Assembly (NCBI RefSeq): GCF_021191635.1
Contig: NZ_JAIWPR010000006.1
Coordinates: forward strand, 1-64,000
Length of the DNA stretch: 64,000 nucleotides
From: Alterluteimonas quercicellularis
GTDB lineage: Bacteria > Pseudomonadota > Gammaproteobacteria > Xanthomonadales > Xanthomonadaceae
Reading direction: 5' to 3'
The position numbers were made by a program, and so were the translations under genes. The notes under the pieces were generated by a model. The model saw only the letters and a program-made list of their open reading frames with translations. It had not been told where the DNA came from and searched no databases. The number at the start of each line of letters is the position of its first letter. The first letter of the stretch is position 1. Of this stretch, positions 1 to 64,000 are shown in pieces.

Positions 1-1068
1 GGCCCGCTTGCGGCGTGCCGGGGCGCGCGGCGCCGGCCGCGGCTCGGCGGGCCGGGCGTCGGCGGGGCGCGCGGCGGACGACTGCGAGGCGTCGAGCAGG
101 CGGCGGACCTGGCGCTCCAGCTCCACGATCTTGCGGTGCGCGCCGTCCAGCTCGGTGCGGGTCGGCATGTCGAACAGCGCGCAGACCGCCTCCACCTCGC
201 GCTGCACGCCCTGGCGCAGGCGCATCTGCGCGTCCACCAGTTCGGCGTAGACGCGGCGGAACTCGGGCCCGAGCGCGATCGCCGCGTAGGCGTCCTCGGC
301 GGCGTCGATCCACAGGTCGAACAGCGCGCGCGGCGAATCGATCTGCAGGCCCGGCTGCTCGCGCTCGGCCAGCTTGCGCTCGAAGCGCACGAAGGCGTCC
401 TGCAGCGCCCGCCCCATCAGCGCGTTGTAGGCCTCCAGCTTCTCCTGCAGCTGCAGCTGCGCCACGCCCAGCGCCTGCCAGCGCTCCTGCTGCTCGCGGG
501 CCGGGCCGAACGCGGGCAGCTGCAGCCAGGACCGGGCCTCCCCGCGCAGCGCCGACAGGTAGGGCGCGACCTGCTGCAGCCAGGCCTGCGGGCCGCGGCT
601 GCCCGGGCCCTGCTGGAGCTGCGACAGCAGCGAGGCGAAGGGATTCGCGCCGTCCGCGGTCAGCAGCCGCTTCCAGGCCTCCACCACGTCGGCGGCGCTG
701 CTCTCGCGTCCGGCGAACTGCGCGGCGATCTGCTGCAGCTGCGCGTACCACTGGCGCGCCTGCGCATCGAAGCGGGCCACGGCATCGTCGGCCTGCCCGC
801 CGCCGCCGCGGGCGAACTGCGCCCACCAGGCGAAGGGATCCGGGGCGCCGGCGCCGGGCAGGCCGTAGGCCTGCGCGGGCGCGCCGAAGCCCGGCGCGGC
901 GAAGCCCGGGGTGAAGCCCGGATAGCCGAAGCCGGGCGCCGCGAACGGCTGCGGCGCCGGCGCGGTCTGCCGCAGGGCATCGCCCCAGGCGCCCCAGAAC
1001 CGGCGCGCGAGCGCATCGAAATCCGCCGTCGCCGCGGCGAAGGCCTCCTGCGGTGAATCGTGAGCCAT
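1..1068 (-). CDS. phaE: Class III polyhydroxyalkanoate synthase subunit PhaE (3' end outside window)
   Basis: PhaE is the non-catalytic partner of PhaC in the class III PHA synthase, which polymerises 3-hydroxyacyl-CoA at the granule surface. The reading frame is open from an ATG at 1068, preceded by a GGGAGGT ribosome site, to the window edge (356 codons). The N-terminus carries the FWGAWGDAL-type helix seen in PhaE of this family, followed by a Gly/Phe/Pro-rich linker at about residues 40-65, an Ala/Gln-rich helical body, and a basic Ala/Pro/Arg tail that suggests only a few residues are missing. phaC would be expected just beyond position 1. The 3-hydroxybutyrate oligomer hydrolase at 2192-4012 supports a polyester context. 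The family call is by pattern and context; PhaE is poorly conserved in sequence. Confidence 0.83.
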   Translation of the reverse strand, partial: MAHDSPQEAFAAATADFDALARRFWGAWGDALRQTAPAPQPFAAPGFGYPGFTPGFAAPGFGAPAQAYGLPGAGAPDPFAWWAQFARGGGGQADDAVARFDAQARQWYAQLQQIAAQFAGRESSAADVVEAWKRLLTADGANPFASLLSQLQQGPGSRGPQAWLQQVAPYLSALRGEARSWLQLPAFGPAREQQERWQALGVAQLQLQEKLEAYNALMGRALQDAFVRFERKLAEREQPGLQIDSPRALFDLWIDAAEDAYAAIALGPEFRRVYAELVDAQMRLRQGVQREVEAVCALFDMPTRTELDGAHRKIVELERQVRRLLDASQSSAARPADARPAEPRPAPRAPARRKRA

Positions 1069-1206
1069 GGGACCTCCCGGGTATGGCCCGATCATAGCAA
1101 CGCGCGGCGACGGCACCAGCGGCGCGCCCGCGGCGGCGTCGCCGGGGCCGCGGCAGCGCGCTCGCACCGGCGCGGACGGCCCGCCGCCACGCGAGCGGCC
1201 GCCGGC

Positions 1207-1430
1207 CTCAGAACCTGCTCACGATCCGTCGCGAGCGCCGCCAGATGGCGCGTGGCGGAGCGCAGGAAGCGCAGTGTACGAGCGGTACATGAGCATGGGT
1301 GGCCGCCGTCCATGGCGGCCACCCTGCGGGCCATCGCTGGCGCGATGTCAAGAACCGCTCCAGGCGGTTCTTTCGAGCACCGCACGCGCGCCAGCTGGCA
1401 AGCGCAGCAGGATCGGGAACAGGTTCTCAG
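1207..1430. repeat. MITE-like structured repeat with ~20 bp terminal inverted repeats
   Basis: The ends 1207-1226 and 1411-1430 are imperfect inverted repeats (17 of 20 positions, consensus around GAACCTGYTCMCGATC). The interior folds into further hairpins, for example GGTGGCCGCC against GGCGGCCACC near 1301-1323 and AAGAACCGC against GCGGTTCTT near 1350-1372. No frame in it looks coding. It fills most of the 358 bp between phaE and pssA, and its right end reaches into the pssA stop codon. I recall closely similar elements scattered through Xanthomonadaceae genomes, which suggests a non-autonomous mobile repeat. No transposase is present. Confidence 0.7.
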
Positions 1431-2047
1431 GGCTTGGGGATGCGCAGGGTCTTGCTGATCATCAGGGTGCCGGAGACGGCGAACATCAGCACCAGCGGGT
1501 GCAGCTGCCAGGGGCCAAGCTGCCACTGGCCGAACCAGACCGCGTCGCCGATGCGGCCCTGCCACGCGGCCGCGGCCAGCACCACCACCAGCAGCAGGCT
1601 GGTCGGGATCGGCGTGCCCTCGAAGTACTTCACCTTGCCCTCGTCGCCGGACAGCTGCTCGGCGGTCACGTTGTAGCGCGCCAGGCGGCTGACCCCGCAG
1701 CCGACGAAGTAGCTCAGCACGATCCAGTCCCAGCCGCCCTGCAGCCCGCAGGCGTAGGCGAGCGCGGCCGGGGCGACGCCGAAGGAGATCACGTCGGCCA
1801 GCGAATCCAGCTCGCGGCCGAGGGTGGAGGCCACCTGGCGCCAGCGCGCGATGCGGCCGTCGAGCGCATCGAAGACGAAGGCCAGCGGGATCAGCGCCAT
1901 GCCGATCATCAGGTCGCGCACCACCCCGTCCTGCAGGAAGCGCATCGCCGCGAAGATCGCGCCGGTGCCGCAGAAGGCGTTGGCGAGGGTGAACCAGTCG
2001 GCGAGCTGGAACTCGCGCAGCATCGAGAAGTGGCGTGGCCGTGACAT
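1427..2047 (-). CDS. pssA: CDP-diacylglycerol--serine O-phosphatidyltransferase
   Basis: This inner-membrane enzyme makes phosphatidylserine from CDP-diacylglycerol and serine, the first committed step to phosphatidylethanolamine. The CDP-alcohol phosphotransferase signature DGxxAR-x8-Gx3Dx3D is complete (DGRIAR ... GRELDSLAD), followed by several hydrophobic segments, and the C-terminus reads RIPKP. The length of 206 residues fits the short bacterial PssA type. The ATG at 2047 was chosen because AGGA lies about 8 nt upstream and the protein then begins MSRPRHFSMLREFQLADW. An in-frame start at 2104 would add 19 residues without homology-like character. Its TGA stop abuts the structured repeat at 1207-1430. 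Confidence 0.9.
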   Translation of the reverse strand: MSRPRHFSMLREFQLADWFTLANAFCGTGAIFAAMRFLQDGVVRDLMIGMALIPLAFVFDALDGRIARWRQVASTLGRELDSLADVISFGVAPAALAYACGLQGGWDWIVLSYFVGCGVSRLARYNVTAEQLSGDEGKVKYFEGTPIPTSLLLVVVLAAAAWQGRIGDAVWFGQWQLGPWQLHPLVLMFAVSGTLMISKTLRIPKP

Positions 2048-2113
2048 CGCGTCGGTCCTGAACGGGAGTCCACAGCGTGCCAGAGCGGACGTGAAGCGCG
2101 CCACGTTGGCGCC

Positions 2114-2195
2114 GTAGGAGCGCGCTCGCGCGCGATGCTCTTACTGGCTCTGTCGCGTCGGAGCAAAAAAACATCGCGCGCGAGCGCGCTCCTAC
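2114..2195. repeat. REP-type palindrome pair (GTAGGAGCGCGC family)
   Basis: Two perfectly complementary 24 bp arms (2114-2137 and 2172-2195) begin with GTAGGAGCGCGCTCGCGC and enclose a 34 bp AT-richer loop. The same sequence family recurs at 5307, 20619, 56330, 56458, 63684 and 63796. The right arm contains the TAG stop codon (2192-2194 on the minus strand) of the neighbouring hydrolase gene. The element could act as a transcription terminator or mRNA stabiliser between pssA and that gene. Confidence 0.9.
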
Positions 2196-4012
2196 GGCCG
2201 CGGCAGCGCCAGCGCGGTGGCGTCGAGCGTCGCGCCCGGCCGCGCCTCGATCACCGCGTCGGCGGGCAGCACGCCCTCGCCGTCCAGGTGCGCGGCGACC
2301 CGGTCGAGCGCGGCGTGCACGTAGGGCAGCAGCGGCACGTAGCGCGCGCCGTAGTCGGGCAGCGCGAGGAAGCCGTCGAAATGCTGCGCGTGGCGCACCT
2401 GCCACAGGCGCACGTCGCGGCCGGCCGCGCGCGCCGCGGCCTGGTAGGGCGCGCTGGTGAAGGCCGGCGGGATCAGGCCGTCGTCCAGCCCGTGCACGAT
2501 CACCACCGGCAACCCTGGCCGCGGCGGCCCCGAGGCCAGCTCGGCGATGCCGGCGCGCACCCGGCGCGCGTCCTCGCCCTCGCCCGTCCACAGCGCGCGC
2601 AGGCACTGCAGGCCGGCCAGGGCCGGGTCCGGCGGCGCGATGCCCGGGTCGACCAGGCCGACGCCGGCGCCCGGCGGGATCCCGCCGGCGTCGCTCCACC
2701 AGGCCGCGCGCTCGGCCGGCGTCGCCGCGCGCGGCGAGAAATCCGGGTCCTGCGCCGAGAACGCGAAGCCGCAGGGGTGCGCGCCGGCGGGATAGCGGCC
2801 GTAGGCGGAGGCGTAGGTCGCGGCGACCGCGCGGAACAGGTCGAAGTCCACCGACAGCGCGCCGGCGCGGATCGCCGTCTCGCTCCAGCCGCCCGCGCGC
2901 AGGCGCGCGTGGGCCGAGCGCGCCTGCGCGGCGGTGTCCCCGCCCTCGATCAGGCCCGCCGCACGCAGCGCGGCGCAGCGCGGGGCGCGCAGGCCGTCGG
3001 CCACCGCCGACAGCGGCGAGCGCGGCGGCGCCTCCAGGTCCGCGATCGCGCAGGGCATCAGCAGCGCGGCCTCGGTGGTGTAGTCGTACAGCGCGCGCGC
3101 GCCGGGCGCATCGACGTGGATGCTGGGCTCGCCGGCCACCGCCGCGTCCAGCCAGTCGCCGTGTTCGGCCGCGCGCAGCACCGCGCCGCCGCCGTTGGAG
3201 ATGCCCACGGCGATGATGCGGGTGTTGTCGAAGGTGAAGGGCGCGGCGTCCGGCAGCGCCTCGTTCAGGGTCGCCAGCGCGAACTCGCCGGCCTGGCGCA
3301 GGTGGCGGCCCCAGTCGGCTTCCGGGTTGTCCTGCGAGTGCGCGTGCTTGAAGGCGACGCCGCGGTCCGGCGCGACGGGGCCGGGATCGAACGCCAGCGC
3401 CTGGCCGCGTGCGGCGACGCGGCCGTCCGCGCCGACGCCCAGCCCGGCGTCGAGGTCGAAGTAGTCGCTGCCGGCGCCCTTGTCGGTGTAGGCCACCGCG
3501 CAGCCGCGCGGCAGGCCCCAGGCCCCGGCCACGGCGATGGCGCCGTAGATGCCGCGCGAGCCGGAGGAGGCGGCCACCACCACGCAGCGGCGGCCGGCGT
3601 CGAAGGCGTCGGGCAGCTGCAGCATCACCCGGTGCGGCTGGCGCGCGCCCGGCAGCGTGGCCAGGGCGTGGAACTCGCGCCCCGGCACCGCGCCGGCATC
3701 GCCGTAGAGGCGCCCGTAGGCGCCCTGCGGGCGCAGGTCGGCGATGCCGCGCCAGCTGCTCCACAGCGCGCGGCGGCGCAGTTCGGCGGCGGTGGGCGCG
3801 GCCGGGTCCGCGAACGTGGGCGCGGCGGCCGCGCGCAGGCCGTCCAGCCCGAGGCCGCCGGTGAGCAGGTCGTCGCCGTCGCGGTGCGCGCTGCTGGCGG
3901 TGGCATGGAACACGGCGGGCTCCGCGGAAGACGACGGCGGCGCGCTGGCGCAGGCCGACAGCAGCAGCGCTGCGGCGCAGCCCAGGGCCGGCAGGACGGG
4001 ATTCGGGTTCAT
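2192..4012 (-). CDS. D-(-)-3-hydroxybutyrate oligomer hydrolase family lipoprotein
   Basis: Members of this family hydrolyse dimers and oligomers of 3-hydroxybutyrate released from polyhydroxybutyrate. The 606-residue product starts with a lipoprotein signal (lipobox LLLSAC, lipidated Cys about residue 21), so it is probably exported and membrane-anchored. An alpha/beta-hydrolase nucleophile motif, GISNGGG, follows at mid-protein, and a late PVVIVHGLDDG and VRHAQHFDGF supply plausible acid and histidine residues. Its nearness to phaE agrees with a polyester role. The ATG at 4012 faces the divergent regulator gene at 4099, so the 86 bp between them should hold both promoters. The stop codon lies inside a palindromic repeat. 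The family call is good; the exact substrate is inferred. Confidence 0.82.
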   Translation of the reverse strand: MNPNPVLPALGCAAALLLSACASAPPSSSAEPAVFHATASSAHRDGDDLLTGGLGLDGLRAAAAPTFADPAAPTAAELRRRALWSSWRGIADLRPQGAYGRLYGDAGAVPGREFHALATLPGARQPHRVMLQLPDAFDAGRRCVVVAASSGSRGIYGAIAVAGAWGLPRGCAVAYTDKGAGSDYFDLDAGLGVGADGRVAARGQALAFDPGPVAPDRGVAFKHAHSQDNPEADWGRHLRQAGEFALATLNEALPDAAPFTFDNTRIIAVGISNGGGAVLRAAEHGDWLDAAVAGEPSIHVDAPGARALYDYTTEAALLMPCAIADLEAPPRSPLSAVADGLRAPRCAALRAAGLIEGGDTAAQARSAHARLRAGGWSETAIRAGALSVDFDLFRAVAATYASAYGRYPAGAHPCGFAFSAQDPDFSPRAATPAERAAWWSDAGGIPPGAGVGLVDPGIAPPDPALAGLQCLRALWTGEGEDARRVRAGIAELASGPPRPGLPVVIVHGLDDGLIPPAFTSAPYQAAARAAGRDVRLWQVRHAQHFDGFLALPDYGARYVPLLPYVHAALDRVAAHLDGEGVLPADAVIEARPGATLDATALALPRP

Positions 4013-4048
4013 GCCGGCAACTTAGCAGCGCCCCGCCCCGGGGGCATC

Positions 4049-4060
4049 GTACTTTGGTAC
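4049..4060. promoter_or_regulatory. Candidate operator, palindrome GTAC-TTTG-GTAC
   Basis: A dyad GTAC-N4-GTAC sits midway between the divergent starts at 4012 and 4099. A near-match (9 of 12 positions, GTACCTTCGGAC) occurs at 13569-13580 between the TonB receptor and the GntP permease. LuxR/NarL-type regulators bind short dyads of this sort, so autoregulation by the adjacent response regulator is possible. This is inference from two sites only. Confidence 0.3.
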
Positions 4061-4098
4061 CACCCGCCCGGCGCGGCGCCGCGCCTACAATCGCCCGC

Positions 4099-4764
4099 AT
4101 GCCCACCCTGCTGATCGCCGACGACCACCCGCTGTTCCGCGCTGCGCTGCGCGGCGCGGCCGACGAGGCGGCCGACGATATCCGCACCTGCGAGGCCGGC
4201 ACGCTCGACGACGCCGTCGCCATGCTCGAGGCGCGCCCCGAGATCGACCTGGTGCTGCTGGACCTGCACATGCCCGGCAACCACGGGCTGGCCGGGCTGG
4301 CGGCGATCCGCGCGCAGTTCCCGGCGGTGGCGGTGGCGCTGGTCTCGGCCAACGAGGACCCGCAGATCGTGCGCCGCGCGCTCGACCACGGCGCCGCCGC
4401 CTACATCCCCAAGAGCGCCGGGCTGGACGAGATGCGCGACGCGATCCGCGCCGTGCTCGACTGCGAGCAGTGGCTGCCGCCGGCGCTGCGCGGCGCGGTG
4501 GCGCGCGCCGAGTCGGCGCCGGGCGACGCCGACCTCGCGGCGCGCCTGGCGAGCCTGACCCCGCAGCAGTTCCGGGTGCTGGCGCTGGTCGCCGAGGGCC
4601 TGCTGAACAAGCAGATCGCCGACCGCCTGGACGTGCAGGAGCGCACGGTGAAGGCGCACCTGTCGGCGATCTTCGAGAAGCTGGGGGCACGCAACCGCAC
4701 CCAGGCCGGGGTGATCCTGCGCGGGCTGGAGATCAGCGACCCGGCACGCCGGGTCGAGGGCTGA
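4099..4764 (+). CDS. LuxR/NarL-family response regulator, CrbR-like
   Basis: The 221-residue protein has an N-terminal receiver domain (about 1-118) with the acidic pair DD in the first loop, phosphoacceptor Asp55 in LLDLHMPG and Lys in YIPKSAG. A C-terminal LuxR helix-turn-helix follows (about 154-208, LNKQIADRLDVQERTVKAHL). It is predicted to bind DNA when phosphorylated. The best partner is the transporter-fused hybrid kinase at 6474-9779. This pairing resembles the CrbS/CrbR system that controls acetyl-CoA synthetase and acetate use in other gammaproteobacteria, but regulator and kinase are separated here by three features and lie in opposite orientations. The ATG at 4099 gives the conventional MPTLLIADDH beginning. 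The target genes are unknown. Confidence 0.8.
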   Translation: MPTLLIADDHPLFRAALRGAADEAADDIRTCEAGTLDDAVAMLEARPEIDLVLLDLHMPGNHGLAGLAAIRAQFPAVAVALVSANEDPQIVRRALDHGAAAYIPKSAGLDEMRDAIRAVLDCEQWLPPALRGAVARAESAPGDADLAARLASLTPQQFRVLALVAEGLLNKQIADRLDVQERTVKAHLSAIFEKLGARNRTQAGVILRGLEISDPARRVEG

Positions 4765-4857
4765 GGCTGGACCGCTCGCCGCGCGTTCCGCGATCGGCGC
4801 ACACGACCGCGCTCGCGCCGGCTGGCACACTGCCTTCCCGCGACCGGAGCCCTCGCC

Positions 4858-5310
4858 ATGTCCCGTCCGCACGCGCCGCTGCGCTTGGCCCTGCTCGCCC
4901 TCGTCCTCGCCTTCGCGCCCGCCCTGCCCGCGTCCGGGCCGCCGAACGGCGACGGCGGCGTCTGGCAGCTGCGCATCTACGAGATCTTCGACGAGACCCT
5001 CGGGCCCTTCCACGACCGCTTCCGCGACCACGCGCTGCGGCTGATGGCGCGCCACGGCTTCGACTTGCGCGGCACCTGGGAGGCCGGCGACGCACAGCGC
5101 CTGGAGTTCGTCTACCTGCTGCGCTGGCCGGACGAGGCGACCCTGCGCACGGCCTGGGAGGCGTTCCTGGCCGATCCGGAGTGGATCGGCATCAAGCGCG
5201 AGACCGCGCGCGAGCACGGTCGCTTCGTCGGCGAGATCGAGGACCGCATCCTGCGCCCGACCGGCTACGGGCCCGCCGCGGCGAACGGCCGCGACCCGGC
5301 CCGCCCGTAG
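4858..5310 (+). CDS. Exported NIPSNAP-family protein
   Basis: A signal peptide covers about residues 1-26 (LALLALVLAFAPALPASG). A single NIPSNAP-type alpha/beta barrel domain follows, recognisable from WQLRIYEIFDETLGPFHDRF, then GTWEAGD..LEFVYLLRWPDEATLRTAWEAF and a DPEW segment. The biochemical role of NIPSNAP proteins in bacteria is not established. Export to the periplasm is inferred from the signal sequence. The TAG stop codon is formed by the first bases of the repeat array that starts at 5307. Upstream lies the response regulator in the same orientation, 93 bp away. Confidence 0.75.
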   Translation: MSRPHAPLRLALLALVLAFAPALPASGPPNGDGGVWQLRIYEIFDETLGPFHDRFRDHALRLMARHGFDLRGTWEAGDAQRLEFVYLLRWPDEATLRTAWEAFLADPEWIGIKRETAREHGRFVGEIEDRILRPTGYGPAAANGRDPARP

Positions 5311-5837
5311 GAGCGCGCTGACGCGCGCCAGGCTTTCTCCGCGACTTCGGTCGCGCGCCAGCGCGCTCCTACAAACAGCTCCGTCGTGACCGGATCGGGC
5401 GGCTGCGATCCCACCCGTAGGAGCGCGCTCGCGCGCGACAGGCATTCTCCGCGACGCTCGGTCGCGCGCCAGCGCGCTCCTGCAAGCAACTCCGTCGTGA
5501 CCGGATCGAGCGGCTGCGGTCCCACCCGTAGGAGCGCGCTCGCGCGCGACAGGCATTCTCCGCGACTTCGGTCGCGCGCCAGCGCACTCCTGCAAGCAAC
5601 TCCGCCGAAACCGGATCGGGCGGCTGCGATACCACCCGTGGGAGCGCGCTCGCGCGCGACGGGCTTTCTCCGCGACCCCGGTCGCGCGCCAGCGCGCTCC
5701 TGCAAGCAACTCCGCCGTGACCGGATCGGGCGGCTGCGATCCCACCCGTAGGAGCGCGCTCGCGCGCGACAGGCATTCTCCGCGACCCCGGTCGCGCGCC
5801 AGCGCGCTCCTGCAAGCAACTAACCGGATCGGGCGGC
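5307..5837. repeat. Tandem array of five ~110 bp units, each holding a REP palindrome
   Basis: Units begin at 5307, 5417, 5528, 5638 and 5748, a period of 110-111 bp. Each contains GTAGGAGCGCGCTCGCGCGC (or a close variant), a short TTCTCCGCGAC loop region, the complementary arm ending in GCGCTCCT, and a linker reading like CCGGATCGGGCGGCTGCG. Units differ by scattered substitutions, so the array is not a recent simple duplication. The tract fills the 569 bp between the NIPSNAP gene and the Nudix gene and contains no credible gene. Long open frames across it on both strands only reflect GC-rich periodicity. Confidence 0.92.
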
Positions 5838-5879
5838 TTGCCGAATCGCACGGTCTGCCGGAACCGGGCCGCGGGCGCG

Positions 5880-6368
5880 TCAGCAGCGCGTACAGGACCA
5901 GGACAGCATGCGGCCGTCGCGGTACGGCATGACCATGTGGAAGGCGCGCGGATCGGCGTCGAACACCAGCGGCACGAAGTGGCGGTCGCCTTCCCACATC
6001 GGCAGGCCGAGCACGCGGTCCACGTCCACCCACTCCAGCGCGCCCTCGGCGTTGGCCTCCAGCGGCGTGCCGCGGTAGCGGGTCACCAGGAACACGAAGC
6101 CGAACCAGTCCTCACCCTGCTTGCCGAAGCCCGGCCAACTGACGGTGCCGCGCAGCTGCAGTTCCTCGCAGTCGATGCCGGCCTCCTCGCGGATCTCGCG
6201 GCGCATGCCGGCGACGATGTCCTCGTCGGCCTCCAGCTTGCCGCCCAGGCCGTTGTACTTGCCCAGGTGCTGGTCGTCGGCGCGTGCATTGCGGTGGATG
6301 AGCAGGACGCGGCGGCGGTCGGGCGAGAGCACGTAGCCCAGCGTGGCGAGGATCGGGGTATAGGGCAT
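5880..6368 (-). CDS. Nudix hydrolase, MutT/MTH1-like (probable 8-oxo-dGTP diphosphatase)
   Basis: A complete Nudix box is visible (G-K-L-E-A-D-E ... REIREEAGI, fitting Gx5Ex7REUxEExGU) at about residues 43-65 of 162. The protein also carries WPGFGKQGEDWFGFVFL after the box and a Trp-containing PMWEGDRHFVPL, as in nucleotide-sanitising Nudix enzymes. It would hydrolyse a nucleoside di- or triphosphate with Mg2+ in the cytoplasm; 8-oxo-dGTP is the likely but unproven substrate. The ATG at 6368 (MPYTPILATLGYVL) is preferred to 6401, which would add an unlikely MRGPGPAATDS stretch. Confidence 0.82.
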   Translation of the reverse strand: MPYTPILATLGYVLSPDRRRVLLIHRNARADDQHLGKYNGLGGKLEADEDIVAGMRREIREEAGIDCEELQLRGTVSWPGFGKQGEDWFGFVFLVTRYRGTPLEANAEGALEWVDVDRVLGLPMWEGDRHFVPLVFDADPRAFHMVMPYRDGRMLSWSCTRC

Positions 6369-6473
6369 CGAATCGGTCGCGGCGGGGCCTGGGCCGCGCA
6401 TCTTAGCCGGCCCGCGCCCGGCGCGCGTCGGCGCCGGCTTCGACCGGCGGGCGCCGGGACCGGCGGGTGCGGC

Positions 6474-9400
6474 TCAGCGCGCGCGCATCGCGCAGAGCCG
6501 GTCGAGGGTCGACTTCAGCGCGAGCGGCCGCACCGGCTTCTGCAGCAGGCCCAGGCCGTGCTCGGCGGCGTCGCGGCGCACCGCGTCGGTGGCGTCGGCG
6601 CTGAGGATCAGCGTCGGCCGCGCGGAGTGTCGATCGGCCAGCCGGCACGCCAGCGCCACGCCGTTGTCGCCGTCGTCGAGGTGGTAGTCGAACAGCCACA
6701 GGTCGGCCGGGCGCGCCGACAGCGCGGCCTGCGCGGCGTCGCCGCCGGCGACTGCGTCGACAGTGCAGCCCCAGCCTTGCAGCAGCCGGCGCAGCGCATC
6801 GAGCGCGACGGGCTCGTTGTCCACCAGCAGCACATGCGCGCCGGCCAGCCCGGTCTGCGCCACGGCGGGCTCGCTGCGCGCGCGCCCGGCCGCGCGCGGC
6901 AGCGCCAGCGCGAACACGGTGCCGCGGCCGGGGCGGCTGCGCAGGGTCAGCGGCGCCTCCAGCAGGCGCGCGATGCGGTCGGCGATGGCCAGGCCCAGGC
7001 CGAGCCCCTGCCCCGGGCTGCCCTCGCCGCGGCGGAACTCCTCGAAGATCGCTGCGCGCTGACCGGGCGCGATGCCGGGGCCGGTGTCGTGCACCTCCAC
7101 GCGCAGGCCGCCGCCGGCGCGTCGCACGCCCAGCAGGATGCGGCCGCGCGGGGTGTAGCGCACGGCGTTGGCGAGGAAGTTCTGCAGCACGCGGCGCAGC
7201 AGCTGCGGATCGCTGCGCACCCAGGCGCGGGTCGGCACCGCGTCGAGCCGCAGCCCGCGTGCGGCGGCCAGCGCGCGGAACTCGGCCGCCAGCGGCTCCA
7301 GCACGTCGGCCAGCGGGAACTCGCGCGGCTGCGGCGCCAGGCCGCCGGCTTCCAGCCGCGCCAGGTCGAACAGGCCGTTGAGGAGGTCGGTGGTGGCGTC
7401 CAGCGCGCCGCGCAGCTGCCCGAGCAGCGGCGCGGCGGCATCGGGCAGCTGCGGGCGCAGGGCGTCGGTGAACAGCTGCGCGGCGTGCAGCGGCTGCAGC
7501 AGGTCGTGGCCGACCGCGGCCAGGAAGCGGCTCTTGGCCTCGTTGGCGCGCTCGGCCTCGCGGCGCGCCTGGTCCAGGCTGCGCGTGCGCTCCTCCACCC
7601 GCTGCTCCAGGGTCTCGTTGGACAGCCGCAGCGCGCGCTCGGTGCTGCGGAAGGCGGTGACGTCAGTGAAGGTGGCGACGAAGCCGCCGCCGGGCATCGG
7701 GTTGCCGCGGATCTCGATGATCGCCCCGCCCGGGAAGCGCCGCTCGGCCACGTAGGGGGTGCCGGCGCGCATGTGGCCGATGCGCTTGTCCACCTCCGCC
7801 GCCACCGCGACCGCGCCGATCAGGCCGCGGTCGAGGTTGTGGCGGACCAGCCCGGCCACCGGCACGCCGACCTTCAGCAGCGCCTGCGGATAGCCGAACA
7901 GCTCGGCGTAGCGCGCGTTCCAGGCCACCAGCCGCAGCTGCGCATCGACCACGCTGATCCCCTGACTCATGTTCTCCAGCGCGGCTTCCAGCACGCGCTG
8001 GTTGAAGCGCAGGTCCTGCGAGGCCTCGCCGACGATCGCCGCCACCGTGTCGAGGTCGGGGCCGGAATCGCGCCGCGCGGCGTCGAGCAGCAGCCGCGCC
8101 GAGGCGCTGCCCAGCACCGCCGCCAGCTCGCGCTCCAGCCGCGCCTCGATGGCCGCCGGCACCGGCCCGCTGCGCGGGGCGTCGCGCAGCACCGCGTCGA
8201 CCAGCCCGGCCGGCAGGAAGCGGCGGCCCGCGCTGCGCAGCGCCCCCAGGCCGGCGCCGTGCGCGGGGCCGCTGCGCTCGCCGCGATCGAACGCCGCCGC
8301 CAGCAGGGTGACGCCGGCGCCGACGAACAGCGTCGCCCCGAACGCCCGGCCCAGCGGGCTCCACCCGGTCAGCCCGAACAGGCCGTCGGGCGTGGCCCAG
8401 GCCGGCAGCGCGGCGAACGCCGCGGGCGTCAGCGCCGCCGGCGCCAGCATCGTCCACGCCCACACCGCGAACGCGGCGACCACGCCGGCGGTGGCCGCGC
8501 GCGGCGGCGTCTGCGGCCGCCAGACCGCGAAGCCCAGCGCCGGCGCCAGCGTGGCCAGCGCGGAGAAGGAGATCGCGCCGATGTCGGCCAGCGCGCTGCT
8601 GTCGCCGACCACCCGGCCGTACAGCCAGGCCAGCAGCATGATCGCGACGATGCCGACCCGGCGCAGCATCAGCACGTCGCCGCGGCGGTCGCCGCCCTCC
8701 CCGCGCGACCACGCCCCGCGCAGCAGCCCCGGCGCGAACCAGTGGTTGCCGATCATGAGGCTCAGCGTGAGCGTGCTGACCACGACCATGCCGGTCGAGG
8801 CGCTGAGACCGCCGAGGAAGGCGAACAGCGCCACGCCCTCTCGCCCCTGCGACAGCGGCAGGGCCAGCGCGTACATGTCGGACGGCACGCGGTCGCCCAG
8901 CAGGGCCATGCCGGCGTGCGCCAGCGGCAGGCCCGGCACCGCGATCAGCAGCAAATACAGCGGGAACTGCCAGCGCGCCGCGCGCACGTCGCGCTCGTCG
9001 CGGCACTCCACCACCGCCACGTGGAACTGGTGCGGCAGGACGAACATCGCCAGCGCGCCCAGGAACACCAGCGGCAGGAAGCCGCCCAGGTCCTGAGCCG
9101 GCGGCGGCGGCAGCGCCGCCGGCATCTTCGCCGCCAGCTGCCAGACGAACAGGCCCAGCACCAGCATCGCCGCCAGCTTGAACAGCGACTCGAAGGCCAT
9201 CGCCAGTACCAGGCCGCGGTTGTGCTCGGCGGCGCTGGCGCGGCGGGTGCCGAACAGCATGGTGAACAGCGCCATCGCCAGCGCCACGTACAGGCCGATG
9301 TCGCGCCAGGGCGGGATGTCGGCCAGGTCCAGGTAGGCGGCGCCGGTGAGCGTGGAGTAGCTCATCGCCACCGCCTTGAGCTGCAGCGCGATGTAGGGGA

Positions 9401-9779
9401 TCAGCCCGAGCGCCGCCACCAGGGTCACGGTGCCGGCCAGCCACGGGTCCTTGCCCAGGCGCGTGGCGACGAGGTCCGCCAGCGAGGTGGCGTTGCTCTC
9501 GCGCGCCAGCCGCACCAGCCGCACCATGAAGCCGTAGGCCAGCACGTAGAACACGATCGCGCCGAGGAAGGTCGGCGGCAGCGGCCAGCCGTAGCGCGCG
9601 GCCTGGGTGACGGTGCCGTAGAAGGTCCACGAGGTGCAGTGGACCGCCAGCGACAGCGCGTAGACGTGGCGCCAGCGCCGCGCGAATAGCTGCGGGTGGC
9701 GCTCGCCGTAGACGCCCGCGGCGAACATCAGCCCCAGCCACAGGGCCGCCGCCAGCAGCACCGCGCCGACGCTCAGCAC
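6474..9779 (-). CDS. Hybrid sensor histidine kinase with N-terminal sodium:solute-symporter domain (CrbS-like)
   Basis: From the N-terminus: a polytopic SSS/SLC5-type transporter domain of about 13 membrane segments (1-500), a PAS domain near 595-700 (ENMSQGISVVD), a coiled coil, a HisKA dimerisation domain with the phospho-His in AAVGHDLLQPLH (about 756), a HATPase domain (N box NFLANAVRY, DTGPGI, GQGLGLGLAI) and a C-terminal receiver with Asp in LFDYHL (about 1030). CrbS-type proteins couple substrate sensing at the membrane to a LuxR-type regulator, here probably the protein at 4099-4764. The start is uncertain. GTG at 9779 begins the first membrane helix (VLSVGAVLLAAALWLG), whereas the ATG at 9959 adds 60 residues of unlikely composition. 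A TATCCT at 9844-9849 (minus strand) would suit a short leader to the GTG. Confidence 0.85.
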   Translation of the reverse strand: MLSVGAVLLAAALWLGLMFAAGVYGERHPQLFARRWRHVYALSLAVHCTSWTFYGTVTQAARYGWPLPPTFLGAIVFYVLAYGFMVRLVRLARESNATSLADLVATRLGKDPWLAGTVTLVAALGLIPYIALQLKAVAMSYSTLTGAAYLDLADIPPWRDIGLYVALAMALFTMLFGTRRASAAEHNRGLVLAMAFESLFKLAAMLVLGLFVWQLAAKMPAALPPPPAQDLGGFLPLVFLGALAMFVLPHQFHVAVVECRDERDVRAARWQFPLYLLLIAVPGLPLAHAGMALLGDRVPSDMYALALPLSQGREGVALFAFLGGLSASTGMVVVSTLTLSLMIGNHWFAPGLLRGAWSRGEGGDRRGDVLMLRRVGIVAIMLLAWLYGRVVGDSSALADIGAISFSALATLAPALGFAVWRPQTPPRAATAGVVAAFAVWAWTMLAPAALTPAAFAALPAWATPDGLFGLTGWSPLGRAFGATLFVGAGVTLLAAAFDRGERSGPAHGAGLGALRSAGRRFLPAGLVDAVLRDAPRSGPVPAAIEARLERELAAVLGSASARLLLDAARRDSGPDLDTVAAIVGEASQDLRFNQRVLEAALENMSQGISVVDAQLRLVAWNARYAELFGYPQALLKVGVPVAGLVRHNLDRGLIGAVAVAAEVDKRIGHMRAGTPYVAERRFPGGAIIEIRGNPMPGGGFVATFTDVTAFRSTERALRLSNETLEQRVEERTRSLDQARREAERANEAKSRFLAAVGHDLLQPLHAAQLFTDALRPQLPDAAAPLLGQLRGALDATTDLLNGLFDLARLEAGGLAPQPREFPLADVLEPLAAEFRALAAARGLRLDAVPTRAWVRSDPQLLRRVLQNFLANAVRYTPRGRILLGVRRAGGGLRVEVHDTGPGIAPGQRAAIFEEFRRGEGSPGQGLGLGLAIADRIARLLEAPLTLRSRPGRGTVFALALPRAAGRARSEPAVAQTGLAGAHVLLVDNEPVALDALRRLLQGWGCTVDAVAGGDAAQAALSARPADLWLFDYHLDDGDNGVALACRLADRHSARPTLILSADATDAVRRDAAEHGLGLLQKPVRPLALKSTLDRLCAMRAR

Positions 9780-10099
9780 GTTGCGGGCCCGGGCCGCGGG
9801 ACGGGTGGAACAGATCGGGCCGGGCGCTCGCGCATCGCGCGCGAGGATAGCGCAGCGCCGGGTGCTTCCGGCGGCGCGATGGTGGGACGGGTTGCGGACG
9901 ACGCGGAGGTTCGTCGACCGCCGCAAGGCAGGTGCGCTGCACGCCGGGCCCGGCATCAAGAAGGCGGCGGGCGTGGGAAAAGCGCCGGCATCGGGGATGG
10001 GCGCTTGGACGCCCGATGTATCGGGCGACCGAACCCGGCTGCCGATTCTGCGGCAGAACTCGCTCCGCCCAGCGGCGGCGAGTCACTGTCTTAACGGAC
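9780..10099. other. Intergenic region with no recognised gene
   Basis: This stretch separates the divergent kinase and toxin genes. It should hold the kinase promoter (possible -10 TATCCT at 9844-9849 on the minus strand). I see no convincing gene, RNA or repeat. Composition falls toward lower GC near 10080, at the toxin-antitoxin boundary. Confidence 0.5.
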
Positions 10100-10137
10100 T
10101 TGCACGATATTGGATGTGTCCATTAAAATGGACACAT
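10100..10137 (+). promoter_or_regulatory. Toxin-antitoxin promoter and operator overlapping the toxin start codon
   Basis: A -35 box TTGCAC (10100-10105) and a -10 box TAAAAT (10124-10129) are 18 bp apart. A perfect 10 bp inverted repeat, ATGTGTCCAT / ATGGACACAT (10114-10123 and 10128-10137), surrounds the -10 element, and its right arm runs into the toxin ATG at 10136. The start codon lies only six bases after the -10 box, so the transcript would be leaderless or nearly so. Binding of the antitoxin to this dyad would block the promoter. Confidence 0.8.
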
Positions 10138-10426
10138 GGCGACGATCCGCACCACCGAGATCTTCGACAGCTGGTTCGAACGACTGCGCGATCGTGCGGC
10201 GAGGATGCGCATCACCGCCCGGATTCGTCGGCTGTCGGAAGGCAATCCGGGCCAGCACCGCAACCTGACCAACGGTGTGACAGAGATGAAGATCGATTAC
10301 GGGCCGGGCTATCGCGTGTACTTCGTCACCCGGGCCGGCGTGACTTACCTACTGCTGTGCGGAGGCGACAAGACCACGCAGCAACACGACATCAGGACGG
10401 CATTGGAGCTGGCCGGCCGGGTGTGA
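10136..10426 (+). CDS. Type II toxin of the RelE/ParE superfamily, HigB-like
   Basis: The 96-residue product fits the addiction-module killer protein subgroup: TEIFDSWFERLRD at the start, the conserved basic RIRRLSEGNPGQ segment, GVTEMKIDYGPGYRVYFV in the central beta-sheet, and LLLCGGDKTTQQHDI near the C-terminus. Such toxins usually cleave ribosome-bound mRNA, although some ParE relatives poison gyrase; which applies here cannot be read from the sequence. It precedes its antitoxin (toxin-first, as in higBA) with a 48 bp gap. There is no ribosome site before its ATG, which fits a leaderless mRNA. Confidence 0.87.
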   Translation: MATIRTTEIFDSWFERLRDRAARMRITARIRRLSEGNPGQHRNLTNGVTEMKIDYGPGYRVYFVTRAGVTYLLLCGGDKTTQQHDIRTALELAGRV

Positions 10427-10474
10427 GCCCGGCGAACCGTTCCTCCCAGCATCAGCAAACCCTGGAGAAGCCGC

Positions 10475-10861
10475 ATGAGTACCAAGGTCAAGACTCGCGA
10501 ATGGGACTCGGTTGAGTACCTCCGCAACGAAGGGGATATCCGCCTCTATCTCGAGGCCGCGATGGAGGAAGCGCCCGACGATGCCGCCTACATGGCCGCC
10601 GTGCTGGGCGATGTCGCGCGCGCCCGCAACATCGCCGAGCTGGCGCGCACGACAGGCATTGCCCGCGAGACGCTGTACAAGACGCTGCGCGGCGAAGGCA
10701 ACCCCACCATGGCGACCATCAGCAAGCTGGCCAACGCACTGGGCTTCCGGCTGGGATTGATTCCCATGCCCTCCGAGGCCTCGACGCCCAAGACCGCCCG
10801 TCCCCGTGCCCAGGCTGCCAAGGTCCCGGCGAAGCCCGCCAAGCCTCGGAAGGTGGCGTAG
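10475..10861 (+). CDS. HigA-like antitoxin with Cro/XRE-type helix-turn-helix
   Basis: This 128-residue partner of the upstream toxin contains a helix-turn-helix in the middle (about 52-90, NIAELARTTGIARETLYKTL then GNPTMATISKLANALGF), as in the putative addiction-module antidote family. The C-terminal 30 residues are a basic Ala/Pro/Lys tail not typical of the shortest family members. A GGAGAAG ribosome site lies 6-12 nt before the ATG at 10475, in contrast to the leaderless toxin, which would favour antitoxin translation. It should neutralise the toxin and repress the promoter at 10100-10137. Confidence 0.87.
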   Translation: MSTKVKTREWDSVEYLRNEGDIRLYLEAAMEEAPDDAAYMAAVLGDVARARNIAELARTTGIARETLYKTLRGEGNPTMATISKLANALGFRLGLIPMPSEASTPKTARPRAQAAKVPAKPAKPRKVA

Positions 10862-10878
10862 CACCGAAAGCCCGCCCA

Positions 10879-11040
10879 TCACGCGCGCTCCCGCTGGAAC
10901 ACCCAGCACTTCTCGCCGGCATTGGTGGCGGCGGAGTCGACCGCCTCGTTGTCGACGAACTCGGATACGCGCGGGTCGGCTGGCGCCCACAGGCTTCGCG
11001 CGTACTCCTTGAACCTTGCCACCACGGCATCGAGGACCAT
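10879..11040 (-). pseudogene. Short ORF, probable remnant of a larger gene
   Basis: A 53-codon frame reads MVLDAVVARFKEYARSLW at its start and ends EKCWVFQRERA. Its composition is protein-like (mixed hydrophobic, acidic and basic residues, single Cys, three Trp/Tyr) rather than the Ala/Arg/Pro pattern of spurious GC-rich frames. The same frame stays open upstream through sensible residues (SRVGYSVIAAARSER), so it looks like the tail of a decayed gene. I do not recognise the family. It occupies most of the 311 bp between the antitoxin and the TonB receptor. Confidence 0.35.
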
Positions 11041-11172
11041 GCGCTCGGAGCGCGCCGCGGCAATGACGGAATAACCGACCCGACTGCGGTCGATGGTGGC
11101 AGGCGGTCCGCGACCGGGCCTGGGCCAGGTCGTCGCCGGCGCGATCCAGCCGGCCGGCGGCGGTCGCGTCGA

Positions 11173-13413
11173 TCAGAAGAAGTTGTAGCGCACCGAGACG
11201 TACCAGTTGCGCGGCCAGCCGTAGTAGGCGGTCTGGATGTTGCCGACGCTGGCGAACTCCTGGCCCTCGACCATGTAGGTCCTGTCGGTCAGGTTGCGCA
11301 CGCCGCCACGCACCTGCCAGCGCAGCGCAGGCGAATCCCACACGCCGAACAGGCCGACCAGGGCGTAGGCGTCCTGGGACAGGTTGTCGCGGTTGTCGAC
11401 CGACAGCCAGGTGCGGCTGCGCCAGGAGACGTCGCCGCCCACCGACAGGGTGGCGCCGCTGGGCAGGGCGAAGGCGTGCTGCAGGGCCAGGCGCGCGGTC
11501 CACTCCGGCGAGAACGGCACGTGGTCGTGGTTCACCGTGGGATCGTAGCCGGGATAGGCCGGATCGAGGCGGAAGTCGTCGAAGCGCTTGTACTGCGCGT
11601 CCAGCCAGCCCAGCTGGCCGCTCAGCGTGGTGGCCTCGCCCAGCAGCGCGACGCCCTCGAACTCCACGCCCTTGATCTCCAGCTCGGCTGCGTTGAGCAC
11701 CGGGAAGGTGCCCACGTCCTGCGACACCCGCGCCTGGAAGTCGCTGTACTCGCTCCAGAACGCCGCCGCGCTGCCGCGCAGGCGGTTGTCGGCGCTGCTG
11801 CCCTTCAGGCCCGCCTCGTAGGTCCAGACGAACTCGGGATCGAAGTCCGGGGCCGCCGCTTCGGCGGCGCTGTTGGCGCGGCCGTTGAAGCCGCCGGACT
11901 TGAAGCCGCGGTTGGCCGACACGTAGCCGGTCAGCCGCTCCGAGAACGCCTTCTGCAGGCTGACCGAGGGCGTCCACGCGGTCCACGACTTGCTCGCGGC
12001 GAAGCCGACCGTCTCGTTAAGCGCCTGCAGCGGCGGGCCCCAGAAGGTGCTGGTGCTGCGGGTGTAGTCCTTGCGGTCGCGGGTCCAGCGCAGGCCGGCG
12101 GCCAGCGTCCAGGTCGGCACGAACTCCCAGTTGGCGTGCGCGAACGCGGCCACGCTCTCGGTGGAGAGGTCGTCGCCGATCGTGCGCAGGAACGAGATCG
12201 GCACCCCGCCCATGGCGAACAGGTCGTCGGCGTAGGCCTCCTGGTAGGAGGGCACGTTCTCCTTCATGTAGTAGGCGCCGAAGGTCGCCTGCAGGTTGGA
12301 ACCGTTGTCGTAGAGCAGCTGCAGCTCCTGGCTGACCTGGTCCTGGTCGAGCGCGACCAGCACGTCGCCCAGCTCGTACTCGGAGGCGTCGATGTCGATG
12401 AAGGAATGCGTCTCCAGCTCGCGGTAGCCGGTGATGCTGCGCAGCACCCAGGCCGGGTCGAGGTCCCACTCCATCGACAGCGACACGCCCGAGTGCTTCA
12501 GCTCCTGGCCCTGGCCGGGCGCGAACGAGGTGCGCGCGGTGAAGTCGAACTCGCCGCCGGGCGCGGGCAGCAGCACCACCGGGCCCAGCAGCAGGTCGGT
12601 CTGCCGCAGCGGCGCGGTCGGCCGGCCCAGCGACAGCGCGGCGTCCTGCCGGGTGTGGTCGAGCGAGAGCGTGGCGCGGAAGGCGTCGGTGGGCCGGAAC
12701 GCGAGCTTGGCGCGCACCGCGCGGGTGTCGTCGTCGTTGTAGTGGCGGCCGCTGTCGCGGTCGCGGACGAAGCCGTCGTGGTTGAGCCAGGCGCCGGCGA
12801 TGCTGGCCGCGACGGTGTCGCTGAGCTGGCCGGATGCGTAGAAGCGTCCTTCCGCGCGGCCGTGGTCGCCGCCGGTCAGCTCGACCGCGCCGCCGCTGTC
12901 GTCGAAGGGGTTCTTGGTGGTGACCTTGATCGCGCCGCCGGTGGAGTTCTTGCCGTACAGCGTGCCCTGCGGCCCGCGCAGCACTTCCACCTGCTGCACG
13001 TCGAACAGCGAGAACAGCGCGCCGTTGATGCGCGAGTAGTAGATGTCGTCGACGTACATGCCGACGCCCGGGTCGAAGGTCTGCAGCGCGTCGGGCTGGC
13101 CGATGCCGCGGATGAACACGTTGACGCTGTTGGCCGAGCCGCGGCCCTGCACGATGTTCATGTTCGGCACCGCGCCCTGCAGGCCGTCGATGTTGCTGGC
13201 CTGCAGGTCCTTCAGTTGTTCCTCGCCGAAGGCGCTGACCGCCACCGGCACGTCCTGCAGCGACTCGGTCCTGCGGCGCGCGGTCACCGTGATGCTGTCG
13301 AGCGTGGTCGCGTCCGTGCGCTGGCCGGCGGCCGGCGCGGCCGGCTCCTGGGCGTTGGCGGCGAGCGTCGACAGACCGAACGCGATCGCCAGGCCGAGCG
13401 TGCTGTGCTTCAT
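11173..13413 (-). CDS. TonB-dependent outer-membrane receptor
   Basis: The 746-residue protein has a signal peptide (about 1-22, ending ANA) and a TonB box-like DSITVTARRR. The plug domain contains DVPVAVSAFGEEQL, NVFIRGIG and the signature VEVLRGPQGTLYGKNSTGGAI, followed by a 22-strand-type barrel ending in the terminal aromatic YVSVRYNFF. Such receptors import scarce substrates with TonB energy. The plug type is the large uncharacterised class common in Xanthomonads and Sphingomonads, so the substrate cannot be named. ATG 13413 has GGAG just upstream; an in-frame ATG at 13425 would overlap that ribosome site. It is divergent from the permease at 13645, so the two may share regulation and substrate. 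Confidence 0.92.
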   Translation of the reverse strand: MKHSTLGLAIAFGLSTLAANAQEPAAPAAGQRTDATTLDSITVTARRRTESLQDVPVAVSAFGEEQLKDLQASNIDGLQGAVPNMNIVQGRGSANSVNVFIRGIGQPDALQTFDPGVGMYVDDIYYSRINGALFSLFDVQQVEVLRGPQGTLYGKNSTGGAIKVTTKNPFDDSGGAVELTGGDHGRAEGRFYASGQLSDTVAASIAGAWLNHDGFVRDRDSGRHYNDDDTRAVRAKLAFRPTDAFRATLSLDHTRQDAALSLGRPTAPLRQTDLLLGPVVLLPAPGGEFDFTARTSFAPGQGQELKHSGVSLSMEWDLDPAWVLRSITGYRELETHSFIDIDASEYELGDVLVALDQDQVSQELQLLYDNGSNLQATFGAYYMKENVPSYQEAYADDLFAMGGVPISFLRTIGDDLSTESVAAFAHANWEFVPTWTLAAGLRWTRDRKDYTRSTSTFWGPPLQALNETVGFAASKSWTAWTPSVSLQKAFSERLTGYVSANRGFKSGGFNGRANSAAEAAAPDFDPEFVWTYEAGLKGSSADNRLRGSAAAFWSEYSDFQARVSQDVGTFPVLNAAELEIKGVEFEGVALLGEATTLSGQLGWLDAQYKRFDDFRLDPAYPGYDPTVNHDHVPFSPEWTARLALQHAFALPSGATLSVGGDVSWRSRTWLSVDNRDNLSQDAYALVGLFGVWDSPALRWQVRGGVRNLTDRTYMVEGQEFASVGNIQTAYYGWPRNWYVSVRYNFF

Positions 13414-13568
13414 GGTCCCCTCCACGGGCTTGCGCTGCTGGGCGCGCCGGAGCGGCGCGTCCGGCCCGGGAAGCGCGGCGGCGGCCGTCGTCGCCCGGAC
13501 GTGCCTGCCGCCCGCGCGCTCCGGGCCACGACGGCAAGCCTAGGGGCGGGCCTCGCGGCACGGCACTT

Positions 13569-13580
13569 GTACCTTCGGAC
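13569..13580. promoter_or_regulatory. Candidate operator GTACCTTCGGAC in the divergent region
   Basis: This imperfect dyad lies in the 231 bp between the TonB receptor and the permease. It matches the GTACTTTGGTAC element at 4049-4060 at 9 of 12 positions. If both bind the LuxR-type regulator at 4099-4764, the receptor/permease pair would belong to its regulon. Weak evidence, recorded as a testable pairing. Confidence 0.22.
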
Positions 13581-13644
13581 AATGGGGCCGGCGGCCGCGC
13601 GTGCCGACACTGGCGGCCGCCGTCGCCTGCGTCCCGGACCCGCC

Positions 13645-15048
13645 ATGTCCCTGCTGATCGTGCTCGCCGCGCTGAGCTTCCTGATGCTGGTCGCCTACCG
13701 CGGCTACAGCGTCATCCTGTTCGCGCCGATCGCCGCGCTGGGCGCCGTGCTGCTGACCGATCCCTCGCTGGTCGCGCCGATGTTCACCGGCCTGTTCATG
13801 GACAAGATGGTCGGCTTCCTCAAGCTGTACTTCCCGGTGTTCGTGCTGGGCGCGGTGTTCGGCAAGCTGATCGAGATCTCCGGCTTCTCCAAGGCGATCG
13901 TCGCCGCCACCATCCGCGTGGTCGGCCCGCAGCGGGCGATGCTGGCGATCGTGCTGGTGTGCGCGCTGCTGACCTACGGCGGCGTGTCGCTGTTCGTGGT
14001 GGTGTTCGCGGTGTACCCGTTCGGCGCGGAACTGTTCCGCCAGGGCGGCATCCCCAAGCGCCTGCTGCCGGGCACCATCGCGCTGGGCGCCTTCACCTTC
14101 ACCATGGACGCGCTGCCGGGCACGCCGCAGATCCAGAACATCATCCCCACCGCGTTCTTCGGCACCAACGGCTGGGCGGCGCCGGTGCTGGGCACGCTGG
14201 GCGGGGCGTTCATCCTCTGCGTGGGCCTCATCTACCTCAACTGGCGCCGCCGCGCCGCCGAGCGCACCGGCGAGGGCTACGGCGAGGCCGACGCGCTGCG
14301 CAACGAGCCGGCGCCGTTCGAGGGCGGCCGCCTGGCGCACCCGCTGGTGGCGGTGCTGCCGCTGCTGCTGGTCGGCGTGTCCAACATCGCCTTCACCCTG
14401 CTGATCCCGCAGCTGTACGGGCCTACGCACAGCTTCGTGCCCTCGGTGGTCGGCGATCCGGCGCCGGTGGTGCAGCAGGTGCCGCAGCTCACCGCGATCT
14501 GGGCCGTGCAGGGGGCGCTGCTGGTCGGCATCCTCAGCGTGATCGCCTTCGCCTGGAGACCGGTGCTGGCGAGCTTCGCAGAAGGCTCCAGGACCGCCAT
14601 CGCCGGCGCGCTGCTGGCCTCGATGAACACCGCCTCCGAGTACGGCTTCGGCGCGGTGATCGCCGCCCTGCCCGGCTTCCTGGTGGTGGCCAACGCGCTC
14701 GGCGCGATCCCCGACCCGCTGGTCAACGAGGCGATCACCGTCACCGCGCTGGCCGGCATCACCGGCTCGGCCTCGGGCGGCATGAGCATCGCGCTGGGCG
14801 CCATGGCCGAGACCTTCATCGCCAACGCCCAGGCCGCCGGCATCCCGATGGAGGTGCTGCACCGCGTCGCCTCGATGGCGTCGGGCGGCATGGACACCCT
14901 GCCCCACAACGGCGCGGTCATCACCCTGCTCGCGGTCACCGGCCTGACCCATCGCCAGGCCTACAAGGACATCTTCGCCATCACCCTGATCAAGACCGCG
15001 GCGGTGTTCTTCATCATCGCGCTGTTCTACCTGACCGGCTGGGTCTAG
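13645..15048 (+). CDS. GntP-family (gluconate/organic acid:H+) permease
   Basis: The 467-residue polytopic inner-membrane protein has about 12-13 hydrophobic segments. Its features are those of the GntP/CitMHS-like group: KLIEISGFSKAIV early, TYGGVSLFVVVFAVYPF, and late GSASGGMSIALGAMAETF with MASGGMDTLPHNGAVITLL. The GGMDTLPHNGA motif is shared with permeases for gluconate and D-3-hydroxybutyrate. Uptake of a small carboxylate by proton symport is inferred; the exact substrate is unknown, although hydroxybutyrate would suit the polyester genes at the window start. ATG 13645 begins the first membrane helix directly (MSLLIVLAALSFL). A longer upstream frame is not coding. Confidence 0.82.
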   Translation: MSLLIVLAALSFLMLVAYRGYSVILFAPIAALGAVLLTDPSLVAPMFTGLFMDKMVGFLKLYFPVFVLGAVFGKLIEISGFSKAIVAATIRVVGPQRAMLAIVLVCALLTYGGVSLFVVVFAVYPFGAELFRQGGIPKRLLPGTIALGAFTFTMDALPGTPQIQNIIPTAFFGTNGWAAPVLGTLGGAFILCVGLIYLNWRRRAAERTGEGYGEADALRNEPAPFEGGRLAHPLVAVLPLLLVGVSNIAFTLLIPQLYGPTHSFVPSVVGDPAPVVQQVPQLTAIWAVQGALLVGILSVIAFAWRPVLASFAEGSRTAIAGALLASMNTASEYGFGAVIAALPGFLVVANALGAIPDPLVNEAITVTALAGITGSASGGMSIALGAMAETFIANAQAAGIPMEVLHRVASMASGGMDTLPHNGAVITLLAVTGLTHRQAYKDIFAITLIKTAAVFFIIALFYLTGWV

Positions 15049-15216
15049 GGCCGAAGCCCCCTCGGGACGCCGCCGCGCATTCTTGCCCTGCGTCACAGAC
15101 CGGCGTGCGCGCCGCAGCGCCCGGGGACGTACCATCGGCGCGATGCCCGCCCACGCCCGTCCGACGCCCCGCCCCTTCCGCGCCGCGCGCCCGCGGCCGG
15201 CGCCGCACCGCTAGGC

Positions 15217-16485
15217 ATGCGCGAAGGCCTGTTCCGCGAGGAGGTGCTCGACGCCCGCCGGGAATCCTGGCTGGGCCGCGTGCACCTGCCGGCCACGCGG
15301 CTGGGCTGGCCGATGGCCGCGCTCGGCGCCGCGGGCGCGCTGGCGCTCGCCCTGCTGCTGGGCCTGGGCAGCTACCAGCGCAAGGAGCGCGTGCAGGGGC
15401 AGATCGTGCCGGCCGGCGGCCTGCACACGCTGGCCGCGCCCGCGGCGGGCACGGTGTCGCGGCTGCTCGTGGCCGAAGGCGCGCGCGTCGCCGCGGGCCA
15501 GCCCCTGCTCGAGCTGCGCGTGGACGTGGAGGGCGCCGGCGGCGGCGGCGCGGTGGCCACGCAGGTCGCGGCGGCGCTGGCGCGGCAGCGCGGCGAGCTG
15601 CGCGGGGAACTGGACGACCTCGCCGCCGCGGCGCCGGCCGAGGCGCGCGCGCTGCGCGAGCGCATCGCCGTGCTGGAGCGGCAGCTCGCCTCGGCCGCCG
15701 AGGAAGTGGACCTGCGCACGCGCCAGTCCGAGGCCGCGCAGCGCATGCTCGAACGCATCCGCCCGCTGCAGGAGCAGCGCATCGTCAGCGCGGTCCAGAC
15801 CCAGCAGTACGAGGACCAGGCGCTGGCCGCCGAGGCGCTGCGCGAGACCGCGGAGCGCAACCGCCTGGAGACCGGCGACCGCCTGGCTGAGGCGCGACGC
15901 GCGCTGCAGGACCGCCCGATGCGCGAGCGCGAGCGGCGCAGCGCGCTGACCCAGGCGCTGGCCGAGGTCTCGCGCGAGGACGCGCTGAACCAGGCCCAGG
16001 GCGCCCTGCTGCTGCGCGCGCAGGCCGGCGGCGAGGTCTCGGGCGTCGCGGTCGACGCCGGCCAGTCGGTGCGCGCCGGCCAGCGCCTGCTGGCGGTGCT
16101 GCCGGCCGGCGCCGAGTTCCGTGCCGAACTCTGGATCCCCGCGCGCGCGGCCGGCACGGTGGCGCCGGGCGATCGCGTCTCGATGCGCTACCACGCCTTT
16201 CCCTACCAGGTCTTCGGCCGCCAGTCCGGGCGCATCCTGGAGATCGGCCGCAGCGCGGTGCCGGCCGAGGACGTGCGCGCGCGCAGCGGCCTGGACCCGG
16301 GCGGCCCGGCCTATCGCGCGCTGGTCGCGCTCGACGCGCAGCAGGTGCGCCGCGACGGCCGCGCGCTGCCGCTGCGCACGCACATGACGCTCGATGCCGA
16401 CCTGCTGCTGGAACGCCGCCCGCTGTACCGGGCGCTGTTCGCCGACGATGGCGGGCGCGGCGCCGCGGAGCCCGCGCCGCGATGA
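15217..16485 (+). CDS. HlyD-family secretion adaptor for the RiPP exporter
   Basis: This 422-residue periplasmic adaptor is predicted to bridge the ABC exporter encoded next to it and an outer-membrane channel. It has an N-terminal cytoplasmic stretch, one membrane helix (about 29-50, MAALGAAGALALALLLGLG), a biotinyl-lipoyl-like half (GTVSRLLVAEGARVAAGQPLLEL), a long Gln/Glu/Arg-rich coiled coil (about 110-265), the second lipoyl half (GEVSGVAVDAGQSVRAGQRLL), and a beta-barrel region. Its stop overlaps the exporter start by 4 bp (ATGA at 16482), so the two are translationally coupled. Confidence 0.88.
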   Translation: MREGLFREEVLDARRESWLGRVHLPATRLGWPMAALGAAGALALALLLGLGSYQRKERVQGQIVPAGGLHTLAAPAAGTVSRLLVAEGARVAAGQPLLELRVDVEGAGGGGAVATQVAAALARQRGELRGELDDLAAAAPAEARALRERIAVLERQLASAAEEVDLRTRQSEAAQRMLERIRPLQEQRIVSAVQTQQYEDQALAAEALRETAERNRLETGDRLAEARRALQDRPMRERERRSALTQALAEVSREDALNQAQGALLLRAQAGGEVSGVAVDAGQSVRAGQRLLAVLPAGAEFRAELWIPARAAGTVAPGDRVSMRYHAFPYQVFGRQSGRILEIGRSAVPAEDVRARSGLDPGGPAYRALVALDAQQVRRDGRALPLRTHMTLDADLLLERRPLYRALFADDGGRGAAEPAPR

Positions 16486-18569
16486 CCGCGCCGTTGCCCG
16501 CATCGCAGCGGCTGCCGGTGGTGCAGCAGAACGAGATCGCCGAGTGCGGGCTCGCCTGCCTGACCATGATCGCCCGCTACCACGGCCACGACGTCGACCT
16601 GGCCGGCATGCGCCGGCGCTTCCCGGTCTCGCTCAAGGGCGTCGGTCTGGCGCGGCTGATGTCGATCGCGGCCAGCCTCGGCTTCGAGAGCCGCCCGCTG
16701 CGCGTGGAGCCCGAGCATCTGGCGGAACTGCGCGCGCCCTGCATCCTGCACTGGGACCTCAACCACTTCGTGGTGCTCAAGCGGGTGCGCGGCGACCGCA
16801 TCGAGCTGCACGACCCCGCGCGCGGCGCGGTGACGCTCACGCGCGCGGAGTTCGGCCGCCACTTCACCGGCGTCGCGCTGGAGATCGCGCCCTCGGCCGC
16901 CTTCGCCCCGGTCCGCGAGCGGCGGCCGGTCTCGCTGCGCGCGCTGGTCGGGCAGGTCTCCGGGCTGCCCCGCGCCGCGGTCCAGGTGCTGCTGCTGGCG
17001 GTGGCGCTGGAGCTGTTCACGCTGGCCCTGCCGCTGGCGCTGCAGTGGACGATCGACCTGGTGCTGGTGGGCGGCGACCTCGACCTGCTGGCGCTGATCG
17101 GCATCGGCTTCGCCGTGGTGGTGCTGTTCCAGGCCGCGATCGCGGCGATGCGCGGCTGGCTGGTGGCCGACCTGGGCGCCGCGCTCAACGCGCAGTGGGC
17201 CGCCAACCTGTTCTCGCACCTGCTGCGCCTGCCGCTGGCCTTCTTCGAGAAGCGCAGCGTGGGCGGGGTGCTGTCGCGCTTCCTGTCGGTGCAGTCGGTC
17301 CAGCAGACCCTTACCGGCAGCTTCGTGGAGGGCGTGCTGGACGGCGCGACCGCACTGCTGGTGCTGGCGCTGCTCGCGCTGTACAGCGTGCCGCTGGCGC
17401 TGCTGGTGGCCGGCTGCTTCGCGCTCTACGCGCTGCTGCGCTGGATCGGCTACCGGCGCCTGCAGCGGCTGAAGGAGGAGCAGCTGGTGTTCGTGGCGCG
17501 CCAGCAGAGCCAGATGATCGAGTCGATCACCGGCATGCAGGCGATCAAGCTCGGCAACCGCGCGCCCGACCGCGCAGCGCGGATGGCCAACGCCACCCAC
17601 GAGGTCGCGCGCCGCGAGGCCGCGATCGCCCGCACCACCGCCAGCTTCGCCGCGCTGGGCAAGCTGATCTTCGGCCTGCAGCGGATCGCGCTGATCTGGA
17701 TCGGGGCGACCCTGGTCGTGCGCGGCGGGTTCACCGCCGGCATGATGGTGGTGTTCGTGACCTACGCCGAGCTGTTCGCCCAGCGCGGCGGCGGGCTGAT
17801 CGACAAGCTGGTGGAGTTCCGCCTGCTGGGCATGCACGGCGAGCGCATCGCCGACATCGCGCTGGAGCCGCCGGAGCCGCACCTGCACCCGCCCTACTCC
17901 GGTCCCGAGCCGCGCCCGCGGATCGAGGTGGAGGGCGTGAGCTTCCGCTACGCCGAGGACGATCCCTGGGTGCTGCGCGACTGCAGCTTCGCCATCGAGC
18001 CGGGCGAGTCGATCGCCATCACCGGCCCGTCCGGCTGCGGCAAGACCACGCTGGCCAAGGTGCTGCTGGGCCTGGTGCGGCCCACCGAGGGGCGCGTGCG
18101 CATCGACGGCGTGGACATCGAGCGCTACGGGCTGGCCCGCTACCGCGAGCGCTTCGGCGCGGTCATGCAGGACGACGTGCTGTTCGCCGGCTCGATCGCC
18201 GACAACATCGCCTTCTTCGATCCCGAGGCCTCGCTGGAGGCGATCGAGGCGGCCGCGCGCACCGCGCAGATCCACGACGACATCGCCGCCATGCCGATGG
18301 GCTACGAATCGCTGGTGGGCGACATGGGCTCGTCGCTGTCCGGCGGCCAGAAGCAGCGCGTGCTGCTGGCGCGCGCGCTGTTCCGCCGCCCGGACGTGCT
18401 GCTGCTCGACGAGGCCACGAGCCACCTCGACGTGGAGCGCGAGCACGCGATCAACGCGCTGGTCGCCGACATGGCCGCGACCCGCATCATCATCGCCCAC
18501 CGCCCCGACACCGTGCGCAGCGCGCAGCGGGTGCTGCGCATGGACCGCGGGCGCATCGCGGCCGCTTGA
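16482..18569 (+). CDS. Peptidase-containing ABC transporter (C39 peptidase, PCAT)
   Basis: The 695-residue protein combines maturation and export of double-glycine peptides. An N-terminal C39 peptidase (about 1-140) shows Cys22 in ECGLAC, His95 in LNHFVVL and Asp111 in HDPARG. A six-helix membrane domain follows (about 160-430). The nucleotide-binding domain has Walker A GPSGCGKTT (about 513-521), the signature LSGGQKQR, Walker B VLLLDEATSHLD and the H-loop IIAHRPD. It should remove leaders after the GG of the two precursors encoded at 18727 and 19194 and pump the cores out. All key catalytic residues are present. Confidence 0.95.
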   Translation: MTAPLPASQRLPVVQQNEIAECGLACLTMIARYHGHDVDLAGMRRRFPVSLKGVGLARLMSIAASLGFESRPLRVEPEHLAELRAPCILHWDLNHFVVLKRVRGDRIELHDPARGAVTLTRAEFGRHFTGVALEIAPSAAFAPVRERRPVSLRALVGQVSGLPRAAVQVLLLAVALELFTLALPLALQWTIDLVLVGGDLDLLALIGIGFAVVVLFQAAIAAMRGWLVADLGAALNAQWAANLFSHLLRLPLAFFEKRSVGGVLSRFLSVQSVQQTLTGSFVEGVLDGATALLVLALLALYSVPLALLVAGCFALYALLRWIGYRRLQRLKEEQLVFVARQQSQMIESITGMQAIKLGNRAPDRAARMANATHEVARREAAIARTTASFAALGKLIFGLQRIALIWIGATLVVRGGFTAGMMVVFVTYAELFAQRGGGLIDKLVEFRLLGMHGERIADIALEPPEPHLHPPYSGPEPRPRIEVEGVSFRYAEDDPWVLRDCSFAIEPGESIAITGPSGCGKTTLAKVLLGLVRPTEGRVRIDGVDIERYGLARYRERFGAVMQDDVLFAGSIADNIAFFDPEASLEAIEAAARTAQIHDDIAAMPMGYESLVGDMGSSLSGGQKQRVLLARALFRRPDVLLLDEATSHLDVEREHAINALVADMAATRIIIAHRPDTVRSAQRVLRMDRGRIAAA

Positions 18570-18618
18570 ACGGCGCGCGAACGCCGGCCGCGAGCGGCCG
18601 GAGCTGGGACGGCGGTAA

Positions 18619-18646
18619 CGGTTCTTTCCGCCGGCGCCGATAGGAT
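18619..18646 (+). promoter_or_regulatory. Putative promoter of graspetide precursor 1
   Basis: CGGTTC (18619-18624) is followed after 16 bp by TAGGAT (18641-18646). The same arrangement, CGGTTC-N16-TAGCAT, precedes the paralogous precursor at 19109-19136. The -10-like element is reasonable; the -35-like CGGTTC is not a sigma70 consensus and may reflect another factor or coincidental descent from the duplicated leader. Confidence 0.4.
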
Positions 18647-18726
18647 CGGGCGACGCGTGCGCGATGTCCCGCGCATGCCGTCGCGTCCGGAACGACGACA
18701 CCCATTCCGGCTCCACAGGAGGCACC

Positions 18727-18882
18727 ATGAGCAATCCACAGAAGCAAGACGTCCGTCCCTTCGGCAGGATGACCGCGCGTGAGCTGAGCCCCGAGGAAGT
18801 CGCCGAGGTCTCAGGCGGCAAGCCCGACACCACCCACGCCACCGGGCCCAACGGCGACGATCCGGGCGATCCGGGCGTCTGA
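18727..18882 (+). CDS. Graspetide-type RiPP precursor 1 (51 residues)
   Basis: A strong AGGAGG ribosome site precedes the ATG. The leader carries RPFGRMTARELSPEE, whose PF-x-R core is reminiscent of the PFFARFL recognition motif of microviridin leaders. A double-glycine cleavage site EVSGG follows at residues 30-31. The 20-residue core contains THATGPNGDDPGDPG: three Thr and several Asp, the pairs joined by omega-ester bonds in graspetides. It sits between its likely exporter (upstream) and the ATP-grasp ligase at 19462. The core is shared almost exactly with precursor 2. Bond pattern and target are unknown. Confidence 0.87.
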   Translation: MSNPQKQDVRPFGRMTARELSPEEVAEVSGGKPDTTHATGPNGDDPGDPGV

Positions 18883-18917
18883 ACCCTTCACGCGCGCCGA
18901 CGGGCGCGCACATAGCC

Positions 18918-19061
<144 letters not shown>

Positions 19062-19108
19062 CGTCCCCTGCGCGCTTCGGCGCATCGTCCGGGTTGCGAC
19101 GCAGCGCC

Positions 19109-19136
19109 CGGTTCCCGGCAGCGCGATGGATAGCAT
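19109..19136 (+). promoter_or_regulatory. Putative promoter of graspetide precursor 2
   Basis: CGGTTC (19109-19114), 16 bp, then TAGCAT (19131-19136), the same spacing as upstream of precursor 1 while the intervening bases differ. This suggests each precursor is transcribed independently of the exporter operon. Confidence 0.4.
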
Positions 19137-19193
19137 CGACAGGGCGCCCGCGAATGCGGACGCCGCCTTCTCGAAAATTCCCCAGGAGAGACC

Positions 19194-19358
19194 ATGAACG
19201 ATTCAGACCGTCGCGACGCACGCCCCTTCGGCCGCGTGACCGCACGCGAGCTCGGCCCCGAGGAGATCCGCGAGATCGCCGGCGGGCGCCCGCCGACGAA
19301 CACCCACGCCACCGGCCTCAACGGCGACGACCCGGGCGATCCCGGCACGCCCCTCTGA
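19194..19358 (+). CDS. Graspetide-type RiPP precursor 2 (54 residues)
   Basis: Paralogue of the product of 18727-18882. The leader repeats RPFGR-x-TAREL-x-PEE and ends EIAGG (Gly30-Gly31), and a CCAGGAGAG ribosome site lies just before the ATG at 19194. The core, RPPTNTHATGLNGDDPGDPG then TPL, keeps THATG-x-NGDDPGDPG but adds residues on both sides, so two related mature peptides are expected. Thr and Asp residues are invariant between the two cores whereas the residue after ATG changes (Pro to Leu), the sort of change expected at a specificity position. The ATP-grasp ligase starts 103 bp downstream. Confidence 0.87.
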   Translation: MNDSDRRDARPFGRVTARELGPEEIREIAGGRPPTNTHATGLNGDDPGDPGTPL

Positions 19359-19461
19359 AACCGCAACGAGCCTGTCCCGTGCGCGGCGGCCTCACCGCCG
19401 CGCACGGTCGCGGTGCGCCGGCGCGATCCGGCGGCACAACCGCCTGCCTGCCGGCGCCGCC

Positions 19462-20565
19462 ATGACTGCGCCGCGTCCCCTGATCCTCTCCCACCTGCCG
19501 CACGACCTGCATGCGCACGCCGCGTGCTGGGGCCTGCGCCGGATCGGTGCCGACCCGCTCTGGATCCGCTCCTGGGACGACCCGCGGCTCGACGGCCCCT
19601 CGCTGGCCATCGGCGGCGCGCCGCCTCCGGACGACGGCGTCTGCGGCCACGGCGCGGTCTGGTTCCGCCGGCCGCGCGCGCCGGAGACGTTCCCGGGCGC
19701 CCTGGAGGCCGACCAGGCCTTCCTGCGCACCGAGTGGGGCCGCTACGCCGCCAACCTGCACGCCATGCCCGGGCGCGCCGGCGCCGCGTTCTGGGTCAAC
19801 CGGCCCGACGCCGCGATCCGCGCCGAGAACAAGCTGGTGCAGCTCGACGCCGCGCAGCGCTGCGGCCTGCGGGTGCCGGAAACGCTGATCTCCCGCGACC
19901 CGGCCGCGATCCGGCGCTTCGTCGCGCGCCACGGACGCGTCGTCTACAAGCCCTTCCAGAGCCACGGCTGGATCGACGGCGAGGGCCGCGTGTTCGGCAG
20001 CTACGCCCGCGTGGTCGGGCCCGAGGCCCTGGACGACGCCAGCCTGCGGCAGTGTCCCGGCATCTTCCAGCAGCCGGTCGACAAGCGCTACGACGTGCGG
20101 GTCACGGTGATCGGCGCGCACGCGTTCGCGATGCGGCTGGACACGCCGGCGCACGAGGACGCGATCGACTGGCGCGCGATGTCGCTCGGCGGCCGCGTCG
20201 AGGCCGCGCCGTTCGCGCTGCCCGAGGACTGCGCCGGCCGCCTGCACGCGCTGATGGACACGCTCGGCCTGGCGTTCGGCTGCGCCGACTTCGTCGCCGA
20301 CGACGGGGGCGCGCTGCACTTCCTCGAGGTCAACCAGGCCGGGCAGTTCCTGTTCGCCGAGCAGATGCTGCCCTGCCTGCCGCTGCTGGCCGCGCTCTGC
20401 GCGATGCTCGCCCAGGCGCGGCCGGACTACACCTTCGACGAGGCCGCCCCGGGGCCGCGCTACGCCGACTACCTCGCCAGCGACGAGCACCGGGCCTGGT
20501 GGGCCGAGGTGTCGCCGGGCATCCGCGGCGCCGACGGCGCCATCCCCGGCCTGAGCCCGGAATAG
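19462..20565 (+). CDS. ATP-grasp RiPP maturase (graspetide ligase, MvdD/PsnB-like)
   Basis: This 367-residue enzyme is predicted to activate Asp/Glu side chains of the precursor cores with ATP and join them to Thr/Ser hydroxyls as macrolactones. A variable N-terminal half (about 1-150) probably binds the leader. ATP-grasp motifs follow: RVVYKPFQSHGW (about 158-169), QQPVDKRYDVRVTVIG (about 204-219, the K-R-x-D/E-x-R element), DWRAM, and the metal-binding FLEVNQAGQFLF (about 290-301) equivalent to the E-x-N-PNGQ motif of microviridin ligases. No acetyltransferase or methyltransferase is encoded nearby, so the product is probably a plain ester-linked peptide. Confidence 0.87.
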   Translation: MTAPRPLILSHLPHDLHAHAACWGLRRIGADPLWIRSWDDPRLDGPSLAIGGAPPPDDGVCGHGAVWFRRPRAPETFPGALEADQAFLRTEWGRYAANLHAMPGRAGAAFWVNRPDAAIRAENKLVQLDAAQRCGLRVPETLISRDPAAIRRFVARHGRVVYKPFQSHGWIDGEGRVFGSYARVVGPEALDDASLRQCPGIFQQPVDKRYDVRVTVIGAHAFAMRLDTPAHEDAIDWRAMSLGGRVEAAPFALPEDCAGRLHALMDTLGLAFGCADFVADDGGALHFLEVNQAGQFLFAEQMLPCLPLLAALCAMLAQARPDYTFDEAAPGPRYADYLASDEHRAWWAEVSPGIRGADGAIPGLSPE

Positions 20566-20618
20566 CGCAAGCCGGGGCGCAGCGGCACCTGCCGTCGTGC
20601 GGCCGCAGGACGCTCCCC

Positions 20619-20683
20619 GCAGGAGCGCGCTCGCGCGCGACCGGGCATTCCCCGCGACGTCTGTCGCGCGCGAGCGCTCCTGC
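20619..20683. repeat. REP-type palindrome (GTAGGAGCGCGC family)
   Basis: Arms GCAGGAGCGCGCTCGCGCGC and the near-complement ending GCGCGAGCGCTCCTGC enclose about 28 bp. It lies between the convergent ATP-grasp and dctA genes, ending 5 bp from the dctA stop codon, where it could serve as a bidirectional terminator. Confidence 0.85.
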
Positions 20684-20687
20684 CCGG

Positions 20688-22055
20688 CTAATGCGACGGA
20701 GCGTGCGCCGGCGGCGCCGCCCCCGGAGATGCGGCGTCCGGATCGGCGAGCGCGGGGTCGTCCAGCACCTGCCGCAGCCGTTCGCGGTCGAGCTGCCCGG
20801 TCCAGCGCGCGATGGCGAGCGTACCGATGCCGTTGCCGGCGAGGTTGGTCAGCGCCCTCGCCTCCGACATGAAGCGGTCGATGCCCACGATCAGCGCGAT
20901 CCCCGCCAGCGGGATCACGTGGTCGAACGCCGCCAGCGACGCGGCCAGCGTCACCAGCCCCGCGCCCGACACGCCGGCGGCGCCGTTGGAGGAGATCAGC
21001 ATGAACACCAGCAGGCCGACCTGGGTCGAGAGCGGCACCTCGATGCCGAAGGCCTGGGCGATGAAGATCGCGCCCATCGCCATGTAGATCGCGGTGCCGT
21101 CCAGGTTGAACGAGTAGCCGGTGGGAATGGTCAGCCCCACCACCGACTTCGGCACGCCCGCCGCCTCCAGCTTCGCGAGCATGCGCGGCAGCACCGTCTC
21201 CGACGACGACGTGCCGAGCACGACCAGCAGCTCGTCGCGGATGAGGCGCAGGTACTTGAACACGCTGAAGCCCGACCAGGCGCAGACCGGCCACAGCACC
21301 AGCAGCAGGAACAGCAGGCAGGTGAGGTAGAAGCTCGCCATGAAGTAGGCCAGCGAGCCCAGGATCTGGCTGCCGTACTCGCCGATGGTGAACGCCATGC
21401 CGCCCATCGCGCCCAGCGGCGCGGCCCACATCACGATCCTGATGACGCCGAACATCACCTGTGCCAGCAGCTCCAGCGCGCGCACCGCGGGCCGGCCGCG
21501 CTCGCCCAGCGCGCTGATCGCGCAGGCGACCAGGATCGCCATCACCAGCACCTGGATCAGCTGGCCGTCGACGAAGGCGCTGGCGAAGGAATCCGGCACC
21601 AGTGCCAGGATGAAGCCGGTGACGCCCTCGCCGCCGGTCGCGCCCGCGGTGCGCAGCGTGGCGGCGGCGGCCGAGGCGTCGAAGGTTTCCACGTCCAGGC
21701 CGAGCGCGGCCCCGGGGCGCATCAGGTTGACCGTGATCAGGCCGAGCGCCAGCGCGAACACCGTGGTGACGTTGAAGTAGATCACCGTGCGCAGCGCCAG
21801 CCCGCCGGCCTTGGCCAGGTCGCCCAGCCCGGCGATGCCCACCGCCACGGTGGCGAAGATCGTCGGCGCGATGACCACCTTGATGAGCTTGATGAAGAGG
21901 TCGGCCATCCACTTCATGCGCGCGCCGAGTTCCGGCGCGAGCAGGCCGATCAGGACGCCTGCGGCGATGCCCACGAGCACCCAGAAGTACAGGTGGTGCC
22001 AGAGGGGCTTGCGGGGACGGGCGGGCGCGGCCCGGGTCGGTGCGGCTTCGCTCAT
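20688..22055 (-). CDS. dctA: C4-dicarboxylate/proton (or sodium) symporter, DAACS family
   Basis: The 455-residue polytopic carrier imports succinate, fumarate, malate or acidic amino acids. Family motifs are all present: KLIKVVIAPTIFATV in helix 2, the LGTSSSETVLPRM re-entrant loop, SFNLDGTAIYM with the cation-binding Asn/Asp, and IVGIDRFMSEARALTNLAGNG near the end. Eight hydrophobic helices and two hairpins fit. An Ala/Pro-rich tail of about 25 residues is lineage-specific. ATG 22055 opens a short Ala/Pro/Arg N-terminus before the first helix. Glutamate/aspartate carriers (GltP) are close relatives, so the substrate is not certain. Confidence 0.87.
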   Translation of the reverse strand: MSEAAPTRAAPARPRKPLWHHLYFWVLVGIAAGVLIGLLAPELGARMKWMADLFIKLIKVVIAPTIFATVAVGIAGLGDLAKAGGLALRTVIYFNVTTVFALALGLITVNLMRPGAALGLDVETFDASAAAATLRTAGATGGEGVTGFILALVPDSFASAFVDGQLIQVLVMAILVACAISALGERGRPAVRALELLAQVMFGVIRIVMWAAPLGAMGGMAFTIGEYGSQILGSLAYFMASFYLTCLLFLLLVLWPVCAWSGFSVFKYLRLIRDELLVVLGTSSSETVLPRMLAKLEAAGVPKSVVGLTIPTGYSFNLDGTAIYMAMGAIFIAQAFGIEVPLSTQVGLLVFMLISSNGAAGVSGAGLVTLAASLAAFDHVIPLAGIALIVGIDRFMSEARALTNLAGNGIGTLAIARWTGQLDRERLRQVLDDPALADPDAASPGAAPPAHAPSH

Positions 22056-22248
22056 GCGGGTGCCGGGAGTCGGGGTCGTCCGGCAGCCTGCCAGAAGCCG
22101 GCCGCGGACGGAAATCGCCGCCGCCGTCCGTCGGCTCCGCCGCTCCCCCGGAACCGATCTGCGGACCCCATCGCAACGGGCGCCCGGACGCCGCGCCTAT
22201 ATTCGAAGCGCCATGATCCGATGGCGTCGACCAGGGAGTACCGCTGCA

Positions 22249-22659
22249 ATGGAAACCAAGTTCAAGGCCCTCGCAGGCGCGGGCGCGCTCGCGATCGCCG
22301 TGGCCGCGGGTTCGCTCGCGCCGCAGGCGCCCGCCAGCGCCCAGGCCACGGCCTTCCTCTACTGCTTCGTGAGCCCCAACGGCAGCCCGGGCGGGCCGGC
22401 GGGCCTGTGTTCCTCGAACTATCCCAGCGACACCTACAGCGCCTTGTTCGAGGTGCGCAACCTGCCGGCCGGCAACTACAGCTTCGTGTGGACCAACGAG
22501 ATCGGGCAGATCCTGCCGTGCACGACCTACCGCTGCACGGTGCAGTACCTCGGCCGTCTGCAGACCACCGACACCATCTACGTCAACTACGTCGACCAGC
22601 AGACCGGCCAGTCCAATACCCTGGCCCGGGTGGTATCGATCGGCGGCGGACCGCTCTAG
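22249..22659 (+). CDS. Small secreted protein of unknown function
   Basis: The 136-residue product has a clear Sec signal peptide (about 1-31, KALAGAGALAIAVAAGSLAP then ASA-QA). The mature part of roughly 105 residues has four Cys (LYCF, GLCSS, LPCTTYRCTV) that could form two disulfides and a beta-rich pattern (SALFEVRNLPAGNYSFVW, TDTIYVNYVDQQTGQSN). I do not recognise the family. An AGGGAG site lies 9-10 nt before ATG 22249; an upstream in-frame ATG at 22213 would spoil the signal peptide. It is convergent with pnp and shares a terminator with it. Confidence 0.7.
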   Translation: METKFKALAGAGALAIAVAAGSLAPQAPASAQATAFLYCFVSPNGSPGGPAGLCSSNYPSDTYSALFEVRNLPAGNYSFVWTNEIGQILPCTTYRCTVQYLGRLQTTDTIYVNYVDQQTGQSNTLARVVSIGGGPL

Positions 22660-22675
22660 ATGCGATCCCCGTAAC

Positions 22676-22707
22676 GGAAGAAAGCGGGCCGGGGCCCGCT
22701 TTCTTCC
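22676..22707. terminator. Bidirectional rho-independent terminator between the secreted-protein gene and pnp
   Basis: Perfect 15 bp arms, GGAAGAAAGCGGGCC and GGCCCGCTTTCTTCC, are separated by two bases. The A/T-containing outer stems give U-rich 3' ends on both strands, so it can stop transcription from both convergent genes. Confidence 0.92.
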
Positions 22708-22729
22708 TTGGGTCGCGACGCCGGGAGGA

Positions 22730-24838
<2,109 letters not shown>

Positions 24839-25012
24839 GTTGGGATGTCCTTGAAGACGCTTGACTTCGATGAACCGGCCGGAGCCCTTGCCCTGGCCGG
24901 GCGGCCGCCACGCAGCGGCCCTGGAGGATGACGCCGGGATCGCGCCTCGTGCGCGCCCCGGCGGTTACTGCTGGCTTCGGCCCGTCGCGTCCTGCGGCCG
25001 GCGATGGCCGGA

Positions 25013-25049
25013 AGGCAAAAACAAACCGCGGCGCATCGCTGCGCCGCGG
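25013..25049 (-). terminator. Rho-independent terminator after rpsO
   Basis: A perfect 10 bp stem CCGCGGCGCA/TGCGCCGCGG with a four-base loop (25026-25049) is followed on the minus strand by TTTGTTTTTGCC. It lies between rpsO and pnp. Partial read-through would co-express pnp. Confidence 0.92.
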
Positions 25050-25061
25050 TGTCGTTCGGGG

Positions 25062-25322
25062 TTACCGGCGCAGACCGAGTTTCTCGATCAGGGCCTTGTA
25101 GCGCTCAGCATCCTTCTGGTGCAGGTAGTCCAGCAGGCTGCGGCGGCGGTTGACCATCTTCAGCAGGCCGCGACGGCTGTGGTGGTCCTTCTTGTGGGTC
25201 TTGAAGTGCTCGGTCAGGTGCACGATGCGCGCGGTCAGCAGGGCGACCTGGACCTCGGGGGAGCCGGTATCGCCTTCGGCCCGCTTGTGTTCGTTGATGA
25301 TGGTGCCGGTATCGATGGACAT
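25062..25322 (-). CDS. rpsO: 30S ribosomal protein S15
   Basis: S15 binds 16S rRNA early in assembly of the 30S platform. The 86-residue protein is full length and shows the family pattern: [23 protein letters not shown], then [21 protein letters not shown] and [12 protein letters not shown] at the end. ATG 25322 is conventional. It has its own promoter at 25457-25485 and a terminator at 25013-25049. The roughly 130 nt leader could carry the usual S15 autoregulatory fold; I did not identify one. Confidence 0.98.
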
Positions 25323-25456
25323 GGATGCCTCGTCAGTCGCGAAGCCCGCAGAAGACGCGCCGCCTTCGAAGACAGAAGAACGGTCGACGCACCGCCAGGG
25401 CCCGCCATGGATGGAACGATGGGTGGGAACGCAAGTGCTTGAAAAAAGCGGGCGAA

Positions 25457-25485
25457 ATTGTAACGCCGCCGGCAGCCCGCCACAA
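25457..25485 (-). promoter_or_regulatory. Sigma70-type promoter of rpsO
   Basis: On the minus strand TTGTGG (25485-25480) and TACAAT (25462-25457) are 17 bp apart. The region lies just after the truB stop codon (25498) and is AT-richer than its surroundings. Confidence 0.65.
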
Positions 25486-25497
25486 GCCGCGCCGGCG

Positions 25498-26478
25498 TCA
25501 GCCCGCGCCGGCGGCGCCCGGCTGGGCGACCGCCCAGCTGAACAGGCGCTGCGGCCGCAGCCGCCCCGCGTCGTCCACCGCGCCCAGCCCGAGGGCGCGC
25601 CCGCGGGCGTCGAACAGCCCCACCTCGCCCGGCGGGTGGAAGGGCCCGGCCACGGTCTGCCCGAACGACAGCGCCCGGGCCTGCGCCGGGTCCAGCCGGA
25701 GCTCGGGCCAGGCCGTCATGCCGGTCTCGATCGGCAGCAGGCAGGCGTCGAGCGCGTCGCGACCGCGCTCGGCCAGCGCACGCAGCGCCTCCAGCGTCCA
25801 CAGCCGCGGGTCGCGGAACGGGTCCACCCACAGCCGCCGCAGCTCCGCCACGTGGGCGCCGCAGCCCAGCGCCTCGCCGAGGTCGCGCACCAGGCTGCGC
25901 ACGTAGGTGCCCGAGCCGCACTCCACCCGCAGCCGCAGCAGCGGCGGTGCGCCGTTGTCGAGCGGCGCGTCGAGCAGGTCGCCCGCCGACAGCAGCTCGA
26001 AGGCGTGCACGTCGACGCTGCGCGGCTCGACCTCGATGGCCTCGCCGCGGCGCGCCTTGGCGTACAGCGGCTCGCCGCCGCGCTTGAGCGCCGAGTAGAT
26101 CGGCGGGCGCTGCAGGATGCGCCCGGTCAGCGCCGCCAGCGCCGCGTCCAGGGTGGGGATGTCCAGCGGCGGCACCGGCCGCGTGCGCAGGGGCTGGCCG
26201 TCGGCGTCGTCGGTATCGGTGACCACGCCCAGCCGGGCCACGGTGTCGTAGGCCTTGCGCGCGCCCAGCAGCCCGCCGGCGATCTTGGTCGCCTCGCCGA
26301 AGCAGACCGGCAGCAGGCCGGTCGCGAGCGGGTCGAGGCTGCCGGTGTGGCCGGCCTTCTCCGCCTCGAACAGGTGGCGCACGCGCTGCAGCGCCTGGTT
26401 GGAGCTGGCCCCGCGCGGCTTGTCCAGCAGCAGGATGCCGTCGAGCTTCCTGAAGCGCTTGCGCGGCTTGCCTTGCAT
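25498..26478 (-). CDS. truB: tRNA pseudouridine(55) synthase
   Basis: TruB converts U55 of the T-loop to pseudouridine in almost all tRNAs. The 326-residue protein has [14 protein letters not shown], the catalytic Asp in [16 protein letters not shown], the [16 protein letters not shown] segment, and the C-terminal PUA-like portion ([15 protein letters not shown]). ATG 26478 gives a short basic N-terminus, [14 protein letters not shown]. It follows rbfA with a 58 bp gap, in the conserved order infB-rbfA-truB-rpsO-pnp. Confidence 0.97.
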
Positions 26479-26536
26479 GGGTGGGCCTCCGCCGACGCGC
26501 CCGCGCGTCCGCCGGGGACGCCCGGCCCGCGGCCGG

Positions 26537-26917
26537 TCAGTCGCGGGCCGGCTCGTCCGCCGGGTCGGCGCCCGCGGCCGGCAGGTCGCGCAGCAGCGTG
26601 TCGATGCGCTCGCCGCGGTCGACCGAGTCGTCGTAGTGGAAGTGCAGCTCCGGCACGTGGCGCAGCTTCACCGCGCGCGCCAGCCGGAAGCGGATCTCGC
26701 CGGCGACCGTGCGCAGGCCCTTCAGCGCCTCCTGCGAGCGCTCGGCCTGCAGCGCGGTCACGAACACCTTGGCGTGCGCCAGGTCGCGGGTGACCTCCAC
26801 GTCGGACACGCTGACCGAAGGCAGCCCGTGCTCGGCCACCGCCTCGCGCACCAGCGCGCCCAGCTCGCGGCGGAGCTGTGCGGACACGCGGTCGGTGCGG
26901 GAGAATGACTTCGGCAT
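26537..26917 (-). CDS. rbfA: 30S ribosome-binding factor A
   Basis: RbfA is a KH-fold factor required for late 16S processing and cold adaptation. The 126-residue product starts [19 protein letters not shown] and has [18 protein letters not shown] and the C-terminal [22 protein letters not shown], which is diagnostic. The ATG at 26917 was chosen; the frame continues upstream to 27004 only through the intergenic GGGAATC repeat, which is not coding. An acidic Pro/Ala tail follows the conserved part. Confidence 0.96.
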
Positions 26918-27018
26918 CGGGAATCGGGAATCGGGAGTTGGGAATAGTGAGAACCGGAAAGCGGGGCGAACGGGAAACCGGCGTTCCGATTCCCCATTCT
27001 CCATTCCCGATTCCCGGC
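26918..27018. repeat. GGGAATC/GATTCCC inverted intergenic repeat between infB and rbfA
   Basis: Left arm 26919-26945 repeats GGGAATC about three times. Right arm 26987-27016 repeats ATTCCC in the opposite sense, with some 40 bp between, so the RNA would form a long hairpin. A second copy of the element lies at 50515-50644 between nuoE and nuoD. Base composition is lower in GC than the flanks. There is no coding potential. Confidence 0.8.
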
Positions 27019-27019
27019 C

Positions 27020-29620
27020 TTACAGCGTGCGCTGCACCTCGATCCGCTCGAAGCACTCGATCTGGTCGCCGGCCTTGACGTCGTTGTAGGCCTTCACGCC
27101 GATGCCGCACTCGGTGTTGACGCGGACCTCGTCGACGTTCTCCTTGAAGCGGCGCAGCGATTCCAGCTCGCCCTCGAACACCACGGTGTTGTCGCGCAGC
27201 ACGCGGATCGGCTTGCTGCGCTTGACCACGCCCTCGATCACCATGCAGCCCGCCACGGCGCCGAACTTCGAGCTGCGGAACACGTCGCGCACCTCGGCGG
27301 TGCCGATGATCTCCTCGCGGATCTCGGTGCCCAGGATGCCCGAGGCCACCTGCTTCACCTGGTCGATCACGTCGTAGATGATCGAGAAGTAGCGCAGGTC
27401 CAGGCCGTTGGTGTCGATCACCTTGCGCGCCGAGGCGTCGGCGCGGACGTTGAAGCCGATGATCGTCGCCTTCGCCGCGGCGGCCGAGTTGGCGTCGGAC
27501 TCGGTGATGCCGCCCACGCCCGAGACGATGATGTTGATGCGGATCTGCTCGTTGGACAGCGCGGTCAGCGCCTGCCGCAGCGCCTCCACCGAGCCCTGCA
27601 CGTCGGCCTTGACCACCAGGTTGAGCGAGAGCTGCTGCTCGGCCTGGCCCATCTGCGCCATGATGTCTTCCATGCGGTTGCCCGCGGCCTGCACCAGGCG
27701 GGTCTCGCGGCGCTTGGTCTCGCGCTGCTGGGCGACCTCCTTGGCCAGGCGCTCGTCGTCGACGACCACGAAGTCGTCGCCCGCGTCGGGCACGCCCGAC
27801 AGGCCGAGCACCTGCACCGGGATCGACGGCCCGGCCTGCTCCACCGGCTTGCCGTTCTCGTCGAACAGCGCGCGCACGCGGCCGAACTGCACGCCGCACA
27901 CCAGGTAGTCGCCGCGGTTGAGCGCGCCCTGCTGGACCAGCACGGTCGCGACCGGGCCGCGGCCCTTGTCGAGCGAGGACTCGATGACGGTGCCGGTGGC
28001 GCGGCCCTGCGCGGCCGCGCGCAGCTCCAGCACCTCGGCCTGCAGCGAGATCGCGTCGAGCAGGTCGTCCACGCCGTCGCCGGTCTTGGCCGACAGCTCG
28101 ACCATCTGGGTGTCGCCGCCGAAGTCCTCGGCGACCACCTCGTGCTCGAGCAGCTCGTTCTTGATCCGGTTCGGGTCGGCGTCGGACTTGTCGATCTTGT
28201 TGATCGCCACGATCAGCGGCACCTTGGCCGCCCGCGCGTGCTGGACCGCCTCGACCGTCTGCGGCATGACGCCGTCGTCGGCCGCGACCACCAGCACCAC
28301 GATGTCGGTCAGCTTGGCGCCGCGCGCGCGCATCGAGGTGAACGCGGCGTGGCCCGGGGTGTCGAGGAAGCTGACGACGCCCTTCGGCGTCTCCACGTGG
28401 TAGGCGCCGATGTGCTGGGTGATGCCGCCCGCTTCGCCGCCGGCCACCTTGGTGCGGCGGATGTAGTCGAGCAGCGAGGTCTTGCCGTGGTCGACATGGC
28501 CCATGATGGTCACCACCGGCGGGCGCGCGACCTGCTCGCCCTGCACGTCCGCGACGTGGGCGATCAGCTCGCTCTCGGCGTCGTCGGCATCGGCGCGCAC
28601 GGGCTTGTGGCCCAGCTCCTCGGTGACCAGCGCGGCGGTGTCGTGGTCGATGGTCTGGGTGATGGTGGCCATCACGCCCATCTTGAACAGCGCCTTCACC
28701 ACGTCGCCGCCCTTGAGCGCGAGCTTCTGCGCGAGGTCGGCCACGGTGATCGCCTCGCCGATCGCCACTTCGCGTACCACCGGTGCGGTCGGGCGCTCGA
28801 AGCCGTGCGGGCCGCCGGAGCCGCCGCGCGACTGCTCCAGGTTGCGGCGCGGCTTCGGCTTGCCGCGGGCGGTGCTGCGGCGCGCGCGGTCGGCGGCCGA
28901 CAGGTGCAGCTGGCCGGCGAAGCGCGCGGTGGTGTCGTCGTCCTCGACGCCGGAGACCATCGCGTGCGAGCCGCGGTGCGGCTTGGCCTTCTGGTTGCGG
29001 TCGTCGCGCGCCGGCGCGGCCGGCTTCGGATGGCCGTGCCCGTGCACGGGGCGGCGCGCGGCCGTGGCCGCATCGTCGCCGCCGGCGGCGGTCGCGGCGG
29101 CGGCGGCTTCCTGGCGCAGGCGCTCGGCTTCCTCGTCCTCCTTGCGCTTGCGCTCGGCGGCCTCCTCGGCGCGCTTGCGATCCTCCTCGGCCAGGCGCTG
29201 CTGCTCGGACAGGTTGCGCTGCCGGGATTCCTCCAGCTTGCGCAGGATCTCCGCCCGCTCGGCATCCTCGCCGCCCGCCTGGGACGCCCCGTCGGCCCGG
29301 TCGGCCGGCTTCACCAGGGTGACCTTCTTGCGCACGACCACGTCCACCGTCTGGCGGTTCTTGCCGCCCCCGACGGTGATTTCCTGCTTGCGGCTGCGGT
29401 TGAGGGTGATCTTCTTCGGGCTGGCCGCGTCCTCGGCCGGCTTCTCGGCCTTGCCGTGGGTGCGGCGCAGGAAGCCGAGAAGCTTCACCTTCTCGGTGCT
29501 GGTGACCACCTGGTCGGGATTGCTGAAGGGCATGCCGGCCTCGGCCAGCTGTTCCAGCAGTTTCTCGACCGGCGTGTTCACCAGTGCGGCCAGCTTGCGG
29601 ATGGTGGTTTGCTGCGACAT
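27020..29620 (-). CDS. infB: Translation initiation factor IF-2
   Basis: This GTPase places initiator tRNA in the ribosomal P site. The 866 residues show the IF2-N domain ([20 protein letters not shown]), a long charged Ala/Glu/Arg-rich linker (about 120-330), the second IF2-N-like element ([19 protein letters not shown]), and the G domain with [14 protein letters not shown] and NKID (about 380-500). Domains II, III and the fMet-binding C2 domain follow, ending [13 protein letters not shown] 29620 is standard. It is downstream of nusA in the rimP-nusA-infB cluster. Confidence 0.98.
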
Positions 29621-29766
29621 TCGGTTTCCGATTCCTTGGGCGCGCCCGCAGGCCGCGCCATCGATATAGCCATTCTACTGCGATGCGGGTCGCGGCCGCC
29701 GTCCGGCCGCCCGGAGGCGGCGCCGGCAGGCCGCCGGCGGCACCCCCGGCCCTGCCCGCCGGGGCG

Positions 29767-31278
<1,512 letters not shown>

Positions 31279-31360
31279 TCTGTTACGCCTCTGAAGATCT
31301 GGAATTCACCAACCCGGAGCGGCAAGGCCACGCGCCCGCCGCCCCACCGTCCTCGCGGAC

Positions 31361-31954
31361 CTACTCCTGCGCGCCCTCCGGCGCCTGCGTCCCGCCCGCG
31401 TCCCTGCCGCGCTTGCCCGGGCGGGCGTCGCGCCCGCTGCGGTCGCGCGCCGGGGCCAGCCCCAGCGCCGCCCAGTCCGGCACCAGGCGCGCCTTGTCGA
31501 TGTTGTCGAACGCCACCCGCAGCGGCTGGCCGTCGACCTCGAACGCGATCGTCGCGTCCTCGACGCCGACGATGCGCCCGGTCAGGCGACGGCGCCCGTC
31601 CTGCGGCAGCTTCAGCCCGACCTTCGCGGTCTCGCCGGCGAAGCGCGCGAACTGGGCCGGCGCGAACAGCGGGCGGTCGATGCCCGGCGAGGACACCTCC
31701 AGCGTGTAGTGCCCGCTGATCGGGTCCTCCACGTCGAGCAGCGCGGAGACCTCGCGGCTGACCGCCTCGCAGTCGTCGATGGTCACGCCCCGGCCCTCGG
31801 CCTCCGCCGACGCCTCGGCGCCCGGCCGGTCGATGTACAGGCGCAGCACCGCGCTGCCCGGCGTGGGCAGGTACTCCGCGCCGAGCAGCTCGAGCCCCAG
31901 CGCTTCCACGGTGGGGGTCAACAGTTCGGTGATTCGGGTCGCCTTGTCGGCCAC
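31361..31954 (-). CDS. rimP: Ribosome maturation factor RimP
   Basis: RimP is needed for 30S maturation. The protein shows [21 protein letters not shown], the central [22 protein letters not shown] and the [10 protein letters not shown] motif, followed by an Sm-like domain ending [15 protein letters not shown] Lys/Arg/Gly-rich tail of about 40 residues is lineage-specific. Start GTG 31954 (VADKATRI) was chosen because GGAG lies 8 nt upstream and relatives begin at this point; an ATG at 32011 would add 19 unrelated residues. It opens the rimP-nusA-infB cluster downstream of the initiator tRNA. Confidence 0.95.
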
Positions 31955-32002
31955 GACGTACTCCGGCTCTGAATGCTGGTCTCGATGAAAAGGCCACCCC
32001 GA

Positions 32003-32032
32003 AAAAGCCAAGGGGCCCGGTGGGCCCCTTGT
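32003..32032 (-). terminator. Terminator between initiator tRNA gene and rimP
   Basis: Arms CAAGGGGCCC and GGGCCCCTTG with a 3-base loop (32010-32032) are followed on the minus strand by GGCTTTTTCG. It would end most tRNA transcripts and allow some read-through into rimP-nusA-infB, as in the metY-rimP arrangement of enteric bacteria. Confidence 0.9.
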
Positions 32033-32150
32033 CCGATGACGCTGGATTTCGGTGTCGGGACACGGAGCAACGTGTCTTCGACTCAGCCCGATCGCGGCCG
32101 GTACCGCCGAAAAGCGCCTTGTGGAAGGCGCCTCGCCGGCCGCGAAAAGC

Positions 32151-32227
32151 TGGTAGCGGGGGCAGGATTTGAACCTGCGACCTTCGGGTTATGAGCCCGA
32201 CGAGCTGCCAGACTGCTCCACCCCGCA
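32151..32227 (-). tRNA. Initiator tRNA-fMet (CAT anticodon)
   Basis: The 77 nt cloverleaf with encoded CCA shows the initiator hallmarks: three consecutive G-C pairs in the anticodon stem (GGG-CTCATAA-CCC), an A11-U24 pair in the D stem, and no Watson-Crick pair at 1-72 (U1 opposite U72 here, where E. coli has C1-A72). Its position upstream of rimP-nusA-infB matches metY in enteric bacteria. A promoter lies directly upstream and a terminator downstream. Confidence 0.97.
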
Positions 32228-32238
32228 GCAGGAGTGGA

Positions 32239-32267
32239 ATTATGACGGACGCGGTTTCCGATTGCAA
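32239..32267 (-). promoter_or_regulatory. Promoter of the initiator tRNA gene
   Basis: Minus strand TTGCAA (32267-32262), 17 bp, CATAAT (32244-32239), ending 11 bp before the mature tRNA 5' end. This is one of the best sigma70 matches in the window. Confidence 0.85.
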
Positions 32268-32324
32268 CCCGATGCGCAACGCGAACGCCAGGGAACGCGT
32301 CGCGCCCGCGCCCCCGCGATCCGC

Positions 32325-33545
32325 CTAGGGCACGACGGTCAGCGCCCGCGCGGACAGCAGCCACTGCAGCAGCGGACCGGCCTGCGGCCAGGCGTCGCGG
32401 GCCTCGCCGGCCGCCACCGTGTCGCCGGCGTTGAGCCGCCGCAGCAGCCCGGCCAGGGCGTCGCCCGGGTCCTCGACCCTGCGCACGTGGCCGCAGGCGC
32501 CGCACAGCGCCCCGCCGTCGTCGCGGACCCAGGCGATCGGGAAGCGCGCATCGCGCAGGCGCAGGCCGTCGCCGTCGGCGGGCATGGGCGTCGATGCGAG
32601 CGGCGGCGGCGGCGCGAACCCGGCCCCGGTCAGCAGCTGGAGATGCAGGGCGAGCATCCCGGAACGCAGGCGGTCGGCCCGCAGCTGCGAGCGCACGTCG
32701 TCCAGCGCTGCGGCCATCGCCGGCGGCAGGCCGTCGCCGGGCGCGGCGAACATGGAGGCTGCAGCCGATCCGCCGTCCGGCGCCGTCGCGGGCGGGAGCA
32801 GCGACATCATGCCGTCCAGGTCGTAGGCCAGCCGGTGCTCGTGGCGCGGGATGCCGACGTTGACGCTGGTGGCGTGGCCGTCGCCTGCGGTCTCGCCGAC
32901 GTGGTAGTAGTCGGACGGCCAGTAGAGAACGTCGCCCGGCGCCATGTCGATCGCGAACGAGGCGTCGAGGTACTGCGCGTAGTCGACCCGCGTCGCGACC
33001 GCTTCGGTCCACGGCCGCTGCGACCAGAACCGCATCCGCTTGCGCCCCTGCAGCACGAACAGGAAGGTCGCGAAGCGGTCCTTGTGCACGCCCACCGGCG
33101 TGCGCTCGTAGTTGCCGTGGAACAGCGTGCTGATGGCGCCGCTGCCGGGCACGCCGACGCGTTCCCAGAGCCCGTGGAAGAACCGGCGCCCGGCGTCCCA
33201 GACACCGTAACCGTGGCGATGCAGGGTGTTGACGATCAACGCGTAGTCGCAGGGCGCGCCGGCGCGCTGCCGCACGCGGCGCGCGTAGGCGTCGAAGTCC
33301 GCATCCCCGGGCCCCGGCAGCCAGGGCTGCAGCTGGGTCAGCTGGCGGCCGTCGAGCACGAAGCGCACCCGCTGCTCGCGTTCCTCCGGGGTGGGCCTGG
33401 CGCGCGCGACCGCGCGCAGGACGGCGTCGGGCGGATAGGCCGGCTCGCCGAGCCCGCGGAACACCACCGGCCCGCGGTCCCACCAGGTGCGGACGAAGCG
33501 ATCCCAGTCCAGCGCCGTTTCCTCGGCATAGCGTGGATCGCTCAT
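32325..33545 (-). CDS. JmjC/cupin-type Fe(II)/2-oxoglutarate oxygenase of RiPP locus 2 (iron ligands intact)
   Basis: The 406-residue protein has the double-stranded beta-helix of JmjC/Cupin_4 hydroxylases. The ligands are visible: His154 and Asp156 in VGVHKDRFATF and His215 in DYYHVGE, with FLFVLQGRKRMRFW and APGDVLYWPSDYYH between. A C-terminal region (about 330-406) contains CGACGH and helices like a winged-helix dimerisation domain. It is predicted to hydroxylate an amino-acid side chain, here most plausibly in the precursors encoded at 37306-38002. It is the last gene of the cluster; its start overlaps the LanM-like gene (ATGA at 33545-33542). Its paralogue at 35994-37232 has lost the ligands. 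Confidence 0.8.
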   Translation of the reverse strand: MSDPRYAEETALDWDRFVRTWWDRGPVVFRGLGEPAYPPDAVLRAVARARPTPEEREQRVRFVLDGRQLTQLQPWLPGPGDADFDAYARRVRQRAGAPCDYALIVNTLHRHGYGVWDAGRRFFHGLWERVGVPGSGAISTLFHGNYERTPVGVHKDRFATFLFVLQGRKRMRFWSQRPWTEAVATRVDYAQYLDASFAIDMAPGDVLYWPSDYYHVGETAGDGHATSVNVGIPRHEHRLAYDLDGMMSLLPPATAPDGGSAAASMFAAPGDGLPPAMAAALDDVRSQLRADRLRSGMLALHLQLLTGAGFAPPPPLASTPMPADGDGLRLRDARFPIAWVRDDGGALCGACGHVRRVEDPGDALAGLLRRLNAGDTVAAGEARDAWPQAGPLLQWLLSARALTVVP

Positions 33546-36007
33546 GGCATGCGCGCTCCGTAGACTCGCTCCAGGGTGCGCCGGTACTCGCCCAGCGGGC
33601 CCAGCCCCATGCGCCGGCGGCGCGCGTCGACCGCGCCCGGCGCTTCGAGCGGGTACGGTTCCAGGCGTCCCCGGCGCTTCCTGAACTTGGTGCCGTAGCG
33701 TTGCCGGCGTCCCGCGTTGACGCTCACCGCGTCGGCCAGGTAGGCGACCTCGCGCCAGGGCACCTCCCCCAGCGCCGCGGCGGCGCGCATCTCGCGCAGA
33801 CAGCGCCGCTGGAACGCCAGCGCCCCGGGGCCGGCGTGCTGCGCCAGCCGCGAGGCGGCACCGCCGGCCTCGCGCCCGACCATCGCCTCGCTCGGCCACC
33901 CGTGGGCATCGAGCACGTCCTCGAGCCAGGCCAGCGCGGCGGCGGTCAGCGCCTGCAGCTGACGCCCGGCTTCGCGGTCGCGGAAGCCGCCGGCGGCCCA
34001 GGCCGCGCGCAGCGGCGCATCGGCGCGCTGGATCCGCAGCAGCCGCGCGGCCACCGCGCGCTGACGCGGCCTGGCCGGCGGCAGCGGCTCGGCTTCGACC
34101 CGGATCCGGCGGCGGTCCCAGGAGAAGGTGACCCGGCGTCCCGCCGCGTTCCAGTCGAAGCTCGCGCTGCCCGTGCGTTCATCCCGGATCCGCAGGTCGA
34201 CGCCGAGCGCGGGATCGCGCAGGCGCAGGCCGTCGGCGTCGCGCAGCACCTCCGGCCACTGCGCCAGTTGCGGATGAACATGGGCGATGGCGTCCTGCAT
34301 CGGCACGGCCAGCGCGACGAAGCCGAGGTTGCGTCCCTCGAGCAGCATCGCGGGGTTCGGCAACAGCGTGGGTTCCTCCACGTGCTGCGGTCCCGCTTCA
34401 CGGAGGTCGAGACAGCCAGGGCCGTCCAGCCACTGCAGGGCGCCGCCGTCGGCCGGGGTGAAGAAGTACGGCACGTCGCCGCGCGCCAGCTGCGCGCGCT
34501 CCTCCGCGCTGAAGCGCGACCGCGACCGCGGTCGTCTCGCGCCGCCGGACGGCGGCAGCCGCCGCTCCAGTTCCTGCGCGTAGGTGGCGCTGTACTTGAC
34601 CAGCGCCCTGACCCGCCCGCCGCGCAGGTCGCGTCGCAGCCGCGCGAGCAGCCGTTCGCGGTGCAGTCCGATGCGGGTCCACAGGTCGAACATGCCGCGC
34701 AGCATCGGCAGCAGGTAGGCCGCGTAGCCGGCATTGCCCAGCGTGTCGGCCACAAGCGTTCGGGTCTCCCGTCGTGCCCAGGACGCGGCCACCCGGCGCA
34801 GGCGCAGGCCGCCGCCGGGCGCGGCGAAGAATGCCGTCGCGGGGCCCTCCGCCTCGTCCGCGCGGAGTTCCGCAGGGAACCCCGGATGCGCGCGGCCGCG
34901 GTGCGCCGCCGGCTCGACCAGGCCGGTGCCGCTGAGCCGCTGCAACGGACAGGCGAACACCTCCAGGTCGACGATGTAGGGCAGCGGGCCGGCGGCGCCG
35001 CGCCGGCGCCCGGCCAGCAGGTTGCCGTCGCCCAGGTCGGTGACGCCGAAGGCGTAGCAGGCGGCCGCCAGCGCACCGCCCGATCGCCAGTAGGTGGCCG
35101 CCTCGCGCGGGGTCAGGCACGGCGCCTCGACGCATCGCGTCCCGGCATGCAGCGTGGTCCGGCGCTTCGGCGGCTCGATCCACTCCTGCCAGCTGTAGGT
35201 CCGGCGATCGCGGCCGCGGCCGCGCCACACGCGCAGCGTCGGCAGCCGCACCGGCCCCGAGGCTTCGGGCAGGTCGTTGAGCCATTCGAAGATCGAGGCG
35301 TCGCTGCCGGCGGCCAGGAAGATGCGCTCGCCGTCGACCGGCCTGGGCTTGTAGGCGATGCGGCGCCCGCCGCGCATGCGCAGGCACAGCACGCGCTGGC
35401 GGCCGTTGTGGGTCTCGGACGGCGCCGCCCAGAGCGCGGAGACCGGGCCCTCGACCTCGCCGCCGAAGGCGCCGCCGCGCAGGTCGCGCCGCAGGCGCGC
35501 GGCGAAGCGCTCGAAGAACGCGCGGAAATCCTCCCAGGCCCGGCGCACCTCGTCCGCGCAGCCGTCGCCGCCGATCGCGCAGCGCACGAACGCGCCGCCG
35601 ACCAGCGGCGCGAACAGCTCGGCGTTGCGCGGACGGAGCAGCCCGCGGCGGAACAGGTCGCCATGGGCGTCCTCCCGCTGCCGGCACCAAGTCCCCAGCC
35701 CCTCCACCATTTCGATCCAAGGCCGGAACGCCGGTCGCGACAGCGCTGCGGAGATCGCCTGCGCGTCCTGCGCACCGCCGAGCGTGCGCACGGCCTCGGT
35801 CAGGCCGTCGGGCCCCATGCGCGCCACGCAGGGGAACAGCGCCCCGCCGCGTCCCCGCCGGAGATCGCGCACCAGCGCGGCGGTCTCCGGCGGCAGCACC
35901 GTCGCCCGGCCGGCGCGGCCGGCCGCCGGCAACCGCAGCAGTTCCGCGCCGGCGCCGGCATGGGCGTCCACCGTCGGGCGCCGCGCCGTCCGCTCAGCCT
36001 CGCGCAT
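33542..36007 (-). CDS. LanM-type dehydratase domain (DUF4135) fused to a DUF6624-like domain, no cyclase
   Basis: The 821-residue protein carries class II lanthipeptide dehydratase landmarks: SETHNGRQRV (197-206, family (G)DTHNGGRxV), IAYKPR (217-222), the TDL-x-x-x-N catalytic segment as TDLGDGN (323-329), IVDLE (345-349), RALVKYSATY (467-476, family RxxxRxTxxY) and LARGDVPYF (507-515). The His of the usual TDLHxEN motif is Gly here, and the elimination-site Arg and Thr read Lys and Ser. There is no LanC zinc-binding cyclase. Residues 695-810 instead match the DUF6624 pattern (HGWPSEAMVGREAG, LAQHA, YLADAVSVNAG, QRYGTKF, VDARRRRMGLGPLGEY). ATG 36007 overlaps the upstream gene by 14 bp. It probably acts on the three small peptides; the chemistry is unproven. 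Confidence 0.8.
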   Translation of the reverse strand: MREAERTARRPTVDAHAGAGAELLRLPAAGRAGRATVLPPETAALVRDLRRGRGGALFPCVARMGPDGLTEAVRTLGGAQDAQAISAALSRPAFRPWIEMVEGLGTWCRQREDAHGDLFRRGLLRPRNAELFAPLVGGAFVRCAIGGDGCADEVRRAWEDFRAFFERFAARLRRDLRGGAFGGEVEGPVSALWAAPSETHNGRQRVLCLRMRGGRRIAYKPRPVDGERIFLAAGSDASIFEWLNDLPEASGPVRLPTLRVWRGRGRDRRTYSWQEWIEPPKRRTTLHAGTRCVEAPCLTPREAATYWRSGGALAAACYAFGVTDLGDGNLLAGRRRGAAGPLPYIVDLEVFACPLQRLSGTGLVEPAAHRGRAHPGFPAELRADEAEGPATAFFAAPGGGLRLRRVAASWARRETRTLVADTLGNAGYAAYLLPMLRGMFDLWTRIGLHRERLLARLRRDLRGGRVRALVKYSATYAQELERRLPPSGGARRPRSRSRFSAEERAQLARGDVPYFFTPADGGALQWLDGPGCLDLREAGPQHVEEPTLLPNPAMLLEGRNLGFVALAVPMQDAIAHVHPQLAQWPEVLRDADGLRLRDPALGVDLRIRDERTGSASFDWNAAGRRVTFSWDRRRIRVEAEPLPPARPRQRAVAARLLRIQRADAPLRAAWAAGGFRDREAGRQLQALTAAALAWLEDVLDAHGWPSEAMVGREAGGAASRLAQHAGPGALAFQRRCLREMRAAAALGEVPWREVAYLADAVSVNAGRRQRYGTKFRKRRGRLEPYPLEAPGAVDARRRRMGLGPLGEYRRTLERVYGARMP

Positions 36008-37232
36008 CGGCCTCGCTCCGGCCCGCCGGCGCTTCGCGCGCCCGGTCGAGCGCCACGCCGCGCGCGGCGTGCAAGCGGTCCAGCGCCACGCGCAGCGCCG
36101 GATCGGGATCGGGCGCGCCGCACAGGTCGGCGACCCGGTGCGTGCCGCCGGCTTCGAGGCGATGCCGCATGGCGTCGGCGCCGGCCGAGGCGGGCACGCC
36201 CAGGGCATGGCCGTTGACCGCCCACACCGCCATCCCCTCGCCCACGGGCATGACCGCGATGCGGGCGCCCGGCGCCATGCGGATGCAGTCCTCGTCCCGC
36301 AGCGGGGGCGGCCGGCCGCGCGGCGGCGCCGGCTCCAGCGCACAGGCGCTGCGCCGGCTCGCCCACCTCACCTGCAGCGCGGTCTCCAGGTCCTGGCCGG
36401 ACGCGAACGCCGAGAGTTCGCAGACCAGGCGCTGCAGCGGCGCCGGCAGGCCGGTGCCGCCGTCGGCCTCGCGCGCGGGCTCGACGGGAAAGGCCGGCGT
36501 GTCTCCGTCGGGATACAGCACCGGCTGCAGCATGCCGATCGCCAGGTCGCGCACTTCGTCCGCCAGCGCAGCGGGCGCCTGCGGCACGCTCAGCTGCAGC
36601 GCCAGCGCGTCCTCACTGCGTTCGCGCGCGCGCCAGCCGGCGGGCCAGTAGATCAACTGGCCGGGGCCGGCGGACCAGTCGCGCACCGCACCACCGTCCG
36701 CACCGGGCGGTGCGATCCGTACCCGCACCTCGCCGTCCAGCGGCAGCAGCAGGACCGATGCGTCGACCGCCCGCTCGCGGACGTAGCGGCCCAGCGTCAG
36801 CGATGCTGCAATCGGCTGCAGCGGGCAACCCACGCGGTCCCACAGGTCCTGCAGGAAGCCGCGGACGGCGGCCCAGGCGGCCGGATCGGCCACCAGCGGC
36901 TGCTCGATCTCGAGCCAGGGGGCACAAGGGCGCAGCCGCGCGTCCAGCCGCTGCAGGTAGTCGCGGATCGCGACGTCGCCGTCGTCGGGCAGCAGGTCGC
37001 CCGGGGCGCGGATGTCGGCGTCGCCGACATGGAATCGAAGCGCAGGCAGCATGAAGAAGCGCATGCCCGCCCGGAACGGCCGGGCGATTTCCCTGACCAG
37101 GCGGAAGGCGTGGTCGGCGTCCAGGGGCGCTGCGCCGAGCGCCGCACGGGCCGGCGTGCGCGCCCAGTGCTGCGCGACGAAGCGGTCCCAGTCGTGCGCC
37201 GGGATCTGCCCCGGCTCGCGGTCCATCGCCAT
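35994..37232 (-). CDS. Pseudo-JmjC (cupin-fold) protein of RiPP locus 2, iron ligands missing
   Basis: The 412-residue paralogue of the JmjC protein at 32325-33545 shares DWDRFVAQHW near the start, FLQDLWDRVG, LTLGRYVRERAVDASVLLLPLDGEVRVRI and GPGQLIYWPAGW. At the positions of the two first ligands the His and Asp are Arg154 and Val156, and the distal His is Ala202, so Fe(II) should not bind in the usual way. A peptide-binding or scaffold role is a reasonable guess. ATG 37232 (GGAGG 11 nt upstream) lies 73 bp after the last precursor gene. The C-terminal 190 residues are divergent and rich in Ala/Arg/Pro. Confidence 0.7.
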   Translation of the reverse strand: MAMDREPGQIPAHDWDRFVAQHWARTPARAALGAAPLDADHAFRLVREIARPFRAGMRFFMLPALRFHVGDADIRAPGDLLPDDGDVAIRDYLQRLDARLRPCAPWLEIEQPLVADPAAWAAVRGFLQDLWDRVGCPLQPIAASLTLGRYVRERAVDASVLLLPLDGEVRVRIAPPGADGGAVRDWSAGPGQLIYWPAGWRARERSEDALALQLSVPQAPAALADEVRDLAIGMLQPVLYPDGDTPAFPVEPAREADGGTGLPAPLQRLVCELSAFASGQDLETALQVRWASRRSACALEPAPPRGRPPPLRDEDCIRMAPGARIAVMPVGEGMAVWAVNGHALGVPASAGADAMRHRLEAGGTHRVADLCGAPDPDPALRVALDRLHAARGVALDRAREAPAGRSEADARG

Positions 37233-37305
37233 TGGCTCGTGTTCCTCCGGCGGTCCGGAACGGTGGCGCCCGCTCGCGGTACCGTGGGCGGGCGCCGGCG
37301 TCCGC

Positions 37306-37488
37306 TCAGGGGGCGCAGTACAGCCAGCGGGTGCAGGTGGCCTGCGGGGCATCGCCCCCGTTGTCCAGCGCGGTACCCTGCGCGGCCGCGCGCTCCGCCT
37401 GCCCGATCAGGCGCTCCAGCTCGGCGCCGCGATCGGCGCGGGCCTCGGCGTGGCCTGCGTTCCTGCTGCCGATTCGAACCTTTTCCAT
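37306..37488 (-). CDS. RiPP locus 2 precursor C (60 residues)
   Basis: Starts MEKVRIGSRN, with a helical leader LERLIGQAER, then GTALDNGGDAPQATC and a C-terminal TC-TRWLY-C-AP. It shares the order MxKV, (L/E)-x-LIGQ-x-E, GTALD, APQ(A/S)TC and YC with the two precursors upstream. Thr51-Cys52 and Cys58 form a TC-x5-C unit. It is the precursor nearest the modification genes, 73 bp before the pseudo-JmjC gene. An AAGGAGAAC ribosome site precedes ATG 37488. Function as a modified-peptide precursor is inferred from size, paralogy and neighbours. Confidence 0.82.
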   Translation of the reverse strand: MEKVRIGSRNAGHAEARADRGAELERLIGQAERAAAQGTALDNGGDAPQATCTRWLYCAP

Positions 37489-37559
37489 CGTGTTCTCCTT
37501 GAACGAAGCGGCCGCCCGGAACGCCGGATGCGGGCATCCGGGCGGCCGATGACGCGGGT

Positions 37560-37745
37560 TCAGACGCAGTAGATGAAGCGGGAACAGGTGGCCTGCGGCG
37601 CCTGTCCGCGGGTGTCCAGCGCGGTCCCGGCGGGAGACGACGCGCGCTGCTCCACCTGCCCGATGAGGCGGTCGAGCTTGGCGCCGGCGTCGGCATTGCG
37701 GTCGCGACCGCGGATGTTGTCCTTGCTGATCCGGACCTTGTCCAT
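37560..37745 (-). CDS. RiPP locus 2 precursor B (61 residues)
   Basis: MDKVRISKDN start, LDRLIGQVEQR helix, GTALDTRGQAPQATC and terminal TC-SRFIY-C-V. A GAAGGAGAA ribosome site precedes ATG 37745. Relative to its neighbours the leader is conserved in charge pattern while the five residues between the two Cys vary (SRFIY), as expected for a diversified core. No double-glycine cleavage site is shared by all three peptides, so a C39 peptidase of the type at 16482 is not the obvious protease. Confidence 0.82.
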   Translation of the reverse strand: MDKVRISKDNIRGRDRNADAGAKLDRLIGQVEQRASSPAGTALDTRGQAPQATCSRFIYCV

Positions 37746-37822
37746 TTTCCTTCTCCTTCGATTGGGTCGGGTGCCCGGCGGCCACGGCGGGGCCTGACGG
37801 CCGGGCATGTGCGTCGTGCGGT

Positions 37823-38002
37823 TCAGAAGCAGTAGATGCGACCGAGACAGGTGGACTGCGGCGCGGCGCCCTGGTTGTCCAGCGCGGTGCCGTGCGGGCT
37901 GCGCTGCTCCATCTGTCCGATCAGCTGATCGAGCCTGTCGCTCCGATCGGTCCCGCCGGCATGGCGCGGGACGTGTTCCTTGCTTGCCTTGACCTTTTCC
38001 AT
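37823..38002 (-). CDS. RiPP locus 2 precursor A (59 residues)
   Basis: First gene of the minus-strand cluster. It reads MEKVKASKEH, LDQLIGQMEQR, GTALDNQGAAPQSTC and terminal TC-LGRIY-C-F, with a strong AAGGAGG ribosome site before ATG 38002. Like the other two it has exactly two Cys, five residues apart, the first preceded by Thr. Three tandem precursors with 71-77 bp gaps suggest duplication followed by divergence of the x5 segment and the last one or two residues. A promoter candidate lies at 38109-38136. Confidence 0.82.
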   Translation of the reverse strand: MEKVKASKEHVPRHAGGTDRSDRLDQLIGQMEQRSPHGTALDNQGAAPQSTCLGRIYCF

Positions 38003-38108
38003 GATCGCCTCCTTGTTGGGATGGGTGACTCCCGGGGCGGCCCGGCCTGGCCGGACGATCCGGGCGGTACGGCCGCCCCGCCCCGCCGCTTCCGACGGGC
38101 ATTTCCGG

Positions 38109-38136
38109 ATTAGCACGGTCCGTTCCGCGTGTGCAA
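38109..38136 (-). promoter_or_regulatory. Putative promoter of RiPP locus 2
   Basis: Minus strand TTGCAC (38136-38131), 16 bp, GCTAAT (38114-38109). Transcription would begin about 100 nt before the first precursor ATG at 38002. The -35 hexamer is the same as at the toxin-antitoxin promoter. Confidence 0.5.
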
Positions 38137-38422
38137 ATGAACGCGCCGGGCAAAGTGGCGAGCCATGATGCGGGTCACAGGGAATGTGCGATGCAGCCGG
38201 CGACATGGCCGGCGCGCGCGCCAACGAGAGGAACGAGGCGACCGAGGCGCGCTGCAACACCGGGATACAGCCGACGATGCGGACGTCCACGGCACATGGG
38301 GCGCCGACACGACGGCGCTGGATCCCCCGTGCGATCGTCGACCGGTGGTGCGGCACAGGCCGCCTGGGCGCGCCCCGAGGGCGGCCCTCCGCGGGCGCCC
38401 GCCTGGCGCTATGCGGCGGCCG
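38137..38422. other. Intergenic region between nuoN and RiPP locus 2
   Basis: No gene recognised. A GC-rich imperfect hairpin (about 38366-38405) lies just after the nuoN stop and could terminate the nuo operon, but it lacks a U tract. The rest has no repeats or RNA signature that I can support. Confidence 0.45.
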
Positions 38423-39886
38423 TCAGCCCGCGAACGCCTGCTGGCACCAGGCCATCACCGGGCTCCAGAACAGGCCCAGGCCCAGCAGCGCCAGCGCGTT
38501 GACCACGAACACCGCGCGCAGCGGGCCGCCGCGCGGGCGCACCGGCTCGCCGACCGGCTCGTCGAAGTACATGACCTTGATGACGCGCAGGTAGTAGTAG
38601 GCGCCGATCACCGCGCAGACGATGCCCACGATCGCCAGCCACAGCAGGTCGCCCTCGACCGCGGCGCGCAGCACCGCGAGCTTCGCCCAGAAGCCCAGGA
38701 ACGGCGGCACGCCGGCCAGCGAGGCCATCGTCACCATCACCAGGAACGCCATCCACGGGTGGCGGGCGTTCAGGCCCTTGAAGTCCTCGATGCGGTCGGC
38801 CTCGAAGCCGCGCCGCGACAGCATCACGATGGCGCCGAAGGACGCGGCCGACATCAGCGCGTAGCTGATCGCGTAGAACATGGCGGCCGCGAAGCCGTCG
38901 GCGCCGCCGCCCGCGATGCCGAGGAACAGGAAGCCGACGTGCGAGACCGTCGAGTAGGCGAGCATGCGCTTGAGGTTGGTCTGCGCCAGCGCGACCACGT
39001 TGCCGATCACCAGCGACAGCGCCGCCAGCGCCGCGATCAGCAGCTGCCAGTACTCCTGCAGCGGCGCCAGCCCCCCGTCGAACAGGCGGAAGGCCATGCC
39101 GAACGCGGCCAGCTTGGGCGCGGAGCCGATGAAGATGGTGATCGGGGTCGGCGCGCCGTGGTAGGTGTCGGGCAGCCACATGTGGAACGGCGCCGCGCCG
39201 AACTTGAACGCCACGCCGACCACCACGAACACCAGGCCGGTCAGCAGCAGGGTGCGGTCCTCCCCGGCGGCCGCGGCCGCGGCGGCGCGGACGCCGTCGA
39301 GGTCCAGGGTGCCGGTGGCGCCGTAGACCAGCGACATGCCGTACAGCAGCAGGCCCGAGGCCAGCGAGCCCAGCACGAAGTACTTCATGCCGGCCTCGGA
39401 GGCCAGCGGGCTGTCGCGGTCGATGGCCACCAGCGCGTAGGAGCACAGCGCCAGCAGTTCGAGGCCCAGGTAGACCATGGTCAGGTTGCCGGCCGAGACC
39501 AGCAGCATCATGCCCACCGTCGCGAACAGCATCAGCACGGGGATCTCGCCGCGGTACAGGTCGCGCTCGCGCAGGTAGGACCAGCTGTAGGCCATCGCGA
39601 TCGCCGACACCGCGAGCACCGAGAACTTCAGCACGTCGGACACCACGTCGCGCTCGAACAGGCCCTCCATCACCACGCCGTGCCCGCCCACGCCGCCGGC
39701 CACGAGCCCCGCCGCCACCAGCAGGGTCGCGATGGCCAGGGCCTGGGTGAGGATGCGGCGCCGGTCGTCGAGGAACAGGTCCAGCATCAGCAGCGCGAAC
39801 GCGCCAAAGACCACCGCGAGCTCGGGCACGAGCGGCGCGAACTCCGCGAGGGTGCGGACGGGGGGCGTCATGGCGGCGACGGTCAT
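38423..39886 (-). CDS. nuoN: NADH-quinone oxidoreductase subunit N
   Basis: One of three antiporter-like membrane subunits of complex I that pump protons. The 487 residues form about 14 helices, with the conserved charged helix in VFVVVGVAFKFGAAPFHMWLPDTY and GSAPKLAAFGMAFRLF, followed by LKRMLAYSTVSHVGF. It is the last gene of the 14-gene operon, 13 bp after nuoM. ATG 39886 is used; a second in-frame Met follows five codons later. Confidence 0.97.
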   Translation of the reverse strand: MTVAAMTPPVRTLAEFAPLVPELAVVFGAFALLMLDLFLDDRRRILTQALAIATLLVAAGLVAGGVGGHGVVMEGLFERDVVSDVLKFSVLAVSAIAMAYSWSYLRERDLYRGEIPVLMLFATVGMMLLVSAGNLTMVYLGLELLALCSYALVAIDRDSPLASEAGMKYFVLGSLASGLLLYGMSLVYGATGTLDLDGVRAAAAAAAGEDRTLLLTGLVFVVVGVAFKFGAAPFHMWLPDTYHGAPTPITIFIGSAPKLAAFGMAFRLFDGGLAPLQEYWQLLIAALAALSLVIGNVVALAQTNLKRMLAYSTVSHVGFLFLGIAGGGADGFAAAMFYAISYALMSAASFGAIVMLSRRGFEADRIEDFKGLNARHPWMAFLVMVTMASLAGVPPFLGFWAKLAVLRAAVEGDLLWLAIVGIVCAVIGAYYYLRVIKVMYFDEPVGEPVRPRGGPLRAVFVVNALALLGLGLFWSPVMAWCQQAFAG

Positions 39887-39899
39887 CGCGGGCGGTTCC

Positions 39900-41408
39900 T
39901 TAGAGTTTCGTGGCGGTCAGGAGATCCGCCAGCTGCGCGATGGACGGCTCCATCAGATCGGTGAGCGGCTTGGGATACACGCCGATCGCCAGCACGCCGA
40001 TCGCGAACACGCCCAGCACCAGGGCCTCGCGCCGGTTGATGTCCGACAGCGCGGCGACGTGCGCGTTCGCCACCTCGCCGTAGAGCACGCGGCGCACCAG
40101 CCACAGCGTGTACGCGGCGCCGATGATCAGGGTGAGCGCGGCGGTGAACGCGATCAGCGGATGGCTCTGGAACGCGGCCAGGATCACCATGAACTCGCCG
40201 ACGAAGCCCGAGGTGCCCGGCAGGCCGGAGTTGGCCATCGAGAAGAACACCATGAAGGCCGCGAACCACGGCATCACGTTCGCCACGCCGCCGTAGTCCT
40301 TGATCATGCGCGTGTGCATGCGGTCGTAGAGCACGCCGACGCAGGAGAACATCGCGCCGGAGATGAAGCCGTGCGAGATCATCTGCACCATCGCGCCCTG
40401 CAGGCCCAGCCGGGCGGCGTCCTCGTGGCCGGCGCGCATCAGCGAGAACGCGATGAAGGTGCCCAGGGTCACGAAGCCCATGTGCGAGATCGAGGAATAG
40501 GCGATCAGCTTCTTCATGTCCGCCTGCACCAGCGCGACCAGGCCGACGTAGACGATCGCGATCAGGCTCAGCGCGATCACCAGCCAGGCCCATTCGTGGC
40601 CGGCGTCCGGGGTGATCGGCAGGCTGAAGCGCAGGAAGCCGTAGCCGCCGATCTTCAGCATGATCGCCGCCAGCACCACCGAGCCCGCCGTCGGCGCCTC
40701 GACGTGGGCGTCCGGCAGCCAGGTGTGCACCGGGAACATCGGCACCTTGACCGCGAAGGCGATCAGGAAGGCGAAGAACAGCCAGGTCTGCTCGGTGGCC
40801 GACAGCGGCAGCGCGTAGAGGTCGGGCAGCTGCCAGCTGCCGGACTGCAGGTACAGGTAGACCAGCCCGACCAGCATGAACACCGAGCCGAGGAAGGTGT
40901 ACAGGAAGAACTTCATCGCCGCGTAGACGCGCCGCGGGCCGCCCCAGACGCCGATGATGATGAACATCGGGATCAGCATGCCCTCGAAGAACACGTAGAA
41001 CAGCATCGCGTCGACGGCGGCGAACACGCCCACCATCAGGCCTTCCAGGATCATGAAGGCGGCGTAGTACTGGCTGACGCGCTTGTCGATCGAGCCCCAG
41101 GCGCCGATCAGCACCAGCACCGTGGTGATGGTGGTCAGCACGATCAGCGCGACGGAGATGCCGTCCGCGCCGAGGTGGTACTGGATGTCGTAGGCCGGGA
41201 TCCACTCGCGGCGCTCGACGAACTGCAGGCCGGCCTGCGCGAAGTCGAAGCCGCCGAGCAGCGGCAGGCTGACCGCCAGCGCCACCAGCGAGGCGGCCAG
41301 CGCCACCCAGCGCGCGGCCTGCGGTCGCGCGTTGCCGCACAGCAGAGTGAGGACGCCGCCGAGGATCGGCAGCCAGATCAGGAGGCTGAGGAGAGGCCAA
41401 TTCGCCAC
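39900..41408 (-). CDS. nuoM: NADH-quinone oxidoreductase subunit M
   Basis: This proton-pumping antiporter-like subunit has 502 residues with about 14 helices. Key elements are the Glu-containing FFEGMLIPMFIIIGVWGG, the Lys-bearing IAFAVKVPMFPVHTWLPDAHVEAPT and KKLIAYSSISHMGF. Start is GTG 41408 (MANWPLLSLLIWLPILGG after conversion), with only a weak GGAAA upstream, so translation may be coupled to nuoL, whose stop is 22 bp away. Confidence 0.97.
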   Translation of the reverse strand: MANWPLLSLLIWLPILGGVLTLLCGNARPQAARWVALAASLVALAVSLPLLGGFDFAQAGLQFVERREWIPAYDIQYHLGADGISVALIVLTTITTVLVLIGAWGSIDKRVSQYYAAFMILEGLMVGVFAAVDAMLFYVFFEGMLIPMFIIIGVWGGPRRVYAAMKFFLYTFLGSVFMLVGLVYLYLQSGSWQLPDLYALPLSATEQTWLFFAFLIAFAVKVPMFPVHTWLPDAHVEAPTAGSVVLAAIMLKIGGYGFLRFSLPITPDAGHEWAWLVIALSLIAIVYVGLVALVQADMKKLIAYSSISHMGFVTLGTFIAFSLMRAGHEDAARLGLQGAMVQMISHGFISGAMFSCVGVLYDRMHTRMIKDYGGVANVMPWFAAFMVFFSMANSGLPGTSGFVGEFMVILAAFQSHPLIAFTAALTLIIGAAYTLWLVRRVLYGEVANAHVAALSDINRREALVLGVFAIGVLAIGVYPKPLTDLMEPSIAQLADLLTATKL

Positions 41409-41430
41409 GAGTCGTTTTCCGTGAGTTCCG

Positions 41431-43548
41431 TCAGCGCCAGTGGAAGATCAGCACGGCCAGCAGAGCGATCAGGCCGAGGATCATCGCGAACGCATAGTGG
41501 TAGAGATAGCCTGACTGCAGCCTGCGCGAGACGTTGGCGACGAGGTCGACCACGCGTGCGGCGCCGTTGACGAACAGGCCGTCGATCACCTTCTCGTCGT
41601 TGCGCTGCGAGACGCGGCCCAGCAGCAGGCCGCCGCCGGCGAAGCCTTCGATCCACAGGTCGTCGGCCCAGTACTTCTTCTCCAGCACGCGGATCGGCAG
41701 CGCGAACACGCGCGCGGCCTTCGCCGGCAGGTCGGTGCGCCACAGGTACATCAGCGTGGCCAGCGCGAAGCCGGCGAAGGTCAGCCAGAACGCGGGCACC
41801 TTGAAGCCGTGCAGCGCGTAGGCGACCGGGCCGTGCCACAGCTCGCCCTTGAGCGCCAGCACGGTGTCGCGCGCGGCGGCGAGGTCGATGGCGCCGAAGA
41901 AGAACGGCAGGCGCTCGTGGTGGCCGCTCCAGTCGGTGCCGAACAGCATCGGCCCGGCGGTGAGGAAGCCGATCGCGATCGACGGGATCGCCAGCAGGAC
42001 CAGCGGCAGGGTCACCACCCAGGGCGACTCGTGCGGCTCGTGGGCGCCGTGGTGGCCGTGGCCGTCGTCGTGGGCGTGGTGGGCGTCGCCGTCCAGCGGC
42101 TCGGCATGGGTCTCCTGGCCGTGTTCGTCCAGGGCGGCGTGGTCGTGCGACGGCGCCGCGTGGCGGAAGCGCTCCTCGCCGAAGAAGGTCAGATACAGCA
42201 GGCGGAAGCTGTAGAAGCTGGTCACGAAGGCGCCCAGCAGCACCGCCCAGTAGCCGTACTGGCCGATCCAGCCCATGCGCCCGGCGGCGTGGCCGGCGGC
42301 CTCGATGATCGTGTCCTTGGAATAGAAGCCGGACAGGAACGGCGTGCCGATCAGCGCCAGGGTGCCGATCACGCTGGTCCAGAAGGTGACCGGCATGTAC
42401 TTGCGCAGGCCGCCCATCTTGCGCATGTCCTGCTCGTGGTGCATGCCGATGATCACCGAGCCCGCGGCCAGGAACAGCAGCGCCTTGAAGAAGGCGTGGG
42501 TCATCAGGTGGAACACCGCGGCCGAGTACGCCGACACGCCCAGCGCCACGGTCATGTAGCCCAGCTGCGACAGCGTCGAGTAGGCCACCACGCGCTTGAT
42601 GTCGTTCTGCACGATGCCGATCAGGCCGGTGAAGAACGCGGTGGTGGCGCCGATGAACAGGATGAAGGCCAGCGCGGTGTCGCTGAGCTCGAACAGCGGC
42701 GACATGCGCGCGACCATGAAGATGCCGGCGGTCACCATCGTCGCGGCGTGGATCAGCGCCGAGATCGGGGTCGGGCCTTCCATCGAGTCGGGCAGCCAGA
42801 CGTGCAGCGGCACCTGCGCGGACTTGCCCATCGCGCCGATGAACAGGCAGATGCAGATCAGCGTGGCCACCGACCACGGGTGGCCGGCGAAGATCTCGAC
42901 CACCTGGCCGCCGCCGATGCGGTCGGTGGCGTTGGCGAACACCGTGGCGTAGTCGAGCGTGCCGAACCAGTACAGCACGCCGGCGATGCCGAGCAGGAAG
43001 CCGAAGTCGCCGACGCGGTTGACCAGGAACGCCTTCATGTTGGCGAACACCGCGGTCGGCTTCTTGAACCAGAAGCCGATCAGCAGGTACGACACCAGGC
43101 CCACCGCTTCCCAGCCGAAGAACAGCTGCAGGAAGTTGTTGCCCATGACCAGCATGAGCATGGAGAAGGTGAACAGCGAGATGTAGCTGAAGAAGCGCTG
43201 GTAGCCCGGGTCCTCGGCCATGTAGCCGATGGTGTAGACGTGCACCAGCAGCGACACGAAGGTGACGACCACCATCATCATCGCGGTCAGCCGGTCGATC
43301 ATGAAGCCGACGTGCGCGGAATAGCCGCCCACCTCGAAGAAGGTGTAGACGTTCTCGTTGTAGGGCGCGGCGCCCTGCAGCAGCTGCCAGAGCACGTACC
43401 CCGACAGCGCGCAGCTCGCCGCAACGCCCAGGATCGTCGCGCTGTGCGCGCCGGCGCGGCCGACCTGGCGGCCGAACAGTCCGGCCACGATCGAGCCGAG
43501 CAGCGGCGCCAGCACGATGATCAGCAGGTGGGTTGTCGAAATCGCCAT
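41431..43548 (-). CDS. nuoL: NADH-quinone oxidoreductase subunit L
   Basis: The distal antiporter-like subunit of complex I, with a C-terminal lateral helix. The 705 residues include GWEAVGLVSYLLIGFW, GKSAQVPLHVWLPDSMEGPTP and VVAYSTLSQLGYMTVAL, and a long amphipathic C-terminal portion. A His-rich loop of about 40 residues (about 460-503; many HxH, HD and HH pairs) is inserted between late helices. ATG 43548. Upstream, 299 bp of repeats separate it from nuoK, unlike the overlapping genes elsewhere in the operon. Confidence 0.97.
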   Translation of the reverse strand: MAISTTHLLIIVLAPLLGSIVAGLFGRQVGRAGAHSATILGVAASCALSGYVLWQLLQGAAPYNENVYTFFEVGGYSAHVGFMIDRLTAMMMVVVTFVSLLVHVYTIGYMAEDPGYQRFFSYISLFTFSMLMLVMGNNFLQLFFGWEAVGLVSYLLIGFWFKKPTAVFANMKAFLVNRVGDFGFLLGIAGVLYWFGTLDYATVFANATDRIGGGQVVEIFAGHPWSVATLICICLFIGAMGKSAQVPLHVWLPDSMEGPTPISALIHAATMVTAGIFMVARMSPLFELSDTALAFILFIGATTAFFTGLIGIVQNDIKRVVAYSTLSQLGYMTVALGVSAYSAAVFHLMTHAFFKALLFLAAGSVIIGMHHEQDMRKMGGLRKYMPVTFWTSVIGTLALIGTPFLSGFYSKDTIIEAAGHAAGRMGWIGQYGYWAVLLGAFVTSFYSFRLLYLTFFGEERFRHAAPSHDHAALDEHGQETHAEPLDGDAHHAHDDGHGHHGAHEPHESPWVVTLPLVLLAIPSIAIGFLTAGPMLFGTDWSGHHERLPFFFGAIDLAAARDTVLALKGELWHGPVAYALHGFKVPAFWLTFAGFALATLMYLWRTDLPAKAARVFALPIRVLEKKYWADDLWIEGFAGGGLLLGRVSQRNDEKVIDGLFVNGAARVVDLVANVSRRLQSGYLYHYAFAMILGLIALLAVLIFHWR

Positions 43549-43627
43549 GTCTTGTCCGTTGCCCAGGTCGTACCGCCCTTCATCCGTCGGCCCGGCGCAT
43601 CGCTGCAGCCGAGAACCGCTTCCGCCT

Positions 43628-43842
43628 CCATGGCGGTCGTGCCTCGGGCTCCGGGGAGCCCGGCCCGGCCATCCGTGGCCGGGCGTTCGCGAAGCCGCGA
43701 GCCGATGGCTCGCAGGCGCCCGCTATGTCCTCGTTCCCGCACCCGCCATCCATGGCGGTACCGCCTCGGGCTCCGGAAAGCCCGGCCCGGCCATCCGTGG
43801 CCGGGCGTTCGCCAGCGCGCGAGCCGGTGGCTCGCAAGCGCG
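43628..43842. repeat. Two ~92 bp direct repeats between nuoK and nuoL
   Basis: Copies start at 43628 and 43750 (122 bp apart). Each reads CCATGGCGG, then GCCTCGGGCTCCGG, AGCCCGGCCCGGCCATCCGTG and GCCGGGCGTTCGC, and ends in a GCGAGCC-x-TGGCTCGC hairpin. Internal dyads (GGGCTCC/GGAGCCC and CCCGGCCA/TGGCCGGG) predict stable RNA stems inside the nuo transcript. No coding frame is credible in the 299 bp gap. Confidence 0.85.
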
Positions 43843-43847
43843 CTGGC

Positions 43848-44171
43848 TCACCCCTTCAGCGTGTCGATGTCGGCGACGTTGATCGTGCGCCGGTTGCGGA
43901 ACAGGGTGACCAGGATCGCCAGGCCGATCGCCGCTTCCGCCGCGGCCACGGTCAGGATGAAGAACACGAACACCTGCCCGCTCGCGTCGCCGAAATGGCG
44001 CGAGAAGGCGATGAAGTTGATGTTCACCGCCAGCAGCATCAGCTCGATCGACATCAGCAGCACGATGACGTTCTTCCGGTTGAGGAAGATGCCGGCCACG
44101 CTGATGCAGAACAGCACCGCGCCCAGCGCCAGGTAGTGCCCCAGCGCCAATCCCTCTCCGAAGACGCTCAT
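43848..44171 (-). CDS. nuoK: NADH-quinone oxidoreductase subunit K
   Basis: Small three-helix proton-channel subunit. The 107 residues include the functional Glu in [16 protein letters not shown] and the second Glu in [17 protein letters not shown] 44171 overlaps the nuoJ stop (ATGA), indicating coupled translation. The C-terminus ADIDTLKG is typical of the family. Confidence 0.96.
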
Positions 44172-44812
44172 GCCTTGCCCTCCTCGGCCGGCGGTTCGGC
44201 GGCGTCGCGCCGGGCCGGCGGCTCGGGCTGCATGGGCACGATGCGCACGCGATCTCGTGCCTTCACCGCCGCCTGCCGGCCCGGGTTCTGGTGCTTGCCG
44301 CCCACGCGCACGCGCAGGGTCAGCATCACCGCGGCGACGACCGCCACGGTCAGGATCAGCGCCGCGATCTCGAACGGCAGCAGGTAGTCGGTGAACAGCG
44401 TGCGCGCCACCCAGGCGGTGTTGCTCAGCCCCGCCGCCTCGGCCGGGTCGGCGCCGAACGGCGTGCCGCGCGCGCCGATGCCGATCAGGGTCAGCATCTC
44501 GGCCAGCATCACCGCGGCCACCAGCAGGCCCACCGGCAGGTAGCGCACGTAGCCTTCCCGCAGCGAGGCGACGTCGATGTCGAGCATCATCACCACGAAC
44601 AGGAACAGCACCATCACCGCGCCCACGTAGACCAGGATCAGGGCCACGCCGAGGAACTCGGCGCCGGCCAGGATCCAGGTGCAGGCGACGGTGAAGAAGG
44701 TCAGCACCAGGAACAGCGCGGCGTGCACCGGATTGCGCACGCTGATCACCGCCACCGCGGACATCACGGTGATCGCGGCGAAGACCAGGAAGGCGGGCAG
44801 AATGAAATCCAT
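44168..44812 (-). CDS. nuoJ: NADH-quinone oxidoreductase subunit J
   Basis: Five-helix membrane subunit of 214 residues with the conserved [47 protein letters not shown] stretch lying near residues 30-80 (the third-helix pi-bulge region). A cytoplasmic or periplasmic tail rich in Pro, Arg and Glu (about 165-214) is longer than in E. coli. ATG 44812; the gap to nuoI is 3 bp. Confidence 0.96.
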
Positions 44813-44815
44813 GGC

Positions 44816-45304
44816 TTACCTGTAGGCGGCGTCGGCGGCGCGGCGTTGCGCGATCTCCGCCTCGAGACGGTCGCCCAGCGCCAGCAGCTGCGGCTTGGTC
44901 ACGACGTTCTCGCCGCGGTTCTCGAAGTGGTACTCGTGGATGTGCGTCTCGACGATCGAGTCGACCGGGCAGGATTCCTCGCAGAACCCGCAGTAGATGC
45001 ACTTGAACAGGTCGATGTCGTAGCGCGTGGTGCGGCGGGTGCCGTCCTCGCGCTGGGTCGAGTCGATGGTGATCGCCAGCGCCGGGCACACCGCCTCGCA
45101 CAGCTTGCAGGCGATGCAGCGCTCCTCGCCGTTGGGGTAGCGGCGCAGCGCGTGCAGCCCGCGGAAGCGCGGCGACTGCGGCACCTTCTCCATCGGGTAC
45201 ATCAGCGTGTACTTGTCGCGCCACAGGTACTTGAAGGTCAGCCACAGGCCGCCCAGGAGCTCCCACAGCAGCAGGCTGCGGAACCAGTTGACGATTCGGT
45301 TCAT
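44816..45304 (-). CDS. nuoI: NADH-quinone oxidoreductase subunit I
   Basis: Carries iron-sulfur clusters N6a and N6b through two ferredoxin motifs, [12 protein letters not shown] (about 63-74) and [12 protein letters not shown] (about 102-113), passing electrons toward NuoB. The 162-residue protein starts [17 protein letters not shown], with a membrane-associated N-terminal helix. The start codon overlaps the nuoH stop (ATGA at 45304-45301). Confidence 0.97.
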
Positions 45305-46380
45305 CGCTGCACGCCCTCCAGCACGCCGAAGTAGGCCATCAGCGCGGTGACCACGATCCAACCGATGCTGATCGGGATGAAGACCTTCCAGCCCAGGCGC
45401 ATGATCTGGTCGTAGCGGTAGCGCGGGAACGAGGCGCGGAACCAGACGAAGCAGCTGGCGAAGAAGAACACCTTGGCGAACAGCCACCACCAGCCGTCGA
45501 CGGACAGGAACGGGATGCCCCAGCCGTGGAACGGCGACAGCCAGCCGCCCATGAAGAACAGCGCGGTGAGGAAGCTCACCAGGATCATGTTGGCGTACTC
45601 GGCCAGGAAGAACAGCGCGAACGCCGAACCCGAGTACTCGACCATGTGGCCGGCCACGATCTCCGACTCGCCCTCGACCACGTCGAACGGCGCGCGGTTG
45701 GTCTCCGCCACGCCGGAGACGAAGTAGATCACGAACAGCGGCAGCAGCGGCAGCCAGAACCAGCTCAGGAAGCCGCCGTTGCCGGCCTGCGCCATGACGA
45801 TGTCGGTCAGGTTCAGGCTGCCGGCGGCGATCAGCACGCCGACCAGCGAGAAGCCCATCGCGATCTCGTAGCTGACCACCTGCGCGGCCGAGCGCATGGC
45901 GCCCAGGAACGCGTACTTCGAGTTCGAGGCCCAACCGGCCAGGATGATGCCGTACACGCCCAGCGAGGTCATCGCCAGCAGGTACAGCAGGCCGGCGTTG
46001 GCGTTGGACAGCACCAGCTGCGCGTCGAACGGCACCACCGCCCACGCCGCGAACGCCGGGGCCAGGGTGATCAGCGGCGCCAGCACGTACAGCGCGCGCT
46101 GTGCGTTGGTGGGCTGGATGACTTCCTTGAACAGCAGCTTGAAGACGTCGGCGAAGGCCTGGAACACGCCCATGCCGACGTACATCGGCCCGTGGCGCAC
46201 GTGCATCCAGCCGATCAGCTTGCGCTCCCACACCACGTAGAAGGCGACCGCGATGATCACCGGCATGGCGATGGCCAGCACCTTGAGCACGATCCACACG
46301 ACGACGCCGATCGCGCCGAGCGAGAACAGCGCCTCGCGCATCGGCCCGACCACCTGTTCGAGCAATTCGGCCGTCGTCAT
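45301..46380 (-). CDS. nuoH: NADH-quinone oxidoreductase subunit H
   Basis: Membrane subunit forming the quinone-access chamber together with NuoB and NuoD. The 359 residues include [44 protein letters not shown] (Glu-rich quinone channel) and [20 protein letters not shown] 46380 overlaps the nuoG stop by 4 bp. Confidence 0.97.
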
Positions 46381-48601
46381 GCCGGCACCACCTGTACGTT
46401 CCCGGCCGCCAGCGCCGCGGTGGCGCCGTAGCCGCTTTCGACGAAGGCCGCGCCGCGCGCGACCTGGGCGCTCGCCGTCACCTGCAGCGTGGCGGTGCCG
46501 GCGTGGTTGGAGACCTTGGCCATCGCCTCGTCGGCCAGGCCCAGCGCGGCCGCGTCGTCCGGGTGCAGCGCGATGCGCGGCCCCAGGGTCAGCGGGTGCG
46601 CCTGCAGCGCCGGAGCGCGCCGGACCACCGCGTCGGTGCGGTAGATCGCGGGCGCGACCGCGAGCTCGACGCCCTCGCCCGCCCGCGGCGCCTGGCCGCC
46701 GCGCACGGCGACCTCGCGCGGCGCCAGCCCCGCGCGCAGCTGCGCCAGTTCGGTGAAGCCGAAGCCGTCCAGGCCGAGCTGGGCGCCCAGCGCGCGCAGC
46801 ACGCGCCAGCCGGCGCGCGCCTCGCCCGGCAGGCGGCCGGCGGCCGCGGCGCGCTGCTCGCGGCCGTCGAGGTTGGTCAGGGTGGCGTCGATCTCGGGCA
46901 GCGCGCCGATCGGCAGGATCACGTCGGCCACCGCGCGGGTGGAGGCGCAGGCGAACTGGCTGAAGGCGACGACCTGCGCGCCCGCCAGCGCCTGCAGCGC
47001 CAGCGCCTGGTCGGCGAAGTCGAGGCCGGGCTCGATGCCGTAGAGCACGTAGGCCGAGCGGCGGTCGGCGAGCATGGCCTGGGCGTCGCGCGAGGCCGGC
47101 AGCACGCCGTGGCGGGCCAGGCCCACTGCGTTGGCGCCCTGCGGGATCCGGCACAGCGCGGCGCCGTGCGCGGCCGCGAACGCGGCGGCGGCCTCGCGGA
47201 TCGCGCCGGCGTGGGCGCCGGACTCGGCCAGCGCGCCGACGATCACCACCGCGCGGTCGGCCTCGCCCATGGCGGCGGCCAGCTCCGCGCCGCCCAGCGC
47301 CGCGGCGATCGCGGACGGCGGCACGATGGCCTTGGAGGCGATGTCGAAGGTGAACTCGAAGTCGACCGGGTTGACCACGTGCACCTTGGCGCCGTGCTTC
47401 CACGCCTGGCGCACGCGATGGTGCAGCAGCGGCACTTCGTGGCGCAGGTTGGAGCCGACGATGACGATCGTGCCGGCGCGGGCGATGTCGGCCGCCGGCA
47501 GGGCGAACGGCGCGGCGACGGCGTCGCCGGACAGGTCGCGCTGGCCGATGCGGTGGTCGAGGTTGCCGGTGCCCAGGCCCTCGGCGAGGCGGGCCAGCAG
47601 CGCGCCCTCCTCGTTCGAGGTCGCCGGGTGCGCGAGGATGCCGAGGTCGTCGGCGGCGTTGTCGCGCAGGATCTGCGCGGCGCGCGCCAGCGCCTCGTCC
47701 CAGCCGGCCTCGCGCCAGGCGTCGCCGTCGCGGACCAGCGGCCGCGTGGCCCGGTCCTCGGCGCCCAGGCCCTGGTGCGAGTAGCGGTCGCGGTCGGACA
47801 GCCAGCACTCGTTGACCGCCTCGTTGTCGCGCGGCACCGCGCGCAGCACCTCGCCGCGGCGCAGGTGCAGGAACAGGTTGCTGCCCAGGGCGTCGTGGTA
47901 GCCCAGCGACTCCTTCGCGATCAGCTCCCAAGGCCGCGCGCGGAAGCGGAAGACCTTGTTGGTCAGCGCGCCGACCGGGCACACGTCGATCACGTTGCCA
48001 GACAGCTCCGTGGTCAGCGGCTTGCCGTCGTAGGTGCCGATCTGCAGGTTCTCGCCGCGCTGCATGCCGCCCAGCTCGTAGGTGCCGGCGATCTCGGCGG
48101 TGAAGCGGATGCAGCGCGTGCACTGGATGCAGCGGGTCATCTCGGTGGCCACCAGCGGCCCCAGGTCCTCGTCGGGCACCACGCGCTTGCGCTCGGCGAA
48201 GCGGCTGACCGAGCGGCCGTAGCCCAGCGACAGGTCCTGCAGCTCGCACTCGCCGCCCTGGTCGCAGATCGGGCAGTCGAGCGGATGGTTGATGAGCAGG
48301 AACTCCATCACGTTGCGCTGCGACTTCAGCGCCTTGTCGCTGCGGGTGACGACCTTCATGCCGTCCATCACCGGCGTGGCGCAGGCCGGCGCGGGCTTGG
48401 GCATCTTCTCCACCTCGACCAGGCACATGCGGCAGTTGGCCGCGACGGCGAGCTTGTCGTGGTAGCAGAAGCGCGGGATCGGGATGCCGGCCTTGTCCGC
48501 GGCCTGGATGATCATCGAGCCCTTGGGCGCGGCCAGCTCGACGCCGTCGATGAAGACGGTGACGTGGTCGGGCGGCAGGTCGGGATTGACGGGCTGCGCG
48601 C

Positions 48602-48605
<4 letters not shown>
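46377..48605 (-). CDS. nuoG: NADH-quinone oxidoreductase subunit G
   Basis: Peripheral-arm subunit of 742 residues. It has an N-terminal 2Fe-2S domain ([15 protein letters not shown]), a His/Cys 4Fe-4S segment ([14 protein letters not shown]), a second cubane (CIQCTRC ... CPVGALT), and a long molybdopterin-oxidoreductase-like region without cofactor. The N7 cluster Cys set typical of some bacteria is not evident. Start is GTG 48605, overlapping the nuoF stop as GTGA. Confidence 0.96.
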
Positions 48606-49975
<1,370 letters not shown>

Positions 49976-49986
49976 CTCGCGTCGCC

Positions 49987-50514
49987 TCACTTCAATCCGT
50001 CGAGCAGCTCGTCGACCTTCTCGGGCGAGAGCTTCTCGTGGTAATGGCCATTGATCACGACGACCGGCGCGCCGCAGCAGGCGGCCACGCACTCCTCCTC
50101 GCGCTTGAGGTAGACCCGGCCGTCGGCGGTGGACTCGCCGAGCCGGCAGCCGAGCTTCCTCTCCGCGTGCGCGACCAGGTCCTCGGCGCCGTTGAGCCAG
50201 CAGCTGATGTTGGTGCAGAAGGCGACGTTGTTGCGGCCGACCTTCTCGGTCTCGAACATCGAGTAGAACGTCGCCACCTCGTAGGCCCACACCGGCGGCA
50301 GGTCCAGGTACCTGGCCACCGCCGCGATCAGCTCGTCGGAGAGCCAGCCGCCGTTCTGCTCCTGCGCCGCGTGCAGGCCCTGCAGAACCGCCGAGCGCTT
50401 GCGGTCGGGCGGGAACTTGGTCAGCCAGTGGTCGATGTGCGCGCGCGTCTCGTCGCTGAGCACCACCATCGGGTCGACGTTGCGCGCGTTCTCGAAGTTG
50501 CCGGTTGCTTTCAT
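49987..50514 (-). CDS. nuoE: NADH-quinone oxidoreductase subunit E
   Basis: Thioredoxin-fold 2Fe-2S (N1a) subunit of 175 residues. Cluster ligands lie in CTNISC and [10 protein letters not shown], spaced as in the family. ATG 50514 ([15 protein letters not shown]) is preferred; the frame is open upstream only through the non-coding GGGAATC repeat at 50515-50644. Confidence 0.96.
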
Positions 50515-50644
50515 GAGACCGGGAATGGGGAATGGGGAATGGGGAATCGGAGAAGCGAGGCGGGCGGGCGGAAGGCGGGCATGAACGCAGCGGCGGCGAA
50601 GCGCCTGCACACGGCTCCCGATTCCCGATTCCCGACTCCCGGCT
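50515..50644. repeat. GGGAATC/GATTCCC inverted intergenic repeat between nuoD and nuoE
   Basis: A left block of GGGAATG/GGGAATC repeats (about 50519-50551) and a right block of GATTCCC repeats (about 50614-50641) are complementary, with about 60 bp between. It is the same family as 26918-27018. It interrupts a run of genes that otherwise overlap or nearly touch (nuoA to nuoJ). Confidence 0.82.
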
Positions 50645-51952
50645 TCATCGATCGATCTCGCCGAACACGACGTCGTAGGTGCCGATCATCGCCACCACGT
50701 CGGCCAGCATGTGCCCCCGCACCACCGCGTCCATCGACGACAGGTGGGCGAAGCCTGGCGCGCGCAGGTGGACGCGGAAGGGCTTGTTGGCGCCGTCGGA
50801 GACCAGGTAGCAGCCGAACTCGCCCTTCGGCGCCTCGACCGCGCGGTAGGTCTCGCCGGCCGGCACCGAGTAGCCCTCCGAGAACAGCTTGAAGTGGTGG
50901 ATCAGCGCTTCCATGTCGTCCTTCATCTCCTCGCGGGAGGGAGGCGCGACCTTGTAGTTGTCCACCATCACCGGGCCGGGGTTGGCCTTCAGCCACGCCA
51001 CGCACTGCCGGATGATGCGGGCGGACTGGCGCATCTCGGCCACCCGCACCAGGTAGCGGTCGTAGCAGTCGCCCTCCACGCCCACGGCGATGTCGAAGTC
51101 GACCTCGGCGTACTTGGCGTAGGGCTGCTTCTTGCGCAGGTCCCAGGCCACGCCCGAGCCGCGCAGCATCGGCCCGCTCATGCCCCAGGCCTTGGCCAGC
51201 TCCGGCGGGACCACGCCGATGCCGACGGTGCGCTGCTTCCAGATGCGGTTGTCGGTGAGCAGGGTCTCGTACTCGTCGACCCGGCTCGGGAAGTCCTGGG
51301 CGAAGTGCTCGAGGTAGTCCAGCATCGAGCCGTCGCGCCAGGCGTTGAAGCGCTTGAGCTTCTCGCCCTTGCGCCACGGCGACTCGCGGTACTGCGGCAT
51401 GCGGTCGGGCAGGTCGCGGTAGACGCCGCCGGGCCGGTAGTAGGTCGCGTGCATGCGCGCGCCGCTGACCGCCTCGTAGACGTCCATCAGCTCCTCGCGC
51501 TCGCGGAACGCGTAGAGCATCACCGCCATCGCGCCCAGGTCGAGCGCGTTGGAGCCGATCCACATCAGGTGGTTCAGGATCCGCGTGACCTCGTCGAACA
51601 GCGTGCGGATCCACTGCGCGCGCTCCGGCGCCTCGATCCCCATCAGGGTCTCGATCGCGAGCACGTAGGCGTGCTCGTTGCACATCATCGACACGTAGTC
51701 GAGCCGGTCCATGTAGCCGATCGACTGGTTGAACGGCTTGGACTCGGCCAGCTTCTCGGTGCCGCGGTGCAGGAGGCCGACGTGCGGATCGGCGCGGACC
51801 ACGGTCTCGCCGTCCATCTCCAGGATCAGGCGCAGCACGCCGTGCGCGGCGGGATGCTGCGGCCCGAAGTTCATGGTGTAGTTGCGGATCTCCTGCCGGA
51901 GCTCCGACGGGTTGCTGGCGAAGCCTTCGCTGACCTGCTGCACGGTGCTCAT
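50645..51952 (-). CDS. nuoD: NADH-quinone oxidoreductase subunit D
   Basis: The 49 kDa-type subunit lining the quinone site. The 435 residues include [15 protein letters not shown] (quinone-binding His/Tyr region), [31 protein letters not shown] and, at the C-terminus, [32 protein letters not shown]. It is a separate gene from nuoC, as usual outside enteric bacteria. ATG 51952 overlaps the nuoC stop by 4 bp. Confidence 0.97.
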
Positions 51953-52706
51953 TTCCGGGTCTCCGCCTTGCGCGCCTGCGACTCGCCGGCGGCGGTGGCG
52001 TAGCGCGCGTCGTCGCGGACCACGCGCGGCACGCCCACGCGCGGCTCGACCGAGGTCACCGGCTCGTAGACCACGCGCTTCTTCTCGGCGTCGTAGCGGA
52101 CCTCGACGTTGCCGATCAGCGGGAAGTCCTTGCGGAAGGGGTGGCCGACGAAGCCGTAGTCGGTGAGGATCCGGCGCAGGTCCGGGTGGCCGCGGTAGAC
52201 GATGCCGAACAGGTCGAACGCCTCGCGCTCGAACCAGTTCGCGCCCGGCCACACCGGGGTCACCGAGTCGACGATCGGCACTGCGTCGTCGCCGGCGCGC
52301 ACGGTCACCCGCAGGCGGCGGTTGTCGCGGATCGACAGCAGCTGCGCGACCGAGGCGAAGCGCTGCTCGGGCCGCGCCAGCGCGCCCTCGCCGTCCGGCT
52401 GGTCGAGCTGGCGGCTGGGCGACTCGCCGTAGCGGAAGCGCCCGGGGCCGCGCCCCTCGACGCCGCGGCTGAAGCCTTCCGAGGACACCTCGGTGTCCCA
52501 CTCGTCGCTGCCGTAGCCGAGGTAGTCCACCCCGCACAGGTCGACCAGGGACTCGAAGCCGAACTCGTCGCGCAGCGCGACGCAGCCGGCCAGGTAGTCC
52601 GCGGCGGCGAACACGATGCCGACCTCGCCGCGCGGCTCGGACACCGACACGTCGGCGGCCGCGAAGCGCTCGCGCAACCGGGCGACGAAGGCGTCGACGG
52701 TCTCGC

Positions 52707-52710
<4 letters not shown>
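51949..52710 (-). CDS. nuoC: NADH-quinone oxidoreductase subunit C
   Basis: The 30 kDa-type subunit of 253 residues, with the signature [29 protein letters not shown] then [10 protein letters not shown]. An insert of about 45 residues (about 78-120, Gly/Arg/Ser-rich) precedes the conserved core, and an additional Arg-rich tail follows it. ATG 52710 overlaps the nuoB stop by 4 bp. Confidence 0.96.
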
Positions 52711-53281
<571 letters not shown>

Positions 53282-53291
<10 letters not shown>

Positions 53292-53638
53292 TCCAGCGCT
53301 CCCTTCTTCCACACGTAGATGAAGCCGAGCAGCAGCATGCCGGCGAAGATGGCCATCTCGACCAGGCCGACGACGCCGAGATCGCGGAACACGGTGGCCC
53401 AGGGCACGATGAAGATGATCTCCAGGTCGAAGATGATGAACTGGATGGCGATGAGGTAGTAGCGCACGTCGAACTGCATGCGCGCGTCCTCGAAGGCGTT
53501 GAAGCCGCACTCGTAGGGCGAGAGCTTCTCCGCGGTCGGGCGCTTGGGTCCCAGCACGTTGCCGACGATCAGCAGGGCGATGCCGATGCCGGTGGCAACG
53601 ATCAGGAACAGCAGGGTCGGCAGGTATTCGGCCAGCAC
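53282..53638 (-). CDS. nuoA: NADH-quinone oxidoreductase subunit A
   Basis: First gene of the operon, a three-helix membrane subunit of 118 residues with the conserved loop [36 protein letters not shown] around residues 37-72. Start is GTG 53638 ([14 protein letters not shown] after conversion), with a GAGAG element before it. A promoter candidate lies at 53849-53878, giving a leader of about 200 nt with no recognised element. Confidence 0.96.
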
Positions 53639-53848
53639 GTGATGTTCTCTCGGCTACTTGCCGCCAGCGGCGGCCGTTGCTCGGCGCTCGCGCGCCTTCC
53701 ACGCGGGCGCCGGGCGCTCGCGCGTCGTTTGCGCAGGGAGTCCGACACATCCGGGTCGTTCCGCCCTGCCCGTCCCGCAGGACGCGTTCCGGCGGGGCTG
53801 CCCCCGGCGGCCCCGGCACACGCCGGCGGCCACGCTCGAAACAGGGCA

Positions 53849-53878
53849 ATTGTACCGTTTCGTGAACTGGCGAGTAAA
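53849..53878 (-). promoter_or_regulatory. Promoter of the nuo operon
   Basis: Minus strand TTTACT (53878-53873) and TACAAT (53854-53849) with an 18 bp spacer, in a locally AT-rich part of the 391 bp gap between nuoA and tRNA-Leu. The remainder of the gap (53639-53848 leader and 53879-53967) shows no gene. Confidence 0.65.
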
Positions 53879-53967
53879 CGATTTATCGCGCGCCTTTCCG
53901 CGCCTGCGAGCGTTTCGCATTCGCGCGCGCCGACGGCTCACGCGCGCTTCACGCCTCGGCGCCCACG

Positions 53968-53998
53968 CAACGAAAAACACCCCGCCTGAGCGGGGTGT
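53968..53998 (-). terminator. Terminator after tRNA-Leu
   Basis: Perfect 10 bp stem AACACCCCGC / GCGGGGTGTT with a 4-base loop (53974-53997), followed on the minus strand by TTTTTCGTT. It separates the tRNA-Leu/secG/tpiA transcription from the nuo promoter. Confidence 0.93.
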
Positions 53999-54029
53999 TC
54001 TCGCTCGGCGGCTCGCGCCGCCGCGGTGC

Positions 54030-54114
54030 TGGTGCCCAAGAGGGGACTCGAACCCCTACGACCTAAGTCGCTACCACCTCAAGGTAGTGCGTCTACCAAT
54101 TCCGCCACCTGGGC
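54030..54114 (-). tRNA. tRNA-Leu (GAG anticodon)
   Basis: An 85 nt class II tRNA with encoded CCA and a long variable arm (GTAGCGACTTAGGTCGT region). The seven-base anticodon loop TTGAGGT gives anticodon GAG, reading CTC and CTT codons. The acceptor stem GCCCAGG pairs with TTGGGC plus one wobble. It lies 53 bp downstream of secG; the secG-tRNA-Leu-nuo order is common in gammaproteobacteria. Confidence 0.97.
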
Positions 54115-54167
54115 CAAGACGTTCCGCGGCGCCGGCGAGCGCCGCGGCGGGTGCGCATTGTAAGCGC

Positions 54168-54590
54168 TTATTGCTCGTTTTGCGGAGCCGGAGCCGGAGC
54201 CGGCGGCGGCTCCTGCGCGGGCGCCTGCGCCGGCGGCGGCGCGGGCACGGCCTGGCTGGCGCCCGGCGCCTGCGGCACGGCGCCGTCGGCCGGCGCGGCC
54301 GGGGCCTGCGGCACCGAGGACATCACGCCGAGATCCTGCTGCACCACCGGCTGCGCCTGGCGGGTGGCGTACCAGGCCATGAACAGGGTGATCGCGAAGA
54401 AGCTGATCGCCAGCCACTTGGTGGCCTTGGACAGGAAGTTGGACGAGCCGCGCGCGCCGAACACGGTGGCCGACGCGCCGCCGCCGAAGCCGGAGCCGGC
54501 CTGTGCGCCGGCGCCGCGCTGCATCAGGATCAGCGCGATCATCGCGATCGCGATCAGGACGAAGAGGACGTTCAGGACCAGGAGCAGCAT
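54168..54590 (-). CDS. secG: Preprotein translocase subunit SecG
   Basis: Accessory subunit of the SecYEG channel. The 140 residues form two membrane helices (about 2-22 and 54-72) around the conserved loop QRGAGAQAGSGFGGGASATVFGARGSSNFLSKAT near residues 24-57. A Pro/Ala/Gln-rich tail of about 60 residues is typical of Xanthomonadaceae SecG. ATG 54590 follows tpiA by 16 bp. Confidence 0.96.
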   Translation of the reverse strand: MLLLVLNVLFVLIAIAMIALILMQRGAGAQAGSGFGGGASATVFGARGSSNFLSKATKWLAISFFAITLFMAWYATRQAQPVVQQDLGVMSSVPQAPAAPADGAVPQAPGASQAVPAPPPAQAPAQEPPPAPAPAPQNEQ

Positions 54591-54606
54591 CGGATTGGGG
54601 ACCGGT

Positions 54607-55362
54607 TCAGTTCGCCGCGGCGGCCGCGGCGATGGCGAGAAAGTCGGAGGCGACCAGCGAGGCGCCCCCGATCAGGCCGCCGTCCACGTCGGGCTGCGAG
54701 AACAGCTCGGCCGCGTTGGCGGGCTTCACGCTGCCGCCGTAGAGGATCGGCAGCGAATCGGCGATTTTAGCATCCCGGGCGGCGACCTCGCTACGGATGA
54801 AGGCGTGCACCGCCTGGGCCTGCTCCGGGGTGGCGGTGCGGCCGGTGCCGATCGCCCAGACCGGCTCGTAGGCGACCACCGCGTTGGCGAAGGCGGCGGC
54901 GGTCACCAGGTCGAGCACCGGGCGCAGCTGGGAGGCGATGGTGTCCTCGGTGCGGCCGGCCTCGCGCTGCTGCAGCGACTCGCCCACGCACAGGATCGGC
55001 CGCAGGCCGGCGTTGACCGCGGCCAGGAACTTGCGGGCCACGTGCTCGCTGCTCTCGTTGTGGTACTGGCGGCGCTCGGAGTGGCCGACGAGGCCGAAGC
55101 GCGCACCCACGTCGACCAGCATCTTCGCCGAGACCTCGCCGGTGTAGGCGCCCTCCTGGTTGCTGCTCACGTCCTGGGCGCCGAACTCGACCGGGTGCTC
55201 CTCGAAGTCCTCGACCAGGTCGCCCAGAAACGGCAGCGGCGGCAGGATCACCACCTCGACCCCGGCCACCGGCAGCGATTCCGCGATGCGCGACACCAGT
55301 TGGGAGGCGAACTCGCGGCTGCCGTGCAGCTTCCAGTTGCCGGCGACGATGCGTGGACGCAT
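54607..55362 (-). CDS. tpiA: Triose-phosphate isomerase
   Basis: Interconverts dihydroxyacetone phosphate and glyceraldehyde 3-phosphate in glycolysis and gluconeogenesis. The 251 residues show GNWKLHG with catalytic Lys, the electrophile His in VGHSERRQ, the catalytic Glu in VAYEPVWAIGTG followed by flexible loop 6, and the phosphate-binding YGGSVK. ATG 55362 gives MRPRIVAGNWK. It is divergent from the dehydrogenase gene at 55501. Confidence 0.98.
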   Translation of the reverse strand: MRPRIVAGNWKLHGSREFASQLVSRIAESLPVAGVEVVILPPLPFLGDLVEDFEEHPVEFGAQDVSSNQEGAYTGEVSAKMLVDVGARFGLVGHSERRQYHNESSEHVARKFLAAVNAGLRPILCVGESLQQREAGRTEDTIASQLRPVLDLVTAAAFANAVVAYEPVWAIGTGRTATPEQAQAVHAFIRSEVAARDAKIADSLPILYGGSVKPANAAELFSQPDVDGGLIGGASLVASDFLAIAAAAAAN

Positions 55363-55500
55363 GGCGATCCTCGGGTGGGTCGGGGCCGCCGATTCTAGGC
55401 CCTGGCGTGCGGCGCGGGTAGGCCGGGCGCCCGGCGGGCCCGCTGGCGCGCGGGCGCCGATGCCCTCTACCCTGCCCTGTCCCGAAGCGAGCCCCGCGCC

Positions 55501-56307
55501 ATGCACGCAGCCCACCCGACGCCCGCCCGCGCCCTGGTCACCGGCGCCTCCAGCGGCATCGGCGCCGAGATCGCCCGCGAGTACGCCCGCCGCGGCGTCC
55601 CGCTGATCGTGACCGCGCGCCGCCTGGACCGGCTGCAGGCGCTGGCCGGGGAACTGCGGCCGCGGGTGCCGGTGGAGGCGATCGCGGCCGACCTGGCGGC
55701 CCCCGGCGCCGCCGCCGGGCTGGTCGAGGCGATCGCCGCGCGCGGGCTGGCGGTGCGGGCGCTGGCCAACAACGCCGGCTACGGCGTGCCCGGCCGCTAC
55801 CCGGAGCGCGACTGGCCGACCCACGCCGCCTTCCTGCAGGTGATGGTGGCCGCGGTTGCCGAGCTGACCTGGCGGCTGCTGCCGCAGCTGCGCGCGGCCG
55901 GCGACGGCCGCATCCTCAACGTGGCCTCGTTCGCGGCGCTGATGCCGGCCGCCGACGGGCAGACCCTCTACGCGCCGGCCAAGAGCTTCCTGGTCAAGTT
56001 CACCGAGGCGCTGGCGCTGGAGAACGCCGACGCCGGCGTGCACGCCACCGTCCTGTGCCCCGGCTTCACCCGCTCCGAGTTCCACGACGTCACCGGCACC
56101 CGGGCGCGGATGCGGGTGCCGCCGCGGATGTGGCTGGACGCCGCCGAGGTCGCGCGCTACGGCGTGGAGGCCTGCGAGCGCGGCCGGGTGCTGGCGATCC
56201 CGGGCTGGCGCTACCGCGCCCTCTACGCCGCGACCCGGCACCTGCCCCATCGCCTCGCGCTGGCCCTGATGGCGCGCAACTCGCAGCGGATCCGGCCGCT
56301 GGACTGA
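55501..56307 (+). CDS. Short-chain dehydrogenase/reductase of unknown substrate
   Basis: The 268-residue classical SDR has NAD(P)-binding TGASSGIG (about 15-22) with VTARR at the end of beta-2 (suggesting NADPH), NNAGYG, the catalytic Ser in NVASFAAL and the YAPAKS Tyr/Lys pair. The C-terminus (GWRYRALYAATRHLPHRLALALM) is hydrophobic and amphipathic, as in membrane-associated SDRs of the DltE-like group. The substrate cannot be read from the sequence. It stands alone, followed by palindromic repeats. Confidence 0.87.
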   Translation: MHAAHPTPARALVTGASSGIGAEIAREYARRGVPLIVTARRLDRLQALAGELRPRVPVEAIAADLAAPGAAAGLVEAIAARGLAVRALANNAGYGVPGRYPERDWPTHAAFLQVMVAAVAELTWRLLPQLRAAGDGRILNVASFAALMPAADGQTLYAPAKSFLVKFTEALALENADAGVHATVLCPGFTRSEFHDVTGTRARMRVPPRMWLDAAEVARYGVEACERGRVLAIPGWRYRALYAATRHLPHRLALALMARNSQRIRPLD

Positions 56308-56329
56308 ACCAGTACCGGCGGCGGAGCGC

Positions 56330-56524
56330 GTAGGAGCGCGCTCGCGCGACCGGATCCGCGGGAAAGGCGCCGTCGCGCGCGAGCGCGCTCCCACGAGTCC
56401 CGAGGCCGATCGGAACGAGCCCGCCTGCGCGGCGCCCGCCTCGCTCTGGAACCGCCTGTAGGAGCGCGCTCGCGCGCGACCGGATCCGCCGGGAAAGCCC
56501 CGTCGCGCGCGAGCGCGCTCCTGC
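56330..56524. repeat. Two REP-type palindromes (GTAGGAGCGCGC family) between convergent genes
   Basis: Elements at 56330-56394 and 56458-56524 are each about 65 bp with arms GTAGGAGCGCGCTCGCGC and the complement around a CGGATCCG-containing loop. They fill most of the 223 bp between the SDR and oxygenase stop codons and probably work as a bidirectional terminator. Confidence 0.9.
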
Positions 56525-56530
56525 GGCGGA

Positions 56531-57484
56531 TCAGCGCAGCTTGATCTCGCGCAGCCGTTCCTCCAGGTAGCCCTGCGCGGTGATCGGCTCGGGGTAGCGG
56601 CTGGGGTTGTCGGCGCTGACCGTGGCCGGCAGCACGTCGATGAGGAAGTCGGGGTTCGGGTGCAGGAAGAACGGCACCGAGTAGCGCGGCTTGCGCGCCT
56701 CCGCCTCGGGCGGGTTGACCACCCGGTGGGTGGTGGAGGGATACACGTGGTTGGTCAGGCGCTGCAGCATGTCGCCGATGTTGACCACGATGGTGTCGGC
56801 GTCGGAGGTGAACGGCACCCACTCCCCCTTCTTCGACAGCACCTCCAGCCCGGCGGCGCTGGCGCCGACCAGCAGGGTGATCAGGTTGATGTCCTCGTGG
56901 GCGCCGGCGCGCACGTTGGGCACGTCCGGGGTGGTGATCGGCGGGTAGTGGATCGGGCGCAGGATCGAGTTGCCGCTGTCGGTCTTGTCGGCGAACCAGT
57001 CCTCGGGCAGGCCGATGTGCAGCGCCAGCGCCGCGAGCACCTGCGCGCCCAGGCGGTCCAGCGTCTGGTAGAGCCCGTAGCCGTGCTCGCGGAAGCCCGC
57101 GACCTCCTCCGGCCACAGGTTGGGCGGCATCACCTCGCGGTGCCTGGAGTCGTCCGGGATCTCGCGGCCGATGTGCCAGAACTCCTTGAGGTCGTAGTGC
57201 TGCGCGCCCTTGGCGGTCTCGATGCCGAACGGCGTGTAGCCGCGCGCGCCGCCGCCGCCCGGCACGTGGTACTTGCGCTTGACCTCGTCGGGCAGCGCGA
57301 AGAAGGCCTTGAACACGCCGTAGGCGGCGTCGATCTCGGCCTGCGGGATGCCGTGGCCGTTGATGCCGGCGAAGCCCCACTCGCGGTAGGCCGCGCCCAG
57401 CTCGGCGACGAAGGCGTCGCGGTCGGCCGGGCTGGCGGGATCGGTGAAGCGGCGGATGTCGAGGGTCGGAATGCGTGAGGTCAT
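56531..57484 (-). CDS. 2-oxoglutarate/Fe(II)-dependent oxygenase, isopenicillin-N-synthase-like family
   Basis: The 317-residue protein begins with a DIOX_N-like part (IPTLDIRRF ... GFAGINGHGIP). Its 2OG-Fe(II) jelly roll shows ligands His and Asp in GAHEDINLITLL, the distal His in TTHRVVNPP, and the 2-oxoglutarate-binding Arg-x-Ser in PRYSVPFFLHP. Family members act on small molecules; no substrate is indicated. ATG 57484 (MTSRIPTLDIRRF) was preferred over an in-frame GTG nine bases upstream. It lies 25 bp downstream of glmM in the same orientation. Confidence 0.87.
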   Translation of the reverse strand: MTSRIPTLDIRRFTDPASPADRDAFVAELGAAYREWGFAGINGHGIPQAEIDAAYGVFKAFFALPDEVKRKYHVPGGGGARGYTPFGIETAKGAQHYDLKEFWHIGREIPDDSRHREVMPPNLWPEEVAGFREHGYGLYQTLDRLGAQVLAALALHIGLPEDWFADKTDSGNSILRPIHYPPITTPDVPNVRAGAHEDINLITLLVGASAAGLEVLSKKGEWVPFTSDADTIVVNIGDMLQRLTNHVYPSTTHRVVNPPEAEARKPRYSVPFFLHPNPDFLIDVLPATVSADNPSRYPEPITAQGYLEERLREIKLR

Positions 57485-57509
57485 GGCGGTCACCGGGCGA
57501 TCGGCGTGG

Positions 57510-58855
57510 TCAGGCGGCGGCCGCGCGCACGGCGTCGGCCAGGGAATCGAGCGTGGTCCGCATCAGTGTGGCGTCTTCGGCCTCCACGGTCACCCGCACC
57601 ACCGGCTCGGTGCCCGAGGGCCGCAGGAAGGCGCGCCCGCGGCCCTGCACCGCGGCCTGGGCCTGCGCCAGCGCGGCCTGCACCGCGGGCGCCTCGGCCG
57701 GGCGGGCGCCGTTGGCGTAGCGAACGTTGACGGTCTGCTGCGGGTAGCGGCGCAGGCCGTCCAGCGCCTCGCGCAGGCCGATCCCGCGGCGCTGCAGCAC
57801 CTCCAGCACCTGCAGCGCGCTGACGATGCCGTCGCCGGTGCTGGCGCGGTCCAGGCACAGCAGGTGGCCGGAGGCCTCGCCGCCGAGCACGCCGCCGTGC
57901 TCGATCAGCGCCTGGTGCACGTAGCGGTCGCCGACCCGGGCGCGCACGAAGCCGATGCCGTGCCGCTCCAGCGCCTGTTCCAGCCCGTAGTTGGTCATCA
58001 GCGTGCCGACCACCGGCCCCTGCAGGCGGCCGCTGGCCTGCCAGTCGAGCGCCAGGATGTAGAGCAGGTCGTCGCCGTCGACGACGCGGCCGTCGTCGGC
58101 CACGAACAGCACGCGGTCGCCGTCGCCGTCGAAGGCGATGCCCAGCGTCGCGCCGGAGGCGCGCACGCGCTCGGCCAGCGCCTGCGGATGGGTGGAGCCG
58201 ACGCCGTCGTTGATGTTGAGGCCGTTGGGCTCGACGCCGATGGCGTCGACTCGCGCGCCCAGCTCGCGCAGCACCAGCGGCCCGATCTGGTAGGCGGCGC
58301 CGTTGGCGCAGTCCATGGCGATGCGCAGGCCGTCGAGGTCGAAGCCGCGCGGCAGCGAGTTCTTGCAGGCCTCGAGGTAGCGGCCCACGGCGTCGCGCGT
58401 GCGCACCGCCTTGCCCAGCTTGTCGGAGGCGACGGTGCTGAACGGTACGTCCAGCGCCGACTCGATCGCCAGCTCGGTGGCGTCGTCGAGCTTCTCGCCC
58501 TCGGCGGAGAAGAACTTGATGCCGTTGTCCTGGTGCGGGTTGTGCGAGGCGGAGATGACGATGCCGCCGTCGGCGCGCAGCGAGCGGGTCAGGTGGGCGA
58601 CGGCGGGGGTCGGCATCGGGCCCATCAGCTCCACGTCGACGCCGGCCGCGACCAGCCCGGCCTCGAGCGCGGCCTCGAACATGTAGTTGGAGATGCGCGT
58701 GTCCTTGCCGATCACCACGAAGGGCTTGCGCCAGGCGGCCTCGCCGGCGTGCAGCGCATGGCCGTAGGCGTTGCCCAGGCGCAGGACGAAGTCGGCCGAG
58801 ATCGGCGCCTCGCCGACGCGGCCGCGGATGCCGTCGGTGCCGAAGTAGCGACGGC

Positions 58856-58859
<4 letters not shown>
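57510..58859 (-). CDS. glmM: Phosphoglucosamine mutase
   Basis: Makes glucosamine 1-phosphate for UDP-GlcNAc, peptidoglycan and LPS. The 449 residues show [14 protein letters not shown] at the start, the phospho-Ser in [17 protein letters not shown], the metal loop [10 protein letters not shown], sugar-binding GGEASGH and the phosphate-binding [14 protein letters not shown] 58859 overlaps the accD stop (ATGA). Confidence 0.97.
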
Positions 58860-59737
<878 letters not shown>

Positions 59738-59919
59738 ATCGTTCTCACTCTGTCGGCGGCACGCGGCGCCGGCGGGCGCCAGGCCGCGGCCAGGGGCAAG
59801 AGCGCAAGTCTAGCAGGCGCGCTGCGCCGCCGACGTGCCGCGATGCGGCCGCAAGCCGCTGATTCGAAAGGGGGTCTTCCATACCGGGGAGGACGGCGGG
59901 CGCCGCCCGCGGGGTCCGC

Positions 59920-60735
59920 TCAGCCGGCGCCGGCGGCGTCCAGGCCGGCGCGCAGCGGGGCCAGGAAATCCGCGGCGCGCCGGGCCGCCTCCGCGGTGTC
60001 GCCGGCCTCCGCGAGCGCCGCCACCAGCGCGCTGCCGACCACCACGCCGTCGGCCTCCTGCGCCATCGCCGCGGCGCCGGCGGCGTCGCGGATGCCGAAC
60101 CCGGCCACCACCGGCACCCCGGCGCGGGCGCGGATCGCGCGCAGCCGCTCCCCGGCCGCCTGCGTGTCCAGGCGCTCGGAGGCGCCGGTCACCCCGGCGA
60201 AGCTGACGTAGTACAGGTAGCCCGCGGCGTCCGCGCACAGGCGCTCCAGGCGCGCGGCGTCGGAGGTCGGCGAGGCCAGCAGGATCAGCGCCAGCCCGTG
60301 CGCGGAAAAGGCCTCGCGCAGCTCGGCCGATTCCTCCGGCGGCAGGTCGACCAGCAGCACGCCGTCGACGCCCGCGCCGGCCGCGGCGGCCGCGAACGCG
60401 TCCGCGCCGCGGATCTCGACCGGGTTGAGGTAGCCCATCAGCACCACCGGCGTGTCGGCGTCGCGCTCGCGGAAGACGCGCACGGCCTCGATCACGTGGC
60501 GCGGGCCGCCGCCGCGCGCCAGCGCGCGCTCGGAACTGCGCTGGATGGTGGGCCCGTCGGCCATCGGGTCCGAGAACGGCACCCCCAGCTCGATCACGTC
60601 GGCGCCGGCGGCGGCCAGCGCGTGCATCACCGGCACCGTCGCCTCCAGCGAGGGATCGCCGGCGGTGAAGAACGGGATCAGGGCCTTGCGGCCGTCGGCG
60701 GCAAGGCGGGCGAAGCGGGCGTCGAGTCGGTTCAT
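59920..60735 (-). CDS. trpA: Tryptophan synthase alpha chain
   Basis: Cleaves indole-3-glycerol phosphate to indole and glyceraldehyde 3-phosphate. The 271 residues show the catalytic Glu in VIELGVPFSDPMADGP (with the following Asp of DGPTIQ), LMGYLNPVE, the LLVDLPPEE loop and GFGIRDA with phosphate-binding VVVGSALV. ATG 60735. It is separated from trpB by 106 bp without recognised signals. Confidence 0.97.
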   Translation of the reverse strand: MNRLDARFARLAADGRKALIPFFTAGDPSLEATVPVMHALAAAGADVIELGVPFSDPMADGPTIQRSSERALARGGGPRHVIEAVRVFRERDADTPVVLMGYLNPVEIRGADAFAAAAAGAGVDGVLLVDLPPEESAELREAFSAHGLALILLASPTSDAARLERLCADAAGYLYYVSFAGVTGASERLDTQAAGERLRAIRARAGVPVVAGFGIRDAAGAAAMAQEADGVVVGSALVAALAEAGDTAEAARRAADFLAPLRAGLDAAGAG

Positions 60736-60841
60736 GCGGGTCGGCAGGTGGATCGTTCGTTCGGGCGCCCGCCGCGGCCGCGCCTGCGGGCGGCGGCGCG
60801 GGGGCCGGGGACGGAAGGCCATGCGCGGCGCCTGGCCGCCA

Positions 60842-62061
<1,220 letters not shown>

Positions 62062-62065
<4 letters not shown>

Positions 62066-62742
62066 TTGCAGTCGCCCTCGCACAGCTCCTCGCAGTCGGC
62101 GCGGCGCACCTCCTCGACGAAGCGGCGCATCAGGTCGCCGTCCTTCAGGCCGGGCTCGTTCTCGATGCCGCTGCTCACGTCCACGCCCCAGGGCATGACG
62201 CCCAGCGACGCCTCGTAGACGTTGTCCGGGGTCAGCCCGCCGGAGACGAAGTACGGCGTGTCGACGCCGGGCTTGAGCCGCTTCCAGTCGAAGGCGCGGC
62301 CCTCGCCCGGGTTCTCGCCCTCGCCGTGGCTGTCGAACAGGAAGCCGGAGGCGCCGGCGTAGCGCACCCGCAGCGCGATCAGGTCGACCACGCCGGTGCC
62401 GCTGCCGGCGCCCATGCCCACGGCCTTGATGTAGGGCACGCCGAAGCTGCGGCAAAACGCGTCCTCCTCGCCGCCGTGGAACTGCAGCAGCGTGGGCCGC
62501 ACGCGGCGGATCACGTCGCGCACCTCGTCGCCGCCGTTGTCGCGGAACACCGCGACCGTGTCGACCAGCGGCGCCAGCGCGTTGCGCATCGCGCGCGCCT
62601 CCTCGGGGTCGACGCGGCGGCGGCTGCCGTGCGCGAACACGAAGCCGACGGCGTCGACGCCGAGCTCGCCGGCCAGGCGGACGTCGCCGGGACGGGTCAT
62701 CCCGCAGAACTTGATGCGGGTGCGGAACAGGGTGCGCTTCAC
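62062..62742 (-). CDS. trpF: Phosphoribosylanthranilate isomerase
   Basis: Third step of the tryptophan pathway. The 226 residues show [27 protein letters not shown] with the catalytic Cys, LQFHGGEE, the Asp in [18 protein letters not shown] and [10 protein letters not shown]. The C-terminus ends [10 protein letters not shown] with three Cys in ten residues, which I do not recall from relatives. GTG 62742 overlaps the truA stop as GTGA. There is no trpC or trpD here, so the pathway is split around the genome. Confidence 0.96.
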
Positions 62743-63536
62743 TCGGGGGGATCTCGTTCGGTGACCTCGGGGGGCAGCCCCCGGCAGGCCGGATACAGCG
62801 GGCCCAGGAACAGCAGACCCGCCGGAGGGGCCGTGGGGCCGGCGAGCGTGCGGTCGCGCGCAACCAGCAGGTCGCCGATCCAGGCTTCGGGCCGTTCGCC
62901 GGCGCCGACTTCCATCAGCGAACCGACGATGTTGCGCACCATATGATGCAGGAAAGCGTTGGCCTGCACATCGACGACGATCTCCGCGCCCTCGCGGCGC
63001 ACCGCGATGCGCTGCAGGTCGCGGCGCGCGTGCGGGGCCTGGCAGTGCACGGTGCGGAAGCTGGAGAAGTCGTTCTCGCCCAGCAGCACCTGCGCCGCGC
63101 GGTGCATCGCCGCCGCGTCCATCGCGCGCCGCGTCCACGCCAGGTACTGCCGGCCCAGCGCCGGGCGCACCGCCCGGTCGAGCAGGCGGTAGCGGTAGCG
63201 GCGCGCGCGCGCCGAGAAGCGGGCATGGAAGTCGTCGGCCACCGGCACGCACCAGCGCACCGCCACCGGCGGCGGCAGGCGGCCGGTCGTCCCCAGCACC
63301 CAGCCGCGCGGCTCGCGCAGCGCATCGGTCTCGAAGTGGACGACCTGGCAGCGCGCATGCACGCCGGCGTCGGTGCGGCCGGCGCAGACGGTCTCCACCG
63401 GCGCGTCGGCGACCGCCGACAGCGCCGCCTCCAGCGCCCCCTGCACGGTCGGCGGGCCGGCTTCGCCGGGCTGGCTGAGCCGCTGCCAGCCGAGGAAGTC
63501 GGTGCCGTCGTACTCGACGCCGAGGGCGAAACGCAT
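62739..63536 (-). CDS. truA: tRNA pseudouridine(38-40) synthase
   Basis: Modifies the anticodon stem-loop of many tRNAs. The 265 residues contain [12 protein letters not shown] at the start, the catalytic Asp in [25 protein letters not shown], and [20 protein letters not shown] 63536 starts [12 protein letters not shown] longer frame to 63593 would add 19 residues not seen in the family. It leads the truA-trpF-trpB-trpA series. Confidence 0.96.
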
Positions 63537-63683
63537 GGGGGAGCCGTCGAAAGTGAAGGCGAGCATCCTAGGAGCCCGCGGCGCGGAAGTCATCCCGGCG
63601 GCCAGCGCCGCAGGCGCGCATCCTGAATGGGTTCAGAGCGCGGATGGTGGGGAAGCCTGGTCGCGCGAAGGATCACGGGTTCC

Positions 63684-63862
63684 GTAGCGGCGCGCTTGCG
63701 CGCGACAGGCCTGCCCTGCTCACCCTCGGTCGCGCGCGAGCGCGCTCCTACCAGGGCGGAAGCTGCGTCCGGTTCGCGCGGCGGACGACGGGTTCCGCGG
63801 CCGCGCGCTTGCTCGCAACACGGCTGCCCCGCTCGCCCGGTCGCGGGCGAGTGGGCTCCTAC
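63684..63862. repeat. Two REP-type palindromic units with ~112 bp period between fimV and truA
   Basis: Elements at 63684-63752 and 63796-63862 begin in the same GGGTTCCG context and end in GCTCCTAC. They are diverged members of the GTAGGAGCGCGC family, and their 112 bp spacing matches the 110 bp period of the array at 5307-5837. The right end of the second holds the TAG stop of fimV. The 322 bp gap contains no gene. Confidence 0.85.
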
Positions 63863-64000
63863 GAGGCCGGAGGCGCCGCGTCCAGCTGGCGCAGCAGCGC
63901 TTCGGCCTCCGCGCGCGCGGGCGCCGATCCGCCCTCGACCACCTCGCGCAGCAGCGAGCGCGCGGTCTCCGGATCGCCCAGCTCGACATAGGCGCGGGCC
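63859..64000 (-). CDS. fimV: C-terminal end of FimV-like pilus/peptidoglycan-associated protein (5' part outside window)
   Basis: The last 46 codons read ARAYVELGDPETARSLLREV followed by GSAPARAEAEALLRQLDAA, the TPR-like FimV C-terminal domain. FimV links type IV pilus assembly and cell polarity, and fimV-truA-trpF is the usual order in Xanthomonadaceae. Only the end is visible, so the central domains cannot be checked. The TAG stop lies within a palindromic repeat. Confidence 0.85.
   Translation of the reverse strand, partial: ARAYVELGDPETARSLLREVVEGGSAPARAEAEALLRQLDAAPPAS

Follow-up and report, generated by a model that had tools for sequence, protein, structure and literature searches.

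What do six closely packed genes, lying between nuoN and a tRNA-Met gene in a Luteimonas-like host, make? A sequence-only reading of the window (the whole 64-kb stretch of DNA analysed) described a compact minus-strand cluster of three paralogous 59-61 residue peptides and three larger genes, and took it for a possible undescribed RiPP system. In our check of the window all six ORFs are open as described; they run in one direction on the minus strand and fill the interval between nuoN and tRNA-Met. The products of the cassette are very probably small peptides reshaped by chemical modification, through a lanthipeptide-type dehydratase without its usual ring-closing half and a pair of iron-oxygenases of which one is non-working; related bacteria, for example Lysobacter and Streptomyces, carry the same gene set.

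A six-gene cassette at the nuoN–tRNA-Met site

The cassette opens with three precursor peptide genes on the minus strand, at 37823-38002 (precursor 1, 59 aa), 37560-37745 (precursor 2, 61 aa) and 37306-37488 (precursor 3, 60 aa), each preceded by a purine-rich ribosome-binding stretch read from the sequence. These are followed on the same strand by genes for a pseudo-JmjC protein (35994-37232, 412 aa), a LanM-like protein (33542-36007, 821 aa) and a JmjC_2 oxygenase (32325-33545, 406 aa). The LanM-like gene starts with the ATG at 36007, overlapping the pseudo-JmjC gene before it by 14 bases, and is in turn overlapped by 4 bases by the JmjC gene. The tRNA-Met gene (32151-32227, minus strand) marks the downstream edge of the insertion and stands outside the pathway. 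No peptidase, transporter or YcaO gene is found among the six cassette genes. The promoter candidate of the initial reading was not recovered: a sigma-70-like scan of 31900-38500 gave no match before precursor 1, its sole match lying before the tRNA, at 32267-32239.

In Luteimonas the cassette is an insertion at a nuoN–tRNA-Met site that is empty elsewhere. Among 15 nuoN loci fetched from 21 Luteimonas genomes, tRNA-Met lies close after nuoN in 11, and precursors are found there instead in four, the window among them. Two Luteimonas loci found by precursor match (L136 and L137) both carry the LanM-like gene and both JmjC genes, the pseudo-JmjC of L137 being matched in two frames; given how they were picked, these loci test the enzymes and not the peptides.

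Within the window's order, 5 of 398 genomes, its own among them, encode a full-length relative of the LanM-like protein. Such relatives also occur in 15 of 391 genomes of the Streptomyces order and, at the level of the phylum, in 1 of 299 genomes, which is the window's own. A pattern-based scan of species genomes gave at least 38 loci, in Luteimonas, Lysobacter, Streptomyces, Kitasatospora, Nonomuraea, Sphaerisporangium and Plantactinospora, and in Catenulispora and Nocardiopsaceae metagenome assemblies. Consistent with the expected co-occurrence of the families, 35 of these 38 loci encode the full set of three enzymes and the other three loci stop at contig ends. The three enzymes give concordant pairwise distances (r 0.984-0.989; Mantel 0/2000; 25 loci), as for a cassette travelling together, with the shared descent of the hosts adding to the agreement. 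A viral origin was considered and rejected, no relative of the LanM-like protein being found in the viral contigs scanned.

Precursor peptides share a two-Cys core

Precursors 2 and 3 are 51% and 44% identical to precursor 1. Their cores end in STCLGRIYCF (precursor 1), ATCSRFIYCV (precursor 2) and ATCTRWLYCAP (precursor 3), with a conserved [ST]C..YC tail, and precursor 1 carries the leader stretch LDQLIGQMEQ. When expressed as [ST]C-x(1-8)-YC-x(0-4)-end, the pattern gave 54 matches among 10,764 ORFs from 40 loci. All 54 belong to the 715 ORFs that lie next to the cassette on the upstream side of the LanM-like gene, with none among the remaining 10,049, and every one of the 40 loci has at least one. 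The association of peptide and cassette exceeds chance in this test, in which the pattern had been formed on the same 40 loci. Four later loci, fetched by their LanM-like gene after the pattern was formed, all carry the peptide, bringing the loci chosen by that gene with at least one peptide to 44 of 44. These data support the earlier assignment of the peptides as precursors, and LanM-like homologues lacking such neighbours, named at the time as the observation to look for, did not appear in this set.

The residue before the first Cys is Thr in 39 and Ser in 19 of the 58 peptides, and the two Cys are separated by 4, 5, 6 or 7 residues in 34, 18, 3 and 3 of them, respectively. The three 7-residue spacings arise because those cores hold two [ST]C pairs and the leftmost was counted; the nearer pair gives 4. 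The TC-x5-C spacing first proposed is therefore accurate for the three window peptides, whereas relatives have 4 to 6 residues from the nearest [ST]C to the last YC. Both the first Cys and the Tyr are present in 54 of the 54 peptides from the 40 loci; the invariance of Tyr is by construction, since the pattern demands it, and a looser scan without that requirement recovered the same upstream peptides plus many unrelated ORFs elsewhere. A strict leader-motif expression matched 45 of the 58 peptides; a similar stretch is seen by eye in 11 of the 13 misses and is absent in two Lysobacter peptides. The cores contain no conserved Arg, and Arg was ruled out as an oxidation target because many cores lack it (for example TCAGVYCC and TCIGWYCV). 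The conserved Tyr preceding the last Cys appears the likelier oxidation site.

A LanM-type domain fused to DUF6624

The LanM-like protein consists of a LanM-type dehydratase domain (about residues 37-636) fused to a DUF6624 domain (about 647-816). Pfam matches to DUF4135 (5.7e-21) and DUF6624 (PF20329; 4.6e-13, 49.5 bits against a cut-off of 27, residues 656-819) agree with the fusion proposed from the sequence, and the same scan gave no LANC_like match on this protein. The NCBIfam LanM model scores it at 44 bits, under the cut-off of 304. Pfam, alignment and fold comparison, the last bearing mainly on residues 147-580, place the DUF4135 domain within the LanM fold. PDB searches with a profile of the LanM-like protein and with a DUF6624-only profile each gave 0 matches.

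For the comparison of active-site residues we took 31 LanM-like proteins, 26 active JmjC proteins and 28 inactive ones from about 40 loci, omitting broken or truncated proteins (for LanM, e.g. L053, L061, L063 and L076) and some near-duplicates. CylM numbering was set by motif, spacing and alignment to the LanMs of the window's own genome, not to CylM itself. At the elimination positions (CylM D252, H254, R506 and T512), Glu stands for Asp and both His and Arg are kept in 31/31, with Thr in 29 and Ser in 2. Four of the five kinase positions (CylM K274, D347, H349, N352 and D364) are likewise kept in 31/31. The exception is H349, which is Gly, Ile or Phe in all 31 and never His, so that the LanM-type kinase step may differ. 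Given that it has neither LanC nor the kinase His, the protein was not classed with the ordinary LanMs.

With the LanM-like protein as query, 69 of the 398 genomes from the window's order gave matches, 5 of them full-length and the rest covering the DUF6624 part only, which indicates that DUF6624 is common in this order as a separate protein. Invariant DUF6624 residues are common to the LanM-like proteins and seven free-standing members. The available text of PMC13097080 places DUF6624 near several graspetide groups and names it a possible undiscovered biosynthetic enzyme class.

An active JmjC oxygenase and its inactive partner

The protein encoded at 32325-33545 matches JmjC_2 (PF08007; 3.9e-09, 36.5 bits against a cut-off of 22), and the JmjC-like protein encoded upstream has no Pfam match. 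The two families are nevertheless homologous, since their profile comparison gives a probability of 100 and an E-value of 5e-42 over nearly the full length. The residues H154-x-D156 and H215, intact in the window's oxygenase, are kept in 26/26 active proteins; the metal-binding HxD, lost in the window's pseudo-JmjC protein, is kept in 0/28 inactive partners, and the later His in 13/28. The active and inactive pair anticipated at the outset is supported. A profile of both proteins gave weak PDB matches to NO66, MINA and the L16 arginine hydroxylase (E 8e-05 to 1.4e-03). Only in Luteimonas does the LanM-like gene lie between the two JmjC genes, as was first noted; elsewhere both come after it.

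Partner-profile matches occur in 20 of 391 Streptomyces-order genomes: the 15 LanM genomes, 2 with weak single matches and 3 with pairs. Within the 15 kb fetched, these three pairs have neither a LanM-like gene nor a matching precursor. Their second protein also lacks HxD, and the active oxygenase is accordingly seen only alongside the LanM-like protein.

A separate LanC gene in the YCC branch

One branch of the family, with cores ending GT[AS]CG[ST]C-x3-YCC, carries a LanC gene after the JmjC gene in 19/19 loci with sequence there. LanC was not found in 16/16 two-Cys loci with downstream sequence; five of the 40 loci (L054, L063, L065, L075 and L076) had no usable sequence in this region. Consistent with this, LanC is present in the one YCC locus of the four later loci and was not found in the three two-Cys ones. 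Two YCC-branch LanC proteins match LANC_like in Pfam (3.4e-47 and 1.5e-45) and have the WCYG and CHG motifs. The LanC search used two sequences of this branch as queries and might overlook a more divergent LanC in other loci. The best LanC-matching piece of L068 has a length of only 141 residues. The initial claim that LanC is absent thus stands for the LanM-like protein, but not for the family. In the tree the YCC branch forms a single group, set apart with a support of 1.000, and the association with LanC therefore amounts to about one evolutionary event. Even so, the attachment of LanC to this branch suggests that the family uses thioether chemistry.

A proposed pathway and its alternatives

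Gene content, conservation, fold, active-site state and the LanC association are direct observations, and from them we infer the chemical steps, the residues on which they act, what DUF6624 and the pseudo-JmjC protein do, and any activity of the product. Our best explanation, to which we give about even weight, is a RiPP pathway related to class II lanthipeptides that would proceed from dehydration through ring formation to Tyr oxidation. The enzymes would bind the leader via its [LIV]IG[DEQ][LM]E-like stretch. The LanM-type domain would then phosphorylate the Ser/Thr before the first Cys and eliminate the phosphate to give Dha/Dhb, a step that we regard as likely given the fold and the conserved active site. 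Addition of the YC Cys to the dehydro residue, which may equally well occur or not, would close a methyllanthionine-type ring of about 7-9 residues; since LanC was not found in two-Cys members, closure would be either guided by DUF6624 or spontaneous, and in the YCC branch the separate LanC would close further rings. More tentatively, at somewhat less than an even chance, the JmjC enzyme would oxidise the conserved Tyr beside the last Cys, most simply by beta-hydroxylation, with the pseudo-JmjC protein as its partner or as a leader-binding subunit. Leader removal and export would fall to genes outside the cassette.

Several observations count against this pathway: the replaced kinase His349, the three genomes with a JmjC pair and no LanM, the near-single origin of the LanC–YCC association, a distance correlation owed in part to shared host descent, a cassette with no peptidase or transporter, and an oxidation target, Tyr, that is presumed. 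In addition, a Ser/Thr adjoining Cys is unusual as a lanthionine site, which normally lies some residues ahead of its Cys.

One alternative, which we consider unlikely, is dehydration without lanthionine: the dehydro residue would stay, the two Cys would form a disulfide after export, the JmjC enzyme would hydroxylate Tyr or a neighbour, and DUF6624 would be a binding domain only. The two conserved Cys suit a disulfide, the two-Cys loci gave no LanC, and CcaM, in the available text of PMC10676384, is a DUF4135 enzyme that dehydrates without making lanthionine; the LanC gene that accompanies the cassette in YCC loci argues instead for thioether chemistry. A JmjC-made cross-link between the first Cys and the oxidised Tyr, giving a two-bridge peptide with a thioether between Ser/Thr and the last Cys, seems less probable still. 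It would give a role to the first Cys, for which no other is obvious, and would fit the constancy of both residues, which the pattern imposes for Tyr but the Tyr-free scan reproduces. However, the RiPP JmjC/cupin enzymes BipG (PMC12707348) and PbsQ (PMC12257519) hydroxylate, as far as the available texts describe them.

Least expected, at a low probability, is a LanM-like protein that serves as a peptide kinase or a leader-binding scaffold while the JmjC pair does the main chemistry. The lost kinase His and the JmjC pairs without LanM would be consistent with this, but the four elimination positions are kept or conservatively replaced, and the second JmjC of those LanM-less pairs lacks HxD, leaving the active oxygenase confined to loci with the LanM-like protein.

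Returning to the lanthipeptide-related pathway, we entertain, as a doubtful extension, a new RiPP class in which DUF6624 replaces LanC as the ring-closing or substrate-orienting domain and the active/pseudo JmjC pair then acts on the Tyr next to the closing Cys, by oxidation or cross-linking, yielding a compact Tyr-containing thioether macrocycle. If the lanthipeptide-related pathway is right, LanM dehydration would be separated from LanC cyclisation in nature, a peptide pathway would employ a JmjC oxygenase together with its inactive paralogue, and DUF6624, the candidate enzyme class of PMC13097080 as its available text has it, would gain a testable role. For mining, the core motif provides a simple, specific marker, the YCC branch allows naturally occurring cassettes with LanC to be compared with those lacking it, and the cassette is small enough for rebuilding in E. 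coli.

Comparison with known systems

A text search of the open literature, with most subscription papers outside its scope, found no characterised pathway with this combination, in agreement with the sequence-only reading. Among the closest known systems are the LanM enzymes (CylM, LicM2), which have in common with the cassette the DUF4135 kinase/lyase fold, most catalytic residues and Ser/Thr/Cys cores. The cassette differs in having DUF6624 in place of the LanC half, a lost kinase His, a two-Cys core with Ser/Thr adjoining Cys, and the JmjC pair. The ribosomal oxygenases YcfD/RoxA, NO66 and MINA53, which modify ribosomal proteins, are similar in length and match the JmjC profile weakly; here, in contrast, the JmjC genes adjoin those for precursor peptides, and one of them encodes an inactive protein.

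The dehydrazole LanMbC enzymes (CcaM, carnazolamide) are likewise divergent DUF4135 dehydratases outside the ordinary LanMs. According to the available text of PMC10676384, CcaM carries a fused class III cyclase and depends on azoles made by YcaO, whereas the LanM-like protein gives no LANC_like match and no YcaO is encoded among the six genes. Biphenomycin-type RiPPs also use a JmjC/cupin oxygenase, BipG or PbsQ, which in the available texts has ornithine as its target and works alongside MNIO and radical SAM enzymes (PMC12707348, PMC12257519); the cassette instead combines a LanM-type enzyme with a pseudo-JmjC protein and has no conserved Arg. Graspetide clusters of groups 18, 20, 23 and 42 resemble the cassette in having DUF6624 beside RiPP genes, but in the available text of PMC13097080 it is a co-occurring protein there, whereas in the cassette it is fused to the dehydratase.

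JmjC homologues at other loci

In three genomes of the Streptomyces order (loci L118, L119 and L120) a JmjC pair was found at about 6.3-9.0 kb of each fetched locus, on the reverse strand in L119, with no LanM-like gene and no matching precursor near it within the 15 kb fetched. The metal-binding HxD motif is absent from both JmjC members at all three loci, and these pairs are perhaps decayed or reused copies. In one Luteimonas genome, the match to the pseudo-JmjC (L137:1094-2250) is spread over two frames, which is either a frame change or an assembly error.

Proteins related to or neighbouring the cassette

After the Plantactinospora cassette lies a gene for a FAD-NAD(P)-binding protein (PF13454; L069:13196-15022), a possible additional tailoring enzyme. 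Separate DUF6624 proteins are common across the order to which the window belongs (for example at L018, L019 and L028); several carry N-termini that, judged by eye, are signal-like, and some of the genes are adjacent copies.

The window's own genome encodes three more DUF4135 proteins, at L001, L002 and L003. L002 and L003 have identical scores and both lie close to contig ends, reflecting either a repeat or redundant contigs. The proteins of L001 and L002, the two that were inspected, look like full-length LanMs.
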